40,161 bases of DNA from IMG/VR virus record IMGVR_UViG_3300031251_000058, positions 1 to 40,161 of that record; one strand, written 5' to 3'. Positions 1 through 40,161 of the stretch are shown here, piece after piece (within the stretch, counting starts at the first letter, position 1; each line of letters begins with the position of its first letter). The DNA is from a virus. The notes beneath the pieces are model-generated. The model made no database searches, was not told the DNA's origin, and saw nothing but the letters and a program-made list of their open reading frames with translations. A program made the translations under genes and the position numbers.

Positions 1-130
1 CGTACTGGTCAGCCATTACTCGAACTTCCCGGTCGCCGGGTTGTAGACGCGCACCTTGGCGCCGGGAGGCGGCGTGTTGGCCGTCGCTGGGCCGCCTGTG
101 CCGTTTGCCGCGCCGCCATAGATGCCCATC
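1..130. repeat. Terminal direct repeat, left copy
   Basis: Matches 40032-40161 over 130 bases. The first 126 are identical, base 127 differs (c here, a at 40158) and the last three match. The gene ending at 16 and the gene starting at 40047 share a TAATG overlap inside the repeat, so the contig closes into a circle of about 40,031 bp. An assembly overlap of a circular or circularly permuted genome is the simplest reading; a true short terminal repeat cannot be excluded. Confidence 0.93.
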
Positions 131-1611
131 TGGCCAATGAGTGCCTGCTTCCGCTGATCCAGTACGGTTCGCAGCTGCTCCATCGTATCGGCAAAGGCTT
201 TCGGGCTCAGATTCGGGTTGACCAGATCGAGCCCGAGCTTCGTCTTCAGGTCGGACCCTGACCCGATGCCCAGCGCATTGCCCACTTCATCGCCGAGCAA
301 CGTCTGCAATTGCCGATAGTTCGTGACCGTGCGGTTGCCGAGTTGGAACTTCGCTCCGAGGAGGAGCTTGTTGACCGCCGGGATATCGCCGTTCCCGGCT
401 TGATTGGCTAACGCTTCGATCTGATCGATGACCGGATTCAGCGAGTTGATCGCGACGATCCGCTGCCGCACTTGAGGATTCGCGGCCATCTTGAAGCCGA
501 GTTCGTACTGGGCCGGGTCGAATTCCGGGTTGAGCTGTCGCGCCTGGTCGTAGATGCCAAACTTCAGCGCCGCATTGCGGTTGTAGGCTGCGAGCGTGCG
601 GAACTGCGCGAAGGTCATCTTCCCGCTCGCCAGATCCTGCGCGATGCGGAACTCGGGCGTGCCCGGCTTGATTTCGAGAGGCGGCGCGGTCTCGCCCTTC
701 AGGCGCTGGCCTTCAAGGCCGACGCGCTGCTGCTCGAGATCTGTGCGTTTCTTCTCGAGTCCGATACGTTCAGCTTCCTGCTGGCGCGTCAGTTCCTGGT
801 TGCGCTGCGTGCCCTGCTGTTCGGGGGTCAGGCCGTTGACCGTGCCCGCGGCGACTTGCTGCTTCACCGCGGCTTCAGCCTGAAGGCCCGGCAACTGCGC
901 TTCGCGGTTCTTCTGTTCCGCCGCGGCGCTGGCCGCCTGTGCGCGCTTCTCGGTATCCGCCGCGGACAACTGCTTCATGTGCGCGATGGTCTGCGTCACC
1001 GCCGTGGGATCCGGCTGGCCGTCAGGTCCGAGCAGCTGCTGAATCGCGGTCTGTCCGTGATCGGGCGGAATGACGCCGCTCTTGATGCCCTGTCCGATCA
1101 GGGTGGTCAGGAGCGCGGCTTTCGAGGGCGCATCAGGCGCGGTATCCGCCGCGTTGGCGATCGCCGCCATATGGTCGGCTTCCTGCGCGGCAATCTCCCC
1201 TTGCGTCTTTCGGAGCGCCGCGCCCTTGGCCTGGGCCTCCGCAATGCCCGCCTGGATCTTCGGCCATTCACTCGCCGCGGGCGTGTTGGCCACACCAGCC
1301 GCGAGCTTGGTCATGTCGACGTCTCCATTGGGAGACAGTGCGTTCGTATAGGCCGCATTGAGCGCATCCTGTGCGGCTTGCGCGCGCTGTGCCTGCAACA
1401 GCTGCATCTGCCCCTGCTGAAGCTGGAGCCCGCGCAACTGGCGTTCCTGCTGCTGCGCCTGCTCTTGCGCACGGGCCGCGGGAATTCCGGCAATCGTCTG
1501 CCCCAGCGAGGCCAGCGTCCCGCCGAAGATCGCGCCACGGTTCGCCGCGCCTTGCGCCTTGGCCGCGCCGACGTCGCGATAGGCCTGAGCGATGCTTTCG
1601 ACGAGCCCCAT
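16..1611 (-). CDS. Virion protein, probable ejection/internal protein with coiled coil
   Basis: 531 residues, a large late structural protein. Residues about 45-80 and 215-305 are rich in Gln, Ala, Glu and Arg and should form long coiled coils. A globular helical part follows (about 310-490), then a Pro/Gly-rich linker and a short tail ending in GAKVRVYNPATGKFE. Its stop shares TAATG with the 525-residue gene that continues at 40047, and its own ATG shares TAATG with the gene ending at 1611. In P22-type phages the genes after the tail accessory factors usually encode proteins ejected with the DNA (gp7, gp16, gp20 roles); position and composition fit, but no specific homologue is recognised. 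Confidence 0.7.
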   Translation of the reverse strand: MGLVESIAQAYRDVGAAKAQGAANRGAIFGGTLASLGQTIAGIPAARAQEQAQQQERQLRGLQLQQGQMQLLQAQRAQAAQDALNAAYTNALSPNGDVDMTKLAAGVANTPAASEWPKIQAGIAEAQAKGAALRKTQGEIAAQEADHMAAIANAADTAPDAPSKAALLTTLIGQGIKSGVIPPDHGQTAIQQLLGPDGQPDPTAVTQTIAHMKQLSAADTEKRAQAASAAAEQKNREAQLPGLQAEAAVKQQVAAGTVNGLTPEQQGTQRNQELTRQQEAERIGLEKKRTDLEQQRVGLEGQRLKGETAPPLEIKPGTPEFRIAQDLASGKMTFAQFRTLAAYNRNAALKFGIYDQARQLNPEFDPAQYELGFKMAANPQVRQRIVAINSLNPVIDQIEALANQAGNGDIPAVNKLLLGAKFQLGNRTVTNYRQLQTLLGDEVGNALGIGSGSDLKTKLGLDLVNPNLSPKAFADTMEQLRTVLDQRKQALIGQMGIYGGAANGTGGPATANTPPPGAKVRVYNPATGKFE

Positions 1612-2306
1612 TATGACGTCGCCGCCGTGGTGCCGGTGATACCCAACTGGCCGAGGTTGTAGAGGTTCGAGAAGTTTCCCTGATTGATCGACTGGTTCTG
1701 CTGGTTCGTTTGCAGCGCCTGGTTATATACGTTCCCGTACTGCGTCAGTCCGTAGTTCGTCGCATAGTTCGACAGGTCTTTGAGCGTCCCGCCGGTCAAC
1801 AGCGTGCCCTTCCCCGCCGCCCCGGCTTGAATCGACTTCAGTCCCTGATCCAGCCCGAACTGCAAGCCAGGGGAGTTCAGGAAATCGCTGTAGGACGGCG
1901 GTGTATAGGCCGGGAACGCGCCGCCCTGCGCATACTGGCTGTTGGACGTGCTCCCGGCTGGTGCGCCTTCCGGCGTCATGAACTTCGACACGATGTAATT
2001 CGTGTCCGTCCCGAGTTCCCCGCTGGTGATCTTGTTGATCCAGTAGTTCGGGTCGTTCTTCAGCGACGGATTCGCGCCCGGCTGATTGGCGTAGTAGGCC
2101 ACCAACTGCGCGGCGTAGTTCGGATCGCTCAGGTTCCCGCCAGTCGGCGGCCCACTCGAGGCCGTGTTCTGCGTCGTGCCGTCCTGCGTCGAGACCTGCG
2201 CCCCGTTGCCGCTCGGCCAGTCATTGGTGATCGTCGTGTCCGAAGCCGTCACATCGGACGGGGCGTTCTGGTCGAACCACGAGACGGCCGGTGAACTATC
2301 AGCCAT
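1611..2306 (-). CDS. Putative virion/ejection protein
   Basis: 231 residues, polar, rich in Asn, Gln, Ser, Thr and Tyr. The first 50 residues look disordered. Residues about 62-105 contain repeated DPNY motifs (DPNYAAQLVAYY, NDPNYWINKITSGEL) and a helical region. The C-terminal 90 residues are Gln/Asn-rich with NYGLTQYGNVYNQALQTNQQ, typical of virion proteins of short-tailed phages that interact with other ejection proteins. The start overlaps the end of the 383-residue gene by 8 nt and the stop forms TAATG with the next gene. The function is inferred from position only. Confidence 0.65.
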   Translation of the reverse strand: MADSSPAVSWFDQNAPSDVTASDTTITNDWPSGNGAQVSTQDGTTQNTASSGPPTGGNLSDPNYAAQLVAYYANQPGANPSLKNDPNYWINKITSGELGTDTNYIVSKFMTPEGAPAGSTSNSQYAQGGAFPAYTPPSYSDFLNSPGLQFGLDQGLKSIQAGAAGKGTLLTGGTLKDLSNYATNYGLTQYGNVYNQALQTNQQNQSINQGNFSNLYNLGQLGITGTTAATS

Positions 2307-3450
2307 TGAGCCCTCCGGTGTTCACAAGCGTGGCACCTTTCTGCAGGTAGTAGGCGGCCTGATCCTGTGGGACTTGCTTCGTTTCCCCGGTCGGCGCTTT
2401 CACCGTCACCATCGGCGGCTGCGCGGTCGCCGACGGCGGCGTATAGAGCTGCGCCATGTTCCCACCCGTGCCGTTGACGCTGTTGGCGGCGCTCGCAGGC
2501 GCCGTGCTGGCCGTCGCCGTGCCGGTGGTGGTCGTCGCCGCTGGCGTGGTCGTCGCCGTCGTGGAACTCGGCGTCGTGCTCAGCCCCCAGAGCCCGGCCA
2601 GCTTCCCGACCGCGCCTTGGCCAATGCCCACATACGGGGACAATTGAGCCTGTTTTTGGGCGTAGACCTGCTTCTCAAAGTCCAGCGCGTCCTGCGCCGC
2701 TTTCGCGGAGGCGTCAGAGGCGTTCTGCTGGGCGTTCGCATTGATGAGGCTGCCTGCGACTTGCGTCCCCGCGCCGATGAGCGAGGACCAGAGGCTTGGC
2801 GATGACAGCAGACCGCCGCCCGTCGCCGCCGCCCCGGTGCCCGCCAAGGTTGCCGCCGTTCCAGCCGCGCCGCCCGTGGCGGCCCCTGTAGCCGCACCGC
2901 CGCTCACGAGTCCGCTCGTCGCTGCGGCAGGCGTGGCGACCGCTCCGGTCCCGAGAGTGGTTGATGCCAGCGTGCCGCCGGTGCCCGCCGTTCCCGCCGC
3001 CGTACTCGCACCCGTCGAACCCGCGCCAGCCGCCCCGGCCCCGCCCAGCGCGCCAAGGGCGAGCGCCCCGCCGAGGACGGCCCCGCCAATCAGTACGGTC
3101 GAGCCCCACTCCTGCCACCAGGACGGATCTTTCTTGTCCGCGCCGGTCGGGGTGGGGTTGTAGCCCGCATTCTGCGCGCCCTGCAGCACCGAAATCGTGC
3201 TCGGCTGCAGCTGCGCTTCCATCTGCTTCGACAGCGCCGAACCAGGATGCGCTTGCCGCTCCTGCAAATAGGCCGAGAGGTTCGGATCGATCTGCTTTTG
3301 CGCGACAATGGCCGTCGACCAATTGCCCGAGGCCAGCGACTGCTGCAGCGCCTGCTGCGGATTGGCATACGTCCCCGTCGTCGGGTCGTAGCCTTCGCGT
3401 GTCGTATCGCCGATGGTCGGAGACCCGGCGCCCGCTGATCCTTCCGGCAT
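2299..3450 (-). CDS. Virion protein with glycine/alanine-rich membrane-active segment (ejection-type)
   Basis: 383 residues. A polar N-terminal 110 residues leads to a strongly hydrophobic Gly/Ala segment (about 115-145, GGAVLGGALALGALGG) that could insert in a membrane. A long Ala/Gly/Thr low-complexity stretch follows to about 225, then a helical module (about 230-285) with AQQNASDASAKAAQDALDFE and AQLSPYVGIGQGAVGKL. That last module is a familiar arrangement in DNA-transfer or internal virion proteins of podoviruses. The C-terminus is Thr-rich, then ends with a short charged region. It lies between the tail module and two other ejection-type genes. The role is inferred. Confidence 0.65.
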   Translation of the reverse strand: MPEGSAGAGSPTIGDTTREGYDPTTGTYANPQQALQQSLASGNWSTAIVAQKQIDPNLSAYLQERQAHPGSALSKQMEAQLQPSTISVLQGAQNAGYNPTPTGADKKDPSWWQEWGSTVLIGGAVLGGALALGALGGAGAAGAGSTGASTAAGTAGTGGTLASTTLGTGAVATPAAATSGLVSGGAATGAATGGAAGTAATLAGTGAAATGGGLLSSPSLWSSLIGAGTQVAGSLINANAQQNASDASAKAAQDALDFEKQVYAQKQAQLSPYVGIGQGAVGKLAGLWGLSTTPSSTTATTTPAATTTTGTATASTAPASAANSVNGTGGNMAQLYTPPSATAQPPMVTVKAPTGETKQVPQDQAAYYLQKGATLVNTGGLNG

Positions 3451-3500
3451 TAGCTCGGCCTCATTGTATGCTCATCTGTATACTTTGTATCCATCCCCAT
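3450..3500 (-). CDS. 16-residue micro-ORF between two structural genes
   Basis: The ORF reads MGMDTKYTDEHTMRPS. Its ATG forms TAATG with the stop of the 65-residue gene upstream, and its own TAA forms TAATG with the ATG of the 383-residue gene downstream. This double coupling is the same junction type used by the real genes around it. It may be a translated bridge that passes ribosomes to the next gene rather than a functional peptide. The stretch is locally AT-rich (around GTATAC) and could also hold a weak promoter. Confidence 0.35.
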   Translation of the reverse strand: MGMDTKYTDEHTMRPS

Positions 3501-3697
3501 TAGGATTTCAGCAAGCGCCCCGTCGGCCCGTCAAATTTCGCCGTCGCGCCATCCGTGGCCCCATTCGGCCCCTGCACGGTGACGGCGGCCCAGGCATTCA
3601 GCGCGTTGATCCACGCCCGAGTCATCTTGCCCGTGCGCGGATCAACCACCGGCTGATCGAACGGCAGATAGATGTTCGGCGTCCCGCCCCCCGCCAT
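3500..3697 (-). CDS. Small virion-associated protein
   Basis: 65 residues, with NIYLPFDQPVVDPRTG near the N-terminus and an Ala/Trp helix (AWINALNAWAAV). The PFDQPVVD..TG..T..W signature looks like small conserved proteins encoded after the tail module in podovirus genomes. The function is unknown. The start shares TGATG with the stop of the 511-residue gene and the stop shares TAATG with the micro-ORF, so it is translationally coupled within the late operon. Confidence 0.6.
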   Translation of the reverse strand: MAGGGTPNIYLPFDQPVVDPRTGKMTRAWINALNAWAAVTVQGPNGATDGATAKFDGPTGRLLKS

Positions 3698-5232
3698 CAG
3701 CTCGTCCCCGTCTGGATGTCAATCGTGCATTGCACCCACTGCCAGTTGACCGGATCGCTCACCGTCACTTCCGCGACCCAGTTCCGGCCGCGCCCGAGCC
3801 GCGTCACAAAGACGCGGTGCAGGTAGTCCCCCATCGCCCCGGCGGACATCTGCCGTTCGGCGCCCCAGGTCACGCCGCCATCACGCGAGAGGCGCAACAT
3901 GACGGTCGGATGCTCAATGAGCGCGGTCCCGATCCCGGTCTGCATGATCAGCTCGAGCCGGGAGAGAAACATCTGCTTGTTCTCGTTGAACGGCAACGGG
4001 AACCGGCGCATCCGGCGAATGGGATACGTCACGGTTGTGACCACGGGCGCCTCTCCAATGGCAAACCACGCGACGCTATGATCTGCGGCGCCACTCACGG
4101 TCGTCCAATCAAGGGTAAACGAGTGCGTCGCGTCGTCAAACCCAGTCATCTGCGCCAGAGAGCTAAATGTCGTGGACCCGGCGTTCGGCGTGGCGCAGCG
4201 GATCACATCGGTATCACTCAGGTAGCGTGCCCCCGTGAGCGGATCTTGATTAATGGCGCTTTCCCCCGTCCAGTAGGCCCCTTGGCGTGTGCCATCCGCC
4301 ATGCCGAGGGACCATTCCGCCGCCCCGGCGTTCCAGACGTCACTCGCGGGATCATTGATCGCCGCCAAGAGCACGAATCGATTCTGTATTCCTGTCACAA
4401 TCGTTTGTGGCCCCGTAGTCGTCGGTTGCGTCAAGACCCCAGACGCGCAGGCGCATCCGGAGAAGGCCACGTAGCTGGCCCCGATCGGCCCGGCCGTGAG
4501 ATCGAATCCATCGCTGGGGAAACCTGTGAGGCTTCGTAAATTTGACAACGGGTCTGTCGCCGCAGTAATCGGCAATCGCCTGGAGTTCCCTGAAATAGCG
4601 GTAGCGATGCTCATCACCGCTTGCGCTGGAGGAGCTAATTGCGCGGAACCCCATCCGAGTGATCCCTGCGCGGTGGTGCCTGTGTGCGTGCCGCCAATCG
4701 GAAAAATCTCCGAGGCGAATAGCACGCCAGTCACCGGCGCATGCGTCGTGGGGTAATGGCTCGCAACATTTGAGACGTAGCCATAGGACGCGTCCCCGCC
4801 AGCCAGCACGAGCACGAGATAACTGTCGCCGGATAACACATTCGTCGTGAGCGTGACGTCAAACTCACCGGATCGCACGGCGCTCACATAGCCCAGACGC
4901 CACCACGCCCCCCCGAAGAACGTTTGTGAGTGCATGGAACCGACGGAAAACTGATCACTCACGCCAGCACAATCTTCGCGCCCCCCAGATCCGCTAATAT
5001 TATTCTCCATCCCGAAGCATTGATGGACCGCGCTCGTATCGTCAATCCCGAGGGAGAGACGAGCGCCAGGCGTCGAGGTGCCCACGGCATATTCCAGCGC
5101 GTTCAACCCGCTATTCCCGACAAACAGAAACGTCTCACCGAGAAATGGCGCACCCGTATGATCCACGACGCCCGTGATGGTTTTCACGCCCGTGCCAGCA
5201 GTAATCGTCATGATGACGAGACACGCTTGCAT
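3697..5232 (-). CDS. Adhesin-like module fused to the C-terminal domain of a gp10-like tail accessory factor
   Basis: 511 residues. Residues about 403-511 match the end of P22 gp10-type packaged-DNA stabilisation proteins: PIRRMRRFPLPFNENKQ, LRLSRDGGVTWG, GDYLHRVFVTRLGRGR, then EVTVSDPV. The preceding 400 residues are unlike gp10. They are beta-rich and seem to hold two related units, each ending in a similar strand pair (FDVTLTTNVLSGDSYLVLVLAGG near 125-150 and FTLDWTTVSGAADHSVAWFAIG near 370-395), a pattern seen in tail adhesion domains. The N-terminal gp10 domain is in the separate gene 5607-6728. The start shares TGATG with a short upstream frame. I infer a tail-tip protein with an acquired receptor-binding module. 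The gp10 C-terminus is the surer part. Confidence 0.7.
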   Translation of the reverse strand: MQACLVIMTITAGTGVKTITGVVDHTGAPFLGETFLFVGNSGLNALEYAVGTSTPGARLSLGIDDTSAVHQCFGMENNISGSGGREDCAGVSDQFSVGSMHSQTFFGGAWWRLGYVSAVRSGEFDVTLTTNVLSGDSYLVLVLAGGDASYGYVSNVASHYPTTHAPVTGVLFASEIFPIGGTHTGTTAQGSLGWGSAQLAPPAQAVMSIATAISGNSRRLPITAATDPLSNLRSLTGFPSDGFDLTAGPIGASYVAFSGCACASGVLTQPTTTGPQTIVTGIQNRFVLLAAINDPASDVWNAGAAEWSLGMADGTRQGAYWTGESAINQDPLTGARYLSDTDVIRCATPNAGSTTFSSLAQMTGFDDATHSFTLDWTTVSGAADHSVAWFAIGEAPVVTTVTYPIRRMRRFPLPFNENKQMFLSRLELIMQTGIGTALIEHPTVMLRLSRDGGVTWGAERQMSAGAMGDYLHRVFVTRLGRGRNWVAEVTVSDPVNWQWVQCTIDIQTGTS

Positions 5233-5259
5233 CAGACGATCTGCTCGTCTAAGTAGCTA

Positions 5260-5463
5260 TCATCCATGTGATACAGCGTCTGCGGTCTGTCCATCCGTGA
5301 GCACCCAGCGCACGGTCCCATCGCGATTGTAAATGGCGCCGAGATTGCTATCGAACATGAGCAGGAATGTGCCATCCACCAACACGGCCGCGCCTTCTTG
5401 GACGGGTAAGTCCAAGAGGATCGTCGCACCGTCAGCTGCCGTAATGCAATGGCTCTCGCTCAC
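5260..5463 (-). CDS. Small beta-rich protein inserted in the gp10 locus
   Basis: 67 residues, starting at a GTG that directly follows the TAG of the 47-residue gene in the same frame. Residues 8-55 alternate hydrophobic strands and turns (GATILLDLPVQEGAAVLVDG, FLLMFDSNLGAIYNRDGTVR), suggesting a small beta domain. The frame ends in DAVSHG. A +1 shift a few codons earlier would instead give LYHMDDSYLDEQIV and run to the TGATG joining the next gene. That alternative end resembles the C-terminus of the gp10-like protein upstream. No family is recognised. Confidence 0.5.
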   Translation of the reverse strand: MSESHCITAADGATILLDLPVQEGAAVLVDGTFLLMFDSNLGAIYNRDGTVRWVLTDGQTADAVSHG

Positions 5464-5607
5464 CTAGTCGCCACCCGAAAACAGAAACGAGCCGGGCGGA
5501 TAGGCGCCGCCACTCCCAATCGACGTCCGCGGGCATGCACCACACGTCATGGCCGTAATCACCGGCGGTGGAGGAGGCGGCGGAATGGGTCCAAGCACGT
5601 CCGGCAT
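5464..5607 (-). CDS. Small proline-rich protein in the gp10 locus
   Basis: 47 residues. A run of seven prolines sits at residues 9-15, followed by a Cys/Gly-containing part (TCGACPRTSIGSGG) and SFLFSGGD at the end. The ATG shares TGATG with the stop of the gp10-like N-terminal gene, supporting coupled translation. The TAG stop is followed in frame by the GTG of the 67-residue gene, so readthrough would fuse the two into a 115-residue product. TAG is an ordinary stop elsewhere here (for example the ends of terL and of the gene at 10818), so readthrough is only a possibility. Confidence 0.45.
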   Translation of the reverse strand: MPDVLGPIPPPPPPPVITAMTCGACPRTSIGSGGAYPPGSFLFSGGD

Positions 5608-6728
5608 CAGGCCGCCACGATCTCTTCGTCGAAATAATCATCCGACAGGTGATAAATCGCCCCCGAGAAGCGATCACCGACGAGATGCTTATTGAAACAA
5701 AACACGTGCGAGCCGGCCACATGAGGCATCCACTGACACGTGATGGGATTCCACGTCGCCCATTTGTGCCAGCGATCCATCGTCACGTCATAGACCCAGG
5801 ACCACTGAATGTCGCGCGGCAGAATCAGCACATAGAAGACATGTCCATTCATCTGGTACACCCACGACCGCGCGTCTGTGGGGGTGCTGGCATTCTGAAT
5901 GTCCTGCTCCACGGCGAAGGTGCTGACCCGTTGTGGGGTGTAGCCGTCCGCGCGCCAGATGATGCCTTGCCCGTCGTCGTTCAGGCCCATCCAGATCAGG
6001 GTGTTGTCAATCCGCTGGGGCGTGAAGACGCCTTGCCCGCCATGCTCGATGAAGACGCCCTGCAGCGGCTGGAAGGGGTTATTGACATCGCCCGCGTCGT
6101 ACCAGACTTCCGACGTGCGAAAGCCAATCAGCCAGATTTCGCGGTGATTGCGGATCAGCGACGTGATGTTGTCGGCGGCTTCCGAGCGCTCGGCCGTGTC
6201 GAGCGCATCCCAGGACGTGCCATCTTCCAAGGCGGACCAGGAAAAGCGCCTGGATCCCCCTCCATAGCTGACAATGAAATAGCCGTCCATGAACTCGACT
6301 TGGCGCGCCGGTGCAGGAAAGTCCGGCGCGGTGATCGCGGCCAGCGTATCCGCCGTCAGATCGTAGATGTAACCCAATCCGGCAGAGATGATTAGTATTT
6401 GATGGCCCGCGCTGCCATTGCTCGCCATTGAGACCGGCTGGTCATCCGTGCCCACATCCCAGAGCGGACCGATGGAGTGATCCGCAAAGACTTCGGCAAA
6501 GCTACTGCCCGCGACTGCGAACATCCGATCGTTGATTTCAAATAGCCCACGGACGGGACCCTCTGGAAACTGCACGAACGGATGCATCCCCGGCGTGCGG
6601 ATGCTCCAGAGCGGGCTTTTGCCGTGCCCCGGCGAAGTCGATTCGAGGTATTCATTGATCGCATCGGATGCGCCCGCCTGAATAGAGGCCAGCGTATTCG
6701 CCGGATCAAGAAACGCATCAACAATCAT
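5607..6728 (-). CDS. gp10-like tail accessory factor, N-terminal (propeller-like) part
   Basis: 373 residues. It resembles P22 gp10-type packaged-DNA stabilisation proteins, which plug the portal vertex. Beta-propeller-like repeats run through the chain: NDRMFAVAGSSFAEVF, VEFMDGYFIVSYGGGSRRFSWSALEDG, NHREIWLIGFRTSEVWYDAG, FVYVLI-type strands, then WVYDVTMDRWHKWATW. P22 gp10 is about 470 residues. Here the chain stops after AIYHLSDDYFDEEIVAA, and the missing roughly 110 C-terminal residues lie at the end of the 511-residue gene at 3697-5232, about 1.6 kb downstream. ATGA overlap with the upstream 43-residue gene. Confidence 0.78.
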   Translation of the reverse strand: MIVDAFLDPANTLASIQAGASDAINEYLESTSPGHGKSPLWSIRTPGMHPFVQFPEGPVRGLFEINDRMFAVAGSSFAEVFADHSIGPLWDVGTDDQPVSMASNGSAGHQILIISAGLGYIYDLTADTLAAITAPDFPAPARQVEFMDGYFIVSYGGGSRRFSWSALEDGTSWDALDTAERSEAADNITSLIRNHREIWLIGFRTSEVWYDAGDVNNPFQPLQGVFIEHGGQGVFTPQRIDNTLIWMGLNDDGQGIIWRADGYTPQRVSTFAVEQDIQNASTPTDARSWVYQMNGHVFYVLILPRDIQWSWVYDVTMDRWHKWATWNPITCQWMPHVAGSHVFCFNKHLVGDRFSGAIYHLSDDYFDEEIVAA

Positions 6729-6856
6729 GCGGCCGGGTCTTTCTGGGACGGTACGATCTTCGCGCGCAATTGCTCAAGTTCCGCTTGCAACTCCGCAATC
6801 AGGAAATAGAGTTGGCCGATCTGCTCCCGTAGGATCTGCTCTTTCGTGCGCGCCAT
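6725..6856 (-). CDS. 43-residue coiled-coil protein
   Basis: The protein begins MARTKEQILREQIGQLYFL and continues with a regular Leu/Ile heptad (IAELQAELEQLRAKIV), so it should form a short coiled coil. It ends in a polar tail. TAATG joins it to the fibre-like gene upstream, and its TGA overlaps the ATG of the gp10-like gene (ATGA). It may be a minor virion or assembly component. The family is unknown. Confidence 0.6.
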   Translation of the reverse strand: MARTKEQILREQIGQLYFLIAELQAELEQLRAKIVPSQKDPAA

Positions 6857-8175
6857 TAGGCCACCGACATGACAAGGCCGTTGAGCACCGTGGCGGTCTG
6901 CGTGAGGCCAGCAAAGGTGCCGGAAAACGTGGGGGAGCCGTTTTGCTGGATGATCCCCGCCGTTCCGCCGTTCACGCCCGCTCCCACGTTCAGATTGAGG
7001 TCGCCGCCGTTCTGCGGGGTCATCATGCCGTCATCGAAACCTGCGGAGGCTGCGATGGTAAAGGCGTGGCCATCCCCGGCCGTGGCCAGCGGTGCGCTAA
7101 GCAGGCCCGTCAGATACCAAATCGGGTCGCCGCTGTTCGGGTCAATGTCCAGCGCAAGGACGCTATTGGTCACATCGAAGAGAAAGTAATGCTTATCCGG
7201 AATAGCCACATTGCCGCCGCTCGTGCCGAAAGACCAATCTTGACTGGTCTCATCGGTATGCACTCGAGCGCTGTAGTAAGCGGAGGACGTGTTGGCATCC
7301 GTGGTGGTGCTGACGATATTGACGGCGTCCTTCCCATCGACCTCGCTCTCGACAGAGAATGCGGAATGATCCATTGCGTAACGGATGCCCACGTCTGGGC
7401 GGTAGAACATGAAATAGTTCTTCCCGAATTGATAACGATAAGGAACGCCATTCGCAGGCGTCCAATTCGATCCAAATTCCCCATCGAACCCGAATAAGGC
7501 AAAGTAATCAGTGTGAGTCGAATCACTATCGCCGGGCAGGAGCACCCGCAGCGGGTAGTTGGCGTCACCGGCGTCCACGATCGGCTTCAAGGAAAAGGCA
7601 ATCGCCGCATCCCATCCCGAGACCCCTTCAAATGACAACGAGTCAGTCGTCAGGGCAAATATCTCGGTTTCATCGTCCGTGTCGGTATCGAGCACCGGAA
7701 CGGTGACACCGCCGATGGTTAAATTCGCTGAGGTGCCGGCTGCGGTCATCCCCGGCGTCACCGTCACGATCACGTAATAGCCTGACCCTGGCGTGAGAAC
7801 GATATGCGCGTTGGTCAGATTCGCGGTTTCTGCCGGATCATGCGTAAACGTCAGTGCCGGGCCTTCGGTCCATCCCGTTCCGAGCGTGAAGTCGTCGGTG
7901 ACGAGCTCCTGTCCCTCGCCCCCGTTGAAGGTCGTCGGTCCCTTCCCACCAGCCGTATCAGGCGAGAAGGCCCAACTTCCCGTCAGCGTGTAATCCGCCG
8001 TCACATCAAAGCCCGCAATGACGGCTAATTGGTTACTCCCGTTGACATCAATGGTGGTCCCATCGACGCCGACCGCCAGTTTGTTCCCGCTCGAGCCGTC
8101 GCCAGACAGTGCGCCATTCGTGGCGGTTTCGACGGTGACGCCCGTCGTGACGGTCGGGAAGACGGACGAGGCCAT
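6856..8175 (-). CDS. Fibre-like virion protein
   Basis: 439 residues. The start at 8175 is chosen because it forms TAATG with the upstream stop; the open frame runs on but upstream codons do not look coding. Residues about 10-75 carry fibre-type repeats (ATNGALSGDGSSGNKLAVG, TTIDVNGSNQLAVIAG). A beta-rich middle (about 120-225) has alternating strands such as GYYVIVTVTPGMTAAG. The C-terminal 60 residues (AGDGHAFTIAASAGFDDG, NGGDLNLNVGAG) look like trimeric fibre shaft or head-fibre sequence. It lies between the gp4-like and gp10-like genes. A tail or capsid fibre role is inferred. Confidence 0.6.
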   Translation of the reverse strand: MASSVFPTVTTGVTVETATNGALSGDGSSGNKLAVGVDGTTIDVNGSNQLAVIAGFDVTADYTLTGSWAFSPDTAGGKGPTTFNGGEGQELVTDDFTLGTGWTEGPALTFTHDPAETANLTNAHIVLTPGSGYYVIVTVTPGMTAAGTSANLTIGGVTVPVLDTDTDDETEIFALTTDSLSFEGVSGWDAAIAFSLKPIVDAGDANYPLRVLLPGDSDSTHTDYFALFGFDGEFGSNWTPANGVPYRYQFGKNYFMFYRPDVGIRYAMDHSAFSVESEVDGKDAVNIVSTTTDANTSSAYYSARVHTDETSQDWSFGTSGGNVAIPDKHYFLFDVTNSVLALDIDPNSGDPIWYLTGLLSAPLATAGDGHAFTIAASAGFDDGMMTPQNGGDLNLNVGAGVNGGTAGIIQQNGSPTFSGTFAGLTQTATVLNGLVMSVA

Positions 8176-8513
8176 TACGGCGTCCCCCGCAGCGCCACGC
8201 TGATCGACCCACCGCCGGTAATCGCGCTGGAGATTCGCGCCCGAATGAAGCCATACGCGGCCTGCTGGAGATGCACGGCCAGCGTGACCCCACCCGTGAA
8301 CGAACTCGCGGCGCGGGATTCGATCTGGCTCCACGTCCCCGGATAGTCGGCGCTATCCGCCTCCTCGAGGATGATCGTGCCGCCGCTCGTCGTCCCAGCG
8401 GAGGTGTAATACACCACCCAATTCAGGGCATGCGAGCAGTCGACCGGCACACTCCCGCCCGTGGTCGACCCGGCCGGAATCGTCACCGCGTGAAACGTCG
8501 AGGTGTTCACCAT
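8175..8513 (-). CDS. Small beta-rich virion protein
   Basis: 112 residues, rich in Ser, Thr and Gly, with alternating strands throughout (HAVTIPAGSTTGGSVPVDC, LNWVVYYTSAGTTSGGTIIL, TGGVTLAVHLQQAAYGFIRARI). It resembles small beta-sandwich virion proteins that sit on capsid or tail surfaces. TAATG couples it to both the gp4-like gene upstream and the fibre-like gene downstream. The family is unknown. Confidence 0.55.
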   Translation of the reverse strand: MVNTSTFHAVTIPAGSTTGGSVPVDCSHALNWVVYYTSAGTTSGGTIILEEADSADYPGTWSQIESRAASSFTGGVTLAVHLQQAAYGFIRARISSAITGGGSISVALRGTP

Positions 8514-9274
8514 TAGCTGCCGCCTCCCGTCCCCGTATTGATGTTGTAGCCCGCCCGTCGATCGGCAATCAGTGTGATGGCCGGGTCGATCGGCAGGTCG
8601 GTAATCGTGTAGTTCGCGCGCTTGATGGCCCCGAGCGTCTGGCTCGCCAGCGCGACGACATCGGGAATGGTCGAGAGCGGCACGCCATTCGCCCGCGCCA
8701 TCCGCACGGCGACGTTATACTGCAAGGCTTCCTGATAGCCGTAGGGGAAGTCGTAGGCTGTCGTCAGATCGGCAAAGCCCTGGATGATGTCCCGCCGATA
8801 GATCACGCAACTGTTCTGCGACGTGTTCGGGACCGGCCAGAGATTGATCGTCGCCAAATTGTTGCTGTACGTCGCATTGAAATAGACGTTCGTCCAGAGC
8901 GCGTTGCTCAGATCTTTGATCTGGATCGCTTCCCAGCCGTCATCCGTCAGCACGCCACGCGGAATCTCCACGGGCGGACTGGAGCTGTTCAGCAGCAAGC
9001 CCGCCCCCGTGAGCCCCGCCGGCCGCGACGTATCAAAATCGCCGCCCGGCCCGATGGTATAGGGATTCGATGGCCCGCCCTTCCCTCCAGTCGTGGGAAA
9101 GACCTGCCGCGCGATGAACGGCATCGTCTTCGTCTGCGTGCCCCAGCTGTTCACCAGCGCATTCAGCCGCCGCAGCCCATCTTGCGCCAACGAGGCATCC
9201 AAGGTGTCGCCGAGCCCGATGACGCCAAGATCGGCATAGGCCGCATTGAGGATGGTCTGCGCGTTGACGCTCAC
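8513..9274 (-). CDS. P22 gp4-like head-completion/tail adaptor protein
   Basis: 253 residues with a GTG start (GTGA overlap with the upstream gene). The family pattern is clear. An N-terminal helical region (LNAAYADLGVIGLGDTLDAS, LRRLNALVNSWGTQ) is followed by YTIGPGGDFDTSRP (about 72-85). A strand region then has LWPVPNTSQNSCVIYRR and FADLTTAYDFPYGYQEALQY, followed by C-terminal helices. Proteins of this type bind below the portal and connect the head to the tail machine, where gp10 then attaches, which fits the gp10-like gene two genes downstream. The assignment rests on remembered family motifs. Confidence 0.8.
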   Translation of the reverse strand: MSVNAQTILNAAYADLGVIGLGDTLDASLAQDGLRRLNALVNSWGTQTKTMPFIARQVFPTTGGKGGPSNPYTIGPGGDFDTSRPAGLTGAGLLLNSSSPPVEIPRGVLTDDGWEAIQIKDLSNALWTNVYFNATYSNNLATINLWPVPNTSQNSCVIYRRDIIQGFADLTTAYDFPYGYQEALQYNVAVRMARANGVPLSTIPDVVALASQTLGAIKRANYTITDLPIDPAITLIADRRAGYNINTGTGGGS

Positions 9275-9462
9275 GTCTGGTCCACCACCGGAGGCGGAGG
9301 CGCTGGCGGAGGGGTCTCAGCCACCTCCGCTTCAAGCAGGTCCAGGAGATGTTGGATGGCCTGGCTGGCGCCTTCTGCGGCGTTAAAATCCGCCCGCAAC
9401 TGAATCTGTTGCTGGCGGATCACCTCCAACCGGGCGAGCAGCGTATCGCGATCGATCGGCAT
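9271..9462 (-). CDS. Small coiled-coil protein with proline-rich tail
   Basis: 63 residues. Residues 5-45 form one long amphipathic helix (LLARLEVIRQQQIQLRADF, IQHLLDLLEAEV). The last 15 residues are Pro-rich (PPPAPPPPVV). The start forms TAATG with the upstream virion gene and the stop forms GTGA with the gp4-like gene. A similar short coiled-coil gene precedes the gp10-like gene, so these may be small chaperones or minor structural parts. Confidence 0.6.
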   Translation of the reverse strand: MPIDRDTLLARLEVIRQQQIQLRADFNAAEGASQAIQHLLDLLEAEVAETPPPAPPPPVVDQT

Positions 9463-10148
9463 TACGACGCCGCGGTGTAGAGGCCGATGTAGTAGTCGGT
9501 GCCGCCGACTTTGATCTTCAGCGACTTCGCCAGCGACGTCGGCGCCGAGGCGCCAAAGAACGTCCCGCCACTCACCTGCGTGAGCGTCATGAAGTAGTCG
9601 GCCGCCATGTAGAGCTCGATCCCGGTCCCGATCGGCGTGCCGCTCGCGCTCTCGCCGTAGAACAGCGAAACCCCCGCGGTATGCGCGCTCGCAGGCGGAT
9701 TGACGATGTTCGACTGCACAGGCGCGATGTGGCCGGACGTCAGCGTCGATCCGTTCAGGTCGAACTTGCCGTAGACCGCCGCCAGATCGCCCGAGCCGAT
9801 ATCGACGGTGCCGTTGATGTTGCCGCGCCCGTAGACGCTCGCCACATAGCTGGTGCTCGTGCCCAGCGTCTTGCCCGAGGTAAGCTTGACTTCGCCGCGA
9901 ATCGCGTTCAGGCCGTTCGCCGCAATGACCGACGTCGCCGGCGTCAAGGTCAACGCCGAGAACACCTGATCGACATGTGACGACGGGGCATACGAGGAGC
10001 CCGTCAGCGTCGTACTGGCCGAAAAGGCGGGAATCGACGTCTGCGACGGCGTGGGGCTCGCGATAATCGAGCCCGCAACCGTTAGATTGGCCTTGAGCAG
10101 CTGATCCTGATACGGCAGCAGCGCGCCGCCCGCGGAAGGAATACCCAT
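9462..10148 (-). CDS. Beta-rich virion protein
   Basis: 228 residues, Ser, Thr, Gly and Ala rich. The second half is a chain of beta strands separated by Gly turns (VYGRGNINGTVDIGSGDLAA, VYGKFDLNGSTLTSGHIAPV). The C-terminus, LKIKVGGTDYYIGLYTAAS, resembles a recurrent ending of head-fibre or decoration-type proteins. It is encoded between the coat and gp4-like genes, so a capsid-surface or fibre function is likely. No exact family is assigned. Confidence 0.55.
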   Translation of the reverse strand: MGIPSAGGALLPYQDQLLKANLTVAGSIIASPTPSQTSIPAFSASTTLTGSSYAPSSHVDQVFSALTLTPATSVIAANGLNAIRGEVKLTSGKTLGTSTSYVASVYGRGNINGTVDIGSGDLAAVYGKFDLNGSTLTSGHIAPVQSNIVNPPASAHTAGVSLFYGESASGTPIGTGIELYMAADYFMTLTQVSGGTFFGASAPTSLAKSLKIKVGGTDYYIGLYTAAS

Positions 10149-10217
10149 CGTCGTGTCTCATCGCCGAAATCGGCGCCCCCACAGGGGAGTGCGCCGGTCG
10201 GCCACTAGCGTGATCGG

Positions 10218-10763
10218 TTAGGCGGTTTCGACCGCCGGTTTCGCCGGACGTCCGCGCCGCTTCGGCGGCAGGCGTTCGGCCGGAATCTCCCCGAGATGTC
10301 GCGCCGTCCGCGAGTCGATGGCATCCGCTTCTTCCCGCGCCTGCTCCGACATGCGCCGGTCATGGAAGGCTCGATTGGCCGCCGCCACCGCCGCGTCCTG
10401 GTTCTGCTCCTCGACCAGCGCAATCGCTTCGAGCGACGACGCGCGATAGCCGCGGGACTTCAAGTTGCGCTCTTCGACCTCGGACGAGGCCGACTGCGAC
10501 AGATCCACCAGCTTGATGCCGGTCGGCGTCTGTTCAGCCCGATACATCGCCTTGGGATACTCGCGATGCTCGAAGGCGCCCTGATGCACGCCGGCGCGGC
10601 GCGCGCTGTCGATCATCGACTGCGTGACCGAGCCGTCCGGCAGCGGCCGGGTTTCCCACTTCGCCATCTCTTTCGAGTGGGCGCTCGCCGGGGAATAGCG
10701 GATACCGCCTTCCGTGGCTTCGTGATAGATCGGATTCGCGGGAGTCAGAACAGGTTCAGCCAT
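10218..10763 (-). CDS. Conserved-type phage protein of unknown function
   Basis: 181 residues, charged and mostly helical, with no membrane segment. The C-terminus is basic (LPPKRRGRPAKPAVETA) and resembles an AT-hook-like GRP motif that could touch DNA. The middle (about 90-150) is Ala/Glu/Arg-rich helix (EEQNQDAAVAAANRAFHD). It sits between the putative decoration protein and the next virion gene. It could be a minor head component; nothing is recognised with certainty. Confidence 0.5.
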   Translation of the reverse strand: MAEPVLTPANPIYHEATEGGIRYSPASAHSKEMAKWETRPLPDGSVTQSMIDSARRAGVHQGAFEHREYPKAMYRAEQTPTGIKLVDLSQSASSEVEERNLKSRGYRASSLEAIALVEEQNQDAAVAAANRAFHDRRMSEQAREEADAIDSRTARHLGEIPAERLPPKRRGRPAKPAVETA

Positions 10764-10817
10764 GCAGCCTCATGAAAAGCGGACGGACCGCCGCAGCGAT
10801 CCGCCCGCAGGGAGTGA

Positions 10818-11468
10818 CTAGGCGACGGTGCCCGTGATGTTCGTGACCGTCCCCGCCATCGGCGTGGCGACCATCGAATTCCACAAGCCATTGATCGCCA
10901 TCGCCATGACGACGATCGGCGCCGACGAGTTGACGGTGATCACGTCGTAGCTGGTGCCGGCACCCGACAGCCCGCCCGTAAACGTGATGGTGTGGTTGGC
11001 CGCGCCATTGCCGGCGACGTAGAGGATCGAGCCGTCCTGATCCTTGGTCGGCGCCGCGATCGTCATGGCGAGCGCCGAGGTGCCATTCAGGATCGCAATG
11101 ACGTCTTCCCCCGACGCCGGGAGCGTGATGGCCCCCGAGGCCGAATAGGACGTCACCTTGCGCCGACGAGCCGCCAGCGGATACGAGACGACGACCGACG
11201 CCGAGGGATCGCCCCAATCGGACGGCGCCACGGCGCTGATGGCGTCGGTGGAGACGTTCGCGCCGCTCACGTGCGCGTCGGCCTTGGTGCCGTTCTGTCC
11301 GCGAAGGACCGGAATCAGCGTGCCCGAGGTGTAGGCGTTCGTGATCTTCATGAACTCCTGATCAACCATCAGATACTGGTTCGCGGCAAAGCCGGTCGCC
11401 GAAGTGACGGTGATCTGGTAGTCGGTGGTCGCGCACGCCGCCGCAAGAGTCGTGGTGGTCAGCGCCAT
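10818..11468 (-). CDS. Putative capsid decoration/auxiliary protein
   Basis: 216 residues, beginning MALTTTTLAAACATTDYQIT. The N-terminal half (VTSATGFAANQYLMVDQEFM, LIPVLRGQNGTKADAH) is typical of small beta-barrel proteins encoded directly after the major coat gene of podoviruses. The C-terminal half has regular beta strands with Gly/Ala turns (TITFTGGLSGAGTSYDVITV). Its ATG lies two bases after the coat-protein stop. The open frame extends into the coat gene, but that part is a shadow. A decoration role is inferred from position and composition. Confidence 0.6.
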   Translation of the reverse strand: MALTTTTLAAACATTDYQITVTSATGFAANQYLMVDQEFMKITNAYTSGTLIPVLRGQNGTKADAHVSGANVSTDAISAVAPSDWGDPSASVVVSYPLAARRRKVTSYSASGAITLPASGEDVIAILNGTSALAMTIAAPTKDQDGSILYVAGNGAANHTITFTGGLSGAGTSYDVITVNSSAPIVVMAMAINGLWNSMVATPMAGTVTNITGTVA

Positions 11469-11470
11469 GA

Positions 11471-12700
11471 TTAGCTCCACATCCGTTCGGCGAAGTAGGG
11501 AAGAATCACGCCGACGCCCCCGATGGTGTCGACGCGCGAGGGGAGCTGATCCGTCTGGATATTGTATTGCTCCACCCAGCGCATCGAGAGCTGTTCCTCT
11601 TCGTCGTTGACGCGCTTCGCCAGCGCGCCGGGCAGGCGTTCCGGCAGGTCGGCCATGACGAACGCGAACGCCGCGCGATTCATGACGAACGACTGCCGCG
11701 ACTTCGTGGCCGCCATCGTCGCCGAAGCGATCCCAGTCGCCCCGTTGAAGAGCAGCGCCGCGCCGTTGTCCGGCGAGGCCGTCACGGTCTGGAGCGGTCC
11801 CGAGGTGATGATGGCCGGCGAGATGTTCAGCGTGGCCGTGTTCGAGCCCGACACGTCCTGCGTCAGCACGAACTGCTGTGCGATGCCGGTATCGGTGTAG
11901 GCAATCGGGTTGACGGCGTTCACGGCCGTACCCGAGGCGAAGTAGAAGACGTCGCCCGCCTTCAGCGCGTAGGTGCCGAGCCCGGAGACGGTGATGGTCG
12001 AGCCGGTCTGTCCGCCCGCCGTGGTGATCGGGGTCGCCGTGGTGAACGATCCCGTCGTATGCGTCGGCATCAGCGGGTCGGTATACCACTCCGAAATTCC
12101 GAGGGCTTCATCGGCGAACTGGCCGGTGCGGAAGTACTCGTTCTTCGGCTGGAACAGGGCGAAGTTGGCGTTCAGCAGGTTGCTGCGCGTCAGCGGGTCG
12201 ATGCAGGCGATGTATTCCTCGTCCGGCACGGCCACGTTGTCGAGCAGCGCGACGGCTTCGGTCCATGTCTGGTTCGACGTGATCGGCACGCCGGGCGTGC
12301 CCTTGCTGAAGTACACCGACTTGTAGACCTCGCGGCCGGCGACGGCATCCCAATTGGACGCCTGCGCCCGGCCTGCGGGCTTGGTGTAGCGGGACTGGAC
12401 TTCTTCGACGAGCAGCGCATCATCGGCACTCGACCAGCCCATGCCGATCTGGAACTGATGATTGATGGTGAGCGGAACGGTCTGGTTGAAGATCGGCTGC
12501 TGCACGAGCGCCTGACCTTCCGAGACGGTCCAGCGCTGCTGGATGCGGACCTGCGTGGTGTAGCCGATCTGCGCGCCCTGGGGTTTGTTCTCCCAGGTCT
12601 TGTCCCACGTGCGGTCGAACTGCGCGAGGAACTTCAAGCTGTTCTTGAAGTTGACCGCGGTGTCCTTCGTGACCCACGTCGGCGTGATAAACGTATTCAT
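11471..12700 (-). CDS. Major capsid (coat) protein, P22 gp5-like
   Basis: 409 residues, close to the P22 coat length of about 430. The opening (NTFITPTWVTKDTAVNFKNS, then LAQFDRTWD) follows the pattern of the P22 coat family, where an N-terminal arm is followed by the HK97 fold. Residues about 215-300 are Thr/Gly-rich and correspond to where that family carries its inserted domain. The C-terminus, ITQ-free but ending VGVILPYFAERMWS, closes the fold. It is preceded by scaffold and portal genes in the standard order of this phage type. Confidence 0.78.
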   Translation of the reverse strand: MNTFITPTWVTKDTAVNFKNSLKFLAQFDRTWDKTWENKPQGAQIGYTTQVRIQQRWTVSEGQALVQQPIFNQTVPLTINHQFQIGMGWSSADDALLVEEVQSRYTKPAGRAQASNWDAVAGREVYKSVYFSKGTPGVPITSNQTWTEAVALLDNVAVPDEEYIACIDPLTRSNLLNANFALFQPKNEYFRTGQFADEALGISEWYTDPLMPTHTTGSFTTATPITTAGGQTGSTITVSGLGTYALKAGDVFYFASGTAVNAVNPIAYTDTGIAQQFVLTQDVSGSNTATLNISPAIITSGPLQTVTASPDNGAALLFNGATGIASATMAATKSRQSFVMNRAAFAFVMADLPERLPGALAKRVNDEEEQLSMRWVEQYNIQTDQLPSRVDTIGGVGVILPYFAERMWS

Positions 12701-12733
12701 CGGCGCCTCGTTGACCGAGGCGGCGAATCCGCA

Positions 12734-13792
12734 TTAGCGGCGGCGAGACTTGGAATACGCTCGTTCGTGATCGGCGAGCGAAGCCCCGTCGCCCGGCGGT
12801 TCGTCGCCGGTCGTCAGTGGCCCCGTTCGCACCGGAGTGGGCGGCTTGGGCTTGGTCTTGGGTACTACTGGCGTAGCGACCGCTCCGGTCAATCCGGCCT
12901 GCATACGCGCGTCGAGCAACCGTCGGACTGAGGCAATCGCCTGGTCAGAAACCGGCTTGCCGTCCGTGATGAGATACATCTCGTGGCGGTCCACGGGATG
13001 CTTGGCGAGATAATACACGAGTTCCGCGCCGTTGTCACTCGCCCCAATCGCCGCCATCAACAGATCGGGCGCCGTCTCATGCTTGATGGCTTCGAGGGAC
13101 GAGACGTAATCCGGCGTCTTCGCGGCAAACGCCGCCGCCTGCTGGCCGATGCGCTCGCGCTGGGCCTGCTCGCGTTGGGCCTGCGTCTGCTGCGCCTGCT
13201 GCTGTTGTTCCTCGAAGGCATCTTTCCGCCGGTCATACCGCGCCAGCGCGCGCTGCCACGCGGCATAGGGATCGGCCTCGTTGGCAAACTGCTCAAGCGT
13301 CGGCTCGGCTTCGGTAAAGGCGCTCGCATGGGCGGCCGGACGGCTCGGCGCGGCGGCGACGGGTGCCGACTCGCGCTTCGGCGACGCGGCTTCGAGTTCC
13401 GCTTCGATACCGCGAATCTGCAACCGCAGGGAGGCCACACGCGGGCTGGCGCTCGCCATCGCGGGGTTCAGCTTCGCCAGCGCCTCGCGCTTTTCCTTCA
13501 GCGTGCGTGAGAGCGCCTGAATCTCGGGCACATCCTCAGCGCGCGCCTTGTCGCGGCTGGCGCGGTGCCGTGGCTTGAACTGGCCGGTGGTCTCGTCGCG
13601 GCCGTCTGCCTCATCGTCGGCCGGCTCGACTGCCTCGGTTTTCTCAGGCGCTGGCGGCGAGGCGCCACGCTTCCCCGTGAAGCTGGCCTCGTGATCGGCC
13701 AGGGAGCCCGTGTCTTCGACGGGCGTGCGTTCGACAAAATCGGCGTCCAGGACAGGCGCGGTCTGATCGACTTCAGGCATGAGGAGACTCAC
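12734..13792 (-). CDS. Scaffolding protein
   Basis: 352 residues, acidic at the N-terminus and basic at the C-terminus (AYSKSRRR). The N-terminal 110 residues are disordered and rich in Pro, Glu, Asp and Ala. Two helical stretches follow (about 88-140, and 175-235 with QQQQAQQTQAQREQAQRER). This layout and the position between portal and coat genes match scaffolding proteins that guide procapsid assembly, where the basic C-terminus binds coat. The start is GTG at 13792 (GTGA coupling); ATG at 13780 is the alternative. Confidence 0.75.
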   Translation of the reverse strand: MSLLMPEVDQTAPVLDADFVERTPVEDTGSLADHEASFTGKRGASPPAPEKTEAVEPADDEADGRDETTGQFKPRHRASRDKARAEDVPEIQALSRTLKEKREALAKLNPAMASASPRVASLRLQIRGIEAELEAASPKRESAPVAAAPSRPAAHASAFTEAEPTLEQFANEADPYAAWQRALARYDRRKDAFEEQQQQAQQTQAQREQAQRERIGQQAAAFAAKTPDYVSSLEAIKHETAPDLLMAAIGASDNGAELVYYLAKHPVDRHEMYLITDGKPVSDQAIASVRRLLDARMQAGLTGAVATPVVPKTKPKPPTPVRTGPLTTGDEPPGDGASLADHERAYSKSRRR

Positions 13793-13974
13793 TTAACCTC
13801 TTCGATACGGTTCACCAACCGCTTGATCATTTTTCCATCGCGCCAGACTTCTTCGACAATCGCTCCGTTATCCTCGCGCCATCCCCGAACAACCCACGGG
13901 TCGGCCGAGATGGTAATGGGCGCGTCTTTGATAACCAAATGACCCGATGAGTCGTAGATATCTCGCGTCACCAC
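13789..13974 (-). CDS. 61-residue protein between portal and scaffold
   Basis: A compact acidic/basic protein (DIYDSSGHLVIKDAPITISA, GAIVEEVWRDGKMIKRLVN) with likely beta-hairpins. It starts at GTG just one base beyond the portal stop; a second GTG follows. It shares GTGA with the scaffold start. Small head-assembly proteins are common here. The function is unknown. Confidence 0.55.
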   Translation of the reverse strand: MVTRDIYDSSGHLVIKDAPITISADPWVVRGWREDNGAIVEEVWRDGKMIKRLVNRIEEVK

Positions 13975-13975
13975 T

Positions 13976-16387
13976 TCACTCCCCGGTCGGCGCTGGCTGC
14001 AACGCCGCCTGTTGCGCCGCCTGCTGGCTCTGAATCGCCCCGGCTTGCTGCCCCTGCGCTAAGGCTTGGGCGTGCTGCTCATCGGCCTGCGCCAAGGTGG
14101 TCGCATGATCCACGGCCGCCATCCCGAGTTCATGCGCGCGGTCGGCTTGGTTCTGCGCGGCTTCGTGCGTGGCCTGATGCACCTGCAGGGCCGCGTCTTT
14201 CTTGCTCGACTCCAGCGCCAGCCGCTCGGCCTGCATCGCGGCAATCGCGGTATTGGCCGCCTCGAGCGTGGCTTTCAGATCCGCCACGGCAAAGGCACTC
14301 TCGGCATTGATGCGGGCGACTTCGATCTTGGTCTGCGCATCGATCTGCGCCTTCTGCAAGTCGAACTGCCCTTGCACCTGCTTCTCAGCCGTCTTGCTCT
14401 CAATGGCCGACTTGAGCTGCTGATTCTCGGCGGCGAGTTGCTGGAGCCGGGGATCGGGCGCCTGCTGGCCGGTAATGGCCGCCTGCACCGCTGGTAGGAG
14501 GACGGCACGATACCGCTTCTCCAGTTCCTCATGGCCGGGCGCATCGCTGTATTTCCACAGAAGATCACCCACGACCTGCATTTGCTGCGGATCGGCGGAG
14601 AGTAACTGCCCTAAGGTCGATTCCTGCTCTTCGCGCCGGGTGTCGAAGTTCTTCGTGACTTTGACGGTGACATTGAACGTGGCGTCTGGCGTCAAGGTGT
14701 ATTGCTGCGCGTTCGGCGTCTGCGCGGTCACGGGCTGGCCGTCCGGCCCCACGGTCATCGGCTGCTTCGTCTGCGGATGCGGCACAAACGGCTGGCCCAC
14801 CAGCGCCGGGACTGTCTCGCCCTGCGGGTTCATCAGCCGCGCCATGCGCCCAGGCCGTCCATAGATCGGATACAGCAGGTCGTTGATGATGAGCCCTTCG
14901 TACCGCAGGGAGCGCGTGAGATTGCTTAGATAGTGGGAGGTGGCCTGTTCAGATTGCGTCAGGATGCGCTTCAGCTGCTTATCGCTGTTGATCTGCGGGT
15001 CCAGATTCGTCACATCGGGCACCGCCGTGGTACTCCGAATGGCCTGATCGAACAGTTGGACGGACCCGCCGATGGCCTGAATCTCCATCGTGATCGACGT
15101 GCGCGAGGGCGGCGGGGCCGGGCGGCCGTCGCTATCGATCTGCCGGTAGTGCAGCGTCGGCAGCGTGCGCGTCGTGGACAGCGCCCATTCGTTCTCGAAG
15201 TTCTCGTCCTGCCCGTCGGCCATAATCCACGGCGGAATGGGCGCGAGCCCGATCTGCTCCACCCACTTGCTCACCATGACGTTGTAGGCTTGCTGGCTGT
15301 CGCGGGCGGGGCGTACCATGCCTTCGGCGCGACGCTCCTGGTCAAACGGCTGGAGTTCTTCACCGAGCACCTTGATAATGGGAATGTACTTGCCTTCCCA
15401 CTCCGTCTCGTCCAGCACCTGTACGCCGTCGATCTTCGCCCACTTGATGCGCTTTTCGATGACCGAGCGGGAGACTTCCCCGCCGTCCTCGTCGCGGGCG
15501 AGTTCCGCGCCATCTGGCAGCTCGTCGTCATAGGCGGCGGACCCATCGGCTAGCTGGACCAGCGTGCGCGTCACGCGGTCCACGTACCAGTATTCGACCA
15601 CCCGCACGGAGCGCGTCTCACCCTCAGTCTTGAACCAGCCTGGCAACTCATCGCCAAGCGCCCGCCACTGCGTCGTGCTCATCGTCGTGAGTCGATTCTT
15701 ATCTTCCCCGACGGTCCCGAATTCGGCGCGGTAACGGTCCCACGGCAGATCCGTCCCGATAAAGCCCCACTCCGCATCAGAGCCGTCTGGCTGTTCGTGC
15801 GTCGGGTCCAAGCTCACGCTGGCCTGGTTGTAGATGCGCTGCACTTCGACTTCCTGGTCGAAGCTCTTGCCCCCCGCGAACCGCGTCATCACGCGGTAAT
15901 AGCCGCGGCCCGCAATCGTCGCCCGCGCAAAGGCCCAAGAGCGCGCATCCGCCGCCTGCGATTCTCGCTGGATGCGCCGCACGAGCCCCTCGCGCAGTTC
16001 AATCTCTTCGGGCGTCACGCCGGGCGTTTGATCACCGAAGTCATCCGCCGCGGCAATCTCAACCCCAAGCTCTGATTCCCGCTCGGCGTTCAGCACCTGC
16101 CGGACAGGCTCGCGCACTTTGTTGATGGTCAGACAGGGACGCGCGGGGACCGGCGGCAAGCCAGACGTCGCATTGCCAGGTTGGCCTTGACGGGCATCCA
16201 GCACTTCCTGCCGCCACTGTTTACCAGCGTAGAACTCCAGGTCTTCCAGTTCGCGGATGCGCTGCTTCTCATCGGCCTGTTCGGCCTGCTTGAAGCGGGC
16301 ACGGGCCAGTTCGATGAACTCGGCATCATCCGCCGGCATCAGTTGCCGGGAGAGGCGATCGGCGGGATCTTTGGATCGGCGCGCCAT
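13976..16387 (-). CDS. Portal protein, P22 gp1-like
   Basis: 803 residues; P22 gp1 is about 725. The N-terminus (FIELARARFKQAEQADEKQR, DLEFYAGKQW) matches the stem and wing region of the P22-type portal. Residues near 85-110 have RPCLTINKVREPVRQVLNAE, a hallmark (INK....V..V...E). Near 330-375 lies IIKVLGEELQPF and QQAYNVMVSKWVEQI, and about 440-500 contains IRSTTAVPDV and LYPIYGRPG. The last 170 residues are Gln/Ala-rich coiled coil, as in the barrel domain of P22-type portals. It forms the dodecameric packaging ring and partners with the TerL and gp4-like proteins encoded nearby. Confidence 0.88.
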   Translation of the reverse strand: MARRSKDPADRLSRQLMPADDAEFIELARARFKQAEQADEKQRIRELEDLEFYAGKQWRQEVLDARQGQPGNATSGLPPVPARPCLTINKVREPVRQVLNAERESELGVEIAAADDFGDQTPGVTPEEIELREGLVRRIQRESQAADARSWAFARATIAGRGYYRVMTRFAGGKSFDQEVEVQRIYNQASVSLDPTHEQPDGSDAEWGFIGTDLPWDRYRAEFGTVGEDKNRLTTMSTTQWRALGDELPGWFKTEGETRSVRVVEYWYVDRVTRTLVQLADGSAAYDDELPDGAELARDEDGGEVSRSVIEKRIKWAKIDGVQVLDETEWEGKYIPIIKVLGEELQPFDQERRAEGMVRPARDSQQAYNVMVSKWVEQIGLAPIPPWIMADGQDENFENEWALSTTRTLPTLHYRQIDSDGRPAPPPSRTSITMEIQAIGGSVQLFDQAIRSTTAVPDVTNLDPQINSDKQLKRILTQSEQATSHYLSNLTRSLRYEGLIINDLLYPIYGRPGRMARLMNPQGETVPALVGQPFVPHPQTKQPMTVGPDGQPVTAQTPNAQQYTLTPDATFNVTVKVTKNFDTRREEQESTLGQLLSADPQQMQVVGDLLWKYSDAPGHEELEKRYRAVLLPAVQAAITGQQAPDPRLQQLAAENQQLKSAIESKTAEKQVQGQFDLQKAQIDAQTKIEVARINAESAFAVADLKATLEAANTAIAAMQAERLALESSKKDAALQVHQATHEAAQNQADRAHELGMAAVDHATTLAQADEQHAQALAQGQQAGAIQSQQAAQQAALQPAPTGE

Positions 16388-16609
16388 TTAGCCGTGTCGC
16401 ATCGTCGGCTTACGGCCGGGGTTGCCCTTGTGCGAGTGCTCAGTCATGCCGCTGTGGCGCATGTCTTTGGCGTGCTTCGCCTCCATTGCGCGGCCTTTGG
16501 CGGTTTCCTGATTGCCGTGCATGGCCCCGATCGCGTTCAACGTGCCATACACAGCGCGCGGGTTGTTGGGGTATTCGGCTTTGAGCTTGTCTTCAAGAAA
16601 CTTCGGCAT
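16388..16609 (-). CDS. Small basic conserved phage protein upstream of portal
   Basis: 73 residues. It has a helical start (MPKFLEDKLKAEYPNNP), then a motif seen next to portal genes in other podoviruses, GTLNAIGAMHGNQETAKGRA, and a His/Lys-rich tail (HAKDMRHSGMTEHSHKGN). The start at 16609 is preferred over the in-frame extension, which is Arg-rich and overlaps the previous gene's end. Its TAA is directly followed by the portal ATG. The function is unknown. Confidence 0.7.
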   Translation of the reverse strand: MPKFLEDKLKAEYPNNPRAVYGTLNAIGAMHGNQETAKGRAMEAKHAKDMRHSGMTEHSHKGNPGRKPTMRHG

Positions 16610-16619
16610 CAGTGCCCCC

Positions 16620-16826
16620 TTACGGCGTCCCCGTCGGATCCGCCGTCGCACTCGGCAGATAGTTCACCAACAACAGCCGCCATGCCTGCGCCAAGGATGG
16701 CGGATGGATCAGCGCGATCGCTGATTCAAGTCGCTGCGGGTTCGTAGTATGGCGCAACAGCTTCTTGACGCGATCCGGCGTGGCCGGGCCAGCGACGACG
16801 AGCGCGGAGAGCTCGCAATCCGTCAT
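16620..16826 (-). CDS. Small helical hypothetical protein
   Basis: 68 residues starting MTDCELSALVVAGPATPD, with an ATGA overlap that fixes the start at 16826. Two helices follow (VKKLLRHTTNPQRLESAIA, AQAWRLLLVNYLP). No family is recognised. It lies between terL and portal, and may be a small packaging or head-assembly accessory protein. Confidence 0.6.
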   Translation of the reverse strand: MTDCELSALVVAGPATPDRVKKLLRHTTNPQRLESAIALIHPPSLAQAWRLLLVNYLPSATADPTGTP

Positions 16827-17047
16827 CGCGGACGACCCGTCATCAGCCAATACAGCCGCTCTCGAAGCGTATGCGGGTAGGAGGCGATCAGCGGATTAAG
16901 ACGCTGATGCAGCAGCCGGACCTTTTCCGCTTCGGTATCGGCTTGTGCCTTGAGGTAATTCAGGTTGCCGTCGTGCCGCTCGATGATGGGCAGCACATCC
17001 GCCAGCGTCGTGGCGATCTGCTGGCGCGTCGGGGACTTCGGCTTCAA
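16823..17047 (-). CDS. Small helical hypothetical protein
   Basis: 74 residues, with a predicted TTG start (an in-frame TAG lies five codons upstream and there is no ATG). It is a charged helical protein (LADVLPIIERHDGNLNYLKA, EAEKVRLLHQRLNPLI) ending in LRERLYWLMTGRPR. It is the first gene after the inverted-repeat cluster at 17069-17106 and so may head its own transcript. No family is recognised. Confidence 0.55.
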   Translation of the reverse strand: MKPKSPTRQQIATTLADVLPIIERHDGNLNYLKAQADTEAEKVRLLHQRLNPLIASYPHTLRERLYWLMTGRPR

Positions 17048-17068
17048 CTCAGCCGCAGTCTAACATAC

Positions 17069-17106
17069 ACCGTCAAGGTTTTGACGGTCGGTGTCAATAA
17101 ATTGAC
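17069..17106. promoter_or_regulatory. Cluster of two inverted repeats sharing TTGAC half-sites
   Basis: ACCGTCAA (17069-17076) and TTGACGGT (17081-17088) form a perfect 8-bp inverted repeat around ggtt. GTCAAT (17093-17098) and ATTGAC (17101-17106) form a second 6-bp one around aa. Four GTCAA/TTGAC half-sites thus lie within 38 bp in the only gap between terL and the structural genes. No T-run follows, so this is not an intrinsic terminator. An operator for a dimeric regulator, overlapping -35-like TTGAC sequences, is the likeliest reading. Confidence 0.5.
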
Positions 17107-17109
17107 GAA

Positions 17110-18552
17110 CTAGGCTTGCCAGGCATCCGGCCCGGTCGGCATCCGCGGCGTGGCCCCATACCGGCTAGCATGCTTGGCCCGCTGCCGCGCTCGGGCTTCG
17201 TCGGTCGGCCGATCGGCGCCATAGGTCAGTTCGAGATATTCCAGGCAGTTCATGCCGTGCTCGAACCAGCCGTCTTTTTTCGGCTTGCGGATCTGCTTGT
17301 TCCCCACGCTGACCATGTGCTCGTCCCACACATAGCCCGCCTCGAGCGCATCCGCGAAGAAGGGCTCAGGCTTCGGGCCATCCAGGTTCACCAGTAGCCA
17401 ACGCTCTGGGTCGGCTTCGACCTGAAACGCTTCGCCCGTCGGCGTCCGTCGACGCAGATGCGCGCCAATCGCCTCAATGGTGCCCGCTCGTACGTCCGGC
17501 GCGTTCGCGTTCGGTCGCCAACTGGGGCTGAAGCCAAACCGCCGCACGATGTCCACGCCATTAAATCGGGCGCCCTGGCTGTTCTCGTGGCTTCCAGCCG
17601 GATCGCAGCACATCTGCACGCCCATCCGCAGATCAGGGAACCAGGCGGCGAGATAATGCTTCAGGAGCGGCAGGAAGTCATCGAGAAACATGTCTTGCCC
17701 GAGTAAGCCGCCGAGCACATGGAGACCGCCATAATAGGGCTGTTGGGCGAAGACGGCACAAGGATGGTGCTTGCCGAAGTCCAATGCAATCAACAGCGGT
17801 AAGCGCGGATCGAAATCTACTGCGTGGACATGCACGTCCCGCCGGAACAAGCCTTTATAGACCGGGACGCCGGTCACGTTGACGCCGCGTTGCCCGAGGA
17901 TCACGCTCCGATGTTTCGCATGGTCCGCCGGATACGCCCGCAACGCCGCCTCCACCAGTTCCGGCGGCAGATTATGCGCGTTGTCGTGGATGCTGATGGC
18001 GTAGTACTTCCGGCCTTTAATGCGGTTATCGACCGGAAACTGATGGGCCAGCCAATGTGTGACGTTCGGCGGGTTCGGGCTGAAAATGAGCTGGTGCGGG
18101 AAGCCGGGTTGCCGCAGACGAAGCCTCAGCTCGAGCGAGAAGTCTTCCGGCAGTTCCTCGGTTTGGTCGTTGTAGATCCCGGCCACGCCCATGCCGCGCA
18201 TCTTCGAGTAGCGTGAAAGCGCGTCGGGCGATTTCAGTCCATAACTAAAGCATTTACTGCCGTTGGGAAACTCGTAACAGAGTTCCTTCGCGTTCCAGCT
18301 CGGCACGCCGCCGGCCGCTTGGCAGACCGCCTCGAAAGCTGGTCGCACTTTCGTCTGCGTCTCGCCATCACCGTAGCGCCCGATCCACCAATGGATTCCT
18401 GGATGCGCGTGGACGCTGTTCCAGACCTTCCAGAGACACGCGGTCGTCTTGCCGCTCGACAGCGCGCCTTCAAGGTCAATCTCTGGGGTGTTATCGCGCA
18501 AGAAGCCGGCAATCGGCCCGCGCCAGCGCATCTCGACCGTGCGCTCAGTCAT
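17110..18552 (-). CDS. terL: Terminase large subunit
   Basis: 480 residues from the ATG at 18552. The open frame extends upstream over the tRNA and hairpin, but that part is not coding. The ATPase domain has a Walker A-like GALSSGKTT (about 29-37), a hydrophobic strand plus acidic residues GVAGIYNDQTEELPED (about 135) and LIFSPNPPNVTHWL. The nuclease domain has LLIALDFGKHHPC (near 245) and MCCDPAGSHEN (near 305), giving acidic metal-binding residues. It ends NCLEYLELTYGA. It cuts and pumps phage DNA into the procapsid through the portal. An 11-codon frame (MAPAHRADTDD) preceded by GAGG ends overlapping its ATG and may couple translation. Confidence 0.87.
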   Translation of the reverse strand: MTERTVEMRWRGPIAGFLRDNTPEIDLEGALSSGKTTACLWKVWNSVHAHPGIHWWIGRYGDGETQTKVRPAFEAVCQAAGGVPSWNAKELCYEFPNGSKCFSYGLKSPDALSRYSKMRGMGVAGIYNDQTEELPEDFSLELRLRLRQPGFPHQLIFSPNPPNVTHWLAHQFPVDNRIKGRKYYAISIHDNAHNLPPELVEAALRAYPADHAKHRSVILGQRGVNVTGVPVYKGLFRRDVHVHAVDFDPRLPLLIALDFGKHHPCAVFAQQPYYGGLHVLGGLLGQDMFLDDFLPLLKHYLAAWFPDLRMGVQMCCDPAGSHENSQGARFNGVDIVRRFGFSPSWRPNANAPDVRAGTIEAIGAHLRRRTPTGEAFQVEADPERWLLVNLDGPKPEPFFADALEAGYVWDEHMVSVGNKQIRKPKKDGWFEHGMNCLEYLELTYGADRPTDEARARQRAKHASRYGATPRMPTGPDAWQA

Positions 18553-18639
18553 CGGTATCCGCACGGTGGGCAGGTGCCATTTTCCTCGCAGAGAGGAGTG
18601 GTAGATGAGGAGAACGCGATGGCCGCGCTGGACTGCCCA

Positions 18640-18686
18640 AGAAAAGTCGGAGCGGGATTGAGGTTTGAGACGCCCCCCGCTCCGAC
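18640..18686 (-). terminator. Intrinsic terminator between terS and terL
   Basis: GTCGGAGCGGG (18646-18656) pairs perfectly with CCCGCTCCGAC (18676-18686), an 11-bp GC-rich stem with a 19-nt loop. Read on the minus strand the stem is followed by TTTTCTT (ending about 18640). It should stop leftward transcripts before terL unless they are antiterminated, so it may separate early from late expression. Confidence 0.65.
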
Positions 18687-18714
18687 ATCCAGCGCGCTTG
18701 CACCGCGCTCCAAC

Positions 18715-18798
18715 GCCCCGGTGCTGGAAAAGGTAGACAGGCCCGCCTTGCACGCGGGTGACTTCCAAGTCGTCCGGGTCCGAACCCCGGCCGGGGCA
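18715..18798 (+). tRNA. Class II tRNA-like gene, leucine-type body with anticodon TGC (Ala)
   Basis: An 84-nt cloverleaf. The acceptor stem GCCCCGG (18715-18721)/CCGGGGC (18791-18797) pairs fully. The D arm is CTG/CAG with GG at 18732-18733. The anticodon stem CCCGC/GCGGG encloses loop CTTGCAC, so the anticodon is TGC at 18749-18751. There is a long variable arm (GACTT/AAGTC, 18760-18771). The T stem CCGGG/CCCGG encloses TCCGAAC, with an unusual C at position 55. The discriminator is A and no CCA is encoded. The D-arm layout (TG, 3 bp, GAA..GGTAGAC) and the long variable arm match bacterial tRNA-Leu, yet the anticodon is alanine's. The G3:U70 pair needed by AlaRS is absent. It lies opposite the non-coding extension of terL. 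Confidence 0.75.
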
Positions 18799-18836
18799 CT
18801 TCTTACCCAACAAGCGACAGAAGGATATTGTACCAG

Positions 18837-18935
18837 ATGCCTAAGACCACCAAGCGGAAACCGCCCAAGCGCAAGCCAGGGCTCCCGATTTTCCTTAAGG
18901 ATTCTTCGCGTGCTCAGTTTCGTAGATGTGCTTGA
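18837..18935 (+). CDS. Possible 32-residue basic peptide, leaderless
   Basis: MPKTTKRKPPKRKPGLPIFL begins a Lys/Arg/Pro-rich peptide that ends inside the 3' part of terS on the other strand. No Shine-Dalgarno sequence is present, but TATTGT lies 5 nt before the ATG, matching the TANNNT arrangement in front of the other plus-strand genes. The sequence between terS and terL has no other coding role. It is short, so chance remains a real possibility. Confidence 0.3.
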   Translation: MPKTTKRKPPKRKPGLPIFLKDSSRAQFRRCA

Positions 18936-19176
18936 CGACGGTCGCAATCGGCCCATCCCCGCCCGCCCCGACGTGCTCCACCGGAATGAGCCGCGCGTAG
19001 AGCTTGTAAAACTCGGTCGGGTTGTCGATGGCCCATACCTTGAGCGCTTCAAAGCCGCCGAGCCCATCGAAGGCCAGCGCAAAGGCTTCACGGGCAGACT
19101 TCGTCGTCTTATTGGGCACGCCTTTCTGGCGGCCCTTGGGGGCGTTCGGGATACGATGACCTTTAGGCGCGGCCAT
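18895..19176 (-). CDS. terS: Putative terminase small subunit
   Basis: 93 residues. The basic N-terminus, MAAPKGHRIP then KGRQKGVPNKTTKSAREAFA, is typical of short small-terminase or TerS-like proteins next to terL, whose N-terminal arm binds DNA. A helical C-terminal half follows (ALKVWAIDNPTEFYKLYARL, IPVEHVGAGG). TerS recognises phage DNA and regulates TerL. The gene lies directly upstream of terL but is separated by the terminator and tRNA region. A 97-bp gap precedes it, with no clear promoter. Confidence 0.68.
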   Translation of the reverse strand: MAAPKGHRIPNAPKGRQKGVPNKTTKSAREAFALAFDGLGGFEALKVWAIDNPTEFYKLYARLIPVEHVGAGGDGPIATVVKHIYETEHAKNP

Positions 19177-19273
19177 TGGCAGGGATTGGCAGTTTCGCCT
19201 TCACTCAGCGGCTTAGAAGCGAGAGCCCGCGTAATGGAGTTGACTCATCGCTGCAATGCGGCGTTGAGTATTT

Positions 19274-19630
19274 TTAACAGCGACCATGTTTCATAAATAA
19301 CGCCTCTGCATCGGAAGGAGAATAAGTCATCTGCCTGAGCCCGCATGTTCCACAGTTGAACTCAGACGGATAGCGTTGGGCGTAGAAACCGCCGAACGTC
19401 GCCCACAGCCCGATCATGTAGGCGGCCACTTCCGCGCGCTCCTCGTCCGTGAACGGCGCTGGCATCCCATCCTCATCCATCCATTCATCACGCGGATAGG
19501 AGGCATCGACTGAGCCATCCCAGCCTTCCGAGCAGACCGAGGGATCGCGATGACCTATGCCGAGAATCCCGCCATTGGCGTCAATCTCTCGCCCAGTCGA
19601 AAGCCGATAGCCCTTGCCGAATGGTTCCAT
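19274..19630 (-). CDS. Hypothetical protein
   Basis: 118 residues, acidic, starting MEPFGKGYRLSTGREIDANG. Contains two cysteine pairs (VCSEGWD and NCGTCGL) and an aromatic middle (AYMIGLWATFGGFYAQRYP). The N-terminal strands and the C-x2-C near the end suggest a small metal-stabilised fold. No family is recognised. It lies between the methyltransferase block and terS. Confidence 0.55.
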   Translation of the reverse strand: MEPFGKGYRLSTGREIDANGGILGIGHRDPSVCSEGWDGSVDASYPRDEWMDEDGMPAPFTDEERAEVAAYMIGLWATFGGFYAQRYPSEFNCGTCGLRQMTYSPSDAEALFMKHGRC

Positions 19631-19660
19631 ATGCCTGAGCCTATTCTACGCCTCCCGGCT

Positions 19661-19810
19661 TCACGCCGTCTCCGTAAAGAGCGGGGCGTCAATCGACGCG
19701 CCGCGGCAAAGCGTTGGAAGGACGTCGAACAGGTCGCCTCGGATCAGCATCTCAGCCCTCTCCCTTGCGCGCCGATCACCGTCAGCGCCTCGTCTACGGT
19801 TCGCGCTCAC
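19661..19810 (-). CDS. Short ORF resembling a truncated adenine/N4 methyltransferase start
   Basis: 49 residues with a GTG start that overlaps the stop of the nuclease gene. A basic first 20 residues leads into MLIRGDLFDVLPTLCRGASI. This resembles the opening strand of N6/N4 DNA methyltransferases (a GD...LP.L pattern before the DPPY motif), but the frame stops 12 residues later, before any catalytic motif. It may be a remnant of a lost methylase, or simply a small protein. Confidence 0.35.
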   Translation of the reverse strand: MSANRRRGADGDRRARERAEMLIRGDLFDVLPTLCRGASIDAPLFTETA

Positions 19811-20145
19811 ACTTCCACGATCCGAATCCCGTATTGCGCTTCGACGTGCTTCTTCGTGCGTTTGTATTCCCGCGTGCGCCAGCCTTTGGCGTCTTCCACG
19901 ATCGGCTGCTGGGTGCGCGTGTCGAGGTACCAAAAATCCGCGCGATAGGTGCCGATCTGCGTCAGCTCGCCCGTGTCCAGATTCACGACCTTCAGCGGAA
20001 ACGCGGGCTGCAGCACCAAGGCTTCGATTTCGCCAGCCCGTTGCAGCAGTCGGAGGTGCGCGTAGCGGTTCGCTTCCCGCTTCGACGCGAACGAGATGCC
20101 CTCCACGACCGTGCGAATGGCGCCGAACTTCGTGCCGCGTCTCAT
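19807..20145 (-). CDS. DUF1064-like nuclease
   Basis: 112 residues, MRRGTKFGAIRTVVEGISFA at the start. The pattern is that of DUF1064 phage proteins with a PD-(D/E)XK-like fold: FASKREANRYAHLRLLQRAG with a conserved Glu (about 19-38), YRADFWYLD (about 68-76), then IVEDAKGWRT (about 82-91) with the Glu/Lys catalytic pair, and KHVEAQYGIRIVEV at the end. Such proteins are thought to act on branched or recombining DNA. It overlaps the methyltransferase stop by ATGA, so both belong to the same DNA-metabolism operon. Confidence 0.7.
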   Translation of the reverse strand: MRRGTKFGAIRTVVEGISFASKREANRYAHLRLLQRAGEIEALVLQPAFPLKVVNLDTGELTQIGTYRADFWYLDTRTQQPIVEDAKGWRTREYKRTKKHVEAQYGIRIVEV

Positions 20146-21227
20146 GCGTCCAGTCCTGGCAGGATCGCCGCCTGATCAGACAGGCTCATATACGCCTCGA
20201 TGAACTCTTGGGCGACTTGGGGCACAATCGCATTCCCGTATCCCCTCAAGCGTCCGACCCGCGCTTCGGTTGTGGCATTCGCGTACGCTGCGCTCGGATC
20301 GCCGCTTGGCACCAACTGACGGGGTAGCCTTGTAACCAGCGGGAATGAGCCGCGTTCAACTGGCCGGGCTTTGCCGTCTCGGCAGGGGAGCCAGTCGCAG
20401 GCGGACCAGAAGCGAGACTCGCCCGCGCAAGGCTCTGGCTGAATTGTCCTGGCCCTTCGATGTGATGATCGCGAGCCTTCGGCGTGGGCCAACTCGCCAG
20501 CTTCGCCGCGTCCGTCAACGTCGTCCCTGCGTGGTGACTCGCCGTCGGCGGGTAGTCCGCGACGCCGCTGCCGGATTGATCCTGCTTCGTCGGAGTGGGC
20601 CATGCCGCCAATGTCGCCGCTTGGCCAAGGTTCAACCCGAAGCCGTTCCCATTCCCGTGCTTCGCTTTGAGTTCCTGCCTTCGCTGCATCCATGTCGAAT
20701 CGCCGTCGTTCTGCGGTCCTGCATTCGGTGTCGGCCACGAACCAGAGCCGCTGTCGGATGTGCGGTGCGCCGACGCTCGCAGCCGGGAGACCACACGGCC
20801 CGACGGCGTAGCCTTCGCGCTCCAGGTCATCGCAAAGACGGTCGAGCCAGCCGTGTCCAATCGCTGCTTCAACCTGCTCACCAAAGACGACGTGAGGGCG
20901 GCACTCCGCGAGGAGCTGGAACCAGACAGGCCAAAGGTCGCGCGGATCGGACCCGCCAGCTTGGGCGCCGGCGCTCGAGAACGGCTGACAGGGGCAACTG
21001 CCGGTCCAGACTTCTCGGCTGTCGGGCCATCCGGCGAGGCGCAGGGCGTACGACCAGCCTCCAACGCCGGCGAAGAAATGACACTGGACGAATCCTCGTA
21101 AGTCGTCGGGTCGAACAAGCTCGATTGCCCGCTCATCAACTTCCCCATCGGCTATCAACCCTGCCGTGATCAACTCGCGCAGCCACGCCGCCGCGAAGGG
21201 ATCACATTCGTTGTAGTAGACGCTCAT
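20142..21227 (-). CDS. DNA C5-cytosine methyltransferase
   Basis: 361 residues from the ATG at 21227 (ATGA with the upstream gene). Motif I is QCHFFAGVGGWSYAL (about 50-63). Motif IV, with the catalytic cysteine, is GSCPCQPFSSAG (about 77-88). Motif VI is a variant, VVFGEQV instead of ENV. Motif VIII is APHIRQRLWFVA (about 153-164). Motif IX/X ends in GYGNAIVPQVAQEFIEA. Residues 168-290 form the low-complexity target-recognition region. It should methylate cytosine in phage DNA, perhaps to evade host restriction; no partner endonuclease is present. A 300-codon ORF lies nested in another frame. Confidence 0.85.
   Translation of the reverse strand: MSVYYNECDPFAAAWLRELITAGLIADGEVDERAIELVRPDDLRGFVQCHFFAGVGGWSYALRLAGWPDSREVWTGSCPCQPFSSAGAQAGGSDPRDLWPVWFQLLAECRPHVVFGEQVEAAIGHGWLDRLCDDLEREGYAVGPCGLPAASVGAPHIRQRLWFVADTECRTAERRRFDMDAAKAGTQSEAREWERLRVEPWPSGDIGGMAHSDEAGSIRQRRRGLPADGESPRRDDVDGRGEAGELAHAEGSRSSHRRARTIQPEPCAGESRFWSACDWLPCRDGKARPVERGSFPLVTRLPRQLVPSGDPSAAYANATTEARVGRLRGYGNAIVPQVAQEFIEAYMSLSDQAAILPGLDA
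20246..21148 (-). CDS. Nested ORF in alternate frame of the methyltransferase (WPTP protein)
   Basis: 300 residues, entirely inside the C5-methyltransferase gene in another minus-strand frame. MSGQSSLFDPTTYEDSSS (start 21148, or 21136 at the internal Met) is followed by a Ser/Ala/Arg-rich part (RSAALTSSLVSRLKQRLDTAG, STVFAMTWSAKATPSGR). Three WPTP motifs then occur (SWPTPNAG, AWPTPTKQ, SWPTPKAR) and the chain closes with LNAAHSRWLQGYPVSWC. The SGQ.SLFD start, repeated WPTP and LN..HSRWL.GYP end recur in annotated phage proteins, so this may be a genuine dual-coding gene. GC-rich shadows can also stay open this long. Confidence 0.4.
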   Translation of the reverse strand: MGKLMSGQSSLFDPTTYEDSSSVISSPALEAGRTPCASPDGPTAEKSGPAVAPVSRSRAPAPKLAGPIRATFGLSGSSSSRSAALTSSLVSRLKQRLDTAGSTVFAMTWSAKATPSGRVVSRLRASAHRTSDSGSGSWPTPNAGPQNDGDSTWMQRRQELKAKHGNGNGFGLNLGQAATLAAWPTPTKQDQSGSGVADYPPTASHHAGTTLTDAAKLASWPTPKARDHHIEGPGQFSQSLARASLASGPPATGSPAETAKPGQLNAAHSRWLQGYPVSWCQAAIRAQRTRMPQPKRGSDA

Positions 21228-21574
21228 TTGAGGATCGCCGCCTGCTGCACCCGTCGGCCGTCCCAATGCGGGCCTTCCGGGCCTCGCTGATCCTTCCGAT
21301 ACTGATTCGTGCAGGCTTTGCACCAGCGCTGATGTCCGTCGATGGCATCGGCGTCCAGCGCGAAGTCTTCGATGACGCGCACCTGCTCGCAGCGGGAACA
21401 GGCTTTCTCACTGCGCCGAATCTGTCGCGGCGCGCGAAACCGCAACACCCGCTGGAGCGCCTGATGGATGTGCTTCGCGCGTTCCAGGTTGGGATTCCGC
21501 GCGAGTTGATCCGCAAAGTATCCTTCCGCTTCGGCGGCGGCGAGGTAGAGTGCGCGCTGCTGGGAAGGGGTCAT
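21224..21574 (-). CDS. Zinc-binding hypothetical protein
   Basis: 116 residues from MTPSQQRALYLAAAEAEGYF, chosen over the in-frame extension because AAAGG lies about 7 nt upstream. The N-terminal 60 residues are helical. The C-terminal half has CSRCEQVRVIEDF and RWCKACTNQYRKDQ, two CxxC knuckles of the kind found in HNH-type or zinc-ribbon phage proteins. No HNH histidine pattern is evident. It overlaps the methyltransferase start by ATGA. Confidence 0.6.
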   Translation of the reverse strand: MTPSQQRALYLAAAEAEGYFADQLARNPNLERAKHIHQALQRVLRFRAPRQIRRSEKACSRCEQVRVIEDFALDADAIDGHQRWCKACTNQYRKDQRGPEGPHWDGRRVQQAAILK

Positions 21575-21644
21575 TTCAGCGCCTTTCGTTCCTCTGCCAA
21601 CCACGAAGACGATTTCTCGCGCGTGGTCAAGTGGGGTTGGCTCA

Positions 21645-22292
21645 TTACTGACCTACCGCGTCGGCGGACTCGGGTTGCCCGCAGTGAAATTCCGGATCAC
21701 CGTCACGGCCTTTCGACAGCCGCATCAGCACGACGCGCCAGCCTTCGCCGGTAACGGCCACCGCTGACTGCTTCTCGTCTGCCACGGACACGAGGAAGCT
21801 GATCGATCCGGCTTCGTCCTGCGGAACAATCGATAGTCCGAACGCCAGCAGCGCCAGATCGACCGGCACGCCGTTCACTTTCCCGTATCGCCGCACCATT
21901 GCTCGATGTCCGTCGCCGCCACATTCAGTGCAGTACGCACGAGTCGCCAGTCCGCAGTGTTCGCACGTCGCCTCGTCACCGTCAAAGTCGGAGCGGCCAG
22001 AGCCAAAGCACCGTTCGCACGGCACTTTCTCGGGAATGACAGATCCGGCGAATTTGCGGAGCTCCGAGAGCGAGACCGGATTGAGCACGTCCGCTGACGG
22101 CACGGTGACGTATCTATCAGCCTTCCGCATATTCTCAGGCGTCTCATCAGCGTCCGAGCCGTCATCGGCAATCGCGACGAGCAGATGGCCCTGCGTCGCC
22201 CACAACCACTCGCCCATCCGCCACGGACGCTCAGCCTTTATCCAGCGAGCCGGGTAATACCGAAACACCGACGCAAGTTTTTCATTCATCAT
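21645..22292 (-). CDS. Hypothetical protein with DnaJ-like CxxCxGxG knuckles
   Basis: 215 residues. An alpha/beta N-terminus (RWRMGEWLWATQGHLLVAI-like) precedes a central zinc module (about 92-130): CERCFGSGRSD, CEHCGLA and CTECGGDGHR, close to the DnaJ cysteine-rich repeat. The last 85 residues form beta strands (GKVNGVPVDLALLAFGLSI, AVTGEGWRVVLMRL). I infer a metal-binding regulator or adaptor. The exact function is unknown. It is preceded by an AAGGG ribosome site. Confidence 0.55.
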   Translation of the reverse strand: MMNEKLASVFRYYPARWIKAERPWRMGEWLWATQGHLLVAIADDGSDADETPENMRKADRYVTVPSADVLNPVSLSELRKFAGSVIPEKVPCERCFGSGRSDFDGDEATCEHCGLATRAYCTECGGDGHRAMVRRYGKVNGVPVDLALLAFGLSIVPQDEAGSISFLVSVADEKQSAVAVTGEGWRVVLMRLSKGRDGDPEFHCGQPESADAVGQ

Positions 22293-22327
22293 TCTGATAA
22301 CCCTTCGTTTCCACGCGGTAGATCAGC

Positions 22328-22552
22328 CTACGCGCTCCCCCACTTGCCTCCGCGCGCATCATCTGATTTCTTCCGTTCCTCTGCCGAGATCCGGCAGTCT
22401 TCTGAGCAGTATCGAATCCCGGTGTCCACCACGAGCACATGCGGCCGTGGCAAGGCTTGGAGACAGGCCGCGCAGCGATTTGCGCGGTCGATCCGTCCAA
22501 GGGTTTGCAGGCGTTCCCGGCGAAGCGCGAGCCCGGATTTTCGACGGGTCAC
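22328..22552 (-). CDS. Small zinc-finger protein
   Basis: 74 residues from a GTG that forms GTGA with the upstream stop. A basic N-terminus (TRRKSGLALRRERLQTLGRI) precedes CAACLQALPRPHVL and YCSEDCRISAEERKK, a four-cysteine knuckle. The end is charged and disordered. No family is recognised beyond a treble-clef-like zinc finger. Confidence 0.5.
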   Translation of the reverse strand: MTRRKSGLALRRERLQTLGRIDRANRCAACLQALPRPHVLVVDTGIRYCSEDCRISAEERKKSDDARGGKWGSA

Positions 22553-22821
22553 AGCTTCGCTCGCTTTCCGACCTGACCAGCCTGGAGGAAGTCGGGCGCG
22601 GCCGCAATCGGCACCGTCCACGGATCATCAGGCTCTGAGAGTTCTTCGAGCGGCCGCACGCGGTCCTCAGGAAGGCCCAGGATGCCCGCTAGAACGGCGA
22701 TCGGCATCAGCCGGAAGCGCCGGCCCGTCGCGCACCGACAAATCGCCACATCGAACGGCGTGCCGTCCTGGTAGCCAATCTTGAGCAAGCCGCGATCCCC
22801 ACATCGGCAGTGCGTCTTCAT
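22549..22821 (-). CDS. Small cysteine-rich protein
   Basis: 90 residues starting MKTHCRCGDRGLLKIGYQDG, fixed by ATGA overlap with the replication gene. Four cysteines (CRCG and AICRC) in the first 40 residues suggest a zinc ribbon, followed by a helix (LMPIAVLAGILGLPEDRV) and an acidic C-terminus. It lies directly after the replication-initiator-like gene, the position where a helicase loader or accessory often sits, but no loader motif is seen. Confidence 0.55.
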   Translation of the reverse strand: MKTHCRCGDRGLLKIGYQDGTPFDVAICRCATGRRFRLMPIAVLAGILGLPEDRVRPLEELSEPDDPWTVPIAAAPDFLQAGQVGKRAKL

Positions 22822-23657
22822 GCGATCTCCTGCTGCTGTTCCCACTGCCGCAGACGGTCATCCGCCCACGTCGCTTTGGTCGCAAAGATCTTGAAGGCCC
22901 GGTCTGTCTTGGAAATCCACGGGTCATCAGTCGTGAGCACGAGGACCGCCAGCCGATCGAGTCGGTCATCCGACCAGAGCTTGACGAGCTCAATAGCCTC
23001 CGGGAAATCCAAGTGCGGCCGCGCCCGGTAAACCGCTCCGCGACGGTGCTCCTGAAACAGCACGGCGTAGCGTTCGAGCAGTCGCGCCGCCCGCTCCTCT
23101 TCCGGGCTCGGTTCCGGCACCGCTTCCGGCTCAAGCCGCCGTTCGCCGTTAGCCGTTAGCCGTTTGCCGTTAGCCATAGCCGTTTCGCGCGCGCGAGGAG
23201 GGGTAAAATCTTTGCCAAACTTTTCAGAAATATTCCGCGAATCTTCGGCCACGATTGGGGAAACTTTCAGCCGATGTTTCTGGAAATATGCGCGAGTCTT
23301 CGGGGAACATTCCGCGATCGCGTCGTCGGGCGGGAGCGGGTTGACCGTGCCCCTCGGATAGCCGATGCGCTGATAGTCGTGCCAATCGGGCTGGTAGATG
23401 TAACGTCGTCCCTGGTGCTCAAAGAGCCTGACGAGCCCGCGATTCAGCACCGCTTGTAAGGCGCGGTCGATCTCCTTCGTCTTTCGGTTAGACAGATGGT
23501 CGTTGTCGGCTTGCACGGTGATCGCCGAGAACCGCATCACGCCGAAGTCGTCCGCGCTGAGCAGATATTGCACCCACACCCGAAACTCCAAATCGGTGAG
23601 CAGGTTCACCTTTTCGGAGTGCCCCAGCCGCTTGTGGATGAACCGATCATCAGGCAT
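22818..23657 (-). CDS. Phage replication initiator-like protein
   Basis: 279 residues. The N-terminal 105 residues form a winged-helix-like domain (DDRFIHKRLGHSEKVNLLTD, LEFRVWVQYLLSADDFGVMR, LVRLFEHQGRRYIYQPDWHD, YQRIGYPRGT), the arrangement of phage replisome-organiser proteins. A disordered middle (about 105-185) is coded by an AT-rich segment plus the GCCGTTN repeats. The C-terminal helical domain (about 185-279) has LLERYAVLFQEHRRGAVYRA and AIELVKLWSDD. By analogy with lambda O it would bind the origin inside its own gene and recruit helicase. No helicase gene is visible here, so the host's may be used. Confidence 0.65.
   Translation of the reverse strand: MPDDRFIHKRLGHSEKVNLLTDLEFRVWVQYLLSADDFGVMRFSAITVQADNDHLSNRKTKEIDRALQAVLNRGLVRLFEHQGRRYIYQPDWHDYQRIGYPRGTVNPLPPDDAIAECSPKTRAYFQKHRLKVSPIVAEDSRNISEKFGKDFTPPRARETAMANGKRLTANGERRLEPEAVPEPSPEEERAARLLERYAVLFQEHRRGAVYRARPHLDFPEAIELVKLWSDDRLDRLAVLVLTTDDPWISKTDRAFKIFATKATWADDRLRQWEQQQEIA
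23138..23330. other. Candidate replication origin (heptad iterons plus AT-rich block)
   Basis: Seven tandem units of GCCGTTN run from 23138 to 23185; the sixth is degenerate (GCCATA). Beside them, 23203-23245 is AT-rich for this genome (gggtaaaatctttgccaaac and on). Then a longer direct repeat occurs, GAAATAT..CGCGA.TCTTCGG near 23227 and again near 23283, and a partial third at about 23309. Iterons and an AT-rich block inside the initiator gene is the lambda O arrangement. Confidence 0.5.
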
Positions 23658-23693
23658 CCCGTGAACCCCATGTGCAAGCCGAACCGTAAGCAG

Positions 23694-23714
23694 CTGAGGC
23701 TGTCGCCGCCTCAG
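23694..23714. other. Perfect 7-bp inverted repeat in an intergenic gap
   Basis: CTGAGGC (23694-23700) and GCCTCAG (23708-23714) enclose tgtcgcc, in the 120-bp gap (23658-23777) upstream of the replication gene. No T-run follows on either strand. It may be an operator or an RNA hairpin. Nothing else is seen in this gap. Confidence 0.4.
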
Positions 23715-23777
23715 AACCGAATCGTTGCGTTGTCGAAGTCTGAACCTGAGAGAAGCACCTGCCCGCCCGCCGCTGAT

Positions 23778-24011
23778 CTACTTCGCGTATACAAACCGTT
23801 TCGCGTATTCGTTCTCGATCCCGCGCTTGCGTCTCATTCGGCGTCGGCGTTTATCTCGGCACGCTTGGCACCGCCACCGTCCAGCCGCAACATCTGCGTC
23901 GCTCTTGTCGTTCCCGCAGTCAGCGCAACGGCCGAGCTCTAAGGCCAGCATGTCGCGGTCCTTTCGGTACCCTGAAAACGTCTGCCTGCAATGCGGGCAT
24001 CGAATCGACAT
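23778..24011 (-). CDS. Zinc-ribbon-like basic protein
   Basis: 77 residues. Three CxxC knuckles, CPHCRQTFSGY, CADCGNDKSD and CQACRDKRRRR, followed by a strongly basic tail (RRRRMRRKRG). This suggests a small nucleic-acid-binding zinc protein. A GGGAG ribosome site lies just before the ATG. Upstream is a 76-bp gap without a clear promoter. Confidence 0.6.
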   Translation of the reverse strand: MSIRCPHCRQTFSGYRKDRDMLALELGRCADCGNDKSDADVAAGRWRCQACRDKRRRRMRRKRGIENEYAKRFVYAK

Positions 24012-24087
24012 TTCTCCCTACTCCGTCACGAGTCGCCGCCGAAACCGCACACTATCCGAAAGAACAAAATGCTTTTGACGCGCGTGG

Positions 24088-24411
24088 TCAGTCCGCGCTG
24101 GCGCCAGTGGAGCGGGCTACCGCGTCGACTGACTTCGCTAACTCGCGACGGTCGTTGACGATCCCGAAAAGCACCTTCGTAAACTCCTCGCGCACCTTCT
24201 GGGCGCCTTCGCCAGCAGAATATTGAGGCGTAATCTGCATGGCCTTCATCGCGGCCCACAGCAGATCGCGGGAGCCGACCTCTTCGCCGCCCGCGCGAAT
24301 GAATCGGCACTTTTCAGGGTCGTCGGCCTGCACGACAACAACCCCGGCCTCGCGCAGCGCGCGCACCGACCGATCACTAATCGAATCCTTTGGACATACA
24401 AAGATTTCCAT
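24088..24411 (-). CDS. Hypothetical protein
   Basis: 107 residues. The first 50 have an alternating strand/helix pattern (MEIFVCPKDSISDRSVRALR, AGVVVVQADDPEKCRFIRAG). The second half is helical (LWAAMKAMQITPQYSAGEGA, VREEFTKVLFGIVNDRRELA). The family is not recognised. Seven bases separate it from the upstream gene's stop. Confidence 0.55.
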   Translation of the reverse strand: MEIFVCPKDSISDRSVRALREAGVVVVQADDPEKCRFIRAGGEEVGSRDLLWAAMKAMQITPQYSAGEGAQKVREEFTKVLFGIVNDRRELAKSVDAVARSTGASAD

Positions 24412-24418
24412 CGGTCAC

Positions 24419-24622
24419 TTATCTCCCTTCGCTCGCTGCGGTAAGAGGACGATGGGTCAATCGCTCCCTGTCCACGCGCGACAAATCTTCTTCGTGTTTC
24501 TCTTTCAGATCCCACCCGGCCGATTCCCATCCACACGTGTGACAGGACAAGGCCAGCCGATCTTTCTCGTACTTCAGCATCCCGTCATGCCCGCGAAGGG
24601 AACAGAGCCAGCGAGTGATCAT
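24419..24622 (-). CDS. Small zinc-binding hypothetical protein
   Basis: 67 residues, starting MITRWLCSLRGHDGMLKYEK, with CSLRGH and LSCHTCGWESAGWDL that together could bind one zinc. The last 25 residues are charged. The N-terminal C...GH then CxxC order is common in small phage zinc proteins. ATGA couples it to the next gene. Confidence 0.5.
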   Translation of the reverse strand: MITRWLCSLRGHDGMLKYEKDRLALSCHTCGWESAGWDLKEKHEEDLSRVDRERLTHRPLTAASEGR

Positions 24623-24819
24623 GAGTTCGTCGCCTCTATTTGGATGCGCGAGTCATCCGGCCCGATCAGCCAGACGGACCCGTCGTCGCAATGCACGCGA
24701 ATGACGCCACCGGCCTCCAGGTAGATCACCCGGAACTTCATCATGAACAGCGTCTGAAGCCGCTTCACCCGCTGGCCGATCGATTCGTCCTTCGTTTTCC
24801 AAGCGTCGAGGCGATCCAT
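24619..24819 (-). CDS. Small hypothetical protein
   Basis: 66 residues. A helical N-terminus (DRLDAWKTKDESIGQRVKRL) is followed by a beta-hairpin region (KFRVIYLEAGGVIRVHCDDG, SVWLIGPDDSRIQIE). No family is recognised. Its ATG directly abuts the TAG of the neighbouring gene. Confidence 0.5.
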   Translation of the reverse strand: MDRLDAWKTKDESIGQRVKRLQTLFMMKFRVIYLEAGGVIRVHCDDGSVWLIGPDDSRIQIEATNS

Positions 24820-25008
24820 CTAGGTCGGCTCCTGCTCCGCTGACGAGGCCCGCATGGCCAGAATCGTGTTGACCGCCGCCGCGAGCACTTCCGCCTCCGC
24901 CCGCGTCAGGCCATCGGGAATCCCGCCGACGTGCCACAAGCGGCCGTCTTTCCGTGTGACCGGGTGTGGCTGATAGACGTAGGCACCTTTCGGCGCAGTT
25001 GGGGTCAC
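24820..25008 (-). CDS. Small hypothetical protein
   Basis: 62 residues. The GTG at 25008 is preferred because GGAAGGAG lies about 8 nt upstream, overlapping the previous stop. The protein has VYQPHPVTRKDGRLWHVGGI followed by an Ala-rich helix (TRAEAEVLAAAVNTILAMRA). No known family. Confidence 0.5.
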   Translation of the reverse strand: MTPTAPKGAYVYQPHPVTRKDGRLWHVGGIPDGLTRAEAEVLAAAVNTILAMRASSAEQEPT

Positions 25009-25012
25009 TCGC

Positions 25013-25240
25013 CTACTCCTTCCCGCCGCTCGGCCGCTCAATGGCCGCAGCGACCACTTCTCGATAGATCGCGCCTTGGTCTTCGAATGCGCCAGTAGTA
25101 AATCGCCAGCACGGCAAGTGCCGCACTTCGTCAGCGATCTGCTGACGGATGTGCGTCTCCACCTTGCAGGCGAAGCCCGGCCGGATGAAGTTCCTGACGC
25201 ATTCCATCTCGTCGCAGTCGCAGGGCTTCTGCTCGCTCAT
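25013..25240 (-). CDS. Small cysteine-containing hypothetical protein
   Basis: 75 residues starting MSEQKPCDCDEMECVRNFIR (ATGA with the ACP-like gene). The CDC...C cluster near the start could bind metal. A helical middle follows (VETHIRQQIADEVRHLPCWR). Its stop region carries the ribosome site of the next gene. The function is unknown. Confidence 0.5.
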   Translation of the reverse strand: MSEQKPCDCDEMECVRNFIRPGFACKVETHIRQQIADEVRHLPCWRFTTGAFEDQGAIYREVVAAAIERPSGGKE

Positions 25241-25605
25241 GTCGGCTCCTGACGGCTCTGGGAGGGACGCCACCAGACTCTAGGCGTGAGCCCTAATTGC
25301 TCGCGTAGCGAATCGATTTCGCTTTGCAGTGACGAGACGAGCGCCTTTGAGACGAGCACGAATTCTTCGAGCGCGAGGACGAGATCGATCGAGTCGAGCG
25401 AATCGGCCCCGAGGTCCTCGCTCGGGGAGGGACGCCTCAGTTCGTCCGCAGCCTTGACGACGGCAATCGCTTCATCGAACCACGCTTCAGCGTCGCCGTT
25501 CGTTTCGATGGTGGAGCCGTCAGCGATCGCGGCGTCATGCGTGTCGCCGTCCTCGACCAGGTTTCGCAACAGCACAATCGCACGCTCGCCCGGATTTAGA
25601 GGCAT
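25237..25605 (-). CDS. Acyl-carrier-protein-like hypothetical protein
   Basis: 122 residues. Residues about 65-83 read LGADSLDSIDLVLALEEF, nearly identical to the phosphopantetheine-attachment helix of bacterial acyl carrier proteins, with the serine of the DSL motif. The preceding helix (AWFDEAIAVVKAADELRR) is at about the spacing of ACP helix I. After the motif the chain differs: a coiled-coil-like helix (SKALVSSLQSEIDSLREQL) replaces the usual ACP helices III-IV. It could be a phage carrier protein, a domain derived from one, or a helical protein that matches by chance. No acyltransferase or phosphopantetheinyl transferase gene is nearby. Confidence 0.5.
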   Translation of the reverse strand: MPLNPGERAIVLLRNLVEDGDTHDAAIADGSTIETNGDAEAWFDEAIAVVKAADELRRPSPSEDLGADSLDSIDLVLALEEFVLVSKALVSSLQSEIDSLREQLGLTPRVWWRPSQSRQEPT

Positions 25606-26367
25606 CTACTTCTCCTCGCTCGGGGATGGACGCAAGGCCGCTTCCAGTTCATCGGCACACTTGGCTATTCCTGAGCCGTAGATAGCTCCCTGTGAGGCGG
25701 CTTCCTCTCGCCACTGCTCGATCAGTGCTCTGAGTTCGCGCTCCCGATGGCCGCAGACGCTGCACGGATCTTGGTGAATGGCCGCCGAATACTTCTCTTT
25801 CAGCTTCAGCAGGAGGATATTGATCCACTTCAGGATCGTATCGATGTCGGATGGGAACTCGACGCCAGAGCTGGGCTCGACGCGCGTCTCCTCCTCCTTC
25901 GTCGGTGCGGCTCCTGGTGGAGACGCTGGAGAGGGCGCAGAAGACGGCGCAAGTTGACGCGCGAGCCGGTCGATGGTCTCAGCTTGCCGTTCGTCTCTCC
26001 TTGGGGACGGCACGGCGACGGAGGGAGACGCCGGAGACGGAAGACCGGCGACTTCGAGCGTATCGTCCGAGCCGAAATACAAGTCCTCGCTGAACAGCAT
26101 GTCGCCGCGCAGCTCCCCGTAGCACGCCGAACGAGCACCAGCCGCACGCTGGAGCCGCATGCCCTCGTAACGGTCCACGAAGCGATTTCTCGACGTGATG
26201 AAGCCCTGCGAGGCTGCGAGACTCGACGGTTTCGCGCCAGCCTTTCCGGCCGTCAGGATGGCGTCGTCGTGACGATGGCCGCGAAAGACTCGGCAGTCTT
26301 CGGAGACGATGGCGGCGCAGATGCACACTTCTAACGAGCGGTCTGCTCTTGGGGAGGTCTCGCTCAT
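25606..26367 (-). CDS. Conserved-type phage protein with GHRHDD motif
   Basis: 253 residues from MSETSPRADRSLEVCICAAI (ATGA at 26367). The N-terminal 105 residues have a pattern known from phage and bacterial proteins of unknown role: VFRGHRHDDAILTAGKAG, QGFITSRNRFVDRYEGMRLQ, DMLFSEDLY. The His/Asp cluster may be a metal or catalytic site. A Ser/Pro/Ala-rich linker follows (about 115-165), then a helical end with CSVCGHRERELRALIEQWRE. The C-terminal RPSPSE phrase also occurs in the adjacent ACP-like protein, a hint of shuffling. Confidence 0.6.
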   Translation of the reverse strand: MSETSPRADRSLEVCICAAIVSEDCRVFRGHRHDDAILTAGKAGAKPSSLAASQGFITSRNRFVDRYEGMRLQRAAGARSACYGELRGDMLFSEDLYFGSDDTLEVAGLPSPASPSVAVPSPRRDERQAETIDRLARQLAPSSAPSPASPPGAAPTKEEETRVEPSSGVEFPSDIDTILKWINILLLKLKEKYSAAIHQDPCSVCGHRERELRALIEQWREEAASQGAIYGSGIAKCADELEAALRPSPSEEK

Positions 26368-26384
26368 CGGCCTTCGGCTTTCAA
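26356..26384. repeat. Gene-junction repeat, copy 1
   Basis: A 29-bp sequence at the 253/71-residue gene junction. It matches 26568-26596 at 27 of 29 positions, and a shorter third copy lies at about 26802-26825. All span a stop/start overlap and encode the same N-terminal residues (MSxT). Confidence 0.75.
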
Positions 26385-26579
26385 CTTGTCTTCGATCGCG
26401 CGGAGTTCGGCGGCGTTCACGCGCAGCTGCATCAGCAGCCCGACGATCACCGTCCACGCATCGTTCACTGGCGATGGGGTGTTCTCGGCCGCGTGTCGCT
26501 CCTGCCATTGCTTGGCTTCCCAGATGGCCTGTTCGCGATCCGTCAACGGGCCGTACATCGGTCGTGGGGTCTCGCTCAT
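26364..26579 (-). CDS. Small helical hypothetical protein
   Basis: 71 residues starting MSETPRPMYGPLTDREQAIW and continuing as a long helix (LLMQLRVNAAELRAIEDKLK). The start region is nearly the same as in the downstream gene (MSETSPR), because both junctions carry a 29-bp repeat. No family is recognised. Confidence 0.55.
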   Translation of the reverse strand: MSETPRPMYGPLTDREQAIWEAKQWQERHAAENTPSPVNDAWTVIVGLLMQLRVNAAELRAIEDKLKAEGR

Positions 26580-26596
26580 CAGCCTTTGGCTTTCAA
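26568..26596. repeat. Gene-junction repeat, copy 2
   Basis: The second copy of the 29-bp junction repeat, at the 71/80-residue gene boundary. Its left flank (gtcgtggggtct) is also shared with the third, partial copy. Confidence 0.75.
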
Positions 26597-26821
26597 AGAA
26601 ATGGTTTCCGTGGATTGATTGAGCGCGAAGCGAACGGGCCGATAGCCCGCACAGGACTCACAGACGTGGCAGCCTCGATAGTGCCGTCCGTTCGTACACG
26701 TGACGTGCGAGTCCCGCGCATGCCCGCACTGACAGACTGCGCGCCCGACCCGCAACAATTCGCTGAGGATGGCCAACCGTTGCGCCTTCGTCAGCCGCTT
26801 CTGTCGTGGGGTCTTGCTCAT
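26579..26821 (-). CDS. Cysteine-rich zinc-binding hypothetical protein
   Basis: 80 residues. MSKTPRQKRLTKAQRLAILS gives a basic helix, then CQCGHARDSHVTCTNGRHYR and GCHVCESCAGYRPV provide six cysteines and two histidines, enough for two zinc sites. It ends in a short strand region. The family is unknown. Its start lies in the third junction repeat. Confidence 0.55.
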   Translation of the reverse strand: MSKTPRQKRLTKAQRLAILSELLRVGRAVCQCGHARDSHVTCTNGRHYRGCHVCESCAGYRPVRFALNQSTETISLKAKG

Positions 26822-27204
26822 CGGCTGGCCTCCGCAGACGAAAGGGCTGCAACCAGCGCACGGCCGCGTCTAAGAACCGCGCGTTTCGCTGCGGCGTGGT
26901 GTCTAACGGCGACACGTAGTTGGTCTGCCGCCGCTTGCCGCTCTCGACAGTCGTCACACCATGATTCGAGTGGCGGATCAAGCCAGAATGTAACGCTCGG
27001 ATCAGGCGCCGGATTGTCGGCCGACTCCCACTGCCGCGCAGCCTTCCAGCATGGCGTGCCGCTCCGTGGCTCAGGTATGCCATCGATGAACGTCACGCCC
27101 TCTGCTCGCTGACACAGGCGCCCGTTCCGCTCGTCCCGCAGCCGATCGCGCAAGTCGCGCGTCTCGGCATAGGCCGACAGAAGTTGCTCGGCTGATTTGC
27201 TCAT
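26818..27204 (-). CDS. Hypothetical protein with helical termini
   Basis: 128 residues. The N-terminal helix (EQLLSAYAETRDLRDRLRDE) and C-terminal helix (DQLRVAVRHHAAAKRAVLRR) flank a middle with four cysteines (LCQRAEG, TPCWKAARQ, ESWCDDCRER). The composition suggests a small metal-bound fold. ATGA joins it to the next gene. No family is recognised. Confidence 0.5.
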   Translation of the reverse strand: MSKSAEQLLSAYAETRDLRDRLRDERNGRLCQRAEGVTFIDGIPEPRSGTPCWKAARQWESADNPAPDPSVTFWLDPPLESWCDDCRERQAAADQLRVAVRHHAAAKRAVLRRGRALVAALSSAEASR

Positions 27205-27231
27205 GTCGTGCGCCTCTTGAGGGCCGTCCCG

Positions 27232-27447
27232 TCAGACGGTTTCATGTTCATAGCTCATCGAAAGTCGAGACCCGCGGATCGTGACTGACGTGCGGGATCC
27301 ATCGCGGCGATAGACCGCCAGCCAAATCTCTCCGGCGCCCATTCGCTCCAAGCGGAACATCGCGGGCGCATCGACCGCCACGTCGTCAAGCTCTCCGCGT
27401 TCGTCGAGTCGCCAGTCGTTCCGAGCCGCTTGTGGCATATCGCTCAC
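27232..27447 (-). CDS. Small beta-rich hypothetical protein
   Basis: 71 residues with a GTG start (GTGA overlap). The last 40 residues are beta strands (FRLERMGAGEIWLAVYRRDG, TSVTIRGSRLSMSYEHE). The N-terminus is polar. No family is recognised. Confidence 0.5.
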   Translation of the reverse strand: MSDMPQAARNDWRLDERGELDDVAVDAPAMFRLERMGAGEIWLAVYRRDGSRTSVTIRGSRLSMSYEHETV

Positions 27448-27896
27448 GATTGCCTCCGCTTCGTCTCGACGCCATGCACATCTCGCCAGAGGAACAGCTG
27501 CGGCTTACTGCGATCCTCCGGCCCGACGATGTCGAGCAGGCAATGGTCCGGCGCGTTCGGGCAGACGGTTTCCGCCAGCCGATGCTCGCTCTTGCTCAGC
27601 AGAATCCCGTTGCTCGGATCGAGCCGCTTGTCGGGATCGGTCGAACGCGCGAGGACGTGATGCACTTCCCCGACGCGATCCCAATCACTGCCGGACTTCG
27701 CCAGTGGCTTGCCGGACGCGCGCGAGCGGTTGCGGTCCCTTCGCCAAACGGCGGCGCGGAACTCCGCTTCCTGCTCGCTTTTCAGCTTCTTCTTCGCTTG
27801 CTTCACGATGGCCGTCGGGACAATCGCGTGCTTCGGAGTGGCGTAGCGCTCCGCGGCGCGACCGGAGAGCGTTGGCAAACCATCAAGAACGCCCAT
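27444..27896 (-). CDS. HNH-like endonuclease
   Basis: 150 residues. The ATG at 27896 (TGATG) is preferred over a TTG one codon upstream. The helix VKQAKKKLKSEQEAEFRAAV, followed by WRRDRNRSRASGKPL, GEVHHVLARS (about 76-85) with a histidine pair, and NGILLSKSEHRLAE (about 97-110) with a final histidine, is the beta-beta-alpha-metal HNH layout. The usual zinc-knuckle cysteines are replaced. In phages such proteins assist packaging, recombination or homing. It is embedded in the early operon. Confidence 0.65.
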   Translation of the reverse strand: MGVLDGLPTLSGRAAERYATPKHAIVPTAIVKQAKKKLKSEQEAEFRAAVWRRDRNRSRASGKPLAKSGSDWDRVGEVHHVLARSTDPDKRLDPSNGILLSKSEHRLAETVCPNAPDHCLLDIVGPEDRSKPQLFLWRDVHGVETKRRQS

Positions 27897-28078
27897 CAAC
27901 TGAACTCTTCCAAGGCGTCATCAACGAGCAGAAGCGCTTCTTCGATTGCTCCTTCGGCTCCATCCATCGGCCCCGTATCCATGTCTTGGTCCTCGGCCCA
28001 CTTGATCACTTTCCGTGCGGCCTCCCGTGCATCCACAAGCGCGCTATGGCACGTCTGTAGATCGTGTTTCACGTGCAT
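27896..28078 (-). CDS. Small acidic helical protein
   Basis: 60 residues (MHVKHDLQTCHSALVDAREA, then VIKWAEDQDMDTGPM and a Leu-rich acidic helix EEALLLVDDALEEF). It resembles its 59-residue upstream neighbour in size and helix pattern. TGATG at both ends. The function is unknown. Confidence 0.5.
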   Translation of the reverse strand: MHVKHDLQTCHSALVDAREAARKVIKWAEDQDMDTGPMDGAEGAIEEALLLVDDALEEFS

Positions 28079-28257
28079 CAGTCCTCCTCCGACGGTTCCG
28101 CCAGCATCTCGCTTAGGCGATTCGCCGCCTGCTCGATCAGGACTTGCAACGCGCCCAACGCGGCTTCCTTGCGTCGATCATCCACGCCTTGGCTCGCTTC
28201 ATCGATCGCGTTGATCGCTTCGGCGAGCGCGGTTTGGCAGCGAAGGAGCGCGGTCAT
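28078..28257 (-). CDS. Small helical hypothetical protein
   Basis: 59 residues, MTALLRCQTALAEAINAIDE then LGALQVLIEQAANRLSEMLA and an acidic tail. ATGA with the upstream gene and TGATG with the next give good support for coding. It shares the style LxxCxxALxEA with the next gene (TCHSALVDAREA), so the two may be diverged duplicates. Confidence 0.55.
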   Translation of the reverse strand: MTALLRCQTALAEAINAIDEASQGVDDRRKEAALGALQVLIEQAANRLSEMLAEPSEED

Positions 28258-28703
28258 GCGGCTCGTCCTTTCCGTTCCTTCAGTTTGCGTTCGCGGTATT
28301 CGCTCGGCGCTTCCAGTTCGTAGCCACAGCGCGCGGCAATCTCCAGCGTGCGCTCGATCAGCTCGTTGTATTTCTTCTTCGACAGCTTCGACGTGTGCGG
28401 TTCCACGAGGAGCTGGACGACGACGCCGCCCAGCGCATCCGTGTGCTCGCGCAGCCCGAAGATTTCCGCGAGCAGATCGCGCTTCAAGTCCTCGAGCGCG
28501 TGGCCTTCTGACCTCGCCCAGGGCGTGATCATCGCGTGGAAGCCCTTCTCCTGCAGTCGCGTGCGGCTTTCCTCGATAGCGCCGACGGTCAGTTGGAAGT
28601 CCTCGCCGTCTCCGAATTGAGCGATTGCGCGCTCGAATCCTTCGCGGTCGTAGATCTTCGGCTTGTTGCCGGTGCGCGTGCAGAGAAAGGTCGCGGAGTC
28701 CAT
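28254..28703 (-). CDS. Conserved-type phage DNA-metabolism protein
   Basis: 149 residues. Residues 40-149 carry a recognisable but unnamed pattern: FHAMITPWARSEGHALEDLK, LLVEPHTSKLSKKKYNELIE and RTLEIAARCGYELEAPSEYR. Proteins with this EPHTSKL...ELI..T...A...G..L..P.EYR signature appear next to recombination genes in phages. It lies just after the single-strand binding protein gene, so a role in recombination is plausible but unproven. Confidence 0.6.
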   Translation of the reverse strand: MDSATFLCTRTGNKPKIYDREGFERAIAQFGDGEDFQLTVGAIEESRTRLQEKGFHAMITPWARSEGHALEDLKRDLLAEIFGLREHTDALGGVVVQLLVEPHTSKLSKKKYNELIERTLEIAARCGYELEAPSEYRERKLKERKGRAA

Positions 28704-28707
28704 TGCG

Positions 28708-29130
28708 TCAGAACGGAATATCGTCGTCGGTCATCGGCGCCGAGCTTTCCGACGCCACGGATTCGTCTGACACGTGCTCATCCTGCGAGCTTCGTCCGCC
28801 TCTCCCGCCGAGCAGCACGACACGATCGCCGCGGATCTCGGTGGTGTACCGCTTGTTGCCATCCTTGTCGTCCCATTGACGCGTCTGCAGACGGCCTTCG
28901 ACGTAGATCTGCTTTCCCTTCGTCAGGTACTCCGCGAGCGATTCGGCCGACTTGCCCCACAGCACGACGCGGTGCCACTCGGTCTTTTCCTGCTTCTGCC
29001 CGCCTTTGTCGTTCCAGACCTCGGTGGTCGCCATGTTGAGCGTGGCGACGGCGGCCCCGCCAGGCGTGTAGCGCAACTCGGCGTCGCGTCCGAGATTGCC
29101 GACCAGGATCACCTTGTTCACGCTGCCCAT
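28708..29130 (-). CDS. ssb: Single-stranded DNA-binding protein
   Basis: 140 residues. The OB-fold pattern of bacterial SSB is unmistakable: [19 protein letters not shown] (5-23), [31 protein letters not shown] (51-69), [18 protein letters not shown] and [16 protein letters not shown] Ser-rich acidic linker follows, and the tail ends DDDIPF, the motif that recruits partner proteins. It coats single-stranded phage DNA in replication and recombination and works with the adjacent exonuclease and ERF annealase. TGATG couples it to the exonuclease gene. Confidence 0.94.
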
Positions 29131-29780
29131 CAGACGGCCTCCTGTAGCACGCCGCTCAGATCCGAAAGGGTTCTCACGGCCATCAATTCACGATCGACTT
29201 CTTCTAGAAACCGCCGCACCTCGCGCTCGTGCGCCGCCAGATCGACGTCCTTTGCTTCGATCCGAGTGATCTTCAAATGGAGCGGCGGCGGAAAGTGCGG
29301 ACAGTAGGAAACAAAGTCCCACCACGCTCGGCCGGTCAGCCAAAGTGCATGGATGCATTGCAGCCTGTAGTCGTTCGGCAGGCCGCCGCGGAGATAGTCA
29401 AGGTGAATCGCCGGCTTCGGGCACTTCACTTCAGCGCCTCCATCGACCGTGAGGCCATCCGGCGAACACCCGGCCATCAACTCGTCGTGCTCGATGAAGC
29501 CGACCGGCATGACGAGAATTCCGGCGGCGGCTTCATAGGCGCCGATGGCATCGGCCTCTAGCTCCACGCCGCGGCGCATGTCCGCATTGCTGTAGTCGTC
29601 CTCGACCGACTTTCCCGTGAGCCGCTCCAGGACGAGGCGAATACGCGCGTTGCGCCGACCAGCGGCCTCGCCCTTGTCTTTCCGTGTCGCGAACGCTTCG
29701 CCAACCGACGATCCGGTCAGCTTGCCAAGGCGCGCACTGAACCAGGCGGGCGAGCGCTGCTCGCACTCGATGATCCGCAT
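29130..29780 (-). CDS. YqaJ-type recombination exonuclease
   Basis: 216 residues from the ATG at 29780 (TGATG with the ERF gene). The lambda-exonuclease/YqaJ pattern is seen: [20 protein letters not shown] (8-27), a helix with [14 protein letters not shown], then [16 protein letters not shown] (about 68-83), [19 protein letters not shown] (catalytic Asp and the ExK pair, about 105-123) and [20 protein letters not shown]. It degrades one strand of a DNA end to provide single strands for the annealase encoded upstream. Confidence 0.85.
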
Positions 29781-30547
29781 CACTTCACCGCCTGCGCGGA
29801 CTTCTTGAGGGTGATCCAGCGGTTCTTGTCGGCGTTCGCGGCGTATGTTTTCTGGGCGGCAGTGCCGGTATTGAAGCACTCGGTCAGGATGTTCAGGCCG
29901 CGCTCGGCAGCCTTCTCAAGCTTCGCGTAGAAATCGGCGTAGCCATCCGGTTCGGAGGACTGCCGGGTCGGCGCCTGCCCGTCATTGTCGGCGCGCTGAG
30001 TGGCAATGTTCAGCAGATCCATCGTCGTGTAGCGGCGGCCGTAACTGACGGTCGAGCCCATCGACTGAATGTCAGAGCGGAAGTCCGAGCGATCGGCGGG
30101 CGCCTCGAAGATGCTCTCTTCGCTGTGTCCCTGCTCGTGGCCCAGGATGCCGATAATGCGGATGATGTTCGGCTTGTCCGTCGGCCATTCGGTGCGATGA
30201 CGTATCGCGAAGCCGTACTGCGCGAGAATCGGCTTGATAACCGAATGGATATCCTCCAGGGCGGCGTAGGTGCTCCGCACTTCGTTCCTGACGACGATCC
30301 GGCTCCGCTCGTCGATGATCGGGATATGGGCCTGCAGACGGGCGTAGGCGGCTTCAAACGCGGCCTTCGCGTCGTGGCGCATGATGCGTTCCTGCAGCTC
30401 GATCAACCGCTCCAACTTGTCGACGGACACGTTCGGGTCCATCGCCAGCCGCTCGAACATCGTGACGCCGGCCACGGGCGCGAGCGATTCGGCCTGAGCG
30501 ACCGGCGCATCGTCGGCCGGCTGGTCTAGTAGGTTTTGTGTCTTCAT
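29780..30547 (-). CDS. erf: ERF-family single-strand annealing recombinase
   Basis: 255 residues from the ATG at 30547, with GGGAG about 9 nt upstream. The family core lies at about 60-185: KAAFEAAYARLQAHIPIIDE, NEVRSTYAALEDIHSVIKPI (the conserved YA.LEDI motif), LAQYGFAIRHRTEWP, IIGILGHEQGHSEESIF, then MGSTVSYGRRYTTMDLLNIA. The C-terminus is a small helical part with ILTECFNTG. It anneals complementary single strands in phage recombination and circularisation, together with the YqaJ nuclease and SSB. Confidence 0.86.
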   Translation of the reverse strand: MKTQNLLDQPADDAPVAQAESLAPVAGVTMFERLAMDPNVSVDKLERLIELQERIMRHDAKAAFEAAYARLQAHIPIIDERSRIVVRNEVRSTYAALEDIHSVIKPILAQYGFAIRHRTEWPTDKPNIIRIIGILGHEQGHSEESIFEAPADRSDFRSDIQSMGSTVSYGRRYTTMDLLNIATQRADNDGQAPTRQSSEPDGYADFYAKLEKAAERGLNILTECFNTGTAAQKTYAANADKNRWITLKKSAQAVK

Positions 30548-30549
30548 GG

Positions 30550-30768
30550 TCAAAAGCTCCCGTCCTCAAGTCCATCCTGTAGCTCGCGGCACGTCTCACA
30601 GGTCGGACGTTCTCCGCGCTGAATGAGATCGCGTTCCATGTCGACCAAGGCGCCGCAGAAGGCAATGCCACGGATGCGCCGATTGACCTGCGGGAAGTGG
30701 CTGAATACGTGCGTCTCGCGCTGAGCGCGGCGCGGCTGCTCGGTCGGCTGTTCGTGGGTTTCGTTCAC
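30550..30768 (-). CDS. Small hypothetical protein
   Basis: 72 residues. A polar N-terminus (NETHEQPTEQPRRAQRETHV) precedes FPQVNRRIRGIAFCGALVDM and TCETCRELQDGLEDG, so three cysteines in a loose knuckle. ATGA joins it to the gene upstream. The family is unknown. Confidence 0.5.
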   Translation of the reverse strand: MNETHEQPTEQPRRAQRETHVFSHFPQVNRRIRGIAFCGALVDMERDLIQRGERPTCETCRELQDGLEDGSF

Positions 30769-31016
30769 AGGGCACGCTCCAGCACGTCATGCAGCTCTTT
30801 CACGTAGCCCGGTGACAACTCTCCGCCGCTCAGTAACGTGGCTTCCGCGTGGCAGCGATCCGCGACCAACTGACAACTGCGCGAGTAGGCTTCGAGGAAC
30901 TTCCCGAGTTCACTCGGCGTCTGACAGGCACTCGCGCCCCGTCGGAGATCCCCGGCCAGTTGATCGACCTGCTGGATCAAGGCAACAGGGAGCGGGGCGA
31001 GAGAGGCGCGGATCAT
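30765..31016 (-). CDS. Helical hypothetical protein whose start is duplicated upstream
   Basis: 83 residues (MIRASLAPLPVALIQQVDQL, then CQTPSELGKFLEAYSRSCQL and YVKELHDVLERAL). It is a small helical bundle. The first ten residues and the bases around its ATG recur at 31841, on the other side of the nonapeptide-repeat gene. No known family. Confidence 0.55.
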   Translation of the reverse strand: MIRASLAPLPVALIQQVDQLAGDLRRGASACQTPSELGKFLEAYSRSCQLVADRCHAEATLLSGGELSPGYVKELHDVLERAL

Positions 31017-31017
31017 G
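30990..31017. repeat. Direct repeat flanking the nonapeptide gene, copy 1
   Basis: About 28-30 bp containing gaggcgcggatcatga, matching 31813-31843 with a few mismatches. It spans the start of the 83-residue gene. Confidence 0.65.
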
Positions 31018-31759
31018 ATCGCACCGCCGCTTTCGCTGAGGCATCGAGCACCGCCGAGCCCCCGACGTCGCGGATGGTCGCCGAGCCCCAGACGTCGCTG
31101 ATGGTCGCCGAGCCCCCGACGCCGCGGATGGTCGCCGAGCCCCCGACGCCGCGGATGGTCGCCGAGCCCCCGACGCCGCTGATGGTCGCCGAGCCCCAGA
31201 CGTCGCTGATGGTCGCCGAGTCCCTGACGCCGCTGATGGTCGCCGAGTCCCTGACGTCGCTGATGGTCGCCGAGTCCCTGACGCCGCGGATGGTCGCCGA
31301 GCCCCCGACGCCGCGGATGGTCGCCGAGCCCCAGACGTCGCTGATGGTCGCCGAGTCCCTGACGCCGCTGATGGTCGCCGAGTCCTGCACTCGCACGATA
31401 CGACCCGAGCGCACGTCTCTGATCTTGGCCGTCCCGGCGATGATCCAGCAGCCATCCACGATCAGCTCATGCTCGCCGGCGGTCAGGATCATGCGGCTGG
31501 CGCGTGCGTGGAGCGTGGATTCGGCTTGGGCCGCCACATCCTCCCACCACATCGGTAGGGTTGGCTCATCTATGCGCCATTTCCACGTCGAAGCGTCGGC
31601 CCAATCGACGGGCACGAGTTCCACTTTCGCAAAGTGATTGATATGCGCATCGGTATCCGGCAACTGGAAATAGCGCACCAAGTCTGAGTGCGAATCCAAC
31701 ATCGGATGCGTCAAGACATCGCCGTTGCGCACAACTAACGCCGAGAGGAAATTACACAT
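31013..31759 (-). CDS. Nonapeptide-repeat beta-helix protein
   Basis: 248 residues. The first 110 residues form a conserved domain of unknown role: MCNFLSALVVRNGDVLTHPM, LVRYFQLPDTDAHINHFAKV and ASRMILTAGEHELIVDGCWI. Twelve tandem 9-residue units (consensus xSATIxxVx) follow at about 126-233 and should build a right-handed beta-helix stacked on that domain. Only a few columns vary (S/R, G/D, R/W/G). It ends with a short Ala-rich tail. It overlaps the 29-residue ORF upstream by 8 nt. Confidence 0.7.
   Translation of the reverse strand: MCNFLSALVVRNGDVLTHPMLDSHSDLVRYFQLPDTDAHINHFAKVELVPVDWADASTWKWRIDEPTLPMWWEDVAAQAESTLHARASRMILTAGEHELIVDGCWIIAGTAKIRDVRSGRIVRVQDSATISGVRDSATISDVWGSATIRGVGGSATIRGVRDSATISDVRDSATISGVRDSATISDVWGSATISGVGGSATIRGVGGSATIRGVGGSATISDVWGSATIRDVGGSAVLDASAKAAVRS
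31061..31384. repeat. Twelve tandem 27-bp coding repeats
   Basis: The 27-bp unit encodes the nine-residue beta-helix repeat (core gatggtcgccgag on the plus strand). Units differ at only a few positions, giving a high chance of recombination between them and of length change. There are no spacers, so it is not a CRISPR array. Confidence 0.9.
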
Positions 31760-31841
31760 CTACGCCGCTCCGTTCTGCGACCCGCTTAGCACCGTCGCCG
31801 CCAACCGCCGCCGGAAGCGGGGCGATGGAGGCGCGGATCAT
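31752..31841 (-). CDS. 29-residue ORF, duplicated start of the 83-residue gene
   Basis: MIRASIAPLPAAVGGDGAKR opens like the 83-residue protein (MIRASLAPLPVAL), then diverges and stops. The bases upstream of both ATGs also match over about 30 bp. It looks like the leftover 5' end created when the nonapeptide-repeat gene entered this locus. It may be translated through ATGA coupling but is unlikely to have a function. Confidence 0.4.
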   Translation of the reverse strand: MIRASIAPLPAAVGGDGAKRVAERSGVDV

Positions 31842-31843
31842 GA
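31813..31843. repeat. Direct repeat flanking the nonapeptide gene, copy 2
   Basis: Matches 30990-31017 (shared core gaggcgcggatcatga, and agcggggcga to its left). The two copies enclose the beta-helix gene exactly as one cassette. Confidence 0.65.
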
Positions 31844-32083
31844 CTGCGCCTCGGGTTCCGTTACCGGCTGCGCGGCCGGCGTGTCCATCAAGTCGGCGAC
31901 GGACATCAAGGCGTTGGCGAGGGCGCGCGCGTAGTCCTGCGCCACCGCGTCGAAGCCGGGAAGGATCACGGAGATGTCTGGCCCGCACTGGAACGAGACG
32001 AACAGACGGCCATCGCCAATCGGTAGCAGCCGCGTCGTCGGCTCTTCGGTCGAATCGCAATTGACACTGATTGAGGCCATCAC
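31838..32083 (-). CDS. Small hypothetical protein
   Basis: 81 residues ([40 protein letters not shown], then a helix AQDYARALANALMSVADLMD). Beta strands then helix; no family recognised. ATGA with both neighbours. Confidence 0.55.
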   Translation of the reverse strand: MMASISVNCDSTEEPTTRLLPIGDGRLFVSFQCGPDISVILPGFDAVAQDYARALANALMSVADLMDTPAAQPVTEPEAQS

Positions 32084-32361
32084 GCGGCCCCCTTTCCACC
32101 AGCCCGCACCGCCGCCGCCAGCCGCCGCTTGAGCAACGCCTCAGACTCCGCCCGCGAGGATCCAAAGGGCCGATCAAAGGGCACGACCTTAGCGGAACGA
32201 AAGCCTTTCGACGCAGGCAATGACATGGACCGCGCGGGCGTCGGCGGCAGCAGGTCATGCGCTTCGGCTTTCACATCGCGCACAAACTGCTGAGGGGACG
32301 GCTCGATCCAGCAGATCAGCGTGACGATGGCCACGATCAGGAGAATGGCGACGGCGGTCAC
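32080..32361 (-). CDS. Small membrane-anchored protein
   Basis: 93 residues starting at a GTG in a GTGA overlap. One transmembrane segment, [17 protein letters not shown] (about 3-19), follows the start immediately. The rest is polar ([40 protein letters not shown]). It is likely an inner-membrane protein with a cytoplasmic or periplasmic tail. The function is unknown. Early position suggests host takeover or exclusion rather than lysis. Confidence 0.55.
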
Positions 32362-33170
32362 TTCGCACCGCCAAATGCCGCGCGCATCCGACTCAGCCAG
32401 TCGCTCGCCCACTCGTGCGCGAGCTTCGCCGCCTGCGACGTTGCCGGCGTGTCGCCGATCTGAATGCCGAGAAAGAACCGCTCAATCAGGCGCGACGAAT
32501 TCGGCCGCAGGTTCGGCACGTCGGTGTAGAGGCAGCCGCGCGCGTTCGCGATCGTCCCCACGAGACACGCGCACTCGCCCGAATAGGTCGATCCGTTCAC
32601 GCGCCCGGCTTCCAGCGCCGCGATCAGCGCCGGCACTTCAGCCGGTACGGCACTGAGCACGGCCCATAGGTCGTCACGGATCGGCGTCAGGTCGGCGTCC
32701 GTCAAGTTGGCGTCCGTCAGGTCGGCGCGCGTCAGGTCGGCGCCCGTCAGGTCGGCGCCCGTCAGGTCGGCGTCCGTCAGGTTGGCGCGCGTCAGGTCGG
32801 CGCGCGTCAGGTCGGCGTCCGTCAGGTCGGCGCCCGTCAGGTTGGCGCGCGTCAGGTCGGCGCCCGTCAGGTTGGCGTCCGTCAGGTCGGCGCCCGTCAG
32901 GTCGGCGTCCGTCAGGTTGGCGCGCGTCAGGTCGGCGTCCGTCAGGTTGGCGCGCGTCAGGTCGGCGCCCGTCAGGTTGGCGCGCGTCAGGTCGGCGCCC
33001 GTCAGGTTGGCGTCCGTCAGGTCGGCGCCCGTCAGGTTGGCGCGCGCGGCTAACGCCGCATGGAGCGCATCCCTGACTGTTTCTGCTGGGCCTTCCCATA
33101 GCACGGCGCCGGTCCAGCGATGCAGAATGCGGCGGATTGTCACGTTCGGGGTATCCTTGTCGTCAGCCAT
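32358..33170 (-). CDS. Pentapeptide-repeat protein
   Basis: 270 residues. An N-terminal 43-residue part ([20 protein letters not shown]) precedes 24 perfect pentapeptides of the form A(N/D)LT(G/D/R) at residues 44-163, about six turns of a right-handed quadrilateral beta-helix. The C-terminal 107 residues form a separate helical domain with [20 protein letters not shown] and [19 protein letters not shown]. Some pentapeptide proteins mimic DNA and shield gyrase (Qnr, MfpA); whether this one does is unknown. The ribosome site lies in a hairpin loop. Confidence 0.8.
32682..33041. repeat. Twenty-four tandem 15-bp coding repeats
   Basis: Units of the type gtcaggtcggcgccc (plus strand) encode the pentapeptides; two columns vary. 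The unit has no stops in several frames, which makes long spurious ORFs here on both strands. Confidence 0.9.
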
Positions 33171-33175
33171 CGATT

Positions 33176-33194
33176 CGAACGCTCCTATCGTTCG
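33176..33194 (-). promoter_or_regulatory. Hairpin with the ribosome-binding site in its loop
   Basis: On the minus strand CGAACG and CGTTCG pair (6 bp) around ATAGGAG, which holds the likely Shine-Dalgarno sequence of the pentapeptide gene, 11 nt before its ATG. The exposed AGGAG loop may aid or gate translation. Confidence 0.4.
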
Positions 33195-33207
33195 GGTGGT
33201 GGTGCCA

Positions 33208-33241
33208 GGCCGCGTGCTCTTCCCAGCGCGCGGCCGTTTTT
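33208..33241 (+). terminator. Terminator-like hairpin on the plus strand
   Basis: GGCCGCG (33208-33214) and CGCGGCC (33229-33235) form a 7-bp GC stem followed on the plus strand by GTTTTTA. The orientation would stop rightward (antisense) transcription before it enters the regulator region. On the minus strand no T-run follows. Confidence 0.45.
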
Positions 33242-33244
33242 ACT

Positions 33245-33544
33245 TCAGCCTTCGTGCGGGATTGCGCCGTAGACCAACCCCGCCGCTTTCCGGCGTTCCC
33301 AAATCTGGCGACACTCGCGCAGATCTCTGTCGGATGTCGGCCTCGGCGCGTGCCCGTGGACGGCTTCAAATTCCTGCTGCGTGAACTCGTCGTCCAGGGT
33401 CCACACTCGACGGAACGTCTCGATGTAGACGTCCTGAGCCGCATCGGTCCATGGCCGCAACTGAAACGGGTCCATCGAGCGGTGAGCGGCATCCGTAGCC
33501 ATCGCGTACGCAAGCTCCCTGGTTAACGCGAAGCCGCCCGTCAT
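33245..33544 (-). CDS. Hypothetical protein
   Basis: 99 residues from MTGGFALTRELAYAMATDAA (ATGA at 33544; the longer frame adds an unlikely extension). Mostly helical, with FQLRPWTDAAQDVYIETFRR and QQEFEAVHGHAPRPTSDRD. No family is recognised. It belongs to the first early genes after the promoter. Confidence 0.55.
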   Translation of the reverse strand: MTGGFALTRELAYAMATDAAHRSMDPFQLRPWTDAAQDVYIETFRRVWTLDDEFTQQEFEAVHGHAPRPTSDRDLRECRQIWERRKAAGLVYGAIPHEG

Positions 33545-33663
33545 CGGTCCTGCTCCATCGAATTCATGGCCCGCGCAAAGCCCCCGAGCGCCCACGTCAA
33601 CACGCCAAGCGCCAGCAGGAATACAAACACGAAGGCGCCGCCCACCGCCAGGAGAATGTCCAT
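33541..33663 (-). CDS. 40-residue single-pass membrane protein
   Basis: MDILLAVGGAFVFVFLLALG begins a hydrophobic segment that extends to residue 25 (VLTWALGGF), followed by a short polar tail. It is the first gene downstream of promoter block A, and its ATG lies 6 nt after the predicted -10, so the message may be leaderless. ATGA joins it to the next gene. Its membrane role is unknown. Confidence 0.55.
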   Translation of the reverse strand: MDILLAVGGAFVFVFLLALGVLTWALGGFARAMNSMEQDR

Positions 33664-33669
33664 GCGCCT

Positions 33670-33698
33670 ACTGTCTCACAGCCGCGACGGCATGTCAA
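33670..33698 (-). promoter_or_regulatory. Early leftward promoter with operator (block A)
   Basis: TTGACA (33698-33693, minus strand) and GACAGT (33675-33670) with a 17-nt spacer form a sigma70-type promoter, although the -10 is weak. The palindrome CTGTCTCACAG (33671-33681) overlaps the -10. Block B at 33910-33938 has the same layout, so a shared regulator is likely. Confidence 0.6.
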
Positions 33699-33901
33699 GC
33701 GGAAACTTTGGCGCGCCGGATCACAATCTCGCGGGCGAGCCCGAGCGCCTTCAGTAATCGGGCGGAGATGTGGCGGCGGCCATGTCGTACGTCGTTGATG
33801 TAGCTGCGGGAAATGCCGAGAGCGGCGGCGGCGCGGGTTTCGTTGCCGCCATGCTCGGCAATCACACGTTCTAAAAGGGCGAGAACGTCAGGTTCCTTCA
33901 T
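33695..33901 (-). CDS. HTH transcriptional regulator, Cro/Xre-like
   Basis: 68 residues from the ATG at 33901. A helix-turn-helix is seen at about 20-42: GNETRAAAALGISRSYINDV then RHGRRHISARLLKALGL. Regulators with this layout act as repressors in phage immunity circuits. The gene is followed by promoter block A and preceded by block B, each containing CTGTNNCACAG, so it probably represses its own gene and the early operon. It is too short to carry a separate dimerisation or cleavage domain, as in Cro rather than CI. Confidence 0.72.
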   Translation of the reverse strand: MKEPDVLALLERVIAEHGGNETRAAAALGISRSYINDVRHGRRHISARLLKALGLAREIVIRRAKVSA

Positions 33902-33909
33902 GGCCCGAT

Positions 33910-33938
33910 ACTGTCGCACAGGCGCGGCTAGCCGTCAA
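33910..33938 (-). promoter_or_regulatory. Promoter of the HTH gene with operator (block B)
   Basis: TTGACG (33938-33933) and GACAGT (33915-33910), spacer 17 nt, the same as block A. The palindrome CTGTCGCACAG (33911-33921) overlaps the -10. The predicted start lies about at the ATG of the HTH gene (8 nt after the -10). The operator centre at 33916 is also about 41 bp upstream of the divergent gene's ATG. Confidence 0.6.
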
Positions 33939-33944
33939 GTGTGG

Positions 33945-33950
33945 TAGGAT
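33945..33950 (+). promoter_or_regulatory. -10-like TAGGAT for leaderless gene 33957
   Basis: TAGGAT is 6 nt before the ATG at 33957. No matching -35 is seen. The operator of block B is centred near -41, where an activator could stand in for it. Confidence 0.45.
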
Positions 33951-33956
33951 CGGCGC

Positions 33957-34268
33957 ATGGGCACAACTCGCGGCTACATTAAAAAAGAGAAATGGGGCTG
34001 GGGCGTTGGCGCGAAGTATTTCACGCCCGACAAAGACAACGATTGGCTCTATCATGGTCCCTATGCGCGGGTTGAATACGACAAGGACTGGCTACACATC
34101 TGCACCGACGACTATGAAGGCCACGCAATGCTGAACATCGAGGCGCTGCCCTATCTTCGCCGTGCGCTGGCCGCGATTGCAAAAGAACTACGCGACAAAG
34201 AACGGCTGAAGCGCGAGCTGAATAAAACGCGGCGCGATGTCAGAGCTGCCGCAGCGCCGTCAGAATGA
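33957..34268 (+). CDS. Divergent plus-strand gene next to the HTH regulator
   Basis: 103 residues. The first 60 are rich in Trp, Tyr, Lys and Asp (YIKKEKWGWGVGAKYFTPDK, GPYARVEYDKDWLHICTDDY) and look like a small beta-rich domain. A charged helix follows (LRRALAAIAKELRDKERLKR) and ends in a disordered tail. It faces away from the HTH gene and is read from a -10-like site only 6 nt before the ATG. It lies between the two ends of the leftward map, so it may be a moron or the lysogeny-side gene of the switch. No family is recognised. Confidence 0.55.
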   Translation: MGTTRGYIKKEKWGWGVGAKYFTPDKDNDWLYHGPYARVEYDKDWLHICTDDYEGHAMLNIEALPYLRRALAAIAKELRDKERLKRELNKTRRDVRAAAAPSE

Positions 34269-34356
34269 TCTCCACGCTCGGCCAGTGCCCATGCTTCTCT
34301 TGGTACTCCGCCACAAAGTCCACGATCCACTGGACCGTGTAGGCATCCGGCAACAT
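34240..34356 (-). CDS. 38-residue LexA-like winged-helix fragment
   Basis: MLPDAYTVQWIVDFVAEYQE then KHGHWPSVEIILTALRQL. The phrase Y..KHG.WPSVEII resembles the start of LexA-type winged-helix domains, but only the first helices are present. It overlaps the 3' end of the plus-strand gene tail to tail (34240-34268). It follows the 86-residue gene with a 13-bp gap. It could be a truncated regulator or a small independent protein. Confidence 0.4.
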   Translation of the reverse strand: MLPDAYTVQWIVDFVAEYQEKHGHWPSVEIILTALRQL

Positions 34357-34369
34357 CGCGCGGCGCCAG

Positions 34370-34630
34370 TTACTGAGCGGGAGCAGTGGCACCAGAGACG
34401 GCCTTGCTCGCGCTCCACTGCGACCAGATCGTCTGCAGATTCTGATAGTCAGCTGGCAGCGCCGCCATGACCTGCTGTTCCGTCGGCCACGCCTGCGTCA
34501 CGTTGTAATGCGCTTTTGCAATGCCGAGGACGAGCGCAATCAGCGGCGAGAACGGCGCCACGGCCGGGATCATCGCTTCGGCCATCGTCGCGCCCTTCGC
34601 CACATCATCGATCACGGTATTCGCGTCCAT
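34370..34630 (-). CDS. Possible holin-like membrane protein
   Basis: 86 residues starting MDANTVIDDVAKGATMAEAM. One hydrophobic segment, IPAVAPFSPLIALVLGIA (about 21-38), precedes a polar C-terminal helix (TEQQVMAALPADYQNLQTIW). It lies in the lysis region next to a lipoprotein and other short membrane proteins. An antiholin or virion-associated role cannot be excluded. Confidence 0.45.
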   Translation of the reverse strand: MDANTVIDDVAKGATMAEAMIPAVAPFSPLIALVLGIAKAHYNVTQAWPTEQQVMAALPADYQNLQTIWSQWSASKAVSGATAPAQ

Positions 34631-34638
34631 CGGATCTC

Positions 34639-35043
34639 CTACTGCGCGGGCAGCGCGTTGACGGCCGCGGTAATGACCGCGATGGCCGTCGCCAGCGTGC
34701 CGTTGATTTTCGCGTCCGCCGAGAGGCGCGTGAGTAGCGTGTTGTATGCGGTCTGGATGATGCCGATGGTGCCGTTGCCCGCGCCGTAGCTTTGCGCCGC
34801 CGCACCAGCCGTCAGCGCAAAGTCGCGGACGTAGCCGGTATCCACATCGCTTAGATGCTCTTTGCCGCTCGTGGCGTTCAGGTTGATCGCCGTCTGCGAG
34901 AGCGCGGTCAGATCCTTGATGAACTGATCGGCGTTGAAGGCTTTGAGCCCTTGGGCGGAGTAGGTGCCGGCGGGCGGCTGCGGCTGGACCGTCGCACAGG
35001 CGACGGAACACGAGAGACACAGAGCGAGGAGAACAGGCTTCAT
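34639..35043 (-). CDS. Lipoprotein (possible outer-membrane spanin component)
   Basis: 134 residues from MKPVLLALCLSCSVACATVQ, preceded by AGGAAG about 8 nt upstream. A 15-residue hydrophobic signal ends in a lipobox-like SVAC, then PQPPAGTYSAQGLKAFNADQ and a helical body (FIKDLTALSQTAINLNAT, AIAVITAAVNALPAQ). Lipoproteins in lysis regions are often outer-membrane spanins, but this one is longer than typical Rz1. It could instead be a surface-exclusion protein. Confidence 0.55.
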   Translation of the reverse strand: MKPVLLALCLSCSVACATVQPQPPAGTYSAQGLKAFNADQFIKDLTALSQTAINLNATSGKEHLSDVDTGYVRDFALTAGAAAQSYGAGNGTIGIIQTAYNTLLTRLSADAKINGTLATAIAVITAAVNALPAQ

Positions 35044-35058
35044 GACGCTCACTTCCTA

Positions 35059-35064
35059 TAGAAT
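35059..35064 (+). promoter_or_regulatory. -10-like TAGAAT for leaderless gene 35071
   Basis: TAGAAT lies 6 nt before the ATG of the plus-strand gene, within CCTATAGAAT. The same CCT(A/G)TAGAAT phrase precedes the gene at 38364. Confidence 0.45.
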
Positions 35065-35070
35065 AAACAG

Positions 35071-35271
35071 ATGCCGATCTTCAAGCATGACATGATTCAA
35101 ATCGCTGGACAATACGCGAAAAATCCAGTCACGCTAGCCACGACGGAACATCTGCAATACTTCCTGGTGACTGAAGATGTGGATGGCGAGACAATTCCTC
35201 CATCGGCACTGCTGCCGCGTCCTGATCGGCCGCTCGCCATGTCGCTAGTCATCCCTCCTCGCCTCAGTTGA
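35071..35271 (+). CDS. 66-residue plus-strand protein, moron-like
   Basis: The protein starts MPIFKHDMIQIAGQYAKNP and continues with YFLVTEDVDGETIPPSALL, ending in a hydrophobic strand (MSLVIPPRLS). No Shine-Dalgarno sequence is seen. The gene sits between two minus-strand genes and overlaps the next by 8 nt at its 3' end. The codons look coding-like. Its opposite strand here holds no other gene. The family is unknown. Confidence 0.45.
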   Translation: MPIFKHDMIQIAGQYAKNPVTLATTEHLQYFLVTEDVDGETIPPSALLPRPDRPLAMSLVIPPRLS

Positions 35272-35458
35272 TCGGCGTGACTTGGGACCGACCGATGATC
35301 GTGCCGATAGCCGCGATCAGGCCGGTAATGGCGCCTTGCTGCGTCGGCGTCAGCGGATGATTGAAGGCGGCGAGCAGGGCAAAGAGCGCGCCCCATACAG
35401 CTGCACTACCGAGCAGCGACGCGATCAGAGGTTCGGCTTGCCAGAATCGTCTCAGCAT
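35264..35458 (-). CDS. Small membrane protein, holin candidate
   Basis: 64 residues from MLRRFWQAEPLIASLLGSAA (one base after the previous stop). Two hydrophobic segments: LIASLLGSAAVWGALFALLA (about 11-30) and AITGLIAAIGTIIG (about 43-56). Two short helices, a basic N-terminus and location in the lysis region suit a holin. Confidence 0.5.
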   Translation of the reverse strand: MLRRFWQAEPLIASLLGSAAVWGALFALLAAFNHPLTPTQQGAITGLIAAIGTIIGRSQVTPIN

Positions 35459-35459
35459 G

Positions 35460-35591
35460 TCACGGCTCCCGCGTCTCATGACGCCACTTCAGCCAGCAGA
35501 GAAAGTGCATCCGAACCGTCTTCGTCACATCCACCCACGGGCGAATCCAGCGCGTCGGCGTGAGATGGCAGTAGCCGCACGCTTTCACCAT
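35460..35591 (-). CDS. 43-residue cysteine-containing protein
   Basis: MVKACGYCHLTPTRWIRPWV then TKTVRMHFLCWLKWRHETRE, with CGYCH giving a potential metal site. TGATG with the hydrolase-like gene upstream. Small and Trp-rich; the function is unknown. Confidence 0.5.
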   Translation of the reverse strand: MVKACGYCHLTPTRWIRPWVDVTKTVRMHFLCWLKWRHETREP

Positions 35592-36586
35592 CAGCCGACG
35601 TAGGCGTATCCCACGCTTTGCTTGTAGCTCCGATAGTCCGTCACGGTCTGTAAGGCGCAACGATCTCGGCACCACTCGTACAGCCAGTCTTCGATCCCGA
35701 TGGTGTAGCGTGGCCCGCGCGGCGTCGGCACGCTCAGGTAGAAATTGCTCGAGTTCTCGCTGAACGGGGCGCCCGGATCGTCGAAGGGCGGCTGGTCAGG
35801 TGGCCGAATATAAGCCGGCCCCAGCATCCGCGCCCCGACTTGCCAGAGCGTATCGTTGTGGCCGCCGTTGTTGCCCGTGTCGTATTCCGATTGAAAGACG
35901 TCGTATTCGTAGAGGCCGCCGCCGGGCTCGTAGTCCGATTTCCCGCCGCCGAGATGGCAGACGCCTGCCACGAACTCCAACGAGAGCACACCATCGGGCA
36001 GGACGGAGCGGAACAGCGTCCCAAATGCCTGGATCTGCTCGGCCGTCCAGCCATACCACACGCCATCGAAGCCGGGACACCAGCGGATGTAGGGCGCAAT
36101 GTCTCGCCCGAGGCCATCCACGATGCGCGGGAAGTTTTCGATCAACCACTGCGCGCCGTACGTCCAGCCCACCGGATCGTTGTGAATGTAGTTCCCTTGC
36201 GCGTCCTTGATGCTTTCTCCATCGCCCGCGAGGCGCAGATCGATCAGAAAGCCGTTACTGATGGCTTCAATCAGGAGCGCGCGCAGTCCCGAGAGGTTCT
36301 GCGTCCAGTCCATCGGCGTCGACAGCGGCGGCGGAATCCCCGGCTCGAGGTACGCATGGGACGCCATGAACAGCGCCATCGTGTCACCCAGTGCGTGCAT
36401 GGCGGCATAGGCCGACTGCCGATCCGTCGGCGTCAGCACGTCGAGCGGGAATTGGCAATTGATGCGGCCGAACTGCTGCGTTTGGCACTGGAAGCCTTGA
36501 AACGTCAACTGCCCCGTGCAGAGCTGTTGCCGGGTTGGCTTCGTAGGGAGCGACCCGCCGCTCCAGGCCCACCAAGGAAGGCTCAT
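35591..36586 (-). CDS. Glycoside-hydrolase-like (TIM-barrel-type) phage protein
   Basis: 331 residues. After MSLPWWAWSGGSLPTKPTRQ, the chain follows an alternating strand/helix order expected of a TIM barrel: GFLIDLRLAGDGESIKDAQG, NDPVGWTYGAQWLIENFPRI, IRWCPGFDGVWYGWTAEQIQ, LPDGVLSLEFVAGVCHLGGG and FQSEYDTGNNGGHNDTLWQV, then TPRGPRYTIGIEDWLYEW. Conserved acidic residues in DLRLAGDGE, GFDGVWYGW and LSLEF are candidate catalytic or sugar-binding sites. The order recalls a recurring family in metagenomic podoviruses. It may be a depolymerase or a second cell-wall enzyme. There is no signal peptide. Confidence 0.55.
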   Translation of the reverse strand: MSLPWWAWSGGSLPTKPTRQQLCTGQLTFQGFQCQTQQFGRINCQFPLDVLTPTDRQSAYAAMHALGDTMALFMASHAYLEPGIPPPLSTPMDWTQNLSGLRALLIEAISNGFLIDLRLAGDGESIKDAQGNYIHNDPVGWTYGAQWLIENFPRIVDGLGRDIAPYIRWCPGFDGVWYGWTAEQIQAFGTLFRSVLPDGVLSLEFVAGVCHLGGGKSDYEPGGGLYEYDVFQSEYDTGNNGGHNDTLWQVGARMLGPAYIRPPDQPPFDDPGAPFSENSSNFYLSVPTPRGPRYTIGIEDWLYEWCRDRCALQTVTDYRSYKQSVGYAYVG

Positions 36587-36834
36587 TACTTCAACTCGGG
36601 ATACGGCACGAACACCGCAATCAGCGCGTCGACGTTCGTATAGAGCAAGCCGCCCGACAGAATCTGCGCTTTCTCCCAGCGATCCGCCGTGCCTTTCGGC
36701 CGCGTCTGGAACGAGCCATCCGACTGCAAGCTCGCCACCGTGTCTTTCCCGGCCGGGTAGTTCATCGTGACCGTGCCGTCCGGCTGATGGTTCAGCGGGT
36801 TCAGCAACGCCGTACAGACAGGAATTGCGGTCAT
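36586..36834 (-). CDS. Small hypothetical protein
   Basis: 82 residues (MTAIPVCTALLNPLNHQPDG, TVTMNYPAGKDTVASLQSDG, ending AQILSGGLLYTNVDALIAVF). It has a beta-rich pattern and may be part of a small tail or lysis accessory protein. Its stop and the next gene's ATG share TAATG. Confidence 0.5.
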   Translation of the reverse strand: MTAIPVCTALLNPLNHQPDGTVTMNYPAGKDTVASLQSDGSFQTRPKGTADRWEKAQILSGGLLYTNVDALIAVFVPYPELK

Positions 36835-36837
36835 CGG

Positions 36838-36948
36838 TCAGTGTCCTTTCAGGAACAGAAACAGCGGCGCGGCCATCAGCGCAAGCAGCACAAAGCCGAG
36901 GAGCAGCGCCGACGCGGCCAGCAATTCCAAGTCGCGATCCGGCTTCAT
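36838..36948 (-). CDS. 36-residue membrane protein, holin candidate
   Basis: MKPDRDLELLAASALLLGFV then LLALMAAPLFLFLKGH: a charged start, a hydrophobic segment of about 25 residues and a short basic end. ATGA couples it to the endolysin gene directly upstream. The adjacency suggests a holin or pinholin. Confidence 0.55.
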   Translation of the reverse strand: MKPDRDLELLAASALLLGFVLLALMAAPLFLFLKGH

Positions 36949-37448
36949 GCGAGGAAACTCACGGCACGAGCCAGCCAACCCTTGAGAAACTGGCCTTGAT
37001 TGGCGTCTGCGTGCGCCAGATCCAGATAGAACTTCACGCGCTGCGCCACCAGCGCCGCGTTGGTCAGCTTCCACGGCATCGCATTGAGCATCTGCCGCGT
37101 CCGGTCGCCCATGACGCCATCGACGGGCACATCCAGCGCATGCTGTAACAGCTTGATCGCTTCGGTCGGCCCGCTGTTGACCGCAATGTCCAACAACTGC
37201 GCCTTGATCTCGTCAAACGGCACCGAGGCAAAGGGCGAGGACAGAAACTGCGCTCGGTAGAAGGCCCGCGCCTGATCCATCGTGATCGCCTGAATCTCGC
37301 GCACGGAGGCCGGTCGGCCGAGATGCTGATACCGGCCCCATTGCCCTGACGTGATGCCGAATTGCGTGGCGTTCCCATGATCCGAGGGGTTGTCGGTAAA
37401 ACCGCCTTCGGTCGCAATCGTCTGGTCCACGAGCTGATCGAGAGTCAT
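36945..37448 (-). CDS. Endolysin, GH108 N-acetylmuramidase type
   Basis: 167 residues. The start MTLDQLVDQTIATEGGFTDN with TEGGF (catalytic Glu about position 14), then DHGNATQFGITSGQW, is typical of the GH108 lysozyme family. ITMDQARAFYRAQFLSSP lies in the helical core. The second half (LLDIAVNSGPTEAIKLLQHA, VPVDGVMGDRTRQMLNAM) matches the peptidoglycan-binding 3 helix repeat that accompanies it. It cleaves the peptidoglycan glycan backbone. There is no signal peptide, so a holin would release it. Confidence 0.85.
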   Translation of the reverse strand: MTLDQLVDQTIATEGGFTDNPSDHGNATQFGITSGQWGRYQHLGRPASVREIQAITMDQARAFYRAQFLSSPFASVPFDEIKAQLLDIAVNSGPTEAIKLLQHALDVPVDGVMGDRTRQMLNAMPWKLTNAALVAQRVKFYLDLAHADANQGQFLKGWLARAVSFLA

Positions 37449-37594
37449 GTTAGACTAGGCCCGCTCTCTGCGGCGTGGAAGGACACGCGCAATTCCCGTA
37501 GCCCTCCGGCGAAAACGGTTCGCGGGTGAAACGAGTACCTCGCCTTGGCATAAGCGGAGGAGCCTGTATCAAGCCAGGTCAGAGAGCACTTCAC
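37445..37594 (-). CDS. Small hypothetical protein between spanin and endolysin
   Basis: 49 residues from a GTG that overlaps the stop of the spanin-like gene (GTGA), ending in ATGA with the endolysin. MKCSLTWLDTGSSAYAKARY then FHPRTVFAGGLRELRVSFHA. The double coupling supports translation. The function is unknown. Confidence 0.5.
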   Translation of the reverse strand: MKCSLTWLDTGSSAYAKARYSFHPRTVFAGGLRELRVSFHAAESGPSLT

Positions 37595-37890
37595 TGATTC
37601 CCATCCCCGCGAAACCGCCCGATTTCGAGCCGTCCGACCATGCGCTGCAACGTGCTGTTGATCTCGCTGGCGCGTTGAATGATCTGATCGACCGAGTGTT
37701 CGACCGTCGTCAGCCGTTCGCCGATTCGCTGTTCGGCCGCCGCGAGACGTTCCGTTAGTCGCTGCACGCGGCCATCCAGTTCTTCGTCGTTCCGGCCCTG
37801 CCGATGCACCCACCGATCGACGGTGAGTAAGCCTTGCGAGACCGTCACGATGATCAGCACCGCGCTGGACAACCACTCGTGTGGAGTCAT
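37591..37890 (-). CDS. Inner-membrane spanin-like protein
   Basis: 99 residues. An N-terminal membrane segment, WLSSAVLIIVTVSQGLLTVD (about 6-25), is followed by a continuous coiled coil (VQRLTERLAAAEQRIGERLT, VEHSVDQIIQRASEINSTLQ). This is the layout of i-spanins (Rz-like) that link membranes after lysis. The gene lies beside the endolysin. Its ATG is in the second copy of a 19-bp tandem repeat. Confidence 0.6.
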   Translation of the reverse strand: MTPHEWLSSAVLIIVTVSQGLLTVDRWVHRQGRNDEELDGRVQRLTERLAAAEQRIGERLTTVEHSVDQIIQRASEINSTLQRMVGRLEIGRFRGDGNQ

Positions 37891-37913
37891 CGCGCTCGTG
37901 TGGAGTCATCGCG
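37876..37913. repeat. Perfect 19-bp tandem duplication at a gene junction
   Basis: CTCGTGTGGAGTCATCGCG occurs twice without a gap (37876-37894, 37895-37913). Each copy contains an ATG on the minus strand followed by ACTCCACACGAG. The first ATG forms ATGA with the upstream stop but runs out of frame; the second starts the spanin-like gene. Confidence 0.95.
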
Positions 37914-38031
37914 CAAGCCGCAGCCACCACGCCAAAACGAGCCCACCGTAACTGAGCCAATAACACAGCGCGACATCAATCGGCCGACACCAGCGGTCAT
38001 GCTGACGAAGAATCCACAGGCGCAAGGCCAT
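37906..38031 (-). CDS. 41-residue membrane-associated protein
   Basis: MALRLWILRQHDRWCRPIDV then ALCYWLSYGGLVLAWWLRLA: one hydrophobic segment near the C-terminus, flanked by basic residues. TAATG with the tail-type gene upstream. A small holin or anchor is possible. Confidence 0.5.
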   Translation of the reverse strand: MALRLWILRQHDRWCRPIDVALCYWLSYGGLVLAWWLRLAR

Positions 38032-38336
38032 TACGACGCCACCTGACTTGGGGACCAGCCGTCGAGCGGATAGCCTGGCACGGGCACATTATTCGCATCC
38101 ACCACGACGATCTTGAGCGCGGGCGTCGGGCTCACATAGATCGGCCCGGTTGACTGCCCAGCCGCATTGGTCGTGACTGGCTGTGTCCATGCTGTATTCA
38201 ACCCGGCGTCATGATACACCGGCTGAGGTGTGCTCGTGCCTGCCTGAAAGAACGTCGCTTTCGCGCCGACGAGCGGCACGCCGTTGGCATCCACGATGTA
38301 GAGGAATGGGGCGGAAAAGAGGCAATTGGCGGCCAC
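38031..38336 (-). CDS. Tail spike/fibre N-terminal-like protein
   Basis: 101 residues (MAANCLFSAPFLYIVDANGV, GAKATFFQAGTSTPQPVYHD, AGLNTAWTQPVTTNAAGQST). The A.ATFF..GT.TP..VY.D..L.T pattern followed by GPIYV is the small beta domain that joins phage tail fibres to the virion. Here it stands alone with a final YVSPTPALKIVVVDANNV, which looks like an Ig-like repeat. It may be a short adaptor or an incomplete fibre. Confidence 0.55.
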   Translation of the reverse strand: MAANCLFSAPFLYIVDANGVPLVGAKATFFQAGTSTPQPVYHDAGLNTAWTQPVTTNAAGQSTGPIYVSPTPALKIVVVDANNVPVPGYPLDGWSPSQVAS

Positions 38337-38350
38337 CTAGCACACTCCTG

Positions 38351-38356
38351 TAGAAT
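38351..38356 (+). promoter_or_regulatory. -10-like TAGAAT for leaderless gene 38364
   Basis: TAGAAT is 7 nt before the ATG at 38364. A possible -35, TTGGCG, lies 19 nt upstream of it. Confidence 0.45.
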
Positions 38357-38363
38357 GGGCAGG

Positions 38364-38510
38364 ATGCCGTCGTGGCTGTGGATTGTTCCGCGTCTCGCTT
38401 GGCATGCCTATCTCCGTCTGCTCTGGTTCTACGTCGTCGTGCTCGGCGCACTCGGGATCGCCGCCTTGTTCATGGCCCTGCTGGAGCTAACGCGCTGGGC
38501 GCTCCGTTGA
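38364..38510 (+). CDS. 48-residue plus-strand membrane protein, moron-like
   Basis: MPSWLWIVPRLAWHAYLRLL then WFYVVVLGALGIAALFMALL and a short charged end. One strong transmembrane segment (about 19-41). The gene sits between two minus-strand genes and overlaps the 3' end of the next. Possible roles are superinfection exclusion or a small lysis protein, but nothing in the sequence decides. Confidence 0.5.
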   Translation: MPSWLWIVPRLAWHAYLRLLWFYVVVLGALGIAALFMALLELTRWALR

Positions 38511-40047
38511 GCGTGTTCCCCGTCACGACTGCTTTCGTCTTTACACTGGCCGACATGCGCTTGAGGCTCTCCAAAAGGCTTGCGGCTTGCGTAGTCCGCC
38601 CCGCGCGAATCGCATCAGCCAGACTCGCCAACTGCCGCGCGACCATGAGTTTCATGGCTGGCTGCGCGCCGTTTGCAATGCGCTCGATGGTCGGCCCGAC
38701 AATCGCGCCGATCGTCGCCCCCGCGCTCCCGTCTGCGGAGTTCCCGACGGCCGCCCCGGCCGCACGCGCCAGTAGCGACCGCCCGACCGTCGGCCGAGCC
38801 CGCTCTGTTTCTTCGGTCGCTCGGATGACATCGGACGCCGTTTTCCAGAGGTTGTAATCCACGTTCGCCGCCGCCGTCGCCGGATCGATTTTGGCGAGAT
38901 AGCTGCGGATCGATCCGGTCACATCGGCCGCGCCGAGCTTGCCGCCCATTTCGGCCAGAAAGTTCGGCGTGACGGCTGCGGCATACACCGCTTTCGCGGG
39001 CGCGTCGTAGGCTTGCCGAATTCGGCGCAGCGCTTCGTAGTGCGCGACTGGACCGAGCGCTTTGACCTCGCTGATGGCTTTGTCGATCTGCGCCACGCGC
39101 GCCGCGTTCGGCGCCGGCACGACATCCTGACCCATCGGCACGCCCTGCTGCTTCGTCAGCATGGTTTCTTCCCCGGCCGAATTGAGATTCGTCCGTTCCG
39201 GCGGGTATTGCGAGGCATCCACAGCCTTGGCCGTCAGCTTGTCGCGCGCCGCCTTGAGCGAATCGAGAATCGGCTGTGTCGGGAATGACCGCGCATTCAG
39301 GCGACTATCCGCCGCTGCGTCGAGTCCTTGTGTGGCCGCATCGAGCTTGTCCCCGATCTGCGCGGCGAGGCCACTCCGTGTAATGGCGGTCGTTTCACGG
39401 GCGACTTGCGGCGCCACGTCCATCGCCATGTTGCCGAGACGGAGTTTGACCGAGCCGCCCACCTTCGGGCTCATGACATCGGCAATTCGACTCGTGGCGG
39501 CGGCATCAGCGGCGTCCGCCACGGCCGACGCACCAGGCGCTGCACGAAGGCTCCGCACGGCTGAGCCAGCCAAGGGCAACGCGGCGGGCGCCAAGAGTCC
39601 CATTGCTTTGCCGAGCCCGCCCGCGATGTCTCCGCGGCCGATCGTCTCGCCCGCATCCGCCGCCCCTGGCCCGAGGAGCGGCAGAATCCCGGCCGTGAAA
39701 TGTCCCACGGCTTCGCTGTAGCGTCCTTGCTTCGCCAGTTCGTCGGCTTGCGCACGCTGCGCGGATAAGGCGTCCCATTGCGCCTTGGCCGTATCCACGG
39801 GATGCATGACCGCTGAGGCTATGCCTTCGACGGCCGTCACCGGATTCAGGTACTGCGCCGCGCCAGAGGCAAAGCGACCGAGCGCCGAGCCTTCCGGTTC
39901 GACCGGCACATACTGCCCGTTCACCTTCGCGATGTTCATCGGGTTGACGGTGGTCTTAGCAAGCACGGCCTGAATGTCCGCGTCGGACATCGTGTCGGGG
40001 AACTTCGCGTAGCTCCCGTCCGGCAGCTTGACGTACTGGTCAGCCAT
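38470..40047 (-). CDS. Large virion/ejection-type protein with membrane-active segments
   Basis: 525 residues, starting MADQYVKLPDGSYAKFPDTM, with DADIQAVLAKTTVN, a short motif also found at the start of other ejection-type proteins. Residues about 110-165 are Gly/Ala/Leu-rich (AGILPLLGPGAADAGETIG, GLGKAMGLLAPAALPLAGS), and about 420-450 again (LLARAAGAAVGNSADGSAG, TIGAIVGPTIERIAN), as in proteins that form a trans-envelope channel. The middle is helical (LDSLKAARDKLTAKAVDASQ). Its ATG lies in the terminal repeat and shares TAATG with the 531-residue gene. It is probably the largest ejection protein. Confidence 0.7.
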   Translation of the reverse strand: MADQYVKLPDGSYAKFPDTMSDADIQAVLAKTTVNPMNIAKVNGQYVPVEPEGSALGRFASGAAQYLNPVTAVEGIASAVMHPVDTAKAQWDALSAQRAQADELAKQGRYSEAVGHFTAGILPLLGPGAADAGETIGRGDIAGGLGKAMGLLAPAALPLAGSAVRSLRAAPGASAVADAADAAATSRIADVMSPKVGGSVKLRLGNMAMDVAPQVARETTAITRSGLAAQIGDKLDAATQGLDAAADSRLNARSFPTQPILDSLKAARDKLTAKAVDASQYPPERTNLNSAGEETMLTKQQGVPMGQDVVPAPNAARVAQIDKAISEVKALGPVAHYEALRRIRQAYDAPAKAVYAAAVTPNFLAEMGGKLGAADVTGSIRSYLAKIDPATAAANVDYNLWKTASDVIRATEETERARPTVGRSLLARAAGAAVGNSADGSAGATIGAIVGPTIERIANGAQPAMKLMVARQLASLADAIRAGRTTQAASLLESLKRMSASVKTKAVVTGNTLNGAPSALAPAGP

Positions 40048-40161
40048 TACTCGAACTTCCCGGTCGCCGGGTTGTAGACGCGCACCTTGGCGCCGGGAGG
40101 CGGCGTGTTGGCCGTCGCTGGGCCGCCTGTGCCGTTTGCCGCGCCGCCATAGATGCCAATC
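40032..40161. repeat. Terminal direct repeat, right copy
   Basis: Matches bases 1-130 with one difference at 40158. The genome is thus about 40,031 bp when closed. Confidence 0.93.
40047..40161 (-). CDS. Partial copy of the 3' end of the 531-residue gene (repeat)
   Basis: The terminal repeat restores the last about 38 codons of the gene at 16-1611, ending with the TAA that overlaps the ATG at 40047. It is not a separate gene; it shows how the circle closes. Confidence 0.85.
   Translation of the reverse strand, partial: IGIYGGAANGTGGPATANTPPPGAKVRVYNPATGKFE

Follow-up and report, generated by a model that had tools for sequence, protein, structure and literature searches.

A tail-hub gene of the P22 gp10 type divided around an exchangeable, putatively receptor-binding module in a clade of uncultured viruses

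The window, by which we mean the whole stretch of DNA analysed (IMG/VR virus record IMGVR_UViG_3300031251_000058, 40,161 bases), carries a set of P22-type genes, all on the minus strand (Table 1). The tail-plug protein gp10, which is essential in P22, is normally a single polypeptide. In the window, it is represented by two ORFs, 1.59 kb apart and in different frames, with stops between them. The first, gp10N, matched phrog_578 at positions 11-364 of 486 (E = 1.3e-70). Residues 405-509 of the second product, P0002, matched positions 369-472 (E = 1.4e-15), and only both genes together reached a full-length match. Alignment with intact gp10 proteins showed that the pieces abut in the loop YxDxGxPIxRxRR: gp10N, whose C-terminal end is SDDYFDEEIVAA, stops at IYHLSDDYFDEEIVAA and gp10C resumes with PIRRMRRFPLPF, where the intact protein reads YFTDAGAPIARIRACPHL.

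Table 1 Features of the split gp10 locus, its neighbourhood and the second breaks in relatives (window coordinates unless a locus is named; -, minus strand)
Feature	Coordinates	Evidence or remark
Portal	window (-)	PF16510, E 3e-100
Major head protein	window (-)	phrog_283
DNA-ejection protein	window (-)	phrog_598
Adaptor-like protein, upstream of gp10N	8513..9274 (-)	phrog_12985, E 4e-27; head-tail adaptor phrog_637, E 2e-4
gp10N (P0001, 373 aa): N-terminal strand region and beta-propeller, P22 gp10-type tail hub	5607..6728 (-)	phrog_578
47-codon ORF	5464..5607 (-)	overlaps gp10N stop (TGATG)
67-codon ORF	5260..5463 (-)	GTG start
Diverged second copy of gp10N 3' end, LYHMDDSYLDEQIV	5235..5276 (-)	contains 11-codon ORF
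11-codon ORF	5267-5232 (-)	overlaps P0002 start (TGATG)
P0002 (511 aa): variable module and gp10C	5232-3697 (-)	
Variable beta-rich, adhesin-like module, P0002 residues 1-403	4024..5232 (-)	hypervariability in relatives; all-beta model
gp10C, C-terminal (platform) domain of gp10, fused behind module	3697..4023 (-)	phrog_578; model vs P22 gp10
65-aa gene after gp10, synteny marker in split and intact relatives	3500..3697 (-)	tblastn
Second break inside gp10C, L125	11268-11310	
Second break inside gp10C, L126	12206-12248	
Second break inside gp10C, L178	11716-11760	
Second break inside gp10C, L127	10663-10700	

The complementary profile matches and the alignment bore out the original prediction that gp10 is split in two and that the pieces jointly equal P22 gp10, nearly the whole length of phrog_578 being covered. 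An adhesin-like module does lie between the propeller and the C-terminal domain and is fused to the latter, as had been proposed. Some details required correction. The interval assigned to the split gene (4026-6728) contained the break, but gp10C falls outside it, and the C-terminal piece has 108 residues counted from PIRR, not 109. The two similar units described in the beta-rich region were weakly supported: hhalign gave P = 0.0015 (P = 0.42-0.86 in ten column-shuffled controls), but an HH probability of only 6.7%.

The two halves are separated by 374 nt in the window. This gap is filled by three small ORFs, in the order gp10N, 47 codons, 67 codons, 11 codons and P0002, joined by start/stop overlaps. 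No relatives of the 47-codon and 67-codon ORFs were found. The 14 residues preceding P0002, LYHMDDSYLDEQIV, aligned with the gp10N end IYHLSDDYFDEEIV with a score of 53; none of 1500 Markov shuffles scored above 44. The module borders of 14 relatives showed no such copy; both the small ORFs and the duplication were seen on the window contig only. On this one contig, the copy is probably a recombination scar at the module border.

The predicted structures place the break at a domain boundary. The model of the intact sister from locus L160 (pLDDT 85) matched P22 gp10 with Z = 38.0 over 445 residues and the SU10 nozzle with Z = 24-25. Ordinary propeller proteins matched only residues about 45-366 of this model, their matches ending at 364-367, and the split position in L160 numbering is about 371-375. 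In the models, the break thus falls at the exit from the propeller to the C-terminal platform domain. Residues 398-507 of the P0002 model matched P22 gp10 (Z = 9.9, rmsd 2.5, 104 residues, chain range 2..472), in line with the earlier claim that the P0002 C-terminus is the gp10 domain, and the L160 and P0002 models between them display the beta-propeller plus platform fold. Matches to 7sg7, 9nwi, 9vyg, 9jg6, 7z4b and 9efk likewise began at residue 2 or 3. In the model, the place of the N-terminal strand, which in intact hubs closes the platform, seems to be taken by a strand at P0002 residues 399-403, just upstream of gp10C. The C-terminal platform of T7 gp12 is in contact with the adaptor and incorporates N-terminal strands; it is connected to the propeller by the fiber dock, which lies at the outer surface (PMC6702177). 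Given this layout and a break at the propeller exit, the module would occupy the fiber-dock position, between propeller end and platform, but on a chain separate from the propeller.

When IMG/VR was scanned with P0001 and its closer relatives, and one genome-bin contig and the window were added, we obtained 59 split loci (41 nonredundant), all with the same break; P0002 alone as query found no relative in IMG/VR. The gp10N end lay 3-12 residues past the profile end in 40 of the 41 nonredundant loci, the exception being L150, in which gp10N carries a 326-residue extension with a Ser-rich end. Both in L150 (7989-10091) and in L156 (1653-3086), gp10N runs on into an extension with terminal Ser-rich repeats. 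A stop/start overlap motif was present at the gp10N stop in 33 of the 41. The variable part ahead of gp10C was roughly 250-760 residues long in most split loci, with gp10C free or nearly free in some, and the gap between the halves reached 3.1 kb in relatives. Wherever the contig was long enough, gp10C was found downstream of gp10N.

All split rows formed one clade in the gp10N maximum-likelihood tree (support 100/100), and the enlarged gp10N tree set showed one change of state, from intact to split. Intact genes lay outside the split clade, the nearest being L160, L170 and L034/L036, whereas gp10N identity within the clade fell below 40%. Most simply, the gene broke once, deep in the clade, and appears to have stayed broken while the clade diverged. 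Relatives of the 65-aa gene were found by tblastn behind the split gp10C in L016, L142 and L152 and directly behind the intact gp10 in L110, which indicates that the module sits inside gp10. An insertion into the tail-plug gene had been proposed: the location of the module agrees with this, but an event in this particular phage does not, as the tree needs a single deep split. The proposal would have been contradicted if relatives had both genes and an intact homologue existed nowhere; the relatives do share the two genes, yet intact homologues exist outside the clade and are common (98 loci). Two of the intact genes carry in-frame insertions: about 200 aa near residue 120 in L005 (8999-11071) and about 70 aa inside gp10C in L172 (7992-9740).

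Among annotated phages, 44 records had gp10N, and those inspected carry gp10 as one CDS. Four candidates for a split gp10 in known phages (phiAX1, ctNMl277, EBPR podovirus 1 and ct2os315) lack a clean C-terminal match, yet each has a single CDS and was rejected. No description of a split gp10 or nozzle was found in the open-access literature searched. One clade member was found on a 60.7-kb contig belonging to a genome bin from the phylum of Acidicapsa (Acidobacteriota). No clear host genes were seen beside it on that contig, and Acidobacteriota is a candidate host phylum only.

Both halves of gp10 were far more conserved than the region between them. Median dN/dS from 27 close pairs was 0.08 for gp10N and 0.067 for gp10C at equal dS (0.83 and 0.82), whereas the module showed a dN of 0.47 and a dS of 1.29. 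Judged by these ratios, both halves are under strong purifying selection. With a dS above that of the flanks, many modules seem to predate the sequences around them and to have been replaced by recombination rather than merely evolving fast. Identities in gp10N, module and gp10C were 92%, 49% (37-73) and 90% among seven close phages (L131-L140), 98%, 47% and 93% for L026/L027, 93%, 36% and 86% for L157/L158/L171, and 83%, 14% and 73% for L020/L023. Forty modules fell into 10 families. The window module grouped with those of L158, L157, L171, L026 and others, phages with no more than about 50% gp10N identity to the window, and not with that of L013, the nearest gp10N relative (57.8%). From these comparisons, the module appears to have been replaced repeatedly since the split, with both gp10 halves kept. 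A hypervariable, exchanged module between conserved flanks is also the pattern of receptor-binding proteins.

The arrangement of gp10C varied among the split relatives. L016 has a gp10C fusion and also a free, complete gp10C (TGATG start, MADTRRIRTFLLP), and L026/L027 have a short gp10C gene in addition to the fusion. Two different modules in tandem, each with its own gp10C, were found in L157/L158/L171. In L125, L126, L178 and L127, a second break occurs inside gp10C: the module protein ends in FPIRRLRRWMP (L125, L126, L178) or RRFAL (L127) before the stop codon, and the rest restarts by an ATGA overlap (MSALFDLNQW...). Free gp10C genes and second breaks together make covalent linkage seem dispensable at more than one point in these hubs. 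Extra, unassigned ORFs of 55-350 aa were observed between gp10N and the gp10C fusion in L016 (8116-10033), L019 (4305-5306), L020 (8071-8895) and L128 (9116-9283); the border just behind gp10N resembles a general insertion site for additional genes.

The P0002 model was nearly all beta and of mediocre confidence (mean pLDDT 70). No Pfam or PHROG family covered the window module, and no match to it was found in annotated phages. In a structure search with the whole P0002 model, the matches were taken up by the gp10C part. Recognizable domains were present in some relatives. The L161 protein starts with a Laminin_G_3 (concanavalin A-like lectin) domain (32 bits, cut-off 27.6), and in L013 and L167 gp10C is preceded by DUF5979 or prealbumin-like domains; similar matches in L014, L018, L021 and L159 were below cut-off. 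A PHROG family of unknown function, phrog_19101 (595 aa), resembled an adhesin-gp10C protein, but its last 70 positions also matched intact gp10s.

We consider it likely that these genes encode a tail hub split into two noncovalently joined parts, the platform half of which anchors an exchangeable receptor-binding protein. gp10N would supply the N-terminal strand region and the channel-lining beta-propeller. gp10C would supply the C-terminal platform domain, which contacts the adaptor ring in better-studied nozzles, and would be made as the C-terminal tail of a variable, putative receptor-binding (adhesin-like) protein. The two proteins, encoded by adjacent or nearly adjacent genes, mostly with stop/start overlaps, would be produced by coupled translation and would reassemble noncovalently into the hub. 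Up to six variable regions would then lie on the outside where propeller meets platform, the site of the fiber dock in T7. With the variable part off the propeller chain, recombination at its two borders with gp10 could exchange or duplicate it while the plug stayed undisturbed. For the split itself, the conservation of both halves and the swapping of modules, the evidence from sequence is strong. Homology and the pattern of variation point to receptor binding by the module, and they argue in the same way for reassembly of gp10N with gp10C and for a surface position of the module. Hub and adaptor proteins that touch the receptor have a precedent in phage OWB (PMC7241545). Two points speak against this reading: the window module shows no recognizable receptor-binding family, and its anchor is at the opposite end from that of usual phage receptor-binding proteins.

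The closest known systems are the hub proteins P22 gp10, Sf6 gp8 and those of Pam1 and Pan3 (phrog_578, head closure Hc3; PDB 8eap, 8u10, 7sg7, 7eeq and 9vyg). The likeness extends to the profile over both halves, the gene neighbourhood and the fold, with Z = 33-38 for the intact sister L160 and Z = 8-10 for gp10C. Those hubs are one chain, whereas the split clade has two genes, the C-terminal half bearing 400 variable residues. The T7 gp12 nozzle shares an attachment point for host recognition at the propeller-platform junction (PMC6702177). However, the T7 fiber dock and the SU10 short-fiber dock loop are a same-chain domain or loop that binds a separate fiber (PMC6702177, PMC9509320), whereas in the split clade the platform domain is part of the variable protein itself. 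Receptor-binding proteins of modular build (tailspikes and fibers) also combine a conserved anchor with a variable part swapped between close phages; their anchor is N-terminal, whereas here it is C-terminal and a piece of the hub protein itself. Phage PhiGT1 offers another case of a podovirus lineage with two genes for one tail-hub component, but its dual tubeA genes are two adaptor paralogs and not a hub protein broken in two (PMC10386132).

The same observations can be read differently. The freed gp10C might be a general docking tag, with P0002 a fiber or spike bound through it and the propeller half plugging the tail alone. Several gp10C copies per phage (L016, L026, L157, L158 and L171) and free gp10C fit this reading, as does the closing of the platform sheet by P0002's own strand in the model; given that strand, gp10C might fold alone and only dock. 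However, every sufficiently long contig retains gp10C, its sequence is constrained to the same degree as gp10N, and these loci showed no intact gp10 next to the split genes, so we regard a docking tag as unlikely. That the module serves some purpose other than receptor binding, as a structural or decoration domain of the tail or as a target of host immunity-like pressure, is more doubtful again. Some modules do carry general prealbumin-like domains that are not receptor-specific, but host-range regions usually vary in just this way, the whole region being exchanged between close phages and the flanks conserved, and one module has a ConA-like lectin domain.

Rejoining of the halves into one gp10 chain by an intron, read-through or frameshift is very improbable, despite the tight stop/start overlaps in many members. 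The gaps (374 nt in the window and up to 3.1 kb in relatives) contain stops, gp10C genes have their own start, some standing free, and no group I or II intron RNA matched in Rfam at E up to 1 in 3400-6900; on these grounds such joining was largely ruled out. Hardly credible at all is an assembly or sequencing artefact. The window is a single metagenomic record, and the small ORFs between its halves are unique to it, but the same break in 41 nonredundant records, and on the contig of the Acidobacteriota-phylum genome bin, rules out a chimera as the source of the split.

If the noncovalent split hub with its exchangeable platform-borne module is correct, then in a large group of uncultured bacterial viruses with short tails, host-recognition parts seem to change hands through exchange of a piece of the tail hub itself. 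A naturally split gp10 clade with the outer half most variable would put receptor binding in the structure that gates DNA release, and the long-standing question of how receptor contact opens the podovirus tail would become testable. More tentatively, and with rather less than even expectation, the hub could be a natural split-protein socket, with any protein that bears a gp10C tag being incorporated as part of the hexameric tail plug. In phages that have a second gp10C-tagged gene or a free gp10C, mixed hubs with several receptor-binding modules would then form, and receptor contact would act directly on the DNA gate. The clade offers a natural two-part protein and anchor for studying the exchange of receptor-binding modules, and a likely identity for one class of metagenomic proteins, un-annotated so far, whose C-terminus is a gp10 domain.

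Other features were observed elsewhere in the window. A 300-aa ORF with SWPTP motifs (20246-21148, minus strand) overlaps nearly the whole of a C5 DNA methylase gene (PF00145, E = 3e-15; 20142-21323, minus strand) in another frame of the same strand, possibly a case of dual coding. ARAGORN called a tRNA-Ala (tgc) at 18715-18799 (plus strand), inside the 5' region of the terminase ORF and on the opposite strand. A pair of minus-strand genes (32358-33170 and 31013-31759) comprises a pentapeptide-repeat protein (PF00805, E = 3e-72) and an adjoining protein made of TISGVRDSATI-type repeats, to which no Pfam family matched.

Follow-up and report, generated by a model that had tools for sequence, protein, structure and literature searches.

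The single tRNA gene that ARAGORN detects in the window (the whole 40,161-nucleotide stretch analysed, an IMG/VR contig of a P22-like podovirus from soil) combines a leucine-type class II body with the alanine anticodon UGC. Our results make it probable that this is a genuine tRNA gene brought into the phage by a transposon of the IS1595 family. The gene folds into a complete cloverleaf and lies within an insert flanked by a target duplication; its closest relatives belong to a family of transposons in which the structure, the UGC anticodon and an unusual C at position 55 are conserved. These comparisons indicate that the tRNA did not originate in the phage, and its derivation from a transposon appears highly likely. 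An earlier sequence-only reading of the same DNA had correctly recognized the leucine-type body with its alanine anticodon, and had missed both the 8-bp duplication and the origin as an IS1595 passenger.

Structure of the tRNA gene

18715..18799, plus strand: leucine-type class II tRNA gene, anticodon UGC (Ala); ARAGORN (anticodon tgc), direct reading and covariation with relatives

Read directly, the gene forms a complete 7/5 class II cloverleaf with a 7-bp acceptor stem (GCCCCGG/CCGGGGC, including C3:G70), U8 and G9, a 3-bp D stem (CTG/CAG), a D loop containing A14, A15, G18G19 and A20a, an anticodon stem CCCGC/GCGGG closing the loop CUUGCAC, a variable arm GACU-UCCA-AGUC with a 4-bp stem, and a 5-bp T stem (CCGGG/CCCGG) closing the T loop UCCGAAC, with C at position 55. 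A73 is found at 18798 and CCA is not encoded. ARAGORN and direct reading agree on the coordinates, the complete cloverleaf, the long variable arm, A73, C3:G70 and C55, all of which had been listed in the sequence-only reading. The Rfam tRNA model, in turn, yields no match to the window gene even at an E-value of 10; it is also blind to the C55 relatives from loci L025, L111, L028 and L106, and detects the T55 members L112, L115, L141, L135 and L022 at approximately 50-60 bits. The miss is thus a property of the C55 lineage, which escapes this model.

The fold energy of the window tRNA is unremarkable (z -1.29) and gives no evidence; that the gene is more than a chance cloverleaf follows from comparative evidence, namely pairing and covariation. 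Eight aligned related tRNAs show standard pairs in 184 of 184 cells, with both sides changed at 14 of the 23 pairs, and sliding the structure by one column as a control reduces pairing to 44%. Among the tRNAs with UGC, the stem sequences change from member to member, UUGCA and the UCCGA T loop stay fixed, and C55 recurs in all the transposon-borne UGC members found. This pattern shows an RNA kept as a tRNA-shaped molecule with a UGC anticodon, C55 being a lineage trait, not decay.

A 301-bp insert in the phage late region

17110..18552, minus strand: terminase large subunit (TerL), downstream neighbour of the insert (PHROG 2, E 3.9e-12)
18579..18586, unstranded: left 8-bp target duplication ATTTTCCT, from comparison with L003
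18587..18887, plus strand: tRNA-bearing insert of 301 bp, probable remnant of an IS1595-family tRNA transposon, delimited by the empty site in L003
18623..18696, plus strand: long hairpin directly upstream of the tRNA, within the insert, from folding
18837..18887, plus strand: opening 17 codons of the basic micro-ORF of the element, MPKTTKRKPPKRKPGLP, which continues into phage sequence
18882..18887, unstranded: terminal hexamer CTCCCG, the end of UGC-carrying IS1595 elements; the left end is unmatched
18888..18895, unstranded: right 8-bp target duplication ATTTTCCT, which reaches the stop codon of the terS-like ORF, from comparison with L003
18895..19176, minus strand: small putative terS ORF on the upstream side of the insert (phrog_11043, position and size)

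Recognised phage genes in the window encode the portal (13976-16387), scaffold, major head, head closure, DNA ejection, Erf and TerL proteins, and nearly all recognised genes are on the minus strand. The tRNA is located in the gap between the terS-like ORF and terL, on the strand opposite to the late genes, as had been pointed out from the sequence alone. The upstream ORF is taken as a putative small terminase gene on account of its fitting position and size, phrog_11043 being a family without assigned function. Elsewhere in the window, two ORFs match separate parts of the head closure family phrog_578 (5607-6728, profile positions 11-364; 3697-5232, positions 369-472), and the head-closure gene (window 3697-6728) may therefore be split.

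Twenty viral contigs encode TerL relatives at 45-100% identity, and the tRNA is present in L002 alone, whose TerL is 100% identical. ARAGORN reveals no tRNA in the other contigs of this set, the nearest relative of which, L003, has a different sequence at this position; a TerL search of genome contigs returned no match. The restriction of the tRNA to L002 among these relatives marks it as a lineage-specific insertion. The ends of the insert were fixed by comparison with L003, as deletion of 18587-18887 together with one copy of ATTTTCCT yields an empty site in register with that contig.

IS1595-family elements are characterized by a transposase, terminal repeats, an 8-bp target duplication and passenger genes. 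The window insert displays the 8-bp duplication; of the terminal inverted repeats, CTCCCG is found on the right and the left end, CGCAGAGAGG, is unmatched, and three transposases compared with the window by tblastn gave no match. Because its left end is unmatched and no transposase is left, we refer to the insert as a remnant and not as a member of the family; its features fit a shrunken copy of an IS1595-family tRNA element. In the window, the micro-ORF begins MPKTTKRKPPKRKPG after the tRNA and is truncated where the insert ends, and its counterparts are MTKRQKPKRGKRKAGRP in L025 and MAKKHKPRRKKGKPG in L028, with others in L106, L111, L112 and L148. Hairpins upstream of the tRNA were seen by eye in several home elements as well.

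IS1595-family elements carrying related tRNAs

A pattern scan for a leucine-type D arm combined with a UGC anticodon, covering 2.9 million viral contigs and 84,980 genomes, produced few matches. One of these is L025 (titled Acidobacteria), where a near-identical tRNA, C55 included, is followed by the micro-ORF; the IS1595-family element that encloses both has terminal repeats and encodes a transposase (PF12762, 3.3e-33) along with an accessory ORF. An equivalent arrangement is seen in L028 (titled Betaproteobacteria), whose transposase is 72% identical. PF12762, the family of the ISXO2-like DDE transposases of IS1595 insertion sequences, is recognized in L025, L028 and L148, the other home elements being identified by transposase matches. 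Further loci were drawn from genomes of the same taxonomic sets as L025 and L028 and provided UGC tRNAs at L106, L111 and L129, UGG tRNAs at L112, L122, L124, L141 and L135, and a CUA tRNA at L115; that of L122 was found by covariance model R1 and by eye. Among 30 distinct transposase loci (E <= 1e-60), a set that includes shared ancestry, leucine-type tRNAs with a non-leucine anticodon are present at 11 and with a leucine anticodon at none (0/30); no such tRNA was seen at the other 19. L106 and L129, which belong to this set, have the same tRNA at sites with different target duplications.

Seven elements possess an exact 8-bp target duplication and terminal repeats with 18-22 of 22 matching bases:

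L106, 4938-7002
L111, 3278-6649
L112, 2990-5251
L122, 782-3552
L123, 1292-3322, no tRNA inside
L129, 413-2471
L148, 170-3147, in a viral contig

The tRNA lies between the repeats in six of the seven, L123 being the exception, and the same element-end scan over 502 kb of control loci gave 0 matches. L025 also has terminal repeats and an 8-bp duplication, but its terminal trinucleotide is changed; at L115, L124, L135 and L141 the tRNA is near the transposase and element ends were not found. CCA is encoded by several members of the family. Transposase relatives on plasmids are less than 60% identical, and the three of these loci that were opened lack such a tRNA; a blastn comparison of the tRNA region with phage and plasmid sequences returned no match. 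The other UGC matches of the pattern scan over genomes (L024, L026, L027 and L029-L032) have T55, are imperfect in several cases, lack a matching IS1595 transposase within the locus retrieved and were set aside; one further match, L023, is not a tRNA.

Other tRNA-related sequences were observed in the same surroundings. Near the IS1595 transposase in L114, L115, L116, L117 and L122 are tRNA-like sequences with an acceptor stem and a T arm that lack a normal D arm and have instead GGYTGGTCCC followed by a hairpin with CTGG; some are just upstream of the transposase promoter, and in L115 and L122 one of them lies beside the class II tRNA. An irregular tRNA with a short variable loop (L126, 2773-2852; Asn, att by ARAGORN) is located upstream of an IS1595 transposase and is perhaps another type of tRNA passenger. 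L112 contains two nadA riboswitch matches in tandem (7724-7842).

Leucine or alanine identity

Alanyl-tRNA synthetase (AlaRS) uses the G3:U70 pair. This pair occurs in no member of the family, the window tRNA having C3:G70, and a 4-bp variable stem replaces the short variable loop of a class I tRNA-Ala; sequence and alignment thus agree with the earlier description of a leucine-type body with an alanine anticodon lacking the AlaRS determinant. E. coli leucyl-tRNA synthetase (LeuRS) does not use the anticodon for recognition (PMC9976931), a property on which the sequence-only reading had rightly relied, and its identity elements are A73, A15-U48, G18G19 and A20a, with a further contribution from G18:U55 (PMC9976931). 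The window tRNA has a long variable arm, A73, A15-U48, G18G19 and A20a; it departs from tRNA-Leu in its UGC anticodon and, like all UGC members, in the loss of the G18:U55 contact between D loop and T loop through C55. Since this contact is important for E. coli LeuRS, C55 may weaken leucylation. To that extent the earlier suggestion that C55 renders the tRNA inactive retains some force; it is weakened by the occurrence of C55 in every UGC transposon member. As most LeuRS elements are present, the anticodon is unread by this enzyme and G3:U70 is absent, a leucine-charged tRNA would be the likeliest product: the UGC RNA would be charged with leucine, perhaps weakly, and would misread GCA, and its sisters would misread CCA or UAG.

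Comparison with known tRNAs

Transfer RNAs whose body and anticodon disagree have hitherto been scattered bacterial and metagenomic cases of unclear purpose. The allo-tRNAs known from Acidobacteria, Clostridia and Proteobacteria are of serine or alanine identity, with an 8/4 or 9/3 acceptor branch (PMC7609411), and some are suspected to accompany transposable elements (PMC7609411, reviewing Mukai et al. 2017). The IS1595 tRNAs resemble them in this link with transposons and as natural class II-like tRNAs of soil bacteria with an anticodon (UGC, UGG or CUA) that does not match the leucine-type body, but differ in being 7/5 tRNAs, with a 7-bp acceptor and a 5-bp T stem in every aligned member, in their leucine-type body and in their location within defined elements. 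In Streptomyces and Kitasatospora, tRNA-ProX, which functions with ProRSx, bears the anticodons of other amino acids, alanine included, and mistranslates in E. coli (PMC11415595). It similarly joins a body of one identity to the anticodon of another amino acid; unlike the window type, which has a leucine body, U34 and U33, it has a proline body, A34, A33 and an adjacent synthetase gene. The element ORFs checked include no synthetase gene next to the tRNA. Ordinary bacterial and phage tRNA-Leu share with the window tRNA the class II body, the leucine-type D and variable arms and A73, but not UGC and C55, and IS1595 insertion sequences differ from the present elements, whose passenger is an anticodon-swapped tRNA gene with a conserved basic micro-ORF. 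In the open-licence literature we came across no account of IS1595 elements with tRNA passengers, or of a mobile anticodon-swapped family.

Codon usage and expression

The sequence-only reading had proposed that the tRNA might place leucine at GCA codons of the phage. GCA accounts for 79 of the 988 alanine codons counted and is absent from the portal gene. The GCA sites align with alanine in 49% and leucine in 10% of cases in relatives (n = 63), and recoding to leucine in the phage genes is rejected on this ground. Nor is there any clear depletion of GCA relative to phage relatives. Recoding was likewise not seen within the transposases, whose GCA sites align with alanine. Codons matching the tRNA appeared enriched in tRNA-bearing transposases (GCA 33/104 versus 67/418, p 7e-4; CCA 16/49 versus 32/182, p 0.03); this candidate signal was rejected because non-matching codons are equally enriched relative to flanking genes, a general A-ending composition explaining both. 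A scan for sigma-70 promoters and terminators around the window tRNA found none. In view of the lack of a promoter-like site, of a homologue beyond L002 and of a codon need, the window copy is read as a leftover, most likely a remnant with no proven role in the phage.

Origin and possible function

We propose that an IS1595-family element inserted at the terS stop codon, duplicating 8 bp, and that its transposase was later lost, which would have left 301 bp with the tRNA and the start of the micro-ORF. In the home elements the tRNA is a conserved internal passenger, with UGG or CUA versions in relatives; the transposon RNA would be charged, most likely by the anticodon-blind LeuRS, and could then serve the element as a low-level missense suppressor (nonsense in the case of CUA). 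Such a missense function is possible rather than probable. More tentatively still, IS1595 transposons might be vehicles of mobile, leucine-charged class II missense and nonsense suppressor tRNAs for alanine, proline or stop codons, which would spread between soil bacteria and their phages, the altered decoding benefiting the element. A defined transposon family that carries such tRNAs with a conserved structure and anticodon, and that has copies in phages, provides a vehicle for mismatched tRNAs and makes their purpose testable; it raises the question of how a transposon might profit from an RNA through which its host could misread alanine, proline or stop codons. The window would further illustrate one route by which a phage acquires an odd tRNA unrelated to its own codon usage.

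The role of the RNA in its home elements could be of another kind, such as that of a tRNA-shaped regulatory or structural RNA controlling the transposase or binding a tRNA-handling protein. The lack of a normal T loop in the C55 and G55 lineages, the hairpins directly upstream of several tRNAs, the other tRNA-like sequences near IS1595 transposases, the Schlafen AlbA_2 protein encoded by one element and the failure to see a recoding signal would all be accommodated by this explanation. A purely structural RNA, however, would need neither the conserved U33-anticodon-purine37 arrangement nor an anticodon that varies by group, and several members encode CCA; we regard it as rather unlikely. Retention by the phage for its own use, whether in decoding GCA as leucine or alanine or in replacing or shielding a tRNA under host attack, is in our view improbable: the tRNA is structurally perfect although the rest of the element is gone, and other phages hold leucine-type UGC, UGG or CUA tRNAs (L022, L145-L151), yet the rarity of GCA, the alignment of its sites with alanine, the lack of clear GCA depletion or of a promoter-like site, and the absence of the tRNA from every TerL relative except L002, whose TerL is identical, argue otherwise.

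The alanine anticodon, and the alignment of GCA sites with alanine, would also suit a merely odd tRNA-Ala charged with alanine. This is very unlikely given the class II body and the absence of G3:U70 from every member, and the UGG and CUA sister groups show that this body is not bound to any one anticodon. As to a decayed pseudogene or chance cloverleaf, to which the Rfam miss, C55 and the missing CCA might point, the window gene belongs to a family with UGC and C55 in common that combines perfect pairing with compensatory changes. That reading, the degenerate pseudogene of which had been named at the outset as grounds for abandoning the tRNA interpretation, is hardly credible for the window gene and is already refuted for the family.

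Related tRNAs in other viral contigs

A pattern search for UGG tRNAs identified L148, a viral contig with a complete element of 2978 bp that comprises the UGG tRNA, a transposase, a Schlafen AlbA_2 protein and the micro-ORF and that adjoins genes for a DnaB-like helicase and a Dam methylase. These elements therefore do enter phages. The transposase protein of L028 gave no match when compared with viral contigs. The Schlafen protein of L148 (1300-2751, AlbA_2 / HATPase_c_4) is encoded within the tRNA-bearing element. Some Schlafen proteins cut tRNA, so this neighbourhood may be meaningful.

The viral contigs L145, L146, L147, L149, L150 and L151 also contain leucine-type class II tRNAs, in these cases with a UGG or CUA anticodon; the stretches fetched show no IS1595 transposase. 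All 61 other viral loci found with the D arm CTGG...CAGG have leucine anticodons and T55. Finally, L022, another viral contig, bears a leucine-type UGC tRNA (173-258) with T55 and an encoded CCA; here too a terminase gene lies nearby on the other strand.
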